From Ischnura elegans (taxonomy: Eukaryota; Arthropoda; Insecta; Odonata; Coenagrionidae), in assembly GCF_921293095.1 (NCBI RefSeq), contig NC_060254.1:110136917-110200916 (forward strand): 64,000 bases of DNA. The letters are read 5' to 3'. Under the pieces are notes generated by a model that had not been told where the DNA came from, made no database searches, and was given only the letters and a program-made list of their open reading frames with translations. Positions 1 to 64,000 of this stretch are shown piece by piece. The first letter of the stretch is position 1. Each line of letters starts with the position of its first letter. Made by a program: the position numbers and the translations under genes.

Positions 1-598
1 TGTCTTTTCTTAATATTTCCATTTCAATATTTATTTATTAGCTTCACTCTAACCATTAGTGTGGTAAATCAAAGATAAAAGGTAAATAAATCACTTCGAC
101 CATCAAAATCCATTATATGCAATGAATATCAATCAACTCTTTTGAGCAAATATTCGCACTATGGAGGTTCGAGGCATTCACTAATCAAAACTTATTTCTG
201 TTTATTCAAAAAGGTCTTAACCACATTGGTACGATAACAAGAAGTAACTGCATTGTTTCTTCGAATAAAATAGTAACAATATTAATACAACTTACAACGA
301 TAAATTATTGGGAAAAATCATCTATATATCTCATCCGTGCCATCATAAAAGAGATTCGCTCGTTTAACTATCTAAAAGTATTAAATTGATTTAATTATTC
401 CGTAAAGCCTTTTAAAGATTTATTTAAATTGAACTATCTAAAAATATAAAATGCTTAGCATTATTTAAATCTTACTATCAAAATAATAGTAGAACGAATC
501 TCAATTAGCCCCGATAATATTTAGTGTGGATGAGTTAATTTATCTTCGTTCTTTTAATACAGGGAATGTACGAGTTTTCAAAATGAAAATTATAATAA
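1..598. other. AT-rich sequence, no feature seen
   Basis: No long frame, terminal repeat or RNA gene. Confidence 0.4.
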
Positions 599-1256
599 AA
601 TAGGGTAGTTTCCTTCATCAAAGAAAACGATAGGCATTGATTGCGATTCGTTACCCACCATTAGTGTATTCATAATACACAAATTATTTGGTTTTTGAAA
701 TACCGGTTTAGACGAATGGCAAGGGTCAAATTTTATCCTCACTTGAAAAAGGCCAGATTGGCGCCCATGCGATTCCACTCCGCGTGACGTCACAGGGACC
801 TAGTTTCTACACGAGAGGATAGGAGTTATACATCGTCTGAGGTTACTAATGCATGCATGAGGCACAGAGCTCAGGGAAACATGTCTTAATAATCACCTAT
901 TAAAACTGGCTAAGGTCGGAAAGCTTTCTTCGTTTGATAAGGTATTAATAAACCTTTTTTAAGCCAAGCGCTACCATTCAGCAAGGTACTCAGCTATCCG
1001 CTAGCATCCTGCGTCCTATCAGCGCTCAGAGCCTCGATCAAGGTCACTTCACAAGGAGAGAGGGGGAACCAGAAATGCGTCGCACGGACTTTCCTACTTA
1101 CGCGTCGCGTTTTTGCGCGCTTGAAATTTTTCACTTTTCATTTAATCGCGAAAAATAGATATCGTCATTTAAAAATCTAAAAGTGCGAAATACGTACTCC
1201 AGGAGTAATAATCTTTCGATTTAGGCAATAAAAAAATAATAGGAAACCACCCTATT
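599..1256. mobile_element. Family A MITE, copy A1
   Basis: 658 bp. It starts AATAGGGTAGTTTCCTTC and ends AGGAAACCACCCTATT, an inverted pair of about 16 bp with one difference. Shared internal blocks include GGCATTGATTGCGATTCG, the CRE core TGACGTCA near 785-792, CATCGTCTGAGRTTAC, AAGCCAAGCGCTACC and GTACTCCAGGAGTAATAATC. No coding capacity, so nonautonomous. No target duplication could be assigned. Confidence 0.88.
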
Positions 1257-1310
1257 AGGAAAATTTTAATATAAGATACGGTCTCAGGCGTTACTTTGTG
1301 GAACTGCTTC

Positions 1311-1684
1311 ATCATATAATGAAATAAAATTACTTTGTTCTATTCCACTCTTTATTTTAAATAGCACGACCCGGGTGTCAGCATCTCATGCCATCATCAG
1401 GTACAATTCGTTGGGTGGCTTGCACTTATATAGGTAACCGAGGGTGGAGGGGGGGATATGAAAAAAGAGGGGTGGGAAGGAACAAAAACAGCTTTACCCG
1501 TCATCAATGTTCCTTCCCGCCCTCTTTTTCATGTTCCCCCCTCCCCTCCGCCCACGGTTACCTGTGTAAGAGCAACCCACCCGTCGAATTGTACCTGATG
1601 ATGGCATGAGATGCTGAAACCCGGGTCGTGCTATTTAAAATAAAGTGTGGAATAGAACAAAGTAATTTTATTTTATTATATAGG
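1311..1684. mobile_element. Foldback element FB1
   Basis: Arms 1311-1483 and 1509-1684 are inverted copies with roughly 90% identity around a 25-base loop. Matching pieces include AATAAAATTACTTTGTTCTA, TAAATAGCACGACCCGGGT, CATGCCATCATCAGGTACAA and the inner GGGAAGGAAC/GTTCCTTCCC. No coding capacity. Confidence 0.9.
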
Positions 1685-2037
1685 AATATTTTACTTTTGC
1701 TTTCATTGAGGAAACTTCTCAAGACTTTTACCCGAATATAGCAGAATACAGCTCCAGCTATCGTCACAGAATAACAAGCTGTTGGTTAGAGCAACTCAAA
1801 GTTTTGATTTTCGGATCGTATACTAAAAAGAGCACTTGAATCTCTCGACCCCCGAACGCTACCGCGGTGTTCCGCCGACTGATACCCACCCGAGTGGAAA
1901 GAGCGGAGCGAGTGTTTGTCCGAAGAGCACATTTTCCCTCTGATGTAATTTCCTCGAAATTATCATTTCGTATTGCGACGAAAAAAGAGTTGGTATATGC
2001 ATGAATAACATTTCCAGCTTTTACCCGGTGAAAGATA

Positions 2038-2679
2038 AATAGGGTAGTTTCCTTCGTCAAAGAAAACGAAAGGCATTGATTGCTATTCCTTACCCACCAT
2101 TAGTGTATTCATAATATACAAATTATTTGGTTTTAGATATCCCAGTTTAGACCAATGTTAATGGTCAATTTTAACCTCATTTGAAAAATGCCAGATTGGC
2201 GCCCATGCGATGCCACTCCACGAGGCGTATCAGGGACCTAGCTTCTATACGAGTAGAAAGGAGTTTTACATCGTCTGAGATTACCAATGCATGCATGAGG
2301 CACAGACCTCAGGGAAATATGGCTTAATAATCACCTATTAAAACTGCCTAAGGTTGGAAAGTTTCCTTCGTTTGATAAGGTATTAATAATCCTTATTTAA
2401 GCCAAGCGCTACCTGCTAGCAGTCTGCATCGCAGCGGCGCGCACATTCTCGTCCCAAGGTCACCGGCGAAAGCGGGAACCAGATTTACGTCACACGGGCT
2501 TTTCCCAGCATTCATACTTAGCCGTCGCGTTTTCGCGCGCTTCTTTCACTTCTTCACTTCTCATTTAATCGCGAAAAATAGATATCGTCATTTAAAATCT
2601 AAAAGTGTGAAATGCGTACTCCAGGAGTAATAACCTTTCGATTTAGGCAATTTAAAAAATAAAAGGAAACCACCCTATT
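2038..2679. mobile_element. Family A MITE, copy A2
   Basis: 642 bp, same ends and internal blocks as A1, same orientation, about 0.8 kb downstream of it. Its CRE positions are degraded (GAGGCGTATCA and TTACGTCA). Confidence 0.88.
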
Positions 2680-2936
2680 AGAGATGATCTCTTGAACCTG
2701 GAGCGCGTCAGAGAATGCTCGGTCACGTTATATTTTGCATTTTTTTAGAAAACGAGGTGGGTGAACCGAGGCGTAAGTTGCATAGTGAAAAATTACGCAT
2801 GTGAAATCGCCGAGACAGAAATGCTCCCAGAATCGTGCAAAGAGGGTGCTTACGTTTTCCAAAAGGGCACGAACCGACCACGAACACGATTTGATGCTGC
2901 CGAAAAATACTGATTCTTCTTTCACCACTTCTTTGC

Positions 2937-3040
2937 CGACCTCGGTGTTGCCACGGACTACGGATGGACACGGAAAGTAAAAGGTCACGGGTTCGAGTCC
3001 CGCCTGGGTAGGAAGTCCATACCGAGGGCGTGATTGTTCG
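2937..3040 (+). repeat. tRNA-derived SINE copy S1
   Basis: It has a tRNA T-arm/B-box block, GGTCACGGGTTCGAGTCCCG, about 40 bases after a degraded A-box-like GACCTCGGTGTTGCCACGG. The body does not fold as a tRNA. The same layout is seen in the - strand copy at 13090-13184. Confidence 0.65.
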
Positions 3041-3841
3041 AGTACGTATAATTGTTTACTTTCGATGTGAAAGCTCATGTGTGCTATTTTCAACGCTATG
3101 GAAATATATATAACAAATAAAATAAAAAATCAACCTCATATTCGTGAACTTCAATCTACCATCTATGTGAATAAATAGTGAATTATAATCTTCAATATCT
3201 AATCAATGTGAATATTTATCTATCGAATATTTTAGGGCATAATTTCATCAAATTATTTCTATATTATCTATACGTCGGTTCGGATGAGCTTGGTAGCCGG
3301 TGGGGTAGACGTACTCATCACAAATGAAAGCTTCAATATTTGAGGTTGAGCTGGGTTAAAAATTAGCCCAACGCCCTTCGATGTACGAATTTCGTAGACT
3401 TACAAGTTGTTAGTGAAGAATTATCCACAGCTTGCAAGCGAATTGGCACGTATTAATATGGTGAATTATGGATACGTCAAAAGCAAATCTTGAGGCCACA
3501 GTGAAACAGAGCAGGGAGGTGCAACACGCATCATGACCGATGGCATTAAACGTATAAATGACTCGGTTGGCTCTCTGTGCACCCCCGACGCCATGCTTGC
3601 AAACTTGAACCATTTGTTTCACCGCTACTCAAGTATCATTTTGATGTACTTATTGCCACCTACGAAAAATCGCAGTACTGCGGGATAAAACGAAAGTAAA
3701 CCAACTCAACTGACAGAGCTAAAATGCTGGAGAACTACTTTCACTGCCCAACGGACTCGGAATGAACGATGGGTGTATAGTGCGATAGATGGAGGAGAGC
3801 CAGGCGTAAATTGCTATCGATCCGTATACCCCCATTCAATA
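3041..3841. other. No recognisable gene
   Basis: Mixed-composition DNA with only short frames; nothing recognised. Confidence 0.4.
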
Positions 3842-4105
3842 TATCGATGGCTAAGTTCTAACAACACGTATCTCAGAAATAGCAACTTTTCAGGAGAGCA
3901 AAAAAAACGATTAATTTTTTTCTAATTGTACGCTAAAATCAAAAAACCAAAAATTCACAAACCTGAAAAAGAAGCATGCATTTGCCAAGAAAGAGTTATT
4001 TTTAGCTTGAATTATATTTTTTAATGTTATTACCCTTTGTTTAAGATACCTGATCCAAACCGATCAAATTTTGAGTTACTCGTTGTTAGAACTTAGCCAT
4101 CGATA
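3842..4105. mobile_element. Small terminal-inverted-repeat element (MITE)
   Basis: Left end TATCGATGGCTAAGTTCTAA (3842-3861, continuing CAAC) matches the right end GTTGTTAGAACTTAGCCATC (4082-4101, continuing GATA) in inverted orientation; similarity extends to about 35 bp per arm. The 220-base middle is AT-rich and non-coding. Confidence 0.75.
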
Positions 4106-4759
4106 TGGCGCATAGGATTAACTATGAATTGCTGACACTCCCAAGTAAGAATCCGATCTGTGAGATCCATCCAAATATCTGTGCCTCTCTAGAGCTCAGG
4201 GTCTTACATTGCGATGTGATGCCATAACCGTGGCTCCGTCAACAACGCAATTTCCCCCGATGTCCTACCCATCAGTTGCGTTAAGAGGTATCCGGAGAGT
4301 AACAGCCACAGAGAAGTGAATGCACTGGCAAAGAACAGGATGAGTAGAAGAAGGAACTTAAGATTTCAAAAAAATAGTAATAGATCATATAAAATGACCA
4401 AACCGCAGACTCAAGGCTATGTCTCAATCTCTCCATTAGAAGTGCACACCGTAATATCAAACTTCCGAAGCGGAATTTTGGTCCATGCGATGGAGGATGT
4501 TAGAAACCTCGCAGAACTCATGAACATCGAATATGAAGCTGGCACAATAAAAACTCGCATCGACAAACATCGCTCACGACGGCTATTTCGCTGTCATCTC
4601 AGGAAATGCTGGAAGACGATCCGCACCATTTAATCCATCGCTGACCACCAGGCACACAAACTGAAATTCCATCGCACGAATTTGGTTTCCAAGCTCACGC
4701 GGCACAAATTAGAAGTGAAACGATAAGGACACGGCTGGAAAGCACCGAGTTTCAACACT

Positions 4760-4960
4760 TACGTTTGGGCGCGTGACGGTCGAGGTGGCGATTCGCGGGC
4801 AGCGCTGAGGGATAAGTCGGGACGGGAGGCTTTTGGACCGCGGTGGCGGCGGAGGACAGGAGAGAGACGCCGCGGAGATCAGGTCGGAGTCATGGCGGGG
4901 ACTAAGGCGAAAGGGAGAGTGCGGAGACGGAGACGGAGAAAGTGTGGGCGAGGAAGAAAT
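4760..4960. promoter_or_regulatory. CpG-rich patch, possible promoter or first exon
   Basis: A locally GC- and CpG-rich block (GTGGCGGCGGAGGACAGG, GACCGCGG, ACGCCGCGG) in AT-rich surroundings. The open frames on both strands are Arg- or Ser/Pro-rich composition products without homology. Direction unknown. Confidence 0.25.
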
Positions 4961-5520
4961 GAGTGGGAAGTGGAAGTAGGAGGAGAGGGGAGGAGAGAGA
5001 GAATGAGGGGAGTGAAGAGAAGGACAGAAGTGGAGACGAAAATAAAACAAGTGAGCCTAGGTGTGCGCACGAAGTTTGTAATTTAAGTGATAGCCATTAA
5101 TAAACAAAGAGTATAGGCGGATGCCGGATAGGGACAAGGCATAACTTCCCAGCAGTAGTGGGGGTCCGAACAAAATTATTATTTTATCTAGTGTATATTG
5201 GATATCTAGATAAAGACTATCTAGGCTAGGCTAGAGAGGAGCTAGATCCCCTACCCCCTCTCTGGATCCGCCATTGATAAAAAGTAATTTATAGAGCAAG
5301 TAATGAAGTAATTTATAGAAGACGTAATGAAGGATAAGTAAAGGTAGTTGCGATCTACGGCCTCAATACATCAAAAGCAAAAAATATTGCAATGTAAGAT
5401 AGTTGAACTTTTCCGCAATAATTTTAATTCGTAAGATTTTTTTCGGCTCACTGAGTCATCATCTGGCACATGAGAACATCACATTTATATATATGATTTT
5501 ACACTTTCCCGGCGAATAAC

Positions 5521-5703
5521 TTTAGAAAAATCTTCTCGGGATACCGCGCGGGTTAGATTATTTAAGAGCGCCGACGTTTCTGGTACCGACTCGCTACCCA
5601 TTACTCGGTACCCTACCGAGTAATGGGTAGCGAGTCGGTACCCGAAACGTCGGCGCTCTTAAATAATCTAACCCGCACGGTATCCCGAGAAGATTTTTCT
5701 AAA
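5521..5703. repeat. Foldback element FB2, near-perfect palindrome
   Basis: Two 90-base arms (5521-5610 and 5614-5703) are inverted copies with only two mismatches around a 3-base spacer CCC. Motifs include AATCTTCTCGGGATACCG, GCGCCGACGTTTC and GCTACCCATTACTCGG. A 12-bp direct repeat ATCACATTTATA lies at 5478-5489 and 5704-5715. Confidence 0.92.
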
Positions 5704-5715
5704 ATCACATTTATA

Positions 5716-6142
5716 CTTTTGAGGCAGGGGTGGGGGGATGATTCAATAAATAAAGACGTGGATGCTTATGATCAAATGTGTCAAGTATTCGTTCTTAGGC
5801 ATGAAGTGAATAAAAAGTTGGCATTGAAGAAGTGAACACTTTGACTGCTGTATCGGCGTGTTCTACACCTCTCCTTCCATTATTTCAATGAAGTCTCGCG
5901 TGCAGCACCAAAGCCTACACTAAGACTGTTGCCAATTCGCTAATATTCTTCCCCATTCAATAACGTGATGCGCGGTCATCATCATCGTTTCGTTACAAAT
6001 GATCCCGTTACAGCGCCACCTTGGACGGATGAAAGGGGTTGGAGTTTTAGAAAGTGCAAGGACAGATTACGAGCGCGCCAATCCCCGTCACTCTAAAGTA
6101 CATATTCAATTAGCATGCGACTAAATCCGGTCCAATAATTCA
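5716..6142. other. No recognisable gene
   Basis: Sequence between FB2 and the LINE; nothing recognised. Confidence 0.4.
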
Positions 6143-7340
6143 TCTACATCTATATAATACCCCGCAAGCCGCCTAAAAGGCGTGTGGCAGGGGGTGTTAG
6201 GGTACCAGCCGTTTACAGCTAAAAAGTTAAGTGCTCAAACGAAGTTGGAACTAGCGTTTATTAAAGTCCTTTATGGTTCGGGGGAAAACGAATTCCCATA
6301 TCTATCCGTTCGGTAAAACATCTCTCTTAATTTATCGCTTCTATCGGACCTGGAAATATAGTGTGGCTCTAATACATATTATGTTCTCTGTGTCGCTCTT
6401 AAAGATATCCATTCTCAATTGTTCAAGCAATCTAAGCCTAGCGCGCAGCCTCCGAGTCTCCAACGGCTCCCGCAGCCTAACTCGCTTAACATCTGGGTAA
6501 CGCTGTCTGTACGCCCGTAGCAGTTTTTGACGAAACGCGCAGCCTTCTTTTGTATTTTATTCAGTTCGCGGATTAAGTCTTTCTGCACCGGATCCCATAC
6601 GCTCGCTGTATATTCAAGGTGCGGTCGGACGAGAACGAAATAGCACCTTTCTTTCACTTTCTCATCCAAAAATCTTCCCACAGTACGCTTGATGAATCCT
6701 AATTTCTTCAGGGCTATGCCGCAAATATTCTTTATATGTGTTCCCCACGTGAGGTTCGAGGTTATCGTAACTCCCAGGTATTTCACTTCGTCTGTTGCCT
6801 TTATGTTAATACCATCAACTGCATAAACATGGTTAGAATTGGACGAATTCCGCAAGAAATGTAACGCCATGCATTTGCTCAGATTAAGTTCGAGTCCCCA
6901 CTCTTGGCTCCACAAATGAACGTTGTTTCGGTCAGATGATAGAATTTCATAGTCAGAGTGATCACTAATTTCGCGATAGATGACAGCGTCGTCAGCAAAT
7001 AAGCGTATTTTACTGCTAATGCGGGGGCAGAGATCATTAATGTATATAATGAACAACAGGGGGCCGATTACGCTTTCTTGTGGAACACCTGATGTAACTT
7101 TTACAACATCAGAGCTTATTCCGTCAAGAACTACTTTTTGTTTACGATCTCTGATAAAGTCGCGTATCCAGTTTACAACTGTCTCGTTTAATCCGCATGA
7201 CTGTAATTTGTATAAAAGTTTGTTGTGAGGTACAGTGTCGAAGGCTTTCTTAAAATCTAAAAATAGTGCGTCAACTTGTCTTTTCGATTCACCAGATTTC
7301 AAAACGTCGTGATTGATCTCGGTATCCACGGTGTTTGCTT
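6143..7340 (-). mobile_element. 5'-truncated non-LTR retrotransposon
   Basis: A reverse transcriptase pseudogene (7329 down to ~6250) is followed on the - strand by a 3' end reading GGCTTGCGGGGTATTATATAGATGTAGATG at about 6172-6143. Related 3'-end scraps occur on the + strand near 10916-10985 and 26045-26112. Confidence 0.85.
6415..7329 (-). pseudogene. LINE reverse transcriptase, partial
   Basis: 304-codon open frame. RT motifs in order: QVDALFLDFKKAFDTVPHNK (motif A), SGVPQESVIGPLLFIIYIND (motif B, with Glu for the usual Gly in PQGSVLGP), RLFADDAVIY (catalytic FADD) and VKYLGVTITSNLTWGTHI, then the C-terminal HLEYTASVWDP region. The frame is lost near 6450; the rest of the C-terminus (RLRLLEQLRMDIFKSDTENI, then MFYRTDRYGNSFSP) is readable in another frame down to ~6260. 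The N-terminal endonuclease is absent. Confidence 0.88.
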
Positions 7341-7993
7341 CCAGTCACGCATGTGAATGGTAAGGTAGATATTTCCATAATTTCTTGATAATCCGCATAA
7401 AATTTGGGAGAAAATCATGCACGATGGACCTTTATTTCAAATTTACCGTGCATTTTCCCTTTACAGATTAAATAATGACCAATACTATTTTCATTTTTAA
7501 TATTATTCAACCAGTTTAAATGAGTTAACATGGAGAATTTCGCATTCCAAGCCCGCCTGCGCCCCATTCAAAATAGAACTCCCCTCTCCAAATTCGGTTA
7601 TACCTAGTCGCTTCCATTCCAACCCTCCCCGCCTACCAAGCACTATTCCCACTAACGCGGTTTTAAGCATCATCTCTCCGCTTAATATTCGCTCCATCCA
7701 GACCTTTTAGTTTCTTCCGTATTCCCTCAAATACATATATTTCATTAAATCGATTAAATATCGGAATAATTACAGATTGAATTGCAAAACTTACTTTCAT
7801 CTCAAATTATGAGTAACTTTTAATTCTAAGTGTATTTAATTCTAACTAGTCGACTGCAAGATCCTTTTTAAACTTAAATTCTACATCCTCATCAACATAT
7901 TTGTGGGTGGTCGTAATGGTGATTAAAAACTTTTTGGGCTGTATCGTCGGGTCAATGCATAGGTGGCCTCGGCGTTTCCCGGCCGATACTAGT
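7341..7993. other. No recognisable gene
   Basis: AT-rich; a 64-codon frame on the - strand lacks homology. Confidence 0.4.
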
Positions 7994-8187
7994 CAAACAT
8001 TTTAGCCTGTATTGCAATAATGTGTATGAGAACAGAAGTTATACCTTCCCGCACTATAAAACAAGGCAATGAAATTAGCCACGGTTGCGGTGTGTAATGC
8101 CATTAACAAGGTCTGCCTAGTAGCACATTACCTGCCTTGATTATGGGAAACTTAGGGTTTTATTGAAACGCGGCGAAATAGCCCAAA
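7994..8187 (+). repeat. Dispersed repeat H, copy 1
   Basis: TTTTAGCCTGTATTGCAATA, GTTATACCTTCCC, TAATGCCATTAACAAGG and ACCTGCCTTGATTAT recur in the same order at 9092-9275. Non-coding; no terminal repeats found. Confidence 0.6.
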
Positions 8188-8393
8188 ATGATTTTAATCA
8201 CCGTAACTTTAAGACCTTTTGTGGGCGTACACTTAGGTGGCTACGTGGCCTGTGCTTCAATGCAGTCCACAAAGGTGCATGATACCAAACGACAGAGATC
8301 AACTCAAGAGAAGTGTGGGGCAAAAAGCAGCGAGGAGTGTGGTCCGAGGTCATGAGGGTGTGGCTGCGAATTAATGCTCCGACAGTCATTCAC

Positions 8394-8490
8394 GAGAGGA
8401 GGGGGAGGGGGGGAGGGGGAAGAGGGGTGGGGCGTGGGACGTATTGGTAGGGGAAGGAGGGGAGAAGGGGGAGTGAGGAGGGAGAGAAGG
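8394..8490 (+). repeat. G-rich purine tract
   Basis: GAGAGGAGGGGGAGGGGGGG continues with many runs of 3-7 G separated by one or two A. It fits G-quadruplex and triplex patterns. Open frames across it are Pro/Ser-rich composition artefacts. Confidence 0.6.
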
Positions 8491-9091
8491 GAACGAAATT
8501 CATGACATACGTAGACTGTACTTCTCATCTTCACTTAGAGCAAATATGCAGAAACACGCCGAGGGCAGCGTTGACACCCTAAATTCAGAATTATTATAGG
8601 AAATATAAAAATGTAAGTAAAAGCGAGGATTCTCCTCTCTGTTAAAAGTAACTGGTATAAATTATTAAATTTCCGAAACTCCTCCTATTTTTTGAGCGCT
8701 AAATTTAATGGAAATAAAATTTCCTGTCGAAACGAGCTACATGACGAACAATGCTTTGGCGGATATAAGTCAGTCATACATAATGATCTTAGTCAAATGC
8801 GAAAAAGATAAAAATGGGTCTTTTTCATGTTTATTATGACATGTTAACCAACAATAGTGAAGCCAAGGAATGACTCCGTTGGAAGAGGGTCAGAAAAAAA
8901 TATCCCGAAGGGTCCTCATACTCGTCTCGTCGGAGTTGATCAATCTTCAAAGAGAGCTCATCTGCCATCGCTGTCTTGAAAAATACATAAATAATCATAA
9001 TTAACTGTATGCAAAATTACTTTCCAATGAAAGTTTTCAGCAAAAACTAAGAACATCCTTCATCTCTGGAGGATTTGACACCCCACTTGAC

Positions 9092-9275
9092 ATAGTTTTT
9101 AGCCTGTATCACAATTATGGATGCTAACAGGAGTTATACCTTCCCAATATGCTTTAAAAACCAAGGAAAATGCATCCGAACATGGTTTCTGCATTCCATT
9201 ATCAAGGCCCACCTTGTAGCCATTTACCACTTTGATTATTGCATTGCTAGCCGAAACCTTGTTTCGTTGAATTTT
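9092..9275 (+). repeat. Dispersed repeat H, copy 2
   Basis: Same block order as copy 1 (TTTTTAGCCTGTATCACAAT, GTTATACCTTCCC, CATTATCAAGGCCCACC, CCACTTTGATTATTG), about 1.1 kb downstream in the same orientation. Confidence 0.6.
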
Positions 9276-9439
9276 AAATACTACTTCTAAAAATAAATTG
9301 CGTGGGGTCTTACGGCGACATTTTTTTTAATGAATACATAAATTATTCCCACCAAGTTAAGCCTCATACGCTCTTATATGGATAATAACATTGCTAAAGT
9401 GAGCTGAACTCTCACTACGTTATTCGCGAAAAGTCGCTG

Positions 9440-9870
9440 TTTATCCCGAGGCATGGGCAAGGTTACCCACGAACGCGTTGGGGACGCGATTCGCGAGGTT
9501 CCGCGATCAACGTGGACAGCCGTAAGCACTTTCCGGATTCATCCCTAACGATAGGTAACCTTGCGCGGAGGCAGCCCGCTTTCGTCGGAGGACATCCGTG
9601 GGTTGGACAGACGAGAGGAGGGAAGGTGGCGTCGTCGTCGGTTGATGGAAAGTGAGGAGGAGACGTGTGTTGAGGGGTGGGGCGAAGAGGGGAAGGGAGG
9701 GAGGGAGGGGGGAAACTCCCCATTGTCACAGAATGACAATATCTCCGGATCCGCCGCTGGTGCTGTCATGGGCTCGAGGGTCGGTGCGTGACTCACGCGG
9801 AAGATGCGACCTCACGCATCACGGATGCACACGATTGGGCGTTGAGCTCCTCTCTCTGAATAGGCGTCTT
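9440..9870. promoter_or_regulatory. CpG-rich patch with purine tract
   Basis: CpG-dense flanks (CGAACGCGTTGGGGACGCG) and a central GAGGAG-rich tract at 9650-9715. Possibly a promoter or untranslated exon. Overlapping frames on both strands have no homology. Confidence 0.25.
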
Positions 9871-10018
9871 GGAGGGAGCGTGGTGGAGATAGCATAAGGT
9901 ACGTTGCCGATCAAGCGCACTCGATTTCATCCGATATTTTAATCAATTCAAATAAGATCATTAAATTCAATCAAATCGAAACTTGAAGCATGTACATGGT
10001 GGAAGGGCTCCATATTAA

Positions 10019-10255
10019 AATGAAAGACACTTTGTTTCTTCCACAAGTTTATACAAATTTATATTTTATGACAGGCTTCGGCTATTACACCATCATCAAA
10101 TACAGAATTACCCCCACCCCCACATTAGCAAGCATGGTATATATAAACCTGCTCCCACCACATATTTTCTGAGTTCGATAATGGTGTAATAGCCGAAACC
10201 GGTCATAAAATATAATTTTTTATAAACTTGTGGAAGAGACAAAGTGTCTTTCATT
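10019..10255. mobile_element. Foldback element FB4
   Basis: Arms of 75 bases (10019-10093 and 10181-10255), inverted, with few mismatches; outer ends AATGAAAGACACTTTGT, inner ends GGCTATTACACCAT. The 87-base loop is C-rich. The right arm holds CCGGTTTCGGCTATT when read outward to inward. Confidence 0.88.
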
Positions 10256-10374
10256 TATTAATATCATTAAATTCAACTGTGTGCCGAGACGTATTGGTAC
10301 ATCCTGAGGTAACAATTACACAAATATATTAATAGAAAGCTATCGTACATTTCCACTTATCTGAATATTGCACA

Positions 10375-10470
10375 ACTAGTTTCGACGCTGATGCGTCATC
10401 TTCAGTAAATTCAACGATCATTTCTTCCTACATTGTGCATGAAGATAACCGAAAATCGTCGAAACTAGGT
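10375..10470. repeat. Small foldback FB7
   Basis: ACTAGTTTCGACG...CATCTTCA at 10375-10404 and its inverted partner TGAAGAT...CGTCGAAACTAGG at 10439-10469; about 30-base arms, the middle third less well paired. Confidence 0.65.
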
Positions 10471-10915
10471 ACAAGAATAAATAAATAAGATCAATAAATA
10501 TCTTAGATCAATTCAATTATTTCTTTGGGTTTGAAACTCAGAGCAGCGAATGAGTGGAGAGAGTTGAAACCCTACGATTGGTTTGCTTTGGTTCCTCTCT
10601 GGTTCTCCATTTCCATTGGCACATCCTTAAATTTCCCTCATACCCCCTTAACTTAACTTCCTCACGCAAGTGATTGTCTCTGGTTTCTACGAGGTTCTTC
10701 TTTCTTTACATTTCCATCCATTTTTTTCAATCACGTTATTGCTGGCCCATCATGTGGACAATCTAAATTGTTTTCATTCGAGAAATACCTTCTCCCACCT
10801 TCAGACATTCTTGGGAACGCCAAATAAATGATAAATTAAAACTCTAGCGTCATACATGTCTATAAATCTGCGCGCTTCTCCTTTTATTAACGGCTTTTTT
10901 GGAAACGGCTAATGC

Positions 10916-10985
10916 CCTGAAACCCCACTCACTCTTACACGCCTATTGAGGCAACTTGCGGGGTTAGTAAGTAGAGGTAGATGAT
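10916..10985 (+). repeat. LINE 3'-end scrap
   Basis: CACGCCTATTGAGGCAACTT and GCGGGGTTAGTAAGTAGAGG followed by TAGATGATG resemble the 3' end of the LINE at 6143-7340. Confidence 0.55.
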
Positions 10986-11084
10986 GTGAATACCTCGGCT
11001 TATTCTGACAAGTAAAACCGACCATTAATGACTCTAGTGAATTATTTTTCCATCGCTTAAAAAGGACAAACTACGAGTCAAATA

Positions 11085-11399
11085 TGACGGCTGGGCAAGC
11101 GTCTCGAAATGTGGTGCTACCGAAGAATGATGAAGATAAAATGGATCGACTGAGTAAGTCATGAGCAAGTGCTAAGAAGAGCGGGAGAAAGGAGAAGTCT
11201 TCTGAAAACCGCTAAGGAGAAGACTTGGCCACATAATGAGACATGATGCCTCAATGAAAACAATCGTAGAAAGACAGGTGTAAGGGAAGAAGGGCAAGGG
11301 ACGGCCACGAATGAGTTACATAGAACAGATTATAAAGGACGTAAAAGAGAATAAATACTTCTCTATGAAAAGGCTAGCGGATAGGAGAGAGGAATGGAT
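11085..11399 (+). pseudogene. LINE RT C-terminal fragment, + strand copy
   Basis: AAATGTGGTGCTACCGAAGA and TGAAGATAAAATGGATCGAC match, on the + strand, the region encoding EMWCYRRMMKIKWID of the - strand copy to its right. Later pieces (GGCCACATAATGAGACATGA, AAAAGGCTAGCGGATAGGAG) also match. Multiple frameshifts and stops. It ends at GAATGGAT next to an (ATC)n run. Confidence 0.75.
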
Positions 11400-11415
11400 C
11401 ATCATCATCATCATT
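11398..11415. repeat. (ATC)n microsatellite between two RT fragments
   Basis: Six units of ATC separate the two RT fragments. On the - strand it is the (GAT)n tail expected at the 3' end of the LINE at 11415-12150. Confidence 0.8.
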
Positions 11416-12150
11416 GGTCAACAATCCTAGGATTGGTTTGACGCAGCTCTCCACTCCATTCTCCTATCAGCTAATCTTTTCACACCTACGTAATTCTTCT
11501 CTTTCACATCTCTCTTTACTTGTTCCATATATTTTGTCCGAGGTCTTCCTTTTCCATTCTTGCCTTTCACTTGCCCTTCGACGATTGTCTTCATCAGGCC
11601 ATCATGTCTCAAGATGTGGCCTATAAGGTTGTTCCGTCTTCTTATTAAGGTTTTCATGAGGCTTCTCTTCTCTCCTACCCTTCTTAGGACTTCCTCGTTA
11701 CTAACTCGGTCGATCCATTTGATTTTCATCATTCTTCTGTAGCACCACATTTCAAAGGCCTCTATCCTTGCTTTCTCCGCTGCGGTCATTGTCCATGCCT
11801 CACTTCCGTATAGGAGCATACTCCAGATGTAGGTTCTTATAAATTGTGTTTCCTGCTGTAAGCAGGTCTCTCTTTTGGTGGAATGCTCTCTTCGCCTGGG
11901 CTATTCTGCTGATAATTTCTTTCTTGCTTCTCCCGTCACTAGTTATCTTGCTTCCCAAATAACAGAATTCATCCACCTCTATCAGTTTTTGCCTCCCTAT
12001 TTTAATGTTGGTCTTGACTTCTTCTCTTCTGCTGCACACTAAGATCTTGGTTTTCTTCGTGCTTATTTTCAGTTGATATCTACTCATTACCCTACCCATA
12101 TTAACCAGAACATTTTTCAAATCCTTCTCTGTTTTGATGAAGGGCGAGCG
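11415..12150 (-). pseudogene. LINE reverse transcriptase C-terminal part, - strand copy
   Basis: Two frames join by a shift near 11845. The first (12142-11845) has KTEKDLKNVLVNMGRVMSRY and KTKILVCSRREEV, then VDEFCYLGSKITSDGRS. The second (11819-11427) has LLYGSEAWTMTAAEKARIEA, FEMWCYRRMMKIKWIDRVSN and RNNLIGHILRHDGLMKTIVEG. This is the familiar C-terminal half of RTE-like/CR1-like 'endonuclease-reverse transcriptases'. The catalytic RT boxes lie upstream and are absent. Confidence 0.88.
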
Positions 12151-12249
12151 TAAAACTTCCAGAGATGCAACACGGAATATAAACAGGGCCAAAAAAACCC
12201 AGAACAAGAGGGACAATTCGCATTCATTAAATCAAAAAGAGGACTATCA

Positions 12250-12480
12250 CGTCCAGAATAAAAACAAACCGCCGGCTTTCGCACTCGAGAGGAGAGAAGG
12301 AACGGACCGAGAGGTGAGGAAAGCGAGTGAGTCGAGAGCGGAAAGAGTTGGGCAAGTGGGGAGGGGGCAGTGGCGCATTAGGGGCGGATTTCATGGGAGA
12401 AGAGGCGAGCGGTTGGAGGAGGGAGGGCTCGGAAGCTATGAACGACCCCCTCCTCCGTCGACATCCTCAAATCCTGACCA
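12250..12480. other. CpG- and purine-rich patch
   Basis: CGCACTCGAGAGGAGAGAAGG and GAGGTGAGGAAAGCGAGTGA type sequence; frames are composition artefacts. Could be an untranslated exon or debris. Confidence 0.2.
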
Positions 12481-12611
12481 TCGAAAGAACACCCATCCTG
12501 AGCAGGAGAGAAAATTACAAGAAATTTCGTTCAATTGTATTAGACTCAACTATGTGAAAGTTAAAACACGAAAATGAAAAGCAGACTTCGTTGATTTCCA
12601 CTGATTTATTT

Positions 12612-12948
12612 CGTCCATACGACAGGTTTCGAACCAATTGAGGTCATTATCAAGCACAACAAATTTGAATGTTAAGCAAACATATATACTCCATGAAGAG
12701 GATGGGGGAGAGGGTGGAAGGAGTGGGTGTCAGGAGGGGGAGGGGAAGGTGTTGGGTTGGAAACCCCAAGTGGAGGTTGTATTGAGAATTGAGAAAACAA
12801 CTTGAGGTTTCCAACCCAACACCTTCCCCTCCCATTCCTTCCACCCTCTCCCCCAACCCCTTTAAGGAGTACATATGTTTGCTTACCATTCAAATTTTTT
12901 GTACTTGAGAATGACCTCTAAGGTTCGAAACATGTCGTACGGACAAGA
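12612..12948. mobile_element. Foldback element FB3
   Basis: Arms 12612-12765 and 12806-12948, inverted; matching pieces include CGTCCATACGACAGGTTTCG, TTTGAATGTTAAGCAAACAT, GGGGGAGAGGGTGGAAGGA and the inner GGTGTTGGGTTGGAAACC. The loop is about 40 bases. Confidence 0.9.
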
Positions 12949-13089
12949 AATTTATTCTATGAACTCGTCTAAAAACAGTGTTCCAAGTGATTAAAAAAAC
13001 ATCTTTCCAAAATCTCCGAAAACAGCGCAAACTTAACGGCGTAAATTAAACGGGTATTCCAAAATTAACAATGCGCAACTCAAACATCC

Positions 13090-13184
13090 ATGCTCTGGAT
13101 AGGGGAAACCTTCCCAGTCGGGACTCGAACCCAAGACCTTTAGTTTTGTCGGCGATGACTTTACTCCACCACCATCGAGGCCGG
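13090..13184 (-). repeat. tRNA-derived SINE copy S2
   Basis: On the - strand: GGCCTCGATGGTGGTGGAGT (A-box region), then GGTCTTGGGTTCGAGTCCCG (B box) and ACTGGGAAGG. Same family as S1. Confidence 0.65.
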
Positions 13185-15572
13185 CACTTTTGTCAAGTTG
13201 TTCTAATATTAACAAGTTTTAAAATTTCATCCACAATTAGCTATATTTCGCAAATTTTCACCAAAAACTCTTAAACGCCTACTACTTTTTCAAATGTTTC
13301 AATAGAATCGAAGTCTTCACGTAGTAAGTGTGTTCAGTTGGTGGAATTTTTAAAATAATTAACCGATACAATTAGTTACACTCCATAGTAATTGATAATG
13401 ACCTATCAAATGCCTTTCGCCTCAGGTCATCATTTTCAGGAAAAGACGAACACCCGTAATTCTCTCTCGGAGGTGACCAGAAGGGGTCAAACCAAACAGA
13501 AGTTTTAAATGAAGTACGATAGGATCATACCAAGTGCATTCTTGCATTTATTTCCTTATATTGTATATATTTATTTATTTATGGCCAGCTCCAATGGTAG
13601 TGGGGTAAACCCTCGCTTTCCGGGCAGGAATGTTTTTCACTTATTATCTCATTCAATGCTATACAGGACTACTTGTCATAATTTTTCTTGTTCCAGGTTT
13701 TAATAGGAGTATTTAGGAAATGCTTTATTAAGAAAAGTATGGCGACGTAATACGCCGAATACCAGAAGGATTTTGTGTTCGGGGCTGAAAACAAGAAAGA
13801 AAGTAGTGGGAGGGAATAGGTAAAGGGATATGTAATGATGGAGGAGGATGGATGGTTGAGTGAAAAGGCGAAGCAGCGTTCACACAAAGAACAGGAAGGT
13901 GGTGTGTCGTGAATAGGCGTGGAGCAGGATGCCTGCAATCCACTCCACCGTCCTCTCCTCCCCTTCCTGTTTTCGTGGTCTTCAATTTCAAAAGACCACT
14001 CATCGCAAGGGTGGCGCTTAGCATGGAAGAGAATCGCGATCCCCAACCCGAAGCATTAATTACGGAAAGGTTATCTTTTTTCGCGAGCCTTGAATTTTAT
14101 AGGGTCCAACTCGAGCAAAGTGTCATTTGTTTGAAGGGGTGAACGCCCCTTCAAACAAATTCCGCCTCAAGTAGACGCATCTCATTGGCTAACTGGCTAT
14201 AAGCAGTCGACATTTTCAACATCGTAAATCGCCTTTTTCTCCGATACGAAATATATCCACGCATGAGATGAATAGGAAGTTATCAAGACAAACGCACAAT
14301 CAACATTTCCCATTATTTCAATGACCATCTGAGCCTCAAAGTTGAAATTTCTTACCACGAGAATCTCAATTTCACGGGATGACTACTTCTTTTCGCAAAA
14401 ATTGAAATTTTTTTGGGAATTTTAATACAAACCAGAAAAATGAATGGAATTAAAGACAGTACTTTGAGGAAACCGTGGAATAAGAAAACTGTATATACAA
14501 TTATCAATTTACTCAAAGCATAAGGGAGAAACAAATCACCAAATATCAAGCACCAGGAAGATGCGACTTAATCTATTTCACTCATTTACAATTACTTGTG
14601 CACCAAAGCATAAAATGTTTAGTTAGACATAGACAAGTTATCTTATCTCTTTGTCATCATTTCATGATTCATGAACTTATGATTAAAACATGTATTTGCA
14701 ATGTCATTCAGTAGAAGTATTTTACTGCATATTCTAAGATGTTTAATCATTAGACATCAGTCAAATTAATAATTTCATTATATTAATAGCGTGATTTTGT
14801 TTTTAGCTTGCATTTTTTCAAGAACCTTTACATGTTCTTTCTTCATATTGCACGTCTTCAGACGATATCTGTATTTCCACATTCCATTATTTTTTTAATT
14901 GCCAACATGTGATCCTCGGTTTGCTGCTACGAAGAACTACCGTAAGTCATGTCGAAAACTTCAATTCTTCTGAATCCAGGAATTATGCTGGGAATATATA
15001 GGAGATACTCCAAATAACGATTTTCATGAGAAATCCTTTAACGCAAGATTTAAATGATACAAAAACCAAAAAAATTATGGAGGCCAAACCTAGACAATCA
15101 AGAGGAGAGTCGTAGAAGGAAGGAGTGATTTCATATTCAAACAATCGGCATCATTTCTGTGGGCCCGTTTCCCCAAAAATCAGCGCGGAGGAAGAGAGGG
15201 GAGAAAGAGTCGTTAATGAAGAGAAATCGCTTGCGGCAACCCTTGGAGCGTAAACATTCCGCGCTGCTGCAGTAGCAGACAACGGCCGACGCCATACCAA
15301 CTGCTGCTGTTGCCGCCACTTCGAGATTTCACCGAACAGAGAGAGACTCAAGAACGGAATCACATAACCCCAAAAAATCAATTGAAACAATCCTATTTTT
15401 CCCTTAATCTTATTAATAAGTGTACTTCCCCCTAATTACAGTAAAAAATGGAAGAGGCCTCCAATAATGCTTAGCTTTAAGCATTAGCAGAAATGTATCC
15501 AGTGCAACTGAGGTAGATTTTTCAAAATTAGGGAGAGCAAAGAACTCGTGTATTTACATGCAAAGCCAGCCT
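13185..15572. other. No recognisable gene
   Basis: Overlapping short frames on both strands at 13670-14140 are compositional. Contains only the short hairpin at 14127-14162. Confidence 0.4.
14127..14162. repeat. Perfect short hairpin
   Basis: Stem ATTTGTTTGAAGGGG/CCCCTTCAAACAAAT with a 6-base loop TGAACG. No U-run follows; function unknown. Confidence 0.7.
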
Positions 15573-15852
15573 CAGTGGCGTAGCCATGGGGAGGGTCCGG
15601 GGGGGGGGGGGTCTGGACTTCTTTCCCCCCTCCCCCCGAAATATAAAAACACAATTATTTTCCTTCATAAAAGAAAACGAAATATTGAAAAACCATGAAT
15701 TTATAAAATATTTCTTTGATAAATGAAGTTAATTCGATTATGAAAAGTGTTAACATTAGTTTAAAACCCTCTACTTAATACGTATCTTGTTTTTCAAAAG
15801 TTTTCCCCCCTGGTTTTGGTCCCCTCGAACGAAATTCCTGGCAACGCCCCTG
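15573..15852. mobile_element. hAT-like MITE, family E
   Basis: 280 bp from CAGTGGCGTAGCC to CAACGCCCCTG, flanked by a perfect 8-bp duplication GCCAGCCT (15565-15572 and 15853-15860). G-run (12 G) and C-run near the left end. No ORF. Confidence 0.88.
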
Positions 15853-18800
15853 GCCAGCCTAGAGTATTTTTTATTTATTTTGTAATACATTTTCATTCAG
15901 TCCGATATTAAGATTGTCAGTTCAATTATCGAATGAAAGTTGTGTAGATATTAACTATTTAATTAGATATGTTGTCATTGTTTCGAATTCAATCATGGCT
16001 TAGCAACTTCGCGTTCAAAAATGTGTTCTACACGCCCTAGAAGATAAACTGCTCATCGGGCATCAGGTAAACACAATAAAAATAACGATACGTCAACATC
16101 GTTTTCTCGATTATTTCCTACGTCATTATTATTACGATTATTATATACGATTATGTTAACATTATTATCACGGTTACGTCATAAGTTGCTTGAAATTTAC
16201 CGTGCAAGAGATGAATTATTCATTTGCGTCCAAACATTGTAGAGACATTATGGGCGTCATAATATTAAAAGGTTATATTAAAATATAAAAGCCTCTATGT
16301 TGAATAGCCACGGACACAGTCGGAAATATAACGAGCCAATAGATTGTCCAAACTTAGTTGGTTGGCGACTTCTGGGTCTAACCTGCACCATATCAATAAT
16401 GAAATAAAGTACACCGGCTAGGATGACGGCGATAATACTGAGTTTCCAGCATATTAGCCCCATAACAAACGGTAATTGTCCATGATTAGCTAATGTCCTG
16501 TGCTTGAATTAAAGTGTCTTGTAATTGAAGCTGAAAAATCATGAACATGTTATATATTACAACATCGGCAAAAACTGAAAGGTAATGAATGAACATAACC
16601 ACCCCCACAGTTACGAGCATTCAAGATGCCTCAACCATGAAAGTGAATTCCGAGATTAGCTCATTCGGCTAACTAAGATATTTATCAAATCATCCCAGCC
16701 TGTTGACGTGAGTGTTCTATCTGACTGAAGGCGCTTTATCGGCCAGAGATAATCTACTCCAAGCTAAGGGAAATGACTGATATAATAAACAAATCACTCA
16801 ACAGTGTCTCAGTCCCTTACCCTCCATAATGAGGATCAAATTTCTCTCTTGACATCTTTTTTAAGTATATTTATCTCCATTTAGGAAGCCTGGTGATATA
16901 TGTATCGAAAGATTCTATGCGACTGCAGTTGGAATTCCCACAGAAACTTTCACCCGACGACCGACAGTTGAAAAAGGACAGAAGAATGATAAATATAAAA
17001 TATTTCAATGGCATAGTTCTCAATTACAAAATATAAACGTACACTAGAAAAACACATAAGTTTTAGGCATTTGATAAAAAATTATCATCAAAATGCTAGT
17101 AAGTATCTACTTCGCGAGCAACAGTAAGATCGCCAATTGTGTTAAAATCAAAGTAAATAAAAAATGCACCAACTAGTCACGTTTTTAAAGCTATGCAATC
17201 ATTATTTTCGCTTTGAATCAGCTAAAAGTCCCTTTCACGACGTGGAAACAGCGAGAAGAGTCTCGACGACAATTGTACACAGCTACGACCGTACACTCAA
17301 GAAATGAGTCGTTACTCCCCCTTCAACTAATTCCGTAAAATAAAAAACAGAAAAAAATTAAAAATAGCAATGTAATATAATTCTCACCAGAGGAGCGCCA
17401 GATAAAGTAACCACAGACTAAAATCCCCGATCTCTTCATTGAAAACTGTCCCTCTCTCGGCTCTTGGGGGAAAAAATTAACATGGGATACCACGTGAACT
17501 CTTGAAACGGCGGAAATGAACAGGCCGCGATAAAATTACTATCTTGAAGCAATGATTTCATCGTTCACCATTAATTAAAATTGAAAAACGTTGAATTTCA
17601 TTCACAACAATGTAAATGGTTCCTTAAAACAGTTCCCTAATAACCTAAAAACCTGGAAAAGGAGTCGAAAAATTAAAACTATCCTAATGAGTATTCCAGA
17701 TCATCAGAATTAGAAAATCTTGACAAAAAATAACGAGACCTAACCTTAGTGGTTTATTTTTTACAGAGACAACTCCTAAAGAAGAATCACATTCGTAAGA
17801 ATAAGGGAAATAATGGAAAAATAACAATATTTTGATGATAGAGCAGCGATGAATGACAGGATGAAGTTTCCGGAGTGACACATTTTATTTTCGTTCTAGG
17901 GAAATATTATCCTCTTAATCCAAAGTTCTCGTACCGAATTACATTAATACACGAAATATTTAAAATAATTTGTCTGTGGAAATAAATAATCGTCAGCAAA
18001 TACGAAGTCCATATTTTGCTACAGCAGCGTTTACGTCAACACACCGTATATACATGATTCCATCTCAGCATTCGTAGCAATGGTCATCATAGTTGCCAAG
18101 TCAGAAAAATGAAAAGCTCATAAAAATAATGAAGATTGAAGCCGTTTTTTTATGACCACAAATGTAACAAAAATTAAATCGTACAATCGAACCTTCAGAA
18201 TAAAATTACACTAGATTGACTGACCTTGAAGCTTGAGTAATCAACCGTAACTTTCCGGGTTTACTACCTAACGTTGAGACAGGAAGCCTTTCACTGGTAA
18301 CATTTGAGGAATGGTCATCGATGGTAGAAAAGAAGCATTACTTAAGGATTCTCCCTTTAAATTGGCGTTTTTAAGGAATGAGCGTAAAAATAAATTTTAA
18401 TAAAAAATACAGACCAAATGGTTTCTACAGACAAGGCACGCCAGAGTATGGTGGACTCCTTTACACGACATATTTCAGTAAATTTAAGGAAATTCAATTA
18501 TAATCATTGGAGATGATGGCTTGAAGAATATAATAATATATTCCGTTGTGAGAATTAAAATTTCTCTCATTCAAGATGCACAATTCCCATATTAGTAGTT
18601 CACCATATATTATGACCAGTTACCAGGGAGGTTTTACAGGGAAAGTTTAGGGCCGAAAAATTTGCCATATCAATGGAACCGTGCCCTTTATCATCGTTGG
18701 TGAACTTATGCGGGCGGACGAAGAGGTCAGGAGCAGGTGTGATCCACGAGGGCGGAACGCAAAAGCAATGTGGCAAGCACAGCCACCGTAGGCATAGAGA

Positions 18801-19042
18801 AAGGAAACCATCTTATACGCCATTACTTATTAATTACTAAAAAAATATGATTGCGAAGCAAATAAAGCAATCCTTTTTTCAACAGGCAATTATGACTCCA
18901 CAGCAGAATGTATCATATGAAATTAAAAAAAAAATAATTGCTTAAACGCAATTTTTCACGCTAGAGTTGCTCAATGAGTTCACCGAATAATAAGAAAAAC
19001 GTTAAAACCCAAGATTTGGAGGAGAAACAAAAAGCAATACTT
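15853..19042. other. Long AT-rich stretch, no recognisable gene
   Basis: Only a tentative membrane-peptide exon at 16383-16463. Could be intergenic or a long intron. Confidence 0.4.
16383..16463 (-). CDS. Possible initiator exon encoding a membrane segment (tentative)
   Basis: 27 codons starting MGLICWKLSIIAVILAGV and ending IIDMVQ, then a CAG|GTTAGA donor. The start is preceded by TTGTT. The peptide is one hydrophobic helix that could be a signal anchor. No downstream exon was identified, so this may be chance. Confidence 0.18.
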
Positions 19043-19706
19043 TCGTTAGTTTCCTTCATCAAAGAAAACGAAAGGCATTGATTGCGATTCGCTACCCACC
19101 ATTAGTGTATTCATAATATACAAATTATTTGGATTTAGAAATCCCAGTTTAGACGAGTGGCAATGGTCAATTTTAACCGCATTTGAAAAAGGACATATTG
19201 GCGACCATGCAATGCCACTCCACGTGACGTCACAGGGACCTAGCTTCTAAACGAGTAGATAGGAGTTTTACATCGTCTGAGATACCAATGCATGCATGAG
19301 GCACAGAGCTCAGGGAAACATCTCTTAATAATCGCCCATTAAAATTGCCTAAGGTCGGAAAGTCTCCTTCGTTTGAAAGGGTAATAATAGTCCTTATTTA
19401 AGCCAAGCGCTACCTGCTAGCTGGGTACTCTGCTACCTGCTAGCAGCCTGCATCGCAGCGGCGCTCATAGCCTCGCACCAAGGTCACCTCACACGGCGAC
19501 AGCAGGAACCAGAATGACGTCACACGGGCTTTTCCCAGCATTCATACTTAGCCGTCGCGTTTTCGGTCGCTTAAAAATTTACACTTTTCATTTAATCGCG
19601 AAAAATAGATATCGTAATTCGAAAATCTAAGAGCGTGAAATGCGTACTCCAGGAGTAATAATCTTTCGATTTAGGTAATAAAAAAATGATAGGAAACCAA
19701 CCTATT
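19043..19706. mobile_element. Family A MITE, copy A3
   Basis: About 664 bp. The first bases are altered (TTTCGTTAGTTTCC) but the right end AGGAAACCAACCTATT is preserved. It carries two CRE cores, in CACGTGACGTCACAGG and AATGACGTCACACGG. It includes a directly repeated CTACCTGCTAGC module. Confidence 0.88.
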
Positions 19707-22700
19707 CCACGCCATTTTTTTCTTCCTCGACGGTCAATATTTCAAAGATCTGAAGTTCGCACGCTCGATTCCACGAGCTCAAAAGGACATAAAAATAACG
19801 GAGCCATTCATTGTGTGATCCACACACGAATGTGTCTATTCCGAAGAAAGAGAAAATCAAATTTACAATTGCCATTGATTTTACAGTACAGATAACCATC
19901 GACTTAATTAAGACAATTTTTAGGAGAGCGCGATGAATGGGCCACCTTGAGATTATCTTGCATCTCGACATTACGCTACTATGGACAAATTAACATACTC
20001 AGAGGAGAGAACAATTTATATTTCAAGCTTATTGAAACAATACTCTCATATTTTAATCTTCATTTTTCATGCATGAAATTCTTATTTCTGAGTGTAGTAA
20101 TACATGAAAATTTCACTCATTTAAAAAGAGTTAAATTGCTTGAAAGTGAGGGAATGCGCTCATTTAGTAATGCAGGGAAGAATTAAAACACAGCACTCGA
20201 TCACGACGGACAGATGACCTGAATCGGCAGTGGATAACGACTCTTAATCTTGTTGACACGAGGCCCGTTGCCGATGCACGCGTCGGAATGAAGGACCATC
20301 CACTGGACGCAGAGACGTGCGTGCACTCGCATCCTCCCCCGCTCACCGCGACAGACAAATCCATCGCTCAACCGCAAACACCGAGGGAGATCACCAAATT
20401 GGGATCGGGATGGATGGGCCAATTTCACACCATCACGCAGTTATCAGGGAAACCACGGCAGCGAGCGGACAAAAAAGACCCGACGTGATCCCGCAAGGCA
20501 AGTGACCGCAGGAGTCAGACACGAGCACAGGTCAAAATGGTAGACCTTGCGAGGATACGCTCATTGAAGATTGAAATATTTACTCTTCAAACCACTGCTG
20601 TAGTTTGTGCGGTACGGGCCGGCACGGCCTACCCCCTACAATCTAAACTCGTTATAAGCGTGCAGGTTAAACTACCTTTTTACATATGTAAAAATTAGCC
20701 CTCCTGTAAATTGTACAATGGATTTAAGAAAGAAAAATCGGAGATGATTATTTACTTGTTCAGAGTTATCTCGTGGCACTACTTGGAACTAATATAAGAG
20801 CTGGAGTTGGACATTTCAACCGCGGCCGGATTTATATTACATGTTCAGCTGTTGGCAATTTTTGATGAGTACCACATAAATTTTTTTCCCAACTACAGCT
20901 CTGCTTCAAACATACCATTGACGATATCAAAACAGGCTATTTTACGAGCATGTATGGCTATATTGAGTTATGGAAAAATTATGTATTATTATACCATGCT
21001 ATTAACTCTAAGTTAAACCATTCCTCTTCTGCGAGAATTTCCTCTACCATCTGCATGGAAAAGCTAATTCAGCACTTAATATTGAGCTCCTCCGATGAGA
21101 GCATTGTTTTGAAACATTGATTCCCCTCATTACATTCTACTTTATTAGACGCACTACGTCTTTATATACAGGAGTTAATGCTCCCATGTGTCAGTGTGCT
21201 CCCACTCATATCAGGCTAGCAGAACAGAGAAAAATACAGACTAAACCAATATAAATCATACCGTTGAATTAAAAATTAACCCTTCGACTCTTTGGGAAAA
21301 ATATTATAAATATTGGAGCATAAATGATATTTTAGAACGCCAAGATAACAGCCTCAAACGGAAAAAATACTCAAGAGATCTTCCTTTCAATTTTTCAATT
21401 TGTCTGCCCAACGAATTACGTCATCAACATTTTAAATTCGAACGGAAATAGAGTTTTTCACTCATCGCAGACATTCGACGAGGTAGTTGAATGGAAAGCC
21501 CATTCAGGAAGCGATTGCACGAGCGATTGAGTGAGTCATGCATCTTCATCTGCCGACGGCTCATCCCACGCCGGACGTCCAAAAGAGATAACATTGGTGC
21601 GCGCAAACATGACGCTGAGACGTGAAAAGAAAGAATAATAAAATGAAGGCCCTAGGAAAATTCTTTCCCACCCTGGCAACCAAGTGGAGTGAGGGTTGGT
21701 TTCAGCTCGTAAAAAGTTAAGTAGCACTTTGGAAAAACGGATGGAATGAATATTCGGAAAAGAAATACCCAAGGCATTGACGAACTTTCTCGGTACATTG
21801 TGAATACCTAGGATAAATTGCGAAAAACGGCAGGTAAAGCATTCCAAGTCTTGCGTTGCCCAGTGCATGCGGCAGCATGGCAAACTCGCGTTCAAACGGG
21901 GTGCTTAACTCAAAGTGTATGTAGTTTAAAAATAGTGCATTTTCGGCCTAACATCATCATTAATTTTGGTTCTTGCTGGCACCAGCTATCCAGGGCTACA
22001 ATTTCGTGACGCAATTTTTCTTCACCTGCCTCAGCCTGATAAAGCTGCGCCTGAAAACGATGAGACGCTCATGAAATATTCGAAGTAGGAGAGTGTATAC
22101 CAAGTCGGATAGTTTGACTCTGTTAATGATCATATAACAATTTACCCACGAAAAGATAGATGCTTTGGCAAGATAATGAAATCTACGCAATCTCGAGAAT
22201 CGATCATAGGGCAACAATAGGTAAGATTGTGTAGTCACAACCTTTCAGATGGTGTAATGAACTACAAGCCAATGCGACACACGTACTTCGAAGAGTTTCC
22301 AAAAAAATATGGTATGCTCCTGTATTTTTTCTCATTTTTTTAAAAGTTACGATCCAAGGGAAAAATTGCGAATGAGAAACTTTTAAAAGTGATTGCAATG
22401 ATTGGAATTCAAAGCAATAAATTCAATAATAATATGTCTACTTTCTATCCTATGAAATATGAAGAATGAGACATTAAATGAAAAAATCGGCATAACATGA
22501 TTATAATATTACTATGCCTTTGGATTTCGTTTGATAAATACTTCCACATTCCATCCGTAAAAATTAAAGTTTTATCATATGATGGAATTTTAGATTCAAA
22601 ATGGACTGGGATACATGCAAAAATAGGATTTTCTAAAAATTTTGTATTTTCTTGATAATTAATGTGGCATACCATTGATTAAAATGCAGTTTTTATACAT

Positions 22701-22850
22701 AAAAGTAACTTAAATGGGTAGCAGAATATTCGATCAGGAAATTTCCTTCTCTTCTGCAACTCGATAGTGGTCCCTATCCCTTTCTCCAAACATAAAAATA
22801 GAAACGCTAAGGATTCACTAGAATCGGAACACGGGAAAGAGCGCTCACAA

Positions 22851-22868
22851 CATCGATATATATCGATA
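22851..22868. promoter_or_regulatory. Paired DRE-like sites
   Basis: CATCGATATATATCGATAG contains TATCGATA (22861-22868) and its near-inverse CATCGATA, resembling the DREF site of insect housekeeping promoters. CpG-rich sequence follows (22900-23060). No gene is assigned. Confidence 0.25.
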
Positions 22869-24015
22869 GTTTTTCGATTGTTTGCGGATTCATGTCGCTG
22901 TCGTGCCCGTACCACTTTTCCTCGATACAAAGGCGGCGCGAAGACCGGGTCGCGTTTCACTTCTTCGGAAATCGTTCCTCCCTTGTTTTCCTCACGCTCT
23001 AACAAGGTCGCTCGATCAGACACTGGATCCACAAACTTCTCTGCTCTCCAAAATACGTTTCTGATGAACGAAAACGATCGCCAATGCTTCCCACGGACTA
23101 GTTTCCAATTTGACCCCGTCCGATACTGAAATTCCCTGGCCCAACATGACTATTTAATGAGGAAGCAGGATATTCCACTTCCCCACGGACGATTTCGCTG
23201 TTAATCTTCCGAGCACCGTTAAGAGGACGCGTCACTCCTTCTCGGGCTGGTCGTTTCATCGTCATTTTTACTCACAAAAATCACTCCTTATGTTGTCATC
23301 CTGAAATTGTCGGCGCATGTATGGTAGACATTAATCGGCATTTTCTAGTATCTAAAATGTATTTTTTTTTAAATTACGCGTGAGAAAAAATTGACCGTAC
23401 CCTTTCAAATTTGAGATTCAGGCGAACGAATTCATCGCTTTACTTCCATAGATAGTTAAAATATATTCACCTGAAATTTAAAAAGAAAATAGTTCTTCCC
23501 AAAGAGGACCTAGTATTGGAAATTAACGGTATTTAGGCTAAACAATAAAAACTTCTTTCAGAAGCTGTCTCTGTTGGTATTCTTGAGTGCTACTTCACTA
23601 GACTTAAGTTTTCACGGAAGAAATGGAACAGCCCTCGTTTCCTCCCGTAATTAGACAGAAATCGGAACGGCTACAATGTAAATGACATCATGCTCCACGA
23701 AGAAAATGAAATTCGATTTCAGTTGAAATTTGGTGAATAAAATTTTATAAAACACGCTGAGGATCTATTGAGAAAGGCATGGCCTCCGCAAAGTTTGATA
23801 ATCGCTCGTCTGCCGAATCGCCTTTTGCCGCTCCAACGGTTCATTCCCGAGTCGGAGTAATTGTGAACTAGAGAGAGATGGAAAGGGGAGAGAAGAGGAG
23901 ATCGACTCATTCCCTGCAAGGTTGCGTCCACGCCAAGGTCTCCTCAAAAGGCTCAAAGTAGGCTAAAGATCACTTTCAAATTACTCATTCCGCCGCAGCA
24001 GCGGAGATGCCCAAC

Positions 24016-24016
<1 letters not shown>

Positions 24017-24045
<29 letters not shown>
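24017..24045 (+). repeat. (CT)n microsatellite
   Basis: About 14 CT units (GAGA on the other strand), potentially a GAGA-factor-like binding tract. Confidence 0.85.
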
Positions 24046-24047
<2 letters not shown>

Positions 24048-26044
24048 GTCGGCACCGAATTCGCTGAAACCTTCTTCAAGGCTGAGCACCGATCCTATCT
24101 CTATATGCAATCAACTGTAATAATAATTTCGTTTCGAGAGAACGGACTCATTCCTTCCATTCACTGCAGCGTGCGCCCTTTTGACAACATATGCGATACA
24201 CCCCGTCATTTTCACCGCACGTGGATAAAAAATTTTCGCAATTACATATAAAATATCAGTTGCATCCGGAATAAACACTCAAGCTCTGACTATTTCAAAT
24301 ACCGAGTTAGCCTCAAAAATATTTAATTGCATGAATGAAAATAGGAAACATAAAATGGGATTTCTTACTTATCATTTGGCTCACATTTCAGTACGGATTA
24401 AAGTAACGTTAACAATAACTGTTTGCAATTATCAATTTGGAAAATTATTTCACTTATATGTATCGCTGGTGTAAGTCGGTAGGATGTAAGCAGTCGGTCG
24501 CTTCCTCCACGTACCCACCCGTTTTCTATGAACGAGCTAAAGATAATCCTTCGTCTAAAAATGACGCATCTATATACACCGTTAACAATAATTCGGGGGA
24601 CGAGACTAATCCTGTTTCAACTTCGTAATAATTTTAAATACTTACACTGGCAAATAACCTTATGAGCATTGCAATGCCGCCATGAATTAGCGATTTTGCA
24701 AGCTTACGATGCACAATATTTCTAAAAATTCAAAATTTCCATGCACATTTTTTTCCGCGTAAATAAATTGAAATTTTGAAAGTTATCAAGGATATTGCAA
24801 AATTACCTTTCTTAATCGGTCAATCGATGCTAATACAATCCATGCCAAGTGCGCAGTTTTCCCGAATACAAAAGCATGATCGAAGACCACACGCGCGAGT
24901 ATGTGAAAATGTAACGTGTCCCAAGACAATATTCTGTCCTTGCCTCAATCTTCCTGTTGTTCAAGGTTGCACGAGTTTTCACTTCGCTCAATTCGCTTAG
25001 AATTCCCGGAAAACGCTGAATTCCCAGATGACTACAGCTCGTCAGTTACGTACCATTAATGATCTCCTGACACCATAAAATCCGGAGAGAGCAACGATGG
25101 GATGTGGCTCTCAAATATTCTCACTTAAGCTTCATCATTAATGACTGCTTATAATAGAAAAACAGGTTTATGGACTCAAAGTAGAGCAACCGCTGAATTA
25201 GGAGATAAATATCTACGAATATTACCGGGAGAAACTGAAATTCCTGAAATATTTAACTTTAAAACCTGGAAACCAATGGAATTTTGGTGCGTCAATTACA
25301 ATAAGTATGAAAAGCTTTAGAAATTTGAACGGTAAAAATCAAAGGAATAGGATACCTATCGTTAAGGACTACAGTGAGGATGGCAAGGAACTTTAAGATA
25401 CATTTTCTCGAGGGACACATTGCTAGCAAGGAATTTAGGCGACCGTTTGAAACCACTAACATTATAAATACATATTTATCAACTGTGAAATGTTTTCTGA
25501 ACCTTGTACAGTCGATTTTTTGAAGCTAGATCAACAAAATTGAATGAGACCTTCCTACTTTGTTGCTCTTCTCACAATTTCTTCAATTCTTGTATCATGA
25601 AAACAGACGCCACGAAAACGCCAAACAAGCAAGAACGAGTTTCGTCATCTGCGGATGCGACGAATATTATACGGACCGACGAATGAAGGAGGAAATACTG
25701 ACATGAAACCTGAAATCCGTACAAAAATTCAGACATCACAAATGAGATTAAACGCCGAGGAATCAGGAGGGAGGAACTCAGAACTAAATTTGGACGAGTG
25801 AGTTGTTGGAAGAAGGTGATCGCTCGTAAATGCTCACTTTGATAATTAATGAGGGGAGACAGCCCCTCGGGTGGAGGGAGCAAAGGATGAGGGAAACATA
25901 TCAGTGATGTTTTGCCGGACGCTTTAGAATAGGAATTTGTTTCCCGCAAAACAATAATTGACTTGAAGAAACGATTTGTTGAACCCAGGCAGTCAAAACT
26001 TTCACGACGGGCGCCCAATTATTTTATGTATTCTCTCATTCTCT

Positions 26045-26112
26045 AACTCTTACACCTCCTGCCACAAGCCAACTGCGGAGGGATGTGGTGCCTATGCAGA
26101 TGTAGATGCACT
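26045..26112 (+). repeat. LINE 3'-end scrap
   Basis: ACACCTCCTGCCACAAGCC, CTGCGGAGGGATG and GCAGATGTAGATGCA repeat the same 3'-end layout. Confidence 0.55.
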
Positions 26113-27439
26113 GCGACTAGAAATCTGTGGAGTATGATCTACGACTAAGGAAAATGGTTTTAGTGCCATATTGATACCTAAGAGATTACCAATGCTGACT
26201 TTGAGTCATTTGAATGGGAAGTCTATATTTGCGGTTTTAGACAAAAATGGAGAAAAGAAAGTAAGGGAAAGTGAAATGAGACAAATTAGATCCTCGGAAA
26301 ACATTTCGGCCTTGAGCAAAATTTTTGACTGCCATCAGCAACTCACAAAGAGCAAGTTGTTTTCAAATAACGTAATATTCGAGCTAGTTCGAGGACGGTA
26401 CGAATTTCAGCTATGCTTTTGGCACTCCCATCACGAGGACAGCCCGTCGACCTCCAAGAACACTTCACGGTTTAATGTCCAAACGGATTCTCCGTTCTCT
26501 CGGCCATTATGCGTTCCCCCCTTGTTATCGCCTCAACGTAGACCCCGCCGAGGTCGCATTGTCGGTTTTTGGCAAAACAATGAATCTAGATAAAGTTAGA
26601 AAGAGAAATCAGAATGCCGAATCTCATTCGGTGAAAACGACCTCAAGGCAGGGGTGGGCCGCAGGTGATGTACGGAAAAACAAGAATGTTTTCCCTCGAA
26701 GACAAAAAGGAGCGCGAAAAGAAACAAAAATGAAACTTTCTCAGAATGAAAGACGGTCGTCTCCATCTTATAACGACTCAATGGAGACGGGGAACATAAG
26801 ACGTAGGTATAACTTATTCGAATATTTTCCAAAGGAAATGGGAATATAATAATACTCAAAAAGTACTAAAATTAGATTTCTGCCGCTAAATATGTGTTCA
26901 ACGATTGCCTTAGATTTATTTTTGGAATGTTTTCACTCCAGAAAGAGCCTTACATGATTGCATCTTCACATTCGTTTACGATATAATCGCCGATGTATCG
27001 AGGTAAATTCCTTCCTCAATGATTACGTTTATATACTAGCTCACGAACGGGATTAAGTCAGCAACGCAGAAAAAACCATAGGGTGGAGTAATCCGATAAA
27101 TTAAATTCATAATCACAGAGAACGCTGAATCTAGGCAGATCAGAAAAAAACAGGTTATTTTCAAAAAAACCTCTGTTATTACAATGCATAACTCAATGCG
27201 AAGTCCGGGAAACGTTTTTGCATACTTGAAGAAAGTGGTGTATGAGTTTGCATAATAGTACTATTTCCATTCTGTCAGTTATGAACGTTGAATTTAGTTA
27301 GAATAACTATTCCTCTTTCAATAAATTTTTATAAACGTACACGGTAACCTGTGCTCGGTTTTTCTCGTTTCAAATAAGTAATTCCCGATGTTATGTTGAA
27401 AATCCTGTCGAGAAACAAGAAGCCTTGCCTCGTTTCGCC

Positions 27440-27800
27440 CACTCGCACGGGGCCAGGGTCGAAGGAACATCGATTTGTGGCGAAATACTTGCTGCGAAGG
27501 CGTCGGGCTGGATTCCTCGACGCCTTCTTAGGCTCGCCTCGCCTCGACCACCATCATCCTCGCCTCCGCAGTCTCCTCAAATATTGCATTCGCACAGCAC
27601 CAATGACGTATTTGCCCATGACGCGAATTTGTAGAGTCTGGTCTCTTATTGACAGATTGAGCAAACACTCGGTATTTCCACCGTGCCGGAAAGGGTGCCG
27701 ATCCATCTCTAAACGTGTAAATTTACGGAGAATTCGTTTACTAAACAATACCCATCGCTTTACACATTCCTTATCGACAGGCATGCGTCGAATGTTATTT
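27440..27800. other. CpG-rich patch with open frames on both strands
   Basis: A 139-codon + strand frame (27393-27812) and a 76-codon - strand frame overlap here; neither resembles a known family and both are rich in Arg and His as expected from base composition. Possible promoter or coding exon of an unknown gene. Confidence 0.2.
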
Positions 27801-28180
27801 CCGAATGATTAACGAGACCTTGACGATGTTTATAAAGGGAAGTGCCATCATTACAGCCACATCATGCGCAAAAACCAAAGGAATGCCACCGCATACACGC
27901 ATTACTATCGAAAATACGCTTCGCAGGGGTTTCAAGACACCACTAATGCATAAAATAGCGAAAAATAAAAAAAGAAATTTCAACCATACCAATAGTCAAG
28001 ATGAGAACCGAAAAATTTTCAATAACTTAAAATTCATTATCTAGGCAACTTGAGACGAGATAATTAACATTTGCGAAATATCATAATCAGTAGATACAAC
28101 AGAAAAATGTATTATCATGTAAATCACAAAAATTTCCCATGAAAACTCCATTCAGAAGTGATTCACGTCACCAGACTCAC

Positions 28181-28346
28181 ATTGCCGACAGGCGACCTCA
28201 TCACAAGGTAAACGCAATTTCCGACGCCCGCGCAAGCGACCAAGATTGAAATGGCCAAGTTCAATATCACGTGATGGGTCATGTGGATACGACAGAGCTG
28301 GTTAACCCTCACTGTGCCACGACTGGTCACGGAGTCAAAAGCGATT
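28181..28346 (-). CDS. Candidate internal exon of an unknown membrane protein
   Basis: The segment is bounded on the - strand by a strong acceptor (CCCCCTTTCTCTGACTGTTT, then CGTGTTACAG) and a donor AAT|GTGAGT. It has one open frame: IAFDSVTSRGTVRVNQLCRI, HMTHHVILNLAISILVACAG, VGNCVYLVMRSPVGN. VILNLAISILVACAGVGNCV is a convincing transmembrane helix. Codon usage is more CpG-rich than the surroundings. I do not recognise the family and found no partner exons with certainty. Confidence 0.35.
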
Positions 28347-28561
28347 CTGTAACACGAAACAGTCAGAGAAAGGGGGAAATAAGTGCATAACGTACTTGAA
28401 TCAAGATAAAAATTGAATTTTATTTCGCTGATGACAAATTCACTGAAGACCTTGATAATGACACAGGAAGGCATCCCAACCGGTTGATCTTAACAAAAAA
28501 GGTTGAACGAATATTAAGATAAAAACGTTGATGAAAATTGTGCGATAGCCATATTAAACAG

Positions 28562-28686
28562 AACAAGGGCGTACCCAGGATCAAAAGGTCGGGGGGCAAG
28601 CGCAATGATAATGGGACCGTATTAAAAATCTAGCATATTTTTAAGGGTCTGGGGGGGGGGCACGTGCCCCCCTGGATCCGCCTATG
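28562..28686. repeat. Family D short element
   Basis: It starts ACAAGGGCGTACCCAGGATC and ends CCCCTGGATCCGCCTATG, with GGGGGGGGGGCACGTGCCCC near the right end, a G/C hairpin around CACGTG. A partial copy lies at 56120-56203. Confidence 0.65.
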
Positions 28687-29049
28687 GCTGTCATACTTCC
28701 TAGATATCTTCTGCTAATATCGTGTTTCTATGTTTTATTAACTTCAATTTTTAACATTAAATATCATGGGATGTCCTTAATTAAATTACTTTTCCTTACT
28801 TTACATTTAATTTGTTCCCCTAAGATATCATCTACATACGCTGCTGATATGATGAGGGATTTTATTTTGCCAACGCACCCATTGAAATTTTTGCCAGTGG
28901 TAAAAAAAACGTAGTCTTGGATACAGCAGCTCTTCATACGCACCTATTCATTCAGCATTTCTCCTCTTTCACCAGAAGCTCTGATAAGGGCATCTGTCTC
29001 CCTCCTGCCTACTATAGCGCCAAAAAAACAACCTCCACACCACGAGTAC

Positions 29050-29340
29050 ACTCTCCCACGGATGGATCGCCACTCTCCTCCACACTTTCTTCCGCTGACG
29101 ATTTCTTCTTCGGGCAGCACAGCCTCTAAGGAGATGCAAGACCCCCCCCCAACACGTTTTCCTTTCCTCGACCCCCTTCGCTTCTTCTCCGCTCAAAGTG
29201 GGTCGCGCCCAAACGAAAAACTTTTCCCGCGCCTCTCCTCACTTGGGAAACAAAAAAAGCGTGCTCGCGTGAGCGTGTTTGTGTACAGAACGCGGCACGA
29301 CACACTAAACGAGTGCGCGGAGTCCCCATGAATGCTGAAT
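29050..29340. promoter_or_regulatory. CpG-rich patch, possible promoter
   Basis: AGTGGGTCGCGCCCAAACG, TTTTCCCGCGCC and GCGTGCTCGCGTGAGCGTG in otherwise AT-rich DNA, about 0.7-1.1 kb upstream (- strand) of the candidate exon at 28181-28346. Direction and gene are unknown. Confidence 0.25.
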
Positions 29341-29433
29341 ACTTAACAGAATGACCACGCCCACCTAATATGCTCATTGTAACACACCTCTGTCAACGTC
29401 AGGACGCACCTGCTCTCGGAAGACTGTGCGATG

Positions 29434-29741
29434 CAGTGGCGAAGCGAGGGGGGGGGGTGTTTGGGGGATAAACCCTCCCCCCCCAATTGCTCAGAAATTT
29501 TTTTAAGTTAAATCTATTTCACTTAATTGGATTAATAATGCTTATACAATAGTGTGAGGATAAAAACAAAATACCCCACAGAAGGCCGTAAAACTCAACA
29601 TTTTGAACCATTTATCTTTTTTTTCTGGCGGAGGGCCCCCGCACCTACCGCTTACCCCTGCGGGTATACCACACTCCTAGGCACCCCAGTACTAGTTGCG
29701 CCTAAAATCCCCCCTAGCCTTAATCCCTACCTGCGCCCCTA
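29434..29741 (+). mobile_element. hAT MITE, family B copy 1
   Basis: 308 bp, CAGTGGCGAAGCGAGG to CTGCGCCCCTA. Flanked by GTGCGATG (29426-29433) and GTGCGATA (29742-29749), an 8-bp target duplication with one change. No ORF. Confidence 0.85.
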
Positions 29742-29749
29742 GTGCGATA

Positions 29750-31226
29750 TACATGGAAGAGAATAGTTCTGCGTTCCGAACCGAAGGTTTGTTGGTTTCA
29801 ATCGATGAGTGCGCGATTACTATTACGACAGAAGAATCGATCTACAGATGTGTTATCAATCTACGCACCATTAAATGGGTTCACCCAAGTAGTCACCCGC
29901 GTCGCTGACGGAGAAAGCGATCAAAATTTCACGCAGAAATGTTATACTAAGGGCTGGTAACCGAAATTCATATCCTTGATGATCGAAGGTGATGTCTACA
30001 TCCAAATAATGACTTTTCAATACAATCTTCATGATTGTAAAATATGACGTTGAAAAATATTGAGAATAAATGGATGCCTCTCTTTATCGACGCGCAGCGG
30101 AAATTCTCGATAAAGCGATTGAAAATGTGGAAAGAACGGATATTAAGCTGCAAGAGGGTGAACAGGGCAGACTGTCTGCCCTGTGTACTCTCCTGAGACG
30201 AATGTACAGGATGGACTCTGAAACATCAAACTCGAATTCTCTGAATTTTCCAACTATAAGACGACGCGTCGTTAAAAATTTACCAAACAGTTTCATTTTA
30301 CTAATTCGGACAAGGAATTTAAAGGAGATTGAAATTCAATCACGTGAAGTTATATATTAACCTTAAAACACAAGTAAAATCGCGATATGCAAAAGAAATT
30401 TTAACGCCAACGGAGCACAATGATTAAATCATTATGTTCATCCGAAAGCAATTTCCAGCGAAATATCATGAGTTTTATATCATATAGAAATATCATATTC
30501 CTGAAATTGCTTTGAAATTAAAAGTTTTCACATTATTAAAGTGATTAGGATCACCAATGACTTGGTTTCCAGCTAGTCATTTAAGGTTTGTCACTCGCTA
30601 CGGGACTGCAAGAATACGAAGCTACGTGAGGCGAAGCACACATGAGGGATGTGACGTCAGTGGTGCAGGTCAGGCTCCTCATGAATCATTGCGAATCAGC
30701 TTTACTTTTGAGGCTACTACTTTTGACTAAACAAAATCATCTACTGTTTATGTAATCGAAGTCCAGAACCAAAGTGGGGACAGAGAAGGCAATGTCTGAT
30801 ACCATATTATCTTAGTGGAGGTTCGGGGACCATACAATACCCCCACAATAACACATTTTTTGGCATGGGAGGATGAATTGTGACTCATTGAGCATTTAGC
30901 TTCCCACTAGATCCTATCCTAGACACTATGGCAAACATATTTTAGGACCCACCACCATACTTCACTTACACATTTCTCCATTTATAACTCCATCAACTTA
31001 CTAAGATCAGTTACACTGATAGTTTTATGCAAAAATTGACTACAATCATCGGTATCCGATATCCCATTCTTCGACTGTTTTACGACATTTTACACGCGGG
31101 ATTTTTCCAGCCGAAATAAAGCAGTGTCATTAAAAAGTCGCTCTTTCTTACTGACTTTTCTTCCCACTTTGAGGCCTTCACTTCACTCATAAAGCCAGGA
31201 AAATCGGTTCCCTAAGTCTATATTCC
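29750..31226. other. No recognisable gene
   Basis: A 96-codon + frame at 30070-30360 has a helix-like N-terminal half but no recognised family; it is not called as a gene. Confidence 0.35.
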
Positions 31227-31460
31227 TGCATGACGAGGTTAGTCTGCACAGCAGCTCGGAAATCCAAACATTATTGGTTCGATTCCGATCCACGGATACT
31301 TTTTCCCGTTCAAGCTATCAATGTAAATTTCATCGTAATTCACTCCGCACGGTTTATATATTTCTCGATTACAGTCTATCGCATCCACAGCCCCGACGTG
31401 GGCTCAATATCTGGCGATGTGAACGTAACCATGATAGTAAATTACTATGGATATTAAGTA

Positions 31461-31545
31461 AGGTGGCGGCCTGCGCAGTGGCTGTGAAAGGCAAAGGTCT
31501 GCGGTTCGTTCCCCGGCTCAGTGGAATTTTTCCTCATGGCAATTT
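31461..31545 (+). repeat. tRNA-derived SINE-like copy S3
   Basis: AGGTGGCGGCCTGCGCAGTG followed by AAAGGTCTGCGGTTCGTTCC, a B-box-like block, then CCCGGCTCAGTGG. A second weaker B-box-like block (TTGGTTCGATTCCGATCC) lies just upstream at about 31275-31295. Confidence 0.5.
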
Positions 31546-31759
31546 ATGTATTTTTATGAACAGATTAAACGTCCCAGGACCCAGGACGAGCTAGCGGGGT
31601 TACTCTGGCGAGGGCCAGGTCTATCAGCCTTTGCTTTTCACCCGCATACTTCGGAAGGGGGGGGGGAGGAGAGGGAAGGAAATAAGGATAGGAGGCGCCG
31701 CCGCGATGAGAGCTCGACGACGCCTCCGGGGTGTGGGTAGGGGGTGGGAGGAAGAGAAT

Positions 31760-34700
31760 GAGGAAAAACCCGCGTTGGTATGGGGACAACGGGGCCCACT
31801 ACTACCGAAACTATGACTTAATTTTCCAACGAAATTAGAATATGATTGAATCTATAATGAGAAGAATCCATCTATCATTTCGTTGGATTATTTTTCAGAA
31901 CAGCAAGGCTACCGAGACCCATTCCTAACGAGTCACTGCATTGAAGTAATGAAAGTATAGAATTGATACTCTTCCTACGCCAATGACAATTACTGCCATT
32001 TCAGTCACTATAAAGAAGAATCGTTTGTATGCAACCTTAATGAGGCAGCTCAAATTTTAATTAGAGAGGGAATATAATTAAAATTGCTTCAATTTTTGCT
32101 CATGTGAGATTTCGTTTCTTGGAATGAGGTACATTAAAGACAACTATAGGTTTGGAAAATATGGACTAGTCAGAGCAGATCGAAATATTTCTACCTTCCA
32201 TTTTAATGCGATTAACTTATGACCAGAACTTGAAGACTGAAAATATATTTTTTTTAATTTCACTTTCGATCGGGACTTGCAGCGGGGTTCTATATTCTTA
32301 ACTCCTACACTTAATTCCCTATTAGCGAATGTATTTACAAAGTTATTATTTCAATAAAGAACATTCTGAGACTCGATTATGACATCTTTTCATAAATGAT
32401 AAATGGGATACGGATTTTCAGGGAAAATCCTATTCGTACTGGCTAAGGTCTTTTAAAAAACCTAACCCCCAAATATACAAGCTCTGCATGACAGCACACA
32501 AAGTCCACGGGTATTTTATCTAAATTAAATGGGTCGCACAAAGCTTAGTAATAGAAGTTAGGCATCCGCCTACTGCATTAAAGTAGTGATAAAATGGTGA
32601 AAATTATCTCTCAACAAATGAGGCTAAAATATGAACACTCAAGGTAAGGAAACCCCGAGAAAATCCGAGCTAATTTGATTAAGAATAAGTGTCAACCCAA
32701 CAGGAATGGAATACAAACCCATAAAATCACTGCGTATGTATGTATGTACATACATGTTTTCCGTAACAAAGGCTATCATGCTAAGAAAGTGGGATGATCA
32801 ATCGGAAAAAAATAAAATTAGCCCTTCGAAATGGAGGAAGAAAAATAAATTTTAAAATAGCATAGTCACAACTTCTAGTCATCGGTATGTGCCAGAAACT
32901 TGAGCAAAATAAAACATTTAAAATACCTCGAAAATAATGACAAAAAATTGAATACAATAAACCGACCTGGGATCAGGTTGGCGACACCACGTTCCGAAAA
33001 TACATTGTCGGTTCAAATTCCATCCATCAAAACGGGTTCACTAGCTTTTAGTATAAGACAATAGGTTACCTTTTTACCTTTGACGTAAGTTACCCTATCT
33101 CATACCAAGAGCTGACGACGACCACTTTATAAAAAATATGAGTGACATGCAAGCAATATTTGTTTCGAAATAACATATATTTCCTTCGATCATAATTATG
33201 GAGAGAATCGATTACGAGCGAGCCAAAGTGGATATCACAATAATAAATGGCGCGAATGGAAAGGAATTGCCGAGGCGAAGGTGACTCTGAGGTCCGGTTG
33301 GAAAGGCAAGGCAAGACGCTCAACCAACGAAAGGAAAAATTGCAGGCGGCGGCCAGGGGGGGGGGGGGGGGGGCAGGACTCTGACTGACAGCGAGGATGA
33401 ACTCCCCGAAGCGCCAAAAATGAAATGGGTTTGAGGGCGTCCATTTTCGGATCATAAAAGCAGAGCAGAAAAGAACATGAAAATGTTAGCGCACTAATTT
33501 GATCTTGGGCACCAATAATCTATGCATTCAAAAACACCGGAAATCCCTGATAACGCAAAAAAATTAGCAACATAAAGAGCCTTAGTTGCCTCAATTCCAC
33601 CAACACAACATTCGGCTGAATATCTTTCAGATAACATATCCATCTATTACGTAACAAAAATAAATAAGTTCTTACGAGTGTTAGAACCTATCACCTGCAA
33701 ATATGTAAGCGAAATTTCTCTTTAAAAAAAAAACAAATCTTACCAAACTAAATAACTATTCTTTACTGTCGGCCGCGGGCCTAATTTGGAGAAGCAAGGA
33801 ACCAAGTTCACAACAATCACTGCAGTTATTAATGAAATTCAGTGGTAGAACAGGCTATAATATACTAATTCAAACATTTGTCTTTTTGCTAAATTAGCAA
33901 TTTCACGATGAAGCAGGCATATTTCCTAAGATCATCGAAAAAACACCGCAGCCGAAGAAAAAGGCAGAAGTCAAAACACGTGTATGAGACAAATTTTCCT
34001 CCCATTGTGAAAACAAGTTGCGAAGAGGATGAGTTACTAGCCTCACAAATTTGTACAAACAATGGACTCTGAGACGTTGTTGTTTCATGGGGGAATCACA
34101 GATATCGGGAGGAATAACGCGAGATGATCAGGCCGCAGGAGAAAAATAAATGACTACCATAAACCACAGCCGTCCTTGTGGGAGAGAAAGATGTTGCGAT
34201 AGCAGACGATTAAGAATTACGACTCAAAGAATGGCGGAATAATCGCTTGAAGCAGGTGTCTGTATCGATAATTCAAAATGTTTGCACCAATCGTCTTGTA
34301 TGTTTGCGGTGCAGGCAGGCTTTTCGCTTTCGTGGGAGGCCCCTCCACGCCTCCCCATGGCCTTTCGTTTGCAGGCCGGCGGTGACCTACTCTCGAACAA
34401 CAACACCATAAGAAGGGAATACCAGCGGACTCAGGAATTTTGCGGACAATTCACTCATTGAACGAATTAATAAAGGCGACACGGATCAACAGCACAGCGT
34501 CCATACCGGAGCGAATCAAGGGAGTGTAACTAGAATATTCCTATGAAGTAAACCTGTCACAAACACATTTTCAATCCACAAACAATAGTTATGGAAGTGA
34601 TGCCGAAGAGCTACAAATGCTTTTATCACACCAGCACGCACAATACATCGTTAATGGGCTTCAAAAATAATATCACCTCAGAAATACACCACCAAGGCGC

Positions 34701-35199
34701 ATATATGTATCATGCGCGCGTTGAAGTCTCCCAGCAGTTGGCGAAACGTACACGTACACAGAAAGGTTGCTATTGCATTAACAAAACACTCTTATGCACT
34801 GAATATCCTCATATTCAATATTTCCTCGTGAAATCGACAAAACGCGATCACTTTCTCCCTTGACGTTCGCGCCGACGGAACTGCGAATGAAATCCATTGC
34901 ACAACATGTTTAAGATTCGAGATTCCATATCAACGGAATCATCCAGATGGAGGTTTTTCTGTCGCGTGTGTGTGGTCCTTATCACTAGGCAACACTAATC
35001 GTAGCCGTCCCGTTTCACTCCGCAGAATTTGGAAGAAAGAGTTAATATGCTAAGAAAAAAAGACAAAAATTCTTGGACTCACCGTGTATTGGGTTTTATT
35101 CCGAATGGGGATAAGTCCAGCTTCTTCCGGAGGTTGCGTTTCCTACAGCTACTACTACCAAACAACAAACAATCTTTCATTCACACGACATTTCAGAAA
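31760..35199. other. No recognisable gene
   Basis: AT-rich with a (TATG)n-like run near 32735-32757 and a SINE-like B box near 33003. Nothing else seen. Confidence 0.4.
33357..33375 (+). repeat. Poly-G run
   Basis: About 17 consecutive G. Length is probably variable and prone to sequencing error. Confidence 0.8.
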
Positions 35200-35420
35200 C
35201 AAGAACACATCCCGCACAGGACTACGCTGTGCGCCCGTTCACGGCGGCGGACTTCGCTGACTGCGGACGAGGAGGAAAGCGCCTCGGAGCACTTCACTTC
35301 GCCCCGGCCGCTGTGCCTACGTCACGTGCCAGGAGCCCGCGAGGCGGCGCGCGCAACACGAAAGCTAAGCGAAGCTTGACGTCCTGGGCGTCAATGTGTT
35401 CGTTTCCGCCTCGAACTGAT
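35200..35420. promoter_or_regulatory. CpG-rich patch, possible promoter/first exon
   Basis: GTTCACGGCGGCGGACTTCG, CTACGTCACGTGCCAGG and GGCGGCGCGCGCAAC form the most CpG-dense stretch of the window, with an overlapping E-box/CRE-like TACGTCACGTG near 35319. A transcription start for an unidentified gene is plausible; strand unknown. Confidence 0.3.
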
Positions 35421-35748
35421 GGCATCAGGAAAAGGGCAATTCAATAGGGGCCCTCGCATGACTTTCGGCCATTCTCGCACCGGAAACTGCCAAGTCCTTG
35501 GATGCTGACTTCGTCAAATATATTGTTCAACTGAGTTTGACGAAGGATTCCAAAAACATCAACTTCCGCCGGGATCATTTTGTTCCTGATCAGCCAGTGA
35601 ATTCATATTTTCCTATATGATAGCTGAACTAAATGATATTAAAATCGATCTTAACAGAACATGTTAACAGGCAGTTCCAATTCCATTAGGTACGATTCTC
35701 AGGGGAGACAATGATGAAACGTGTGGAATTCCAAAATATTCCAATTTC

Positions 35749-36059
35749 CAGTGGCGCAGCGAGGGGGGGGGGGGGTTTGGGGGTTAAACCCCCCCCCCCC
35801 CAGAGCTCTGAGAAATATTTAAGTATAATCCATTTTCCTTAATTGGATTAATATTACTAATAGAATAGTGTAAGGATTAGTAAAATATCCCTCAGAAAGC
35901 CGTAAAAATCACCATTTTGAACCGTTTATCTTAAATTTCCGCAATTTATTAATCTCGCACCTACCGCTTATCCTAGTGGGGTTCTCATACCCCCACACAC
36001 CCCGGTATTAGTTGCACCTTAACCCACCCCCCTAGACTTAATTCCTGGCTGCGCCCCTG
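35749..36059 (+). mobile_element. hAT MITE, family B copy 2
   Basis: 311 bp, CAGTGGCGCAGCGAGG to GGCTGCGCCCCTG. Perfect 8-bp duplication CCAATTTC at 35741-35748 and 36060-36067. Near the left end a 13-G run and a 14-C run flank TTTGGGGGTTAAA, able to fold into a G/C hairpin. Best preserved copy of the family. Confidence 0.92.
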
Positions 36060-36067
36060 CCAATTTC

Positions 36068-38664
36068 CTAGAGGCATAATTAAATAAACACCGAAAAAAG
36101 GAAACTGCTTGTGGTTCTACGCGTGTCTATTTTGATGAGGAGATTTAAATGCGATGGAAATCAATTAAAGATCAGCTATGCCGGCAACTCCTCGATTACT
36201 CTAAAATGGACCTCTCTAATTACCAATGACATCAATAAACATCCGCGAATAAAAAGGAAACTTCAAAACTTTGACTTAATCAAACGTATGTATTTTGTCC
36301 AACTGGATTAGAACAAAGACGGCTATTAAAGACGTCTTCTTCCATTAAGATAATTTTGTAGCTAAACTGCCCGTTCAATTCCTCAATTAGTCTTCAACGA
36401 ACTAATAATTTCGCATTTTAATTTCTTATAGATTTATTATCACCAAGCTTCATTATTCTGAAGGGCAGAAATAAACATTCACCGAACGAAGGGACACAGA
36501 ATTACCCAAATGTACTCCTAATAAAACAATAACCCATTTCCTCTTCGTAAATTTTCATAATACGATCACGAAATCAAAGCTATCAATTCTATTCGATTGG
36601 TATTTTACATTAGTTTCGGCTGTTAGTCACACAGGAAACTTTTTTGAACCTTTGAAATGGATGTTTCATGATGCTAGACAGTAACCTGTGCGCCTGTTCA
36701 TTTACTATTTTTAAATACTGATATTTTCATTCATAAGCAGTTTTCAAAAAAATCCATAAATAATAATTCATAATTTTTTAGACTTGACTTCGACCATGGC
36801 CTCGTTTGATCTAATCTTTTGATGATAATACAATAGTTTCCAATTTACTGCATCATGTCTATTACCTATTCGTTTGGAGGAAAATAAAATTAAATCGAAT
36901 GCAAAATAGTGGTGGTGCTCACCATGAACAAATTTTTGATGGATTGTACCAAAAATATTGGAAAGAACAGAAAATTTTCAAAAACATTTGAGCAATCCCG
37001 ACTATCAGCATAGCAACGGAAACAACAGTAATCAATCACAGATTTATGCATGATTTTATACATTTACGGCAAACAGAATATTTAAACTTTTCTCATTTTT
37101 TAATTACAGATTTACATCTAAATGAGAGAAAAATTAAATCTGGACGAGGACTTTTCAGCCCTGTGTTTGAATAATTAAGAAGCAAACATATTCTCCCAGA
37201 AAACTGCCCACGGAAAAAGTGACCTTCATCCTCCATTATGGCTAGTTTTATCTGCTGGTTAGATAAAGTGTAACTAGAAAACATGTTTTTTGCCAAATAA
37301 AAAACGGAACTTGTACAAATACAAAATCAATACAGTTACCAATTGATACCGAAGAAATAGTACTATCTAATATTTTACTTCATTTAGCGTATTCGTTAAA
37401 AATGAAAGTATTTGAATCATTCGGAACTTTAAAATAAAAAAAAAATAATTTCTAACGATTAAAATTGCAGACCAGAGAATTCTGGAAATGCAATTAACAT
37501 TTGTCTTCTAAATTATTATTAATTAACGGCGCTTTTAAAAGCTAATATATCCTTCAGTGATAAAACTTATTTCTTCCGGATATCCGAATGAAGTCTCCCC
37601 ATACACAATGAATAATTTAAATAGAGAAGAAGAAGGAAAAGCCATATTATACCCCTTAATTTGGATGGTATAAGAGAAATCGTCACTTTCCTGTCATTAT
37701 AACCACTTCAACGTCAACACAGACAATAGAAAGCCTTCGAGGACTGATTAATATTTGGGCCGTAAGATTCAATCGAGCTCATTAACGTCGAGTACATTCG
37801 TTATAATTAACAAAATTAAATAAATTCAAACGAAAACTAATAGGAGAATGTTTATGATTTTTCTTGGAGTGGGAGAGTAACAAAGTATGAATCATAGGTT
37901 ATTTCTTACCCCTCAAAATCGATATTAGACAAATGATGAATAAAGAAGCAATTTCAAGTAGGTACTATCCACAATATTGTTCCATGTATTACTGATATTG
38001 TGGCATAATTTGAATCTCTAGTTGACTAATTAATACTATCAAATATTTGTACGAACCTTGTAACATTTGAGCTAGTTCAAAATAGGGGTCGAATAAAAAC
38101 TTTTGAATTATCGAATGTGGAGTGGTTCTTGCTCAAAACCCTTCTTTGAAGAAGCCATACTCGCGAAATCTGCGAGAAAAAAGGAACAGTTGGACATATG
38201 GTTATCGACTATTGTTTGAGTTCCCTTGGAATTGACATTCCAGTAGGTACAGGTCTAGTAGTACGACAGTGACTTACGAAGTAAATATAAATTATTGTTA
38301 GAGCAGCCAAATCTGGCTACAAATAGTGTTAACGATAAAAAAACATGGCTCCTACCTGGGCTGATGAGTTAGACTGGTTCTCCTCTTGAGTGGAATTCAT
38401 AGTGATGTTAGTGGAATAATTCAAATTGGGTCATTTATCTGATGACCATTTTATTTATAATAGGCTTCATTCTAAAGAAATCAGATATACATGGCAGATC
38501 GTAGTGATTTAATATATAACTCATTACACGAGCTATCAGGGTAAACTACGGCTTGTATTTGTAATTCCCTCTCGTCCGTACGATTGAAGACGTTTTCCAT
38601 AGAGTTCTGCAGTCTTGTGTAAATTTCGGCGTTCGCATGGGAAATCAATCGATATTAGTTAAAT
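36068..38664. other. AT-rich stretch, no recognisable gene
   Basis: No frame above 70 codons with any recognisable content. Confidence 0.4.
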
Positions 38665-38672
38665 GCATCCTA

Positions 38673-39284
38673 AACTTGCAGTCAGGGGCGGGTGGGGCTC
38701 ATTATGGGGGCCTCCTTTACCACTTTGGGGTCACATTCGGGGCCCTCCCTTGGAATTTTTTGGAAATATCATGCCCAGAAATAGATTTTGATGCTTTTAT
38801 AGTCACAAAAACATAAAATTCAATTAAAAAGTTAGCATTTTCGTGAAAAAAATACTATGAAAAATGACAATTTCAAAGCTTATAAAACGTAATAATGCGT
38901 CATGCTTCCATTATCTATTTAGTGAATTTTTTCCTTGAAATTGCACTGAAATCTAAAAAAAACTCTAAAATATTCTTTTCGAATAACCCTTTCAAAAAAG
39001 CATAATTGTCTCTTTTATTTTATCGCACAGCTTTATTTGATTCATATTGTTATGTAATCTTTTTAGAATAACTTTGCAATAAATAAATAAACTAATTAAA
39101 AGGCAGAATTTTATAACTGTAGAAAAACTTTGGTGCAACTAATCTTAGTATTTTCATTTTGCACCTCTCAAATACACCCCACAATAGACGCGAGCATTGT
39201 TGGGGCCACGGTCTTAGAATATGAGGTTGGGGCCCTCTATGCTCAGGGCCCTCGGCGATCGCCGACCTAGCTAGACCGCCCCTG
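38673..39284. mobile_element. hAT-like element, family F
   Basis: About 600 bp, with CAGGGGCGGGTGGGGC at 38683 and TAGACCGCCCCTG ending at 39284. GCATCCTA occurs immediately after the right end (39285-39292) and at 38665-38672, ten bases before the left CAGGGGCG. Non-coding. Confidence 0.7.
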
Positions 39285-40152
39285 GCATCCTAAGTAATTT
39301 CCTCAATACAATTTAAAAATACTACTGGTTACACCACTTATGCCATCATCCGGAGTTTTGACGAGTAAAGTAACGTCCTCGCTCCTTAAAGTAAGAATGG
39401 GTTGATGAAGTATCTCTCCTCGCCGAATATATGAATAGGCAAGAGAACCCTTCTCGCTATGAGGGCTACAATCTACGCTCACTCACTACGTTAGTAGGAA
39501 TGCGCATACGAAGAGCACTCCAGGCGCGGTTCGCTAACACCCATCGCGAACACTGGCGAACACCTATGGCGCACCAATCGAAGCTTCTCGAGCAATGGCT
39601 CGCCTACTGCTATTGTTTGGATGGAATATTCTCTTCCCTTACATTTCACAGGGATTAATGTTTTCCGGGTGAATTGAACGTAAAAATTCTTCATTGGTTT
39701 CGCATCAGGTGATGCTTTTCATAAGGTTCGAAGCTCGGTGCGAAGCCCGTTCCGATTACCACCATCTCCATAGTGACAATGGAAAAACAAACGCTTCGCA
39801 AGAACACGCAATAAGAACACTACTCGAAAATTATAAATAAGACAGTTTCAGCGATTCTCAGAGTATAAATTAACACAGTGAAACCAACTCCTCTCCCTCA
39901 TCATGGCTGCCATCACCCAAAAAATTTCATCATCAACAACATTTTACGAAGAAACTAAGGTAAATATACCGTTATCTTGTTAATCTGCTGGTGTGACCGT
40001 GAATTACCGCTGAGAGGGCAGCTGCATTCATTTGTGTGCATTTTTGTATTTAGTGTGTGCTTCGACCATAATGACTGTGGAGGGAGATTTGATAGCAGAG
40101 TCATATCTGAATCGGTTATTTCTCACTATTTGCAAGCAGTTAAAGATATTTG

Positions 40153-40218
40153 CAGTAGTGGTCTGGCCAGTCGGCTGGTCAACGATCGCCGAGGGCCCCC
40201 ATCTTGCGGGGCCTCCAC
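40153..40218. repeat. Family F fragment, inverted
   Basis: CAGTAGTGGTCTGGCCAG and GATCGCCGAGGGCCC match, in inverse orientation, the right end of the family F element (GGGCCCTCGGCGATCGCC). It stops exactly where family A copy A4 begins. Confidence 0.65.
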
Positions 40219-40518
40219 AATAGGGTAGTTTCCTTCATCAAAGAAAACGAAAGGCATTTATTGCGATTCTTTACCGACCTTAGTGTATTCATAATATAAA
40301 AATTATTAGGTTTTAGAAATCCCAGTTTAGACGAATGGCAATGGTCAATTTTAACCTCATTTGAAAAAGGCCAGATTGGCGACCATGCGATGCCACTCCA
40401 CGTGACGTCACAGGGAACTAGATGTCGTCATTTAAAAATCTAAAAGCGTGAAATGCGTACTCGAGGAGTAATAATCTTTCGATTTAGGCAATAAAAAATA
40501 ATAGGAAACCACCCTATT
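40219..40518. mobile_element. Family A MITE, copy A4, internal deletion
   Basis: 300 bp with both ends intact (AATAGGGTAGTTTCC and GGAAACCACCCTATT). About 360 bases are missing in the middle, joining AGGGAACTAG to ATGTCGTCATTTAAAAATC. The CRE in CACGTGACGTCACAGG is kept. It sits against a family F fragment on its left. Confidence 0.88.
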
Positions 40519-42306
40519 CTCACGTCATTCGTGAAGCGTGCAGAGAAAGATGTAATCAAAAAACTCAGGTTACTTGAACCAACACTTTTTTGCTATTATT
40601 AATCCTACGTTTTCATTAGTTGCTTGGTTTACGACATACCCTGAGTAAAAAGATTATACAAAAAATAAGTAAAATAAAGCTGTCGGAAGATAAAGGAGAA
40701 CCTAAAGCTTTTTTGAAAGGGTTGTTGGAAGAGGTTATTTTTTGGTTTTTCTTTTGGATTTCAGTGCAATTTCAAGGAAAAAATTCATTAAATAGAAAAT
40801 AGATCCGTAATGCATTGCTAAAATTTATAAGCTATGTGAAATACTCACTTTTCATTGTATTTTTCTTATGAAATTGCTATTTTTATTTACTTTTATCTGA
40901 TTTTTAAGATCCAGAATAGAAATAAAAATCCATTTCCGGGCATACCATTTCCTAAAATTTTCCGGGGTAAGACCCCCGCATCTCCCGGTAAGGCGGGCCC
41001 CATCACGAGCAGTCCCCAGTCACCGCAGACCGCCCCTTACGCTAAATTTGCAAGCTATATTAGCGGAGCAATGTTTTTTTTAGGTTTGTCGCGAAAGGCG
41101 AAGAAGATAAACGGGAATCAACAGCCTTCCAACATTCCTCCTAGCAAGAAGAGCCTACCGTATTTTTTGTGTAGTATTTAGCATTGATTTATCCATTCCA
41201 ATTATACATTCGACGCTAAATAAAGGAATATTGTTACCTTATTCAAAACCGCATATAAAATCTCGAGCAATAACTTCGCAATATTTTTCCCGGTGAAATT
41301 AAGTAAGCGAGCTGACCTAGGAACCCTTAAAGCACAGTTCATATACAACCATTCGAAATTTATTGCGAAAAGAAGGTAGCTCGTAGGGTACTCGGCCTTG
41401 CGAAACACGAACGGCGAAATAACGGAGAAACTACGCAGGAAACGTAGCCTTCTCACATGGGCGTAAACCGCTCCTTCATAAGGAAAACGAACTCGGATGC
41501 AATTAATTTAACGAGTACACTCGTGATGAAGATTTAGAGTATTTCCTACTTTTTAGGAACGCTTTCTCATGAGCATGTACGTGCAAACATATGTAGCCAT
41601 CAGCTTCTATGCGGGATAAGAATATTTTTCGCCTTTGGCAATGCTGAGAAACTGATAAGATATTACTATGTCTGATAAATGTTTCCTTACGAAGCGATAA
41701 TTCCTCCGTAAAGGCTCATTTCTGTACGATGCACAGATACTTCCGATAATTTTCACAACGATACATTACATCGATCAAGAGTGGTATCAAATGCATATAG
41801 TAAATATAGTAAAAATAAATATCTGCAAACGCGTGCGAATATAACTATAAAAGTATCCTTCAACACGGCTCCGTATATATTGCCTATTAAATCTTGGTCT
41901 GACGAATTTTCAATCAGAGAATTTGAATGTCTATCTCTCTGACTCCTGCCTAAATACTTGTGACGCAAACATTTGCGGCTACTCAACAAAAACGTCCAAC
42001 CCGGGAGATATACAACTGCCATCCTGTGGGAAGAAGGTTTAGTGAAGAATGAGATCTAATGGAATACGAGAGTATACTTCGGGTGTCTTAGGTGCCATAA
42101 TCTGGAAAAAATTACGTAAGAATATATAAATCATAATTTTGGAAATACTATACATTAGATTAATATACCTCAGGTATACCACGTGAAGTAAATGATAGTG
42201 ATAAACCCATGAAAATACGGACGCGCAATCATAGTTATTTATGTTGTACATGTTTATTTATTTATGTTTTCCTTAGGAAAATCGAAGAGAATGTACACTC
42301 AAAGAG
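40519..42306. other. No recognisable gene
   Basis: Short frames only. A C-rich patch at 40935-41040 resembles the ends of hAT-like families but was not resolved. Confidence 0.35.
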
Positions 42307-42971
42307 AATAGGGTAGTTTCCTTCATCAAAGAAAACGAAAGGCATTGATTGCGATTCGTTACCCACCATTAGTGTATTCATAATATATAAATTATTTGGT
42401 TTTAGAAATCCCAGTTCAGACGAATGGCAATGGTCAATTTAAACCGCATTTGAAAATGGCCAGATTGGCGCCCATACGATGCCACCACGTGACGTCGCAG
42501 GGACCTAGTTTCTATACGAGTAGATGGGAGTTTTACATCGTCTGAGATTACCAATGCATGCATGAGGCACAGAGCTCAGGGAAACATTTCTTAATAATCA
42601 CCTATTAAAACTGCCTAAGGTCAGAAAGTGTCCTTCGTTTGATAAGGTATTAATAATCTTTATTTAAGCCAAGCGCTACCTGCTAGCAGGGTACTCTGCT
42701 ACCTGGTAGCAGCCTGCATCGCAGCGGCACACATATCCTCGGCCCAAGGTCACCTCACACGCCGACAGCGGGAACCAGAATGACGTCACACGGAGTTTTC
42801 CCAGCATTCATACTTAGCCGTCGCGTTTTAGCGCGCTTGACAATTTCCACTTTTCATTTAATCGCTAAAAATAGATATTGTTATTTAAAAAACTAAAAGC
42901 GTAAAATGCGTACTCCAGGAGTAATAATCTTTCGACTTAGGCAATAAAAAATAATAGGAAACCACCCTATT
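42307..42971. mobile_element. Family A MITE, copy A5
   Basis: 665 bp, both ends intact, only about 0.9 kb upstream of the TXNL1 start codon. It keeps AATGACGTCACACGG; the other CRE is CACGTGACGTCGCAGG (one change). Confidence 0.9.
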
Positions 42972-43212
42972 ATACTTAAAAATTTGAAATTTCGCAGAAC
43001 AATGAGAGCGAAGACTCGAATTCCATAATAAAGAGAATATTTTCGTGGCAATAACTGTACATAGGCATAAAAGATGGTATCTAATACTGCTAATAAAAAA
43101 ATGTGTATTTAAAATGAGGTACTTGCAAAAATGTGTTCCCAAAACCGAAATTATTTCCTACAGCAAAATCTTCAAAAGTTTGAGGTATTTCCAAGATTCA
43201 TGCATTCACCTT

Positions 43213-43494
43213 CAGGGGCGAATCCAGGATTTATTTCTGGGGGGGGTACGAGGGTGTGACAGGTCTTCTCATATTTGTGATTAAAAACAAAATAAAACCA
43301 TTACTGTAGAAAATACTGTCTTTATTTTGACGTGAAAGTTATCAATATTAAATTAAATGATTGAGGCTCCTTAATACACAAAATAAAAAAAAACGTAATG
43401 ATAGCCGTGCTAAAAACCTTTTCTATTTTAAAGCGACTGGGAAGAGGGGCACGTGCCCCGTGCCCACCCACACTAAATCCGCCTATCCGGGTAC
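43213..43494. mobile_element. Family C short element upstream of TXNL1
   Basis: About 280 bp from CAGGGGCGAATCCAGGATTT to CTAAATCCGCCTATCC; ends are imperfect inverted repeats (GGCG[A/G]ATCCAGG type), with GGGGCACGTGCCCCGTG near the right end. It ends about 385 bases before the TXNL1 start codon. Confidence 0.6.
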
Positions 43495-43878
43495 TCTGTA
43501 CTTGCAAATAAGTTGAGCGCACACAACTTTGCACAACTCCAAACTCTTCGAACAATCCCGGAAGAAACAATATTTTCACTCTTTGGAGTTCTCCTTGAGT
43601 GTATATAAATGTTTTGAAATAGAATTTACTCTTCAATAACACAAAAACGGATATAAAAAATTGACAATGCTTATTACCGCATATTCCTCCTAGAGGAAAC
43701 TTCGCGCCCAAAGAACACCCTGGCCATCTAACTGCCACCTGTCGAGCTCAAGCTGAATTTAAATTTCATCTTTGATTTGTCAGGAAAACAATTGAAATGC
43801 GTTAATCGTTGAAGTTTGCCAGTCATAGGACTTGTGGGAGTAATAGGATTAAATAATTTCATACGTCTGTGGTAAACA

Positions 43879-43976
43879 ATGGGTTCAGTGAAGGAAATAG
43901 AAAGTGAAAGCCATTTTCAGTCAGAACTTCAAAATGCAGGCACAAAGCTTGTTGTAGTAGATTTTACAGCGTCATG
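43879..43976 (+). CDS. TXNL1: TXNL1 exon 1 (initiator exon)
   Basis: It encodes the first 32 residues, beginning MGSVKEIES and ending VVDFTAS, plus two bases of the active-site Trp codon. The donor is GTAAGTG. This is the beta1-alpha1-beta2 part of the thioredoxin fold. No TATA box is evident in the 130 bases upstream; the 5' UTR limits are not visible. Confidence 0.9.
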
Positions 43977-46900
43977 GTAAGTGAAAGTGAATTTGCTTGT
44001 CACCGTTGTTTTGAATCCTGTGTAATTTCATGTTCCCTTATACTATAGGTGTGGGCCATGCCAAAGAATAGCCCCGAAATTCGCAGAAATGTCTCGGAAG
44101 TATCCCAAGGCTGTGTTTCTGAAGGTTGATGTAGACAAATGTGCAGAAACTGCTGGGTCGAATTCTATCACGGCTATGCCTACTTTCATTTTATTTAGGA
44201 ATAAGGTAAGGGATTACGAGGTTATTTATTAAGGATTATACATCTCCACGTATTTTATATTTCAGTAGTATTTTTTGAGTCAATTGCGTCCCTAGTTATC
44301 GGTTTTTATCTCTGTCGTAGACGAAAGTGGACAGAATTCAAGGATCCGATGAAGTAGCCCTTGATTTGAAAATAGCGCATCACTATGGGACTGGAGAGGA
44401 GGCCGAGGACGATGCAGGAGTGCAGGGGCATGTGAGTTGATCTCTAAAATTCTCCTTGGAATGAATGCTTCTAAGGTTTAATTATCTACTGTCCTTATGT
44501 TCGCTATTCCCTTGCATTTTTAGGCTGAGATAAATAATGTTGCCTGCGTTTTTGCTAATTTCCGTTTGAATGAAAATAAGAGTATATGTTTGCATAATTT
44601 CAATGTGTAGAAAAGACAGCATACGTTTATTACTATCATAAGGAGAGATATAATATTTCAGCAATGCTTACTCAATGTCTGAGCATTAATTTGCACATTA
44701 TTTGGTCCTGTTCATGAATAGAAATCTTCTCAAAGCAAAAAAATGCATTTTTGTGCCGATCTGCACTTTTATTTCAATTTGACCATTTAATTTTATAATT
44801 TCGACGACTTTTGCATGACATGATTACCCTATATATTTTATGTTGTGTTTGGTTTCCCCCCTTCTTCCTTCTCTAAATGCAGATGGATCTTACCACATTC
44901 ATCGTGAAGCAGCAGTGCGAATGCCTCAATGAATCTGATGAACACCCCTTCGTTCATTGTCTAACTAGTGGTGGTGGATACCTGGAGTCAGATGTTGACG
45001 AACAGGTAAATTGTTGTCAGAAATAATGAAATGTGATGGAAATCATTTGAAGGCAGTGAAATAAATGCCTGAACAGGCTTCAATGTTCCATCATCAGGTT
45101 ATCAAGTAACTATCTCTGAACTTAGATGTGCATAGACACACGAGTGCTTAAATTCTGTTTAGGGTTGAAAGGATGATTGCATTTAGTTGCAAACAATTTA
45201 CCATGAATAATTTGCATTAAATTTTTTTACTCTCATTAACATTTTAAAAATATAACGATACCTAATGAAATGATAACTGAGTTGGCAAATGTTAGATTTT
45301 GCTGGGGAAGTGGGTGCCTAGAGGAATTTTCCCTTTGAATCATGTTACTTTTACAATTCTCATTTTCATTGTTTTCGTCTCATTCCAGCTCATCATTTCA
45401 ATATCGTTTACTCAATCAGTTAAGGTCCATTCTCTTAAAATCAAAGCTCCGCAGGACAAGGGGCCTAAGACAATTAAAATTTTCATCAATCAGCCACGCA
45501 CCTTGGATTTTGATATGGCGGACTCGTTCAAGCCTGTGCAGGAAATTGAGTAAGTTTCCACCATCTTACTTTTTTGGTATATTTTATGTTAAAATATATA
45601 TGTGCTGCATTCTTTTTTATGAGCGAGTGTCAAACAAAATGCAGATAAGAAATATTAAATTTTATCCTGGAATTAGAGGGAGTCCAGTGGATGGTATTCC
45701 ATTATGGCTTGGTTGATATTGCTTGGCCCTTTGATAAATAGGAAATTTGGTGATTAGGAAGATTTATGCCGAAGGATTTGGTGCTTTCCCAGCGAATCTC
45801 GTTGATGAACCCTTCTCGGGAAATCAGGTGGGTCAGGATGGACATAACTGCCAACGTTTCGATAGCCTTCTCTGCAATCGTCACCAGGACCTGGTAAGTG
45901 CTGGGTGTATACCATTCCAGGTCCATCATTCGCCATATTGTGAGGATGCGGCAGGGGAGAGTGTTGAAGTGTTGGCAGCGATGCCCATCCTGACTCGGCT
46001 GATTTCCCGAGAAGAGTTCATCAACCAGATTTATGCCCACAAATGAGATAGTTTGTTACTGGGGTTTAAATTGTGATTTTGGAAAATGTTCCGCTGATGT
46101 TCACAAAAACCCCATATATCGGCCTCAAATTAGTTTTACTGTGGTTTCAGAGGTAAGTGAGTGTGTGGAAGTTAGGAAACATAGCGTTAAATATTGAAAT
46201 GCATATAATCCTGTTTATCAAACGTGTGTATTTTATCTGGATATTTTTGGGAATATATAAGAAATGGCTTAATTGTTCCATGTGAAAATTTAATTTTGAA
46301 GTTGTCATTGAGTACAACGTGAAAGTTATAAATACCTACATTGCTTAAATAATACTTTCACAAATGCAGAATCCATTATTAGTCTGTAGAGAAGGATGTG
46401 GAGTGCTTCAGGGGTAAAATAACCATTTGAAAAGGCAAATAATGACCAAAAATTTCTTTGAAAAGGGGATGGAGAAATTATAGTATATGATGTGTTCTTT
46501 GGCACATTTATTGAAGTTTTTTTTCTGGTCTGGGCAATAAATGGTATGTACTGTGAATGGCATGTTTGAAGATGTCCAATTAAGAATATTTTTTAAATTT
46601 TCACTGTTTATTAGAAAGTTCTGAATGCATTAAGAATGGGTTGAAGGCAGCTTTCAGTGAGTTAGGTAGTTAGTTGGAAATTTTATGCAAGATACCCTTT
46701 CCTAGAAACAATAGTGGAATTTCAACACAGAATTCATGTAAATAATTTGAGTTATTACTTGCAAATGGTCCAATCCCATTTTAGTCCATAAGATTTGTAA
46801 TTAAAAAAACTAGTATCAACTACATTTTATCACTTCATATCTACTATAACTAGCCATGTATTGGTCATATTCTGTGCAGTAAAGCACTTAAGCCATTAAT

Positions 46901-49900
46901 TTCAATTGAAGGCACTCATAGGTGATTCATTAACATCCTAAAACTGTCAATGGACCAGAGTGGAGAAATTTGCAATAATACAATTTGAAAATTGGCGGAC
47001 ATTGGCAAAAAATGGCAGACCTGTATGCGAACTCGTGTGGCTCCTGCAATAATTCTCTAAAATCTTCGGAAAAAGTCATCGCGTGTGAACTTTGCCCACG
47101 TCTGTCTCATCATAAATGTTCAGGCCTCAACGAGCTGATATTAAAAGCAATAACTGATTGCAGAGATATCTCTTGGAAATGTTCCTCTTGTCGTTCAACA
47201 AAGTACATGTTTTCAAGTATGGTGTCAGACATTGAGACGCTGAAACGAGAGATAGTTCTCTTAAAAGACTCTATTCTGACCAAACAACAGAAATCGGTGT
47301 CATTTCCTGATTCAGTGCAAAAAACTGAGGTGACTAAGACCTCTGCATCTCCATCATCTAAAACTACGTTACCTGCCGCTGCTCCCTACGAAAAACCTGT
47401 AACACGCCAAACTTCAGCCAGGAGTCCCAAACAGGAAACGATGTCTTTTAATAAGACATCATTGCAAGCAGCTAAATTCATGGAGCCTACTTCTCATCGT
47501 GAAACTACTTCTCCAATGATGCAAAGGGATAATGGGTCTCCGGATCCATTTCTTTCGTCAAACCAACCGGAGCTGGCAAAGGACCTCAACGCCTCAAATG
47601 CTGTATTCACGCAGGTATCTTATCGGGAAAAACATCGCCGAACGCGGCTATATGGCACGGCCAAAACAGACGCAGCATGTCCTTTAAAAGCTGTGCCAAG
47701 GAAAGCTTACGTCCATGTCTGGAGAATGGATCCAGAGACCGACCCGAGTGCTTTTCACCACACCATACTTTATTCCAAGCTCAGGAAAATTGGGATCAAT
47801 GGCAATGCCTTATCTTGGTTAAAGTCTTATCTCTTAGACCGTAAACAATTAGTGCAGGTAAAGCTCAACCTCAAATCAAACGCTTGTACTTTTAGATCTG
47901 ATGTTGCCTGAACCAATTGTGGTGTACCACAAGGCTCTATATTAGGACCTCTTTTATTCATCATTTTCATAAATGATCTTCACAATAACTTTCCAAACAA
48001 TGAAGTTATATTATATGCGGATGATACATCCACACTGAACATAGGTGACAATTTTCTAGATGCTAGCAGTGCTGCCCGTCAAACCTTAATAACTATGTCC
48101 AAATGGTGCCGGTCAAACAACCTACTTCTTAATGAAAACAAAACATGCTTAATTCATTTTCATAATAAAATAAATCCACCAATTCAAAGCCCTCTTCTCA
48201 GAACAGACTCAAATATCACTATACTTCACTGTGACACCACTAAATTTCTCGGTTTATATCTCAATATGAACCTTGACTGGCAGCCTCACATAACCAAATT
48301 AATCAATAAAATGAATACTGGGATCTACATGATCAGGAAACTTGCCCCAACTACCTCAACTCAGATTCTAAGTCTCATCTACTTTGCCAAAATCCATTCT
48401 TTTTTAGTTTATGGAATTGTATTCTGGGGTAATAATAGCGCTGCAATCAAGGCATTTTCAATACAAAAGAGGGCTATCAAGAGTATGCTAAGGGTCTCAA
48501 TTAGGACCCTAGGAAGACCCCTATTCAAAGAACTTAGAATACTTACTCTCCCCTGTGTTTATATCTTGAACTAGCTGACCCGACAGACTTCGTCCTGTCA
48601 AAAAAATTTGTAATGTGGCAGTGTTTTGTTCCTACCTTTTTTATATTCTTTGCAAAAAATTATCCTGAACAGAACCGTCACCCTGGTAATAATTCGGTGT
48701 GAATTAAAAATAATTAAATAAAACACTATAAGCATTTAAAAGTAAGTAATTTTAATCATGTAAATCATAATTATTAACAAAAAAAAATCAGTTCTATTTT
48801 CATTGTAGTGCTTTGTGATAAACGATGTTTTTTGTTTGATTACCTGGCGCATAGACAAACAAATCTGATGGTTTTCCAATACGGGAACAGGCAACACACA
48901 ATTGACCATGTGAGAAACATGGGTTTTCCAAATTAATACCACAAACACTTAATGATTGCCCCTGGGACTTGTTTATGGTCATAGCAAAAGCAAGCCGCAC
49001 TGGAAACTGTAGTCGTTTAAACTCAAATGGCACATCAGTCGGAATCATTGGGATGCGCGTTATGAGAACATCTTCTCCATTATACTTTTCCTTTCAATAT
49101 AGTTGCTTCTATCACGTTGTTTAGTAGTTTTTTTATCGCTAACCGTGTGCCGTTGCAAAGGCGCGGTTGGTTGATATTTCGCAACATTATAATTACCGAT
49201 CCAACCTTTGATTGAAGATTGTGAGGTGGCAATCCTGGCAAATCCAGCGAGTTTAAAAATTCCGGTGGATAGTTAACTACATCGTCTTGGTTAGTTGCCG
49301 AATCAACTGATTTATATATCCTCGATTCGCCTGTAATTTGTTCTTGAATTTTGAAATTTAATTCATTTACATCAATGTTTTTGGCTGCCAATATAGCTCG
49401 TTCGCTTAACCAATCATGGTTTCTGTAATTTTGAGCAACATCTGGAAATACCTTCTGAATGAGTTCTTCTTTTGATTGAGTTAAATGACAAAAACTTTGA
49501 GGAAAGTTAATGCATCCAGTCAACATGTCAATAGGAAAATTGTCATTACCAATGTCAATGAGTTGTTTAGAGAATATGTTTCCAGATTGGTCATTTTGCA
49601 ACTCAACACGCATATTCTTGCTTAAATGAAATACTTTGACATATTTCCACAAATTGGATGACTTTAGACATACGTTGAGTTCATCAGCTGGCGTTGATCG
49701 TGGAATCACTGGCAATGTTTGACGAAAATCTCCTGCTAATAAAATCATTGCACCACCAAATCGGTTCTGATTGCACCGTAGATCTTTTAAAGTTCTGTTT
49801 AAAGCCTCCAAAAATTTTTTATGTGCCATCGTGCATTCATCCCAAATGATCAATCGACATTGCTGCAAAACCTTTGCCATTGCAGAGTTCTTCGAAATGT

Positions 49901-51553
49901 TGCAGGTTGGAGTTTCATTGCTTTGCATATTTAATGGCAATTTTAGTGCTGAATGGGCTGTTCGACCACCTTCAAGCAAAGTTGCTGCGATTCCTGACGA
50001 AGCGAGTGCAAGTGCAATTTTATTTTGTGAGCGAATTGTTGCTAATATTAATGAAATCAAAAAAGTGTGTCACATGCAATAACTTTTTTTTCATAGGTAG
50101 ATAACAAAACACTGCAAACAAAACAAAAGCACACTCAGTAGAGTACAACAGAAAATCCAAGAAAAACAACACCGGCAAAGGCGGCAAATCGACATTGACA
50201 GTTGTTTTTTTAATTTGTTTTTTTTTTAATCTGATATGACTTGAAGTCAAATCCTTTAAAGCCATACCAATGTTTTATTTTTTTGTCGCCTGCCGAAAGT
50301 AAAACATAAGAAATAATATCGCGAATCCAACCAAGTTGTTATTATTATATTTTGTGACTATTCAATTTGGTCGGGTCCGCGATCACTTTTTTTTAGTTTC
50401 GGAACGCGACATTAAATCCTCCAACGACGTATTCTGTGCTCCAACGCACACACGCACACTGTTATGATAGATATGATTGAATTTGAACTTTGTATAGCGG
50501 TAAGAAAGTGCAAATTTACTTTTTGACGTTAGGAACACACCTACATTTCTTAGATAACAGTGAGTGCTTGTAATTTAATATGAACTTTATATCATAGCAA
50601 TAAAGCTCAAATTGATTCTACGTTTTAGTTAGAAAACGTTTGTATGTGAAAAAGAAAAGGGCTGTTTTTAGGGTTTTCCCGGCAATTATTCGATTTTTTC
50701 TCGCCGTAAGAACCATCCTTGGACTTCAACGAACATTTTAAAAAAAGAATTGGCCAAATTGGTCCAGGCGTTGTTGAGTTATGCGCTTACCAACACATTT
50801 TGCGATTCATTTTTATATATAAGATTGCTGTACTTTTGTGAGAAACAATAGGCACCTGTTTATGCCCAACTCGTCAATCCATAACCACGGGGCCCGTGGT
50901 AAAGACAATGTCCATCTGAATAATCAGCCTTTTAATGTAAGCAGAAAAGGTTCTCACCACTCAGCCTCTATGGTTTATAATAAAGTTCCAAATCCAATAA
51001 AATGTGCAGTGAGTGATAATACTTTAAAAAATAAGCTAAAAGAACTGCTACTTAAGAAATGCCATTATAGCATTGATGAGTATCTTAATGACAAATTAAT
51101 ATAATTATGTATGTATTTAACTGCTTATCATTTCTTTGTAATTTCTATGTAACTTTTGTATAAACTTTTCTTCCTTTCTTGACTAAATCCTATGTTATAT
51201 TTGTATAGCCAACAGGAAATTAAATATTATTATTATTATTAAATTACTCCATTAGTTTTAGCTTATTCCAGGATTGAGCCATAGTGGATACGGTATGGTA
51301 TAACTATGGTGGAAGTTCACTGTTAACTTCTTTATATTCCAGATTAACACCACAAGATTTAGATGGAACCCCAGTTAATCTGCGATATGTGAAATTCCAA
51401 AATGTGCAAAATATTCAGCTCTTCATTCGGGATAACCAAGGTGGTGGCGAGGTCACTGCCATAGACCATTTGGTGATTGTTGGATCGCCAATATCAACTA
51501 CCAATATGTCAGAATTCAAACGTGTTGCCGGCAGGAAAGGAGAGAGCCATTGA
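43879..51553 (+). CDS. TXNL1: Thioredoxin-like protein 1 (TXNL1), six exons, complete
   Basis: Exons are 43879-43976, 44049-44205, 44321-44431, 44883-45005, 45389-45549 and 51343-51553. All five introns have GT-AG ends and compatible phases (2,0,0,0,2). The spliced frame is 861 nt including the stop, giving 286 residues, close to the roughly 289 of vertebrate TXNL1. The first ~105 residues form a thioredoxin fold with the redox motif WCGPC encoded across the exon 1/2 junction, the DVDKC segment and the cis-proline loop AMPTF. Exons 4-6 encode the PITH domain (CECLNESDE, YVKFQNVQNIQLFIRDNQG) and end in the family-typical GESH terminus. TXNL1 is known as a cytosolic/nuclear thioredoxin that associates with the 26S proteasome; that role is from the family, not from this sequence. 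The start codon has a favourable context (AAACAATGG). Intron 5 is swollen by a LINE and a Helitron. Confidence 0.95.
44049..44205 (+). CDS. TXNL1: TXNL1 exon 2 (thioredoxin active site)
   Basis: The exon opens with the last base of Trp and then CGPC, the redox dithiol. It continues through a segment with VDVDKC and ends at FILFRNK. Acceptor ACTATAG, donor GTAAGG. Both catalytic cysteines and the proline of the AMPTF loop are present, so the reductase site looks intact. Confidence 0.93.
44321..44431 (+). CDS. TXNL1: TXNL1 exon 3 (end of thioredoxin fold and linker)
   Basis: It encodes 37 residues from TKVDRIQGSDEVAL to GVQGH. The acidic linker GEEAEDDAG joins the thioredoxin domain to the PITH domain, as in other TXNL1 proteins. 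Acceptor CTGTCGTAG, donor GTGAGT. Confidence 0.9.
44883..45005 (+). CDS. TXNL1: TXNL1 exon 4 (start of PITH domain)
   Basis: It encodes 41 residues beginning MDLTTFI and containing CECLNESDEHPF, the most conserved start of the PITH domain, and ends at ESDVDEQ. Acceptor AAATGCAG, donor GTAAAT. An alternative start at its internal Met is unlikely because exons 1-3 join in frame. Confidence 0.92.
45389..45549 (+). CDS. TXNL1: TXNL1 exon 5 (PITH domain core)
   Basis: It encodes LIISISFTQSVKVHSL through KTIKIFINQPRTLDFDMAD to PVQEI and two bases of Glu. This is the beta-rich core of the PITH domain. Acceptor CATTCCAG, donor GTAAGT. The following intron is about 5.8 kb, far larger than the others (72 to about 450 bases), because of transposon insertions. 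Confidence 0.92.
45801..46025. repeat. Foldback element FB6 in TXNL1 intron 5
   Basis: The left arm (about 45801-45894, with GTTGATGAACCCTTCTCGGG and GTCAGGATGGACAT) is matched in inverted orientation by the right arm (about 45917-46025, ending TCCCGAGAAGAGTTCATCAAC). Arms are imperfect with a ~20-base spacer. The left arm contains CCAACGTTTCGATAGCC. Open frames across it are by-products of the palindrome and no protein is claimed. Confidence 0.7.
46985..47911 (+). pseudogene. LINE ORF1 (PHD-type zinc finger) fused in frame to part of reverse transcriptase
   Basis: The open frame is 308 codons. Residues 18-69 form a PHD-like zinc finger (C18-x2-C21, C34-x2-C37, His42/His43-C45, C66-x2-C69). 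A ~130-residue Ser/Thr/Pro-rich linker follows, then a basic stretch. From about residue 260 the sequence switches to a reverse transcriptase fragment (HTILYSKLRKIGINGNAL, WLKSYLLDRKQ). The endonuclease and N-terminal RT expected between ORF1 and this point are missing, so an internal deletion joined the two. TGA at 47909-47911 interrupts the RT just before GVPQGSILGPLLF, which follows in the same frame. It is a dead copy. Confidence 0.75.
47912..48570 (+). pseudogene. Reverse transcriptase domain of the same LINE, up to the Helitron junction
   Basis: After the in-frame TGA the same frame continues with GVPQGSILGPLLFIIFINDL, the catalytic YADD box near 48015-48026, the SKWCRSNNLLLNENKT segment and the KFLGLYLNMNLDW motif of the RT/thumb region. 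The frame is cut at 48570, between the second and third base of a codon, by the Helitron; the apparent stop just beyond belongs to the Helitron. The order of motifs matches jockey/CR1-like LINEs; I would not go beyond that. Confidence 0.8.
48571..50824 (-). mobile_element. Helitron, 2254 bp, internally deleted, both ends present
   Basis: Read on the - strand the element starts with TCTTATATATAAAAATGAAT (5' TC rule) at 50824 and ends GGGTCAGCTAG at 48571 (3' CTRR rule). A hairpin with stem GACAG/CTGTC (48582-48599) lies just inside the 3' end. The flanking bases are A and T, the standard Helitron target, and there is no target duplication. Inside is a PIF1-type helicase pseudogene. The Rep nuclease and the helicase N-terminus are absent. 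The insertion splits a LINE inside TXNL1 intron 5. Confidence 0.88.
48797..50066 (-). pseudogene. Helitron PIF1-like helicase, truncated and frameshifted
   Basis: The main open frame (50060-49080) starts one step after Walker A: TFLISLILATIR is readable but the GxGGxGKT part is gone, and a stop lies two codons before it. Then come ALASSGIAATLLEGGRTAHS, the Walker B-like WDECTMAHK, GDFRQTLPVIPRS and a motif V region with NGTRLAIK. At about 49083 a single extra base shifts the frame. The second frame (49048-48800) has FPVRLAFAMTINKSQGQS, the conserved motif VI region, and ACSRIG. These are the family marks of the helicase half of Helitron Rep-Hel proteins, which unwinds donor DNA during rolling-circle transposition. 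Confidence 0.88.
50825..51104 (+). pseudogene. C-terminal end of the split LINE RT protein
   Basis: The frame resumes directly at 50825 (third base of the codon interrupted at 48570) with Cys-Cys-Thr-Phe-Val and continues RNNRHLFMPNSS, then a segment with YNKVPNPIK and LKNKLKELLLKKCHYSIDEY, to a TAA at 51102-51104. The pattern VYNKLP..IK..L.L..FK..LK..L is usual at the end of LINE ORF2. A shorter open frame begins at the Met at 50838. Confidence 0.7.
51343..51553 (+). CDS. TXNL1: TXNL1 exon 6 (C-terminal end, stop)
   Basis: It completes the Glu codon and encodes LTPQDLDGTPVNLRYV, QNVQNIQLFIRDNQG, a V-x-I-x-G-x-P-x-x-x-T-N-M segment and the terminal KGESH followed by TGA. The acceptor is TATATTCCAG. 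An AATAAA hexamer at 51834-51839 lies 281 bases after the stop and is the best poly(A) signal candidate. Confidence 0.93.
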
Positions 51554-51833
51554 TCGACTCGGATGACGTGACGTTAGGCGAGAGGAGATGGACGAGGTTG
51601 AGTGGATAGGCACTGGAATCAATTGCTGCTGGATTTTTCCTATTTTGGTGAATGCTTGCTCTGAGCGAGTGTGAGCCTATCATGTTGCTCATCGTAAAAC
51701 TTTTGTGCTCTTTCCTCTGCTGGTTCATGCTAAGAAAAAGGATCCCGAGTGCACTTTCCAAGATAAGACTTACTTCTGGGATGCAAGGAACAAGTGGGTG
51801 TAACATTTCAAAATAACATAACTGATTCAACTC

Positions 51834-51839
51834 AATAAA
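51834..51839 (+). terminator. Candidate poly(A) signal of TXNL1
   Basis: This is the first AATAAA on the sense strand after the TXNL1 stop at 51553. It implies a 3' UTR of about 300 bases and cleavage near 51850-51865. It is inferred from the hexamer alone. Confidence 0.5.
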
Positions 51840-53701
51840 AAGGTATTGACTCATCTCTCATTGTGTTACTTATCTTCACTTTTCCCTCGCTGAAATACAT
51901 GCTTGTGTAGTGTCCTTTATTGTCCATTTGTTTAATTTTCAACCGTGATGTCAAGTACTGGTTGATTTGGTACTTGTGCTTCGCATTTAAGCTGGATATG
52001 TACAAAGAAATACTACAATGAAACTGTAAACCTTATTCAGCCCACTCAAGCATGCATTTCATGAGTATGAACTTTATAAGAGTGAGGAAACACACTTTTT
52101 TTTATCCTTTTGTACAGATGATATTTTCACAAAACATGTAATTAGAATTACACCTTCAAGTTCCTATAACCACTCAGCCTCAATTGCTGTAAATTGTACG
52201 AAAAAAGTTGTTGGCATTCAAAATGAATATGATAACTTCCACCCAATTAAACCTTCCAAATTATTGAAAAAAATAAATTTATCGCATTTCCAGAATTCTC
52301 TGTGGTCATTTATCCCTAAATATTTATTTCCCTAGCTAGCATAACTGCGTCATCTTTTGAAGGACAACCAAATTCCAAAATGTTCACCAACTGGTTCATT
52401 AAATGACAGCATAAGTGGCAAATGTACATTAAAATACCAGTAATTTAAAAATAGCTATCCATTTACACTTGTCGCTTTATAAGTTGGTAGTAAATATTGA
52501 TGTTCTTTACTTTACCTGATAAAAATATCTGATGATTCAACAGCCGAAATCAAGTACATAAGTATCTGATTTGTACCCGGTAAAAAAAGTCTCGAGACCA
52601 TCCATCCCTAATAGGTAATATGTACTGCAATTATAGCCACAATGTTTACCGAGGTCAACTTCTTCATTATGAAACTATGTACTAAATTTTATTGCAAATT
52701 GACCATACTTGTAGCAATGGCCCATGTAAAAGTAATTCTGCACACTTATTTACATGAATTAGAGCTGTTTGGATTGCCAGTTTATGCAAATGACAAACAG
52801 TCTGTGATTGTTACCCTTGAAGGACAATACTCTCTTGACTCTTTTAACAGGTAAGACAGTGAGGTGTGTGCAGCATCTATGTATCCGCTGAACAGGACTG
52901 CGGTGCGACACTACTAGGCATAGCTACATTTTGGTAAAAAGTTTGTCTATGTGTAAAATTTGAGCAAATTTTGGTCATAAGAGCTGTGACTTCATACCCA
53001 GAAATGATAGTCATCTCTCTCTTTTTAAATTAATTACCGCAACCAGACCTATTGACCAAACTCTGTATTTAACCATTCTCCTCGTTTTTTTTAATATCCA
53101 TTCTCATTCCCACGGTGAGTTTTGATTGGTTGAAATGAAATATTTACCAAAACTTCGAAAAATAAGGCACACCCAATGCACGTTACCTAGATTAATTTTC
53201 ATGAAATTACTGAATAATGTAATTGGCTAGCAATAAATACCAAGTAAAATTGATAACACAACTATAATCAATGAGGAATGTAGTGGGGGAATTTGTATAA
53301 ATAGGATGACATAATAAATAACCAAATACTTTTTAAAACTTATATTGAAAATCTCCTTTGATTTTAATGATACTCTGTCCAGTTTCAGGGTGACCTCCAT
53401 TTTACTATCCATAGTTGATTCAGATGGACCCATTCACTTAAATTTAAGGCAGATAAGTTTCAAGTATAAAATGTGACAAAATTTATGATGATGAAAATTG
53501 TTCTTTCAAACGCTCTCCTGTACCATGGGAAATGATATCATTTATTAGCTTGTATGCATGGATGTCTGATTTGCAACTAACTCCCCTCAATTCAACAGGA
53601 AATATCAAACCACACTGAGGTATACCTCACACACAAATTAGCATATATACATTCTTAAAACAGCTAAAAAGATTTCAATATGAAATCAACATTAGCCTTT
53701 G
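51840..53701. other. Intergenic gap between convergent TXNL1 and MTPAP
   Basis: AT-rich DNA with no recognisable gene or strong repeat. TXNL1 transcription should end near 51860 and MTPAP, arriving from the right, near or below 53541, so the true gap between transcripts is about 1.7 kb. Confidence 0.5.
53541..53546 (-). terminator. Candidate poly(A) signal of MTPAP
   Basis: On the - strand this reads AATAAA, 156 bases after the MTPAP stop codon at 53702. It is the nearest clear hexamer I noticed. Another lies further on near 53234. Confidence 0.4.
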
Positions 53702-53943
53702 CTACCTCTTCCTTCCCTTGTGAGCACCTCTTGTAACACTGTGAGAAGCTCTGGAATCATCTCTTTCCGTATCTTCGAAGAGATCTGTCACCCTCACCAG
53801 GCGGCCTTTGGCATTTATTTTCATGGCAGTACCAACACTCAGTCTATTATCCTTAACCTTAGCATTGCTAGGGCTTAGTAAATCCATCAGTCCCCATGAT
53901 AATGCTCCATCGCTGGCACTCTTCAAAGCACTGTGACTTGTTC
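53702..53943 (-). CDS. MTPAP: MTPAP terminal exon
   Basis: It begins with two bases of an Arg codon then TSHSALKSASDGALSWGLMD, LLSPSNAKVKDNRLSVGTAM, and ends in a basic tail RGAHKGRKR and a stop. WGLMDLLSPS corresponds to the WGL..LL.PS segment near the end of the animal family. The acceptor is TTGGAAG, preceded by a pyrimidine-rich run; phase supports it. Confidence 0.8.
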
Positions 53944-56900
53944 CTTCCAATGACACAAGAAACAAGTAGAATAAGTTTGGTGATAAAATATACCTCCTTA
54001 ACTAATGTACGTATACCACGGCCGCTATTCTGAATGGAGGGGTCATAATCTGAGTGGGTCTTGTTTCCATTCCACCTGATCATAGCGCAGTTTGATAATC
54101 TGAACACAGCTGGGCAATGAATAGCTCCAGAAAATAACCCAGGAATTTATAGCACACGCTAATTGGAACATCTGCCTTTTCCAGTATGAAAAACTTTTGT
54201 AACAGTTTCTGCAGCCAACGAGAAGTCAGCTTACATAACACTTGTAGCAGATATAACTTTCTATGATAAAGCATTCTTTGCCACGAATGTTAAATGGTAT
54301 AATTTACCTTTTAAAACATGAATAGAAACAATAATACATTATACAAGATATAATTATGTCAGCCCTATTCTCAAATCAAATACTCCATACCATCCTATGG
54401 CCAGCAGTGTTTACCTTTTCTACTTCATCTGTTGACATAACCAACGACTTGTGCATGTTATGATTAAATATCAGTTGTTTATTGTGTATCTTCTTGAGAA
54501 TTCCATCTAGTTTCCGTTAATAAGTTCAATACATATGTCCTCCTCGAAAATTGCAATAACTCTCGGAGTGAATTGTGAAAAGTATCATTGTCTCAACTAA
54601 TGCTTAAGTGCAAGTTGTGGCGTGTACTTAGTCAAAATTTTAATTATCAACCAACTATGCAGAAACAGCTCAGAACATGTGAATCTAACGCTAGTGAAAC
54701 ATGTGAAAAGTACTTTAGTTTAATCTCTTGATGAATGTATTCATGTAAGCTGAGTCAAGTATGCTCCCTGAATATTGTAATAAACTCTCAACTGTGCCGA
54801 TAAATTGAATCTTAATTGCGTGAAAAACTATTTTAATTAGAGGCAACAATTTTTATGGTAGACCTCATGATGGATATTACATTTAACTTGTGAGTGGAAA
54901 CTTCATCGTTATTCCGAGTAATCCTTTGTTATAAGTCAAGTGTACTACACGTCAACTGCTTTTAAAATATTTCATCAGCTTAATAGAAAGTAACGAATCT
55001 TGTGTGGAAAAGAATTGCTTAAAGTATGTATTTATATAAACAGTTGACTTAAGCATTCAAACAGCTGATCACATTAATGCACTGCTTGTTTACATTTAAA
55101 GTTATGATGATTATATTACTCGGCAGGAACCTGTATAACTTAGTGAACACAAGCTTGGAAGAATCCAAGAATTCAACTGAGAGCCAATATTCAGTTTGTT
55201 TCACTGCAAATTAAATATTGCATTACTTTAAATGTAGTACCTACAAATGCATTTTGGAAATTATTGCTATTTGTAATAATCCTTTGCATTAACTGTTACA
55301 TATTATTTATTTTCATTATTGTAATATTAATAAAGCTTTGAGTTTATGCCCACATATAAATCTCTAGCAAGCAAAACATTCTCCATGTTCGCTATGATAA
55401 TTTCATTTTAATCATATTGATTTTATTTTAATTAATAGCTAATTTTTCAATTTCCAAGTACGTCATTTGGTTAACACAAGTTTTGAAAAACACTTGACCA
55501 TCACTTAGCACAGATTATTTTAAGTCGCAATACAGATTGCTTTATTGTGAGATTAGACAATTAATTTCGACCAAAGCAGTAGCATTGCCCAATAGCCACC
55601 CAGAATATCACATTGTGACCACATTACTGAAAATCTGGAGAATCATGACTTGTGGTGGAATCTCAGCCATAATTACTCTGTTCAGGATACTGCATTGTGA
55701 CTGGAACATAATATGTAGTATGAAGATTAAGACTTCTCTCTAAATATTGGCAAATAGTGCAGCCATAATCCCATTCAGAATAGCAGCCCAGATGTCTAAC
55801 GATATGCTACATAACTTCATTAAAATAGATCCATAAACATTGCATTCATAATTAAAAATAAGGGGAAAGCTGAGCTGAAAAGTTCTGAAGCATAGAAGTA
55901 CCTATGTATGTAGTTTTCGGCAGTTTACTTAAATCACCCAATGATTGCACACAATACTTTCAAATACTCAGAATCAAAAAATTATTTTTGACATTCAAAA
56001 ACATCTAACAATAAGTACATATCTACTTCATTAACTTTAATCATCCAACAAAAAAGGAATATCTGTTGGTCCTTTGTATTAATCTAGAATGCTAAACAAA
56101 TTAAGCTGAAAATCTTCCAGATAATGGGATCGTATTAAAAATCTTGCATATTTTTTAAGGGTCTGGGGGGGCACGAGCCCCCTTACTGCCTATGATCCTA
56201 ACCATTCTCCATTTGATTATTAACACATGCAAGACTAAGTTTCAATAACATAACTAGGTATTAAAGAAAATAACCAAAACAACAGCAGTCTATACATACT
56301 TGTGGAGTGAACTTCTTGAGCCTCATCATCAGAGAGGGCCAGCATCTCTTCCATCAACCACGCTGCACTTCGCATCTCAATTCGGAGTCGCTCCAGCTCT
56401 TGCCCGTTGACATTTTTACTCACATTCAGCATTCTCTCCAAAGGATTCTCCACATAGAGAGGAGAAGCATCTGGTTTCACGATGCCAACCCCAGAGTTGT
56501 CACCATGGCCTTTGGCCAGAGACAGACCTCTCCCTTCAAAATTAAACGAAGCGTAGAACTGGAAGAAACCAAACAGGAGAGCGTGAAGGGATTCCGTGTT
56601 CTCCGATGGCTTGACTCGCGAGATGTCACGGAGAAAAGTGCAATTGACTCCATCATCAGAGACTCGACGGTCACCAGGAGCTGTGAAAGATCAATTACCA
56701 TCAAGGAAATCTGTTTTCCCTCAGCACCAAAAAACAAACAAAGGAAACGCAAACAAACAGCTCACCAGCCATGGAGATGAGCGTGGTGAGGGAGGGCAGC
56801 ACAGGATGAGGTTTGCAGCACTGCAGATAATGCAACACCAACAACGTCAACGTGAAGTTCGTGATGAATGGGCCAGGGGTCGCACTGGTTAGGCGAACTG

Positions 56901-59900
56901 CTTTCGCCCAGTGCCTCACAGTAAAGACCAACGGCCGAACTCTTGCATCTAAGGAGCCCATAATCCAGAGCAATTCAGACATAAAAACAGCTGTCCTATT
57001 AAATACAAAACAAAGGCATACGTCTTTACTAAAACAGCTTTCCTCAGCTCTCATCGTGCCATTGAATGTTGATAACAATAAAAAATGAAACATATACATT
57101 CCAATAACATTAGCCCTCTCATTAAACTTAAATGCCAGGAATTTTCTAAAGACAGCCAAGTTCCCCAAATTGTTTGCATGTTCCAGCTCTGGTCTAGTTG
57201 TTCTGTTCCCTAGTTTTTGCTTTGTTTACTTTGGCATTTGGTTAGGCACTGTTAATGACTGATTTTCAAAAACAATAGAAAGATTTTGTTCGATATTGAA
57301 TTTCATATCAAGATATACCCGAGATGAAAAGGCCATGGAAGTTTTGACCACGCTATAGCATTTCAAGACCTGAGACCAAGCTACTTAAAATGATTGATTA
57401 GATGCTATTATATTCTTCACTAGACTATAGTTTATTTAATTAATTCACAAAGCCCTATTAATGATTGAAAATTATTAGCTAGACTGTATTTATAAGCTTA
57501 GTTAAAGCATTGATATAATTTAAGCATAAACAATTGTTTAAACTCGTGATTGATACATAAAAAAGAAATTAAAGGAAATAATGTAAAAATACTTGACCAA
57601 GTACTTATTATTAATAATTGAATGTTACTGCATTTCAACAAGTATTGCTTGATTATTTCAAGTTGTTGAAAGTAAAATAGCAATCAAATGCATAACGGGT
57701 GCATATAACTTTCAAAGCTTTTCACTTTTGAAAATGAAAAGAAAGTCATGAATTCAATCCTTTTGAACAACAGACATCGTGCACATAAATAAGAAAGCTA
57801 GCACTCACTGGTTTGACATTGTGACATCACACTCAAGAGATGTGAAATCTTGATGGTACTTCACGATTGGAACTCGAGCTTGAAGAATCCGACGTACGTG
57901 CGTGCATCCAGGGAGGAAAAGCTGTAATATATCTCCCACAGCTTCCATCTGCCTTTGCATTTGAGCACGTCCATTGAACGGAATCATTTTCGTTTGAAAA
58001 ATCAACCTTAATGAAGTTGGATTTCCATCCTCTTCCTAAAGTAGGCAATGAACATGAGTCACAGCACACGTTTATTGAAAAGTTAAGATTCCAACCCCAC
58101 AAGAAACAATACATGTGCTCAATCACAGTTCATTTATTCTTTCCCTGCATAAATAAAAAGTTGATAAAACCAGCATTCTAAACAGAGTAAGAAATTCATG
58201 TATAAAATCCATTTATATACTCTGATGTTAAAACAACTTACTTTAAATGCATTTGCTCTCACAAATATATACATGTATATACATAGACATTGTGATAGAC
58301 ATCAACGATTCAATTTTTATTAAATTTCTCGGCTCAAACAATGGAGCCAAATGGTTTCCTCACTTTTCAAACTCAGTGGTTCAGAATTGCACAACACGAA
58401 ACAAAGTTTCGCTCTGGTTAAATATGTACGATCACCATATGATGGAATAGTTGTTTTATGCTGCCACACCACTCACGTTGCTCCACGCCACTCATTCCCA
58501 ACAGTTAACTGATTTGTAACTGGGAGTGGTGGACATGCGACCACAAGTGTAGAGGAGCTTGAGAGTGAGACAAGGAGCCAGGGGAGTCATTCACTGAAGC
58601 TCAGGGTGGGGGATCATGACAGCATAGGGAATGGAGAGGAGCGATAATTAGAGACAGAGGTTTCCACAATGGCCACTACTAGGAATACACACAGGAAGCT
58701 GTTCCCCAGTGGGTTTTCCTGCATTGTGCTGCAGAATAGGAATAAGATGCAGAGGACCTGACATCCACAGAGGAGGTGAGGTTTAGGGTAGATCAGGGTG
58801 ACAGACTGCAGAAGATAGTGTAGCCACATCCCTGAAATAAAGGTTGGACAAGTTCTCTTCAGTCGGAAGGTGCATTCTCACCACAGGAGCAGCTGAATTC
58901 CATTCTCCAAGGTGCCATCTCAAAAAGGTGCAGTCTGTGCATGCTACATTTCGATGTCCTGCTCCTCACCATCCCACACTAGTACTGCCACACCCACATT
59001 TCCCCAAAGCCAAGTCACTTCAAACCACTTATGCAAGCATCTCCACTAACCTGTGAGTGCCAGAATAAGTGATTTACGAAATGTTCAAACTGGGGCAAAA
59101 GGCCTCCAGGTTAAAAGAGAAGAGACACTGCAAAGTCAATCCCAAGAGTGGACAGTTCTAGTCCTGAGGGGCCACAATTTATTTATCTCTTACTTCCGTC
59201 CTCAGCTGTAGTAATAAAAAAGGACATGGAGCTTGTAGTTCTTGTCATCGTAGGCTATCATTTTCATTTTCCGCCATTTCCTTGGCCCATTGTAGAATTA
59301 AGTACACGTGATTTTTTTTATTTGTTGATATCATTTCATCCCTCACCATTCATTCATGTTTCATTCGTCATCCGTTTCATTAAAAGTTTTTTTTGCTGGG
59401 TATTCAGGTTATTTGGTTTGAAGTGCTACATTTTTGTTTTCACAACTGCCAAATAAATGTCCACTTAAAAAGGGTATACAAATGGATCTTGCGTTAAGTG
59501 CTCACCAACCCACAATTTGATCGGTTCTTGTTTTGCCAACTTGTGCTACATGATCCACAATCCTGAGTGGTGCCCTTAATGAGTTTTCATTCTGTTTTTT
59601 TTTGCATTAATTTACTTTGTTTCTGCATGATCCTTCACAGAGGAGGGACTGACGTGAGCAGACTGAGGATGGTCACCCATGGACAGGGGCGCAGCCAGGA
59701 AATGAGGCTGGGGGGAGGAGGGGTTTAGGTGAAAATAATACAAGGGTGTGTGGGGGTATGGTATACCCACCAGGATAAGCTGTAGGTTTGAGATTAATAA
59801 ATTGCAGAATTTTAAAGATAAATGGTTCAAAAGTGAGTTTTACGGCTTTCTGAGGGATGTTTTATTAATCCTTACACTATTCTATCAGTAATATCAATAC

Positions 59901-62900
59901 AATTAAGTAAAATGGATTAAAATTAAAAATTTCTCTGAGCTCTGGGGGGGTTTTATCCCCCACAATCCCCTCTCACTGCGCCACTGCCCATGGATGGGCT
60001 AGGCATGTGATTGTGCATCTGTCGTGTGGTCCACGACAAATGTTCTTTCACAATACAAACACCAAAGAAAGAATTTCTCCAGATTGAACACATCAAATGA
60101 CATTTCCACAGCAAGTTCTTTCTTTGGAGTTCATACTTGTGAGTCGGACTGACAAAAATAGGCATCTGAAAATCCCTTGATCATATATATGATGGTTGTT
60201 TAGGAAAATAAAGCTAATTCTGAAACATGAATTAATAGAATGTGGCAAGGGATGGCTGATTGGAGGAGCAGATTCACACTTGCGGCCCACTATCATTCAC
60301 GTGATCACTTGTGCTAGATGGGCATCAACTCGGTACAATCTCTCCCACAGGTCACCAAACACTCTCAATTTGAAGTAGGCAATATTTCTAACACAACCAC
60401 ATAGCAATAGTAATAATTACATTGGTAATAAGGTTACCCACCTCACTTTCACATGAATCCAAATGTAAGCTGAGATCAAGATCACAACCTACACGCCCAA
60501 AGCCATTCACCGATGATCCAAATGGAATAGCCTTTGCATTAGGAAAAATTCCCTGAAGAGCAAGTTCCAATTGACGAGCTGTCAGGAAGCGAATGCGAGA
60601 ACCAAGTTCGTCAAGGCAGGATAATTTATACAATACTTGTACTTGCTCAGAAAACTGAAAAATGAGAAAGATACATATAGATGTGACCATGGCCCTTATA
60701 TACTGGTTACTAATCTCCGGCTCGGAGTTTGTTGCCTGAGATTCCGTTTCCACCCCTCAAACCCCTCCCATCAAACACAACTATGGGCACAGTGCACTGT
60801 CACTAGGGGAAATATGGAACTAACTGCGCTATAGAAAGCATATAACGTCGCCGACAGTGCAGTTAGTTCCATATTTCCCCTAGTGACAGTGCACTGTGCC
60901 CATAGTCGTGTTTGAGGGGAGGCGCGTGAGGGGTTTGAGGGGTGGAAGCGGAATCCCAGGCAACACTCCCGAGCCAGAATATGTCGGGAGATTAGCAACC
61001 AGTGTATAAGGACCATGGATGTGACTACAGTGGGTGTAATTGGAAAGTAGCCCTGACACTCAACAATACGGAATGAAATGTAAAATTTAATATTAAACCC
61101 AATACATACATATATGGAACAGGCAAAAGTTTTAACTTCATATTGTAGATAATAAAATCTAAACAAAATTATTTTCTTATATCCATTAAGACACTTGCTT
61201 TGTAATCATTCATACAAGAGACAGATATTAAGGAGTGCTAATATTAAACACTTATGGAACTCAAAGGAAATACATCCTAAATATGCCAATGAATTTACAT
61301 AATATTAACGAATTATAAATGCATTTTTCAATAGAATTATAACTGTGGACAGGGGTGCAGCTAAGAATTAAGGCTAGGGGGGGTTAGGTGCAACTGATAG
61401 TGGAGGGTCTGGGGGTGTGGAATACCCACCAGGATAAGTGGGAGGTGCGGAGACCTTACCTAAGAAAAAATTTTAAATAATTGGTCCAAAAGGGTAAGTT
61501 TTACGTCTCTTTGAGGGATATTTTTATTAATACTGTCACTATTCTATAAGTAATATTATTCCAATTAAGTAAAATGGATTAAACCTAAAAATATCTCTGA
61601 GGTCTGGGGGGGGGGGGGGGTTTACGCCCTAAAGATAACAATGATAAAATTTAAATAAATACATATACAGTCAAAATTTTGAAACCAGCCATTACAAGAA
61701 AATATAACCTGTCACAAAATCATTACTTCTACTTTTGCTGAATCATTCCCAACCCTGCTCAACAGTTGAAGTGCCCCATCCCCAAGTCAGTTTCACATTT
61801 TCTTCTTTTTGCAATTGTTTATGCTTTAAAAGTGACCCTGCCAATTACTTGTATCTCACGTTTCCTTTTTATAATCATTAAAAAAAGAATATCGATGGAA
61901 TGCAGCCTTGATCATGCTCAAAGCTACCTCAGATTGGAGGGAGAGAGGCATACTAATCCCAATGACATTTTTGGAGGATACATTAAAGTTTCAATTATCC
62001 ATCCTTGTGGAGGATAAAGCAGAAATAGATACATAAAAAAAGATACATGATCTATTCATGATTATATTCTCATTAATTTTTCATTTTCATCCTTCCTTTG
62101 TACCTGCTGTTCCTTTGCATTTAAAAACTATATACAGGGTTTGTATAAAAAGTAACCAAACTGAGCTCAGAAAACATATTTATTGGCAAAATTTCTACAC
62201 CTTTCTTCTAGAAATCTTTGAAGTAGTCCTCATTGGAGTCGATAACCCATTGGTACAGGTTTTTCCAGGGCTCAAACGCCCCCTGGAAGTCAACAACTTG
62301 TAAGAGCCCTTGTTGTAGAGAGTTGAACGGCTTCCAGAGTCCCGAACTGCATCCCCTTCAGTACTTTCTTGATCTTAGGGAATTGGAATAAGTTTGGTGG
62401 TGCTGTATCCGGGCTGTCAAAACTACCCGGTTCGGTTTGCAGACGATCAAGAATATCTGAAGCGACAGCGACACGATGCTTCTTTTGCTCGTCCATCAGG
62501 AGTTTTGGCACCAGCTTCACACAGATCTTGCTCGTGACCAGATCGTTCTTAACAATATCGTGAACGGTCATCTTATCAATTCCGACCTCTTCTGCAATTG
62601 CTCAGATGCTCAGACAATGGTCAGTGTGCAACACATCACACACTTTTTGAATATCTGGGTCCATGTGACTGGTTGATGGATGTCCAGCATGCTGTTTGTC
62701 GTGGATGTCATTGCGGCCTGCTCCGAAATTGTTGTGCCACTGGAAGGCTTGGGTTCTGGATATAGCGTCCTCACCGTAAACCTCATTGATCATCTTAAGA
62801 GTTTCCGTGGGCGTTTTCTAGAGTTTGACGCAAAATTTGATGTTAACACGTTGCTCGATGGTACGTTCCATTTTCACTCTGATGAGGTCACTGATCACGC

Positions 62901-63869
62901 ACTGCACTCTCGCAAGATGCTAACCCTCCAAGCGTCTGCAGGAAATTGACTTGGGCCCACTACCATTCCCTCGATCCCCCGCCATCAATACAGCATAGCA
63001 CAGTTTGCATACGCTTTACCTGGGCGTCACAAGCTCAGTCTGGTTACTTTTTATACAAACCCTGTATGTGTTCATTTCAAGCTGCGAAGAAGGGAAGGAG
63101 AGTGAAGAATACTAAATGAAGAGAAGAGTAATTACCAATGGGCCTGCTTAGCGGAACTTTACCATGGCTGAGAAAGAATAAATCACAATAGTTTTCCATG
63201 CAATGCAAAATGGTTCATTTGTCCTCAACCAGTTTCAGAAACTCATCACCATTATCAAAAGGTTATAAAAAACATCAACTAACTTTCTCATTCATTCGTT
63301 ACACGAGAATAGACGGCACGATTAGGGAAGGCCAAGAGAATGGGAGTTTAAAGATTATTTTCACTTATGGAGCAAGGTCAATGTTTTCAAAACCTTTGAG
63401 GAGGCAGTGGAACTCTTAAGGAAAGAAGCTAGAAGTGAGTGCAGCAGAACCATTACATTAAAAGGTTTATTTCTGCACATTTGGTGAAGTGTCTATAATT
63501 CAAAGTTTTCAACTAAGACCCACTCAGCATTATTGTCTCCAATGTGTAACACTTTAAAAGCAATAAATACTTTGAAAACTTAAAGACTTGCTATTTATCC
63601 TGATCGATTATGCTCCATCATTCTACCATCAACACTTCCTTTAGGCAGACCCACATAAAATAAATAGGGAGTGTTTGATGGGACCTGCTGTAGAAGTGAC
63701 GCATGGGTAATTCAAGGAATGACCGATAGAACTATAGATTATCAAGACTCTACTGTTCTGTAATGTTTAAATTGTCTCCCTCCAAATGATGCCTCATGAA
63801 ATGCACCCTACCTGACATTCTAAATGAGCCTCCCCCAATGAAATCACTGGCCGCTGCCACGGTGACAGA
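53702..63869 (-). CDS. MTPAP: Mitochondrial poly(A) polymerase (MTPAP), 5' end beyond the window
   Basis: Exons, in coding order on the - strand: 63869-63812 (tentative), 60654-60442, 58035-57809, 56995-56766, 56680-56300 and 53943-53702. They join in frame (phases 0,0,2,1,1) to about 449 residues, compared with ~580 for human MTPAP; the N-terminal region is off the window. The nucleotidyltransferase signature FGSSVNGFG...GCDLDLSLHLD (Gly-Ser plus Asp-x-Asp) and the third catalytic carboxylate in LECDVTMSN are present. GSLDARVRPLVFTVRHWA and the palm/PAP-associated segment follow. The family adds A-tails to mitochondrial mRNAs in the matrix, from UTR-less bicistronic precursors in animals. 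The introns carry hAT, foldback and mariner insertions. No internal stop or frameshift was seen. Confidence 0.92.
54000..56110. other. MTPAP intron, no recognised element
   Basis: A 2.36-kb intron between the last two exons. AT-rich; no terminal repeat, ORF or RNA gene seen. Confidence 0.4.
56120..56203 (+). repeat. Family D repeat fragment
   Basis: It shares ATAATGGGAtCGTATTAAAA, CTTGCATATTTTTTAAGGGT and the G-run/GCACGAGCCCCC end with the copy at 28562-28686. It lacks the left end. It lies in an MTPAP intron. Confidence 0.65.
56300..56680 (-). CDS. MTPAP: MTPAP exon, PAP-associated domain
   Basis: 127 codons with NCTFLRDISRVKPSENTESL, LHALLFGFFQFYASFNFEGR, DASPLYVENPLERMLNVSKN and IEMRSAAWLMEEML. 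These match the C-terminal PAP-associated region of the family. Acceptor CTTTCACAG, donor GTATGT. Confidence 0.93.
56766..56995 (-). CDS. MTPAP: MTPAP exon, central domain
   Basis: It starts after TTTGTATTTAATAG and completes a Gln codon, then TAVFMSELLWIMGSLDARV, RPLVFTVRHWAKAVRLTSAT, PGPFITNFTLTLLVLHYLQ and LPSLTTLISMA. The choice of acceptor at 56995 rather than the AG five bases later is fixed by frame. The next intron is only 85 bases long. Confidence 0.92.
57809..58035 (-). CDS. MTPAP: MTPAP exon with third catalytic aspartate
   Basis: It begins EEDGNPTSLRLIFQTKM, continues RAQMQRQMEAVGDILQLF, LPGCTHVRRILQARVPIVKY, and ends LECDVTMSN plus two bases. The Asp in ECDVT is the third metal ligand of the nucleotidyltransferase core. 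Acceptor CCTACTTTAG, donor GTGAGT. The exon starts in phase 0 and ends in phase 2. Confidence 0.92.
58450..59680. other. MTPAP intron, no recognised element
   Basis: Ordinary intronic sequence; one open frame at 59148-59456 has no recognisable homology and reads as hydrophobic AT-rich noise. Confidence 0.4.
59684..59986 (-). mobile_element. hAT MITE, family B copy 3, in an MTPAP intron
   Basis: The element runs from CAGGGGCGCAGCCAGG to GCGCCACTG. It is flanked by a perfect 8-bp duplication CCCATGGA (59676-59683 and 59987-59994), the hallmark of hAT insertion. It is in inverse orientation to the copies at 29434 and 35749 and has no coding capacity. A G/C-run hairpin lies near its right end. 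Confidence 0.88.
60442..60654 (-). CDS. MTPAP: MTPAP exon with catalytic GS...DxD motif
   Basis: 71 codons, from FSEQVQVLYKLSCLDELG through RIRFLTARQLELALQGIFPN to PFGSSVNGFGRVGCDLDLSL and HLDSCESE. The Gly-Ser pair and the two Asp of DLD bind nucleotide and metal in Pol-beta superfamily transferases. Acceptor TTTTTCAG, donor GTGGGT. Confidence 0.93.
60688..61017. mobile_element. Foldback element FB5 with 8-bp direct repeat, in an MTPAP intron
   Basis: Arms are about 60688-60828 and 60857-61017, highly similar in inverted orientation; the inner ends are GGAACTAACTGC and GCAGTTAGTTCC with a ~28-base loop. The termini read CATGGCCCTTATATACTGG and CCAGTGTATAAGGACCATG. The direct repeat GATGTGAC flanks both sides (60680-60687 and 61018-61025), consistent with an 8-bp target duplication and hAT-type mobilisation. 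Confidence 0.8.
61350..61630 (-). mobile_element. hAT MITE, family B copy 4, right end lost
   Basis: It begins CAGGGGTGCAGCTAAG and follows the family B sequence (ACCCACCAGGATAAG, TTTTACG, AATTAAGTAAAATGGATTAA) to a run of 17 G. The expected CACTG end and target duplication are missing after TTTACGCCC, so this copy is truncated. Confidence 0.75.
62135..63064 (-). mobile_element. mariner element, 930 bp, internally deleted, in an MTPAP intron
   Basis: Terminal inverted repeats CAGGGTTTGTATAAAAAGTA... extend about 33 bp with one mismatch at the two ends. Both are flanked by TA (62133-62134 and 63065-63066), the mariner/Tc1 target duplication. The transposase inside is on the - strand and broken. 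A full mariner is about 1.3 kb, so about 350 bp are missing. Confidence 0.92.
62208..62871 (-). pseudogene. mariner transposase, catalytic core deleted
   Basis: The start MERTIEQRVNIKFCVKL is followed by an in-frame stop. Then MINEVYGEDAISRTQAFQWH, a helix-turn-helix DNA-binding region, and the GHPSTS hinge. A second frame (62571-62290) has KICVKLVPKLLMDEQKKHR and ASDILDRLQTEPGSF, then jumps straight to SPDTAPPNLFQFPKIKKVLK, which lies after the catalytic triad in the family. The first and second catalytic Asp regions of DD34D are therefore gone. A last frame ends YQWVIDSNEDYFKDF and TAG at 62208-62210. Confidence 0.88.
63812..63869 (-). CDS. MTPAP: MTPAP candidate upstream exon (tentative)
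   Basis: A 58-base segment with an acceptor CTTATTACTGAAG and a donor CAG|GTAGGG. It reads one base of a codon then LSPWQRPVISLGEAHLECQ, and joins in phase 0 to FSEQVQVLYKL of the next exon. An in-frame stop lies just upstream, so the acceptor must be close to this point. It is weakly conserved in this region of the family and I rely on frame and splice sites. Confidence 0.4.
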
Positions 63870-64000
63870 CTTCAGTAATAAGTGAGGTTGACTCACCAAA
63901 AAAAAAAAATTGGCCCCTTTATCAACAAGTATACTTCTAAATACAATTAACTCATTATCCCAAAGAAAAAGAGATAAATATATTTACCGAAGAACAACTT

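Follow-up and report, generated by a model that had tools for sequence, protein, structure and literature searches.

At positions 48571-50824 of a 64,000-nucleotide stretch of the Ischnura elegans genome (the window), a Helitron-like element interrupts the reverse transcriptase frame of a LINE, which itself lies in an intron of a TXNL1-like gene. The locus raises the question of what kind of element this is, whether it entered the LINE without altering it, and whether anything beyond an AT dinucleotide marks the site that it took. Such a nested insertion is ordinary, yet this one is unusually well documented: the surrounding family is young and multi-copy, with exact ends and readable empty sites, and target choice beyond AT can therefore be tested by counting. 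Copies of the element and of the LINE were sought in 1.72 Gb of genome sequence on 110 contigs. The features of the locus are summarized in Table 1.

Table 1. Features of the nested insertion and its surroundings (window positions)
Feature	Position	Strand	Evidence or remark
Thioredoxin-domain match, TXNL1-like gene	44050..44208	+	PF00085, E 3.4e-15
PITH-domain match, first	44880..45005	+	PF06201, E 2.3e-5
PITH-domain match, second	45386..45556	+	PF06201, E 6.2e-18
Upstream LINE frame: weak PHD-like finger followed by the beginning of the reverse transcriptase block	46979..47911	+	Ends with TGA at 47909-47911
LINE reverse transcriptase, left of insertion	47912..48570	+	PF00078, E 1.1e-13
Target box ATAAA, +9 to +13 of host 3' flank, inside LINE	48558..48562	-	Window row of flank table
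Helitron derivative, 5'-TC...CTAG-3', 2,254 bp	48571..50824	-	Between host A and T; ends and empty LINE copies
Right terminal end: GACAG...CTGTC (48582-48599), 7 nt, CTAG (48571-48574)	48571..48599	-	Genome matches
C-terminal helicase piece, in a frame other than the 329-aa one	48800..49093	-	One continuous frame here in L015
PIF1-type helicase frame, 329 aa, starting just past the Walker A lysine position	49080..50069	-	PF05970, E 4.9e-53
Junction of the internal deletion that took the Rep half and Walker A	50064..50067	-	L015 still has the lost part; L009 and L010 colinear
Left terminal end: TC, with ATAAAAAT from element position 9 to 16	50809..50824	-	Same end in 20/22 elements
LINE C-terminal frame, right of insertion	50825..51104	+	Frame and genome copies; no Pfam match of its own
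Last PITH match, just 3' of LINE	51359..51526	+	PF06201, E 5.2e-14

Insertion site and ends of the element

Excision of the 2,254-bp minus-strand element, which has the arrangement A|TC...CTAG|T, brings GAA and TTGC together, and the LINE frame can then be read without a stop from 47912 to 51104, as a sequence-only reading of the window had proposed. That reading had also called the LINE frame uninterrupted, which holds across the junction but not over the whole length, an in-frame TGA being present at 47909-47911. Of all cuts placed up to about 30 bp from either end, just two combine TC...CTRR ends with A|T flanks, and 48571-50824 alone keeps the LINE frame. A right-hand frame open for 93 codons occurred in 6 of 20,000 first-order Markov sequences modelled like the right flank, and an open stretch of that length was found from 2,416 of 127,200 random window starts (1.9%). 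Restoration of the frame checks the length only modulo three, and the point is decided by empty copies of the LINE.

A comparison of the right LINE flank with the genome gave 85 candidates, of which 40 were scored and listed, the window being one of these. Twenty of the 39 listed non-window matches, taken from high in the list apart from three entries passed over, were compared with the window over 300 bases around the predicted insertion point. The LINE is contiguous at the junction in 20/20 of these copies from the same genome, 19 reading GAA|TTGC and one GCA|TTGC; gaps occur farther left of the junction in three of them (L029, L037 and L048). Because the LINE runs gapless through the junction in every copy compared, the insertion caused neither duplication nor loss of target bases, as had been claimed, and this, between A and T, is ordinary for Helitrons. 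That the target was changed by a multiple of three bases, or that the ends lie elsewhere, with the restored frame masking either event, would fit the insufficiency of frame restoration alone and the existence of two permissible cuts, but it is hardly credible in view of the 20 contiguous LINE copies, the broken frame at the second cut and the ends held in common with sister copies.

These ends were followed in 22 tabulated elements, the window copy included; extra partial family matches inside L016 and L024 were left out. The 5'-TC and CTRR-3' termini of canonical Helitrons are present (TC...CTAG in sister copies), and the empty LINE sites place the insertion between A and T with no target duplication, again as in canonical Helitrons. 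All 22 elements have CTAG followed by T, and 20 share the 5' end, 19 of them with A before the TC. Both termini are common to copies with unrelated flanks, and similarity past CTAG at unrelated loci was absent in the 22 elements examined. The base-exact definition of both ends, together with the A|T junction, is thereby upheld. The element starts with TCTTATATATAAAAATG, in which ATAAAAAT occupies positions 9-16. Near the other end a 5-bp inverted repeat stands 11 nt from the terminus, where a hairpin is expected (about 10-15 nt from the 3' end); the inverted repeat of the proposed hairpin is thus present, with a folding energy no better than that of shuffled sequences (z -0.63 for the last 30 nt).

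The last 17 letters of the 3' end had 131 exact genome-wide matches with A or T at +18 and 63 with G or C; 100 of the former and all of the latter were examined, and T stood at +1 in 163/163. The reversed pattern, used as control, gave 0 genome matches. The 19-letter left start had 225 matches with A or T at -16, a requirement that omits ordinary tandems, and the 100 listed provided 97 unique flanks. Fourteen of the 97 end in TCT (12 in ATCT), and their left end is probably three bases longer, that of L010 included; an initial assignment of L010 to a TT site was revised on this ground. With these 14 set aside, A occupies -1 in 76 of 83 unique flanks among the 100 of 225 listed. The points that count against a canonical account are the 14 TCT-ending flanks, the 7/83 without A at -1, the hairpin that is no stabler than shuffles, and L015 and L020, whose 5' end is unmatched.

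The LINE is multicopy, with at least 39 matches besides the window at 91-97% identity, and encodes a reverse transcriptase of the RVT_1 family (E 1.1e-13), for which no PDB sequence match was found. The PHD-like finger at the start of its upstream frame (E 0.004) falls below the Pfam cut-off. This frame runs into reverse transcriptase sequence near its end, from which, together with the domain matches, an internal deletion of the LINE near 47750 is likely. Target site duplications were looked for by comparing 46200-47012 with 51195-51300, which share a single 8-mer and nothing longer. At 6415-7344 on the minus strand the window has a further reverse transcriptase-like LINE frame, 309 aa long, which is 26% identical to the one described here.

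Thioredoxin and PITH matches to the left of the insertion and a final PITH part to its right support a TXNL1-like host gene with both elements in its last intron; a TXNL1 intron was the setting named by the earlier reading. The nesting of the Helitron in the LINE supports the order in which the LINE is the older and the Helitron the later arrival, also as first read, and divergence is consistent with it: the LINE differs from its relatives at 10-15 per about 300 positions (17 copies ungapped left of the junction), and the window Helitron is 99.7% identical to L009 and 99.3% to L010. The same intron contains an inverted repeat at 45795-46031 with 81-nt arms that are 80% complementary.

Coding content and internal deletion

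The best PDB match of the helicase frame is Helraiser 7lcc (residues 1069-1387, E 7e-52). The alignment begins at residue 1069, one past K1068, the residue given as Walker A in the Helraiser paper (PMC4778049). Neither Rep nor any other Pfam domain was matched in the three frames of 50070-50824. The longer copy L015 has a long frame in which GGTGKT precedes the same helicase sequence, and a Helitron_like_N match lies at its place (C8:17663464). Because L015 holds the missing region with GGTGKT, the window deletion is read as spanning the protein from its start to Walker A. The RepHel organization is thus seen at family level, in L015 and in PF14214 matches, and the window copy shows the helicase part alone. 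Open frames of 1,123 aa accompany some of the Helitron_like_N matches, at a distance of about 3.5 kb from listed 3' ends, and these open-frame RepHel copies are a candidate source of transposase in trans.

Across the deletion junction L009 and L010 align colinearly with the window copy, and the reading frames of the three differ. Since L009 and L010 carry this junction at unrelated flanks, the deletion preceded movement, the deleted element itself having moved; the window copy is accordingly a propagated deletion derivative that was non-autonomous when it moved. Other family copies have different internal deletions between the same ends, and the 3' part of the Helitron is found at 98-100% identity in at least 39 other genomic places. 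Landing of a full element followed by deletion within the LINE, against which we infer that nothing in the window itself speaks, would need one junction to arise independently three times, with L009 and L010 colinear over it at unrelated sites, and is very improbable.

Several observations concern the wider family and its possible relatives. In L028 two members of the family face opposite ways, separated by a short tandem-repeat array. Further Helitron_like_N families are represented by uninterrupted frames, many of them 1,481-1,499 aa and others 1,792-1,925 aa long (e.g. C1:60604224, C4:99681509); for the family with 1,481-1,499-aa frames no 3' end was found in 2.5-kb stretches, where similarity runs throughout. 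When CTRR-T ends from L009-L028, L067-L070 and the window were clustered, 8 clusters resulted, none of which is clearly a second canonical Helitron family. Searches of viral contigs yielded no relatives of the helicase or the reverse transcriptase, and the 3' end, sought as an exact pattern of 25 places among viral and prokaryotic contigs, yielded none either. The window has no Rfam match, and the 3'-end letters, sought in papers, were not found.

Taken together, the locus is read, with a probability of roughly 0.96, as a canonical rolling-circle Helitron of which an internally deleted member, mobilised in trans, inserted cleanly into an older LINE copy. The family would be active in this genome, or have been so very recently. 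A member that kept both ends and lost Rep and the helicase Walker A would have been mobilised by RepHel copies and would have entered the LINE in the TXNL1-like intron as a single strand, between an A and a T, the target being neither duplicated nor shortened. Observed here are both ends, the empty site, the deletion held in common, RepHel copies and the target motif; the rolling-circle mode, single-strand transfer and mobilisation in trans are inferred from established Helitron biochemistry. The basis for rolling-circle single-strand transposition is the Helraiser work (PMC4778049, PMC5876387), in which de novo insertions have the same A|TC...CTAG|T junctions (PMC4778049). De novo insertions are also on record for Xuan/Feng of wheat (PMC13286980).

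Target motif, left end and tandem arrays

Host 3' flanks were compared in a first set of 21, L024 being dropped as another family member follows it, and in a second set of 17 of 18, L059 being dropped as a tandem. In the first set positions +7 to +13 are A or T in 144 of 147 cells, and composition is near background from +14 on. ATAA starts at +7 to +9 in 16/21 flanks of the first set and 15/17 of the second, against means of 0.8 and 0.5 sites with ATAA in equal windows farther out. The genome-wide pattern matches were treated likewise: five tandems, the L024 site and two duplicates were dropped from the first list (92 sites) and three duplicates from the second (60 sites), both lists including the earlier copies. 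Of the 152 unique insertion sites, 116 have an ATAA start at +7 to +9, which is the case for 332 of 11,726 AT dinucleotides in the window (2.8%). When the letters at +7 to +14 were shuffled within sites in 2,000 runs, the mean was 38 and the maximum 57; base order matters, because the observed count exceeds all of these. The box is sharply placed, with letters near background from about +15, and in the 5' flank -1 is the one strong position, A/T being more mildly enriched at -2 and -3. The target of this Helitron family includes a motif in addition to the AT dinucleotide.

The motif resembles ATAAAAAT, which lies 9-16 nt into the left end of the element. After ATAAA the first list favours A, A, T, G, A as in the left end, AATGA ranking first of 1,024. 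In the second list, which was not used for discovery, A, A and T replicate (29, 21 and 17 of 38; p 6e-6, 0.02 and 0.02), G and A do not (7/38, p 0.46; 12/33, p 0.37), and AATGA ranks seventh of 1,024. The likeness had been extended to ATAAAAATGA, which ranked top of 1,024 in the first set, and was restricted to ATAAAAAT because the G and A failed to replicate. ATAAAAAT scores first of 28 8-mers of the same composition (6.37), with AATAAAAT close behind (6.23). The box starts at +7 more commonly than at +9 in targets and stands at +9 in the left end; a direct offset test on the first 21 flanks favoured +2 over 0, and the longer left-end variants would shift the box 3 bp farther. The likeness is therefore supported for ATAAAAAT and not for an exact register.

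A tentative reading, given slightly less than an even chance, is that Helitron targets are pseudo-left-ends, the transposase cutting A|T where a ATAAAAAT-like box starts 6-8 nt downstream. It would then recognise the target strand in the way in which it recognises the nicking site of its left end (A|TC with the box at +9). The scope of this proposal is one family, and it may amount to a general A/T-motif preference. Such a general preference for this kind of sequence is about as likely: at even odds, the 3' motif reflects a liking for easily melted A/T-rich or AATAAA-like DNA, and the likeness to the left end is coincidental. Helraiser favours A/T-rich DNA, most strongly on the 3' side (PMC4778049), the motif consists of A and T only, and the base preceding ATAAA is A in 34/58; the shifted register, the unreplicated G and A and the near equality of AATAAAAT tell in the same direction. 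A preference of that kind is harder to reconcile with the excess over within-site shuffles, the first rank of ATAAAAAT among its permutations, the sharp placement of the box and the A, A and T that recur in the independent set.

If targets are pseudo-left-ends, one recognition event would explain target choice, the 3'-sided A/T preference of Helraiser and insertions exactly at left ends, and Helitrons would parallel those HUH enzymes whose integration sites resemble their own nick site. TrwC and AAV Rep are HUH enzymes described as acting at such targets (PMC5714925). No statement that Helitron targets generally resemble the left end was found in the text searched, with figures and most subscription papers lying outside the search; the nearest is the suggestion for maize that an AT made up of a host A and the T of a left end could have served as a Helitron insertion site (PMC2267711).

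Insertion at a left end bears on the tandem arrays of the family, in which 3' ends run straight into a left end (5 of 100 listed). L067 1-7501 with L068 (G000:C3:128429800-128437960) contains three head-to-tail units with exact CTAG|TC junctions; the units measure 2,556, 2,557 and 2,557 bp and differ by 1-3 substitutions, as expected from repeated rolling-circle laps. L069 811-4141 contains three short family elements of about 1.0 kb that match the window copy over their first 180 and last 136 bases only; two of these, 1,028 and 1,000 bp long, adjoin exactly. It is somewhat more likely than not that exact CTAG|TC tandems arise only from multi-lap replication and are uninformative on target choice, an origin that the near-identical three-unit array favours. 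The unequal lengths of the adjoining L069 units count against it, as does the fact that insertion at a left end gives the same junction, a possibility discussed for maize (PMC2267711).

Comparison with known systems

The A|T junction, the ends, deletion derivatives, empty sites and tandems are already known in print. The motif is concrete and carries a concrete prediction for other Helitron families.

One close system is Helraiser/Helibat1 of bats, whose helicase is 39% identical over the aligned stretch. Like Helraiser, the present family has A|TC...CTAG|T, lacks target duplication and has its strongest A/T preference on the 3' side (PMC4778049); unlike Helraiser, the window copy is without Rep and Walker A. 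The 3' preference here resolves to a placed ATAAAAAT-like box, the Helraiser side of this comparison being taken from the text of that paper. The non-autonomous insect Hel1 likewise kept its ends while interiors were altered, with many intron insertions and with empty sites (PMC6544945); it differs from the window family by name.

Head-to-tail Helitrons of maize and bat have the same perfect CTAG|TC junctions, with G/T replacing A/T at the second left end (PMC2267711), whereas a near-identical three-unit array and an unequal-length pair occur here in one family. FoHeli of Fusarium oxysporum resembles the present family in that its ends were confirmed by reconstructed pre-insertion sites and its preferred site exceeds a dinucleotide (PMC5148889). 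In contrast to the window family, FoHeli has non-canonical ends and inserts between TNAT and A (PMC5148889).
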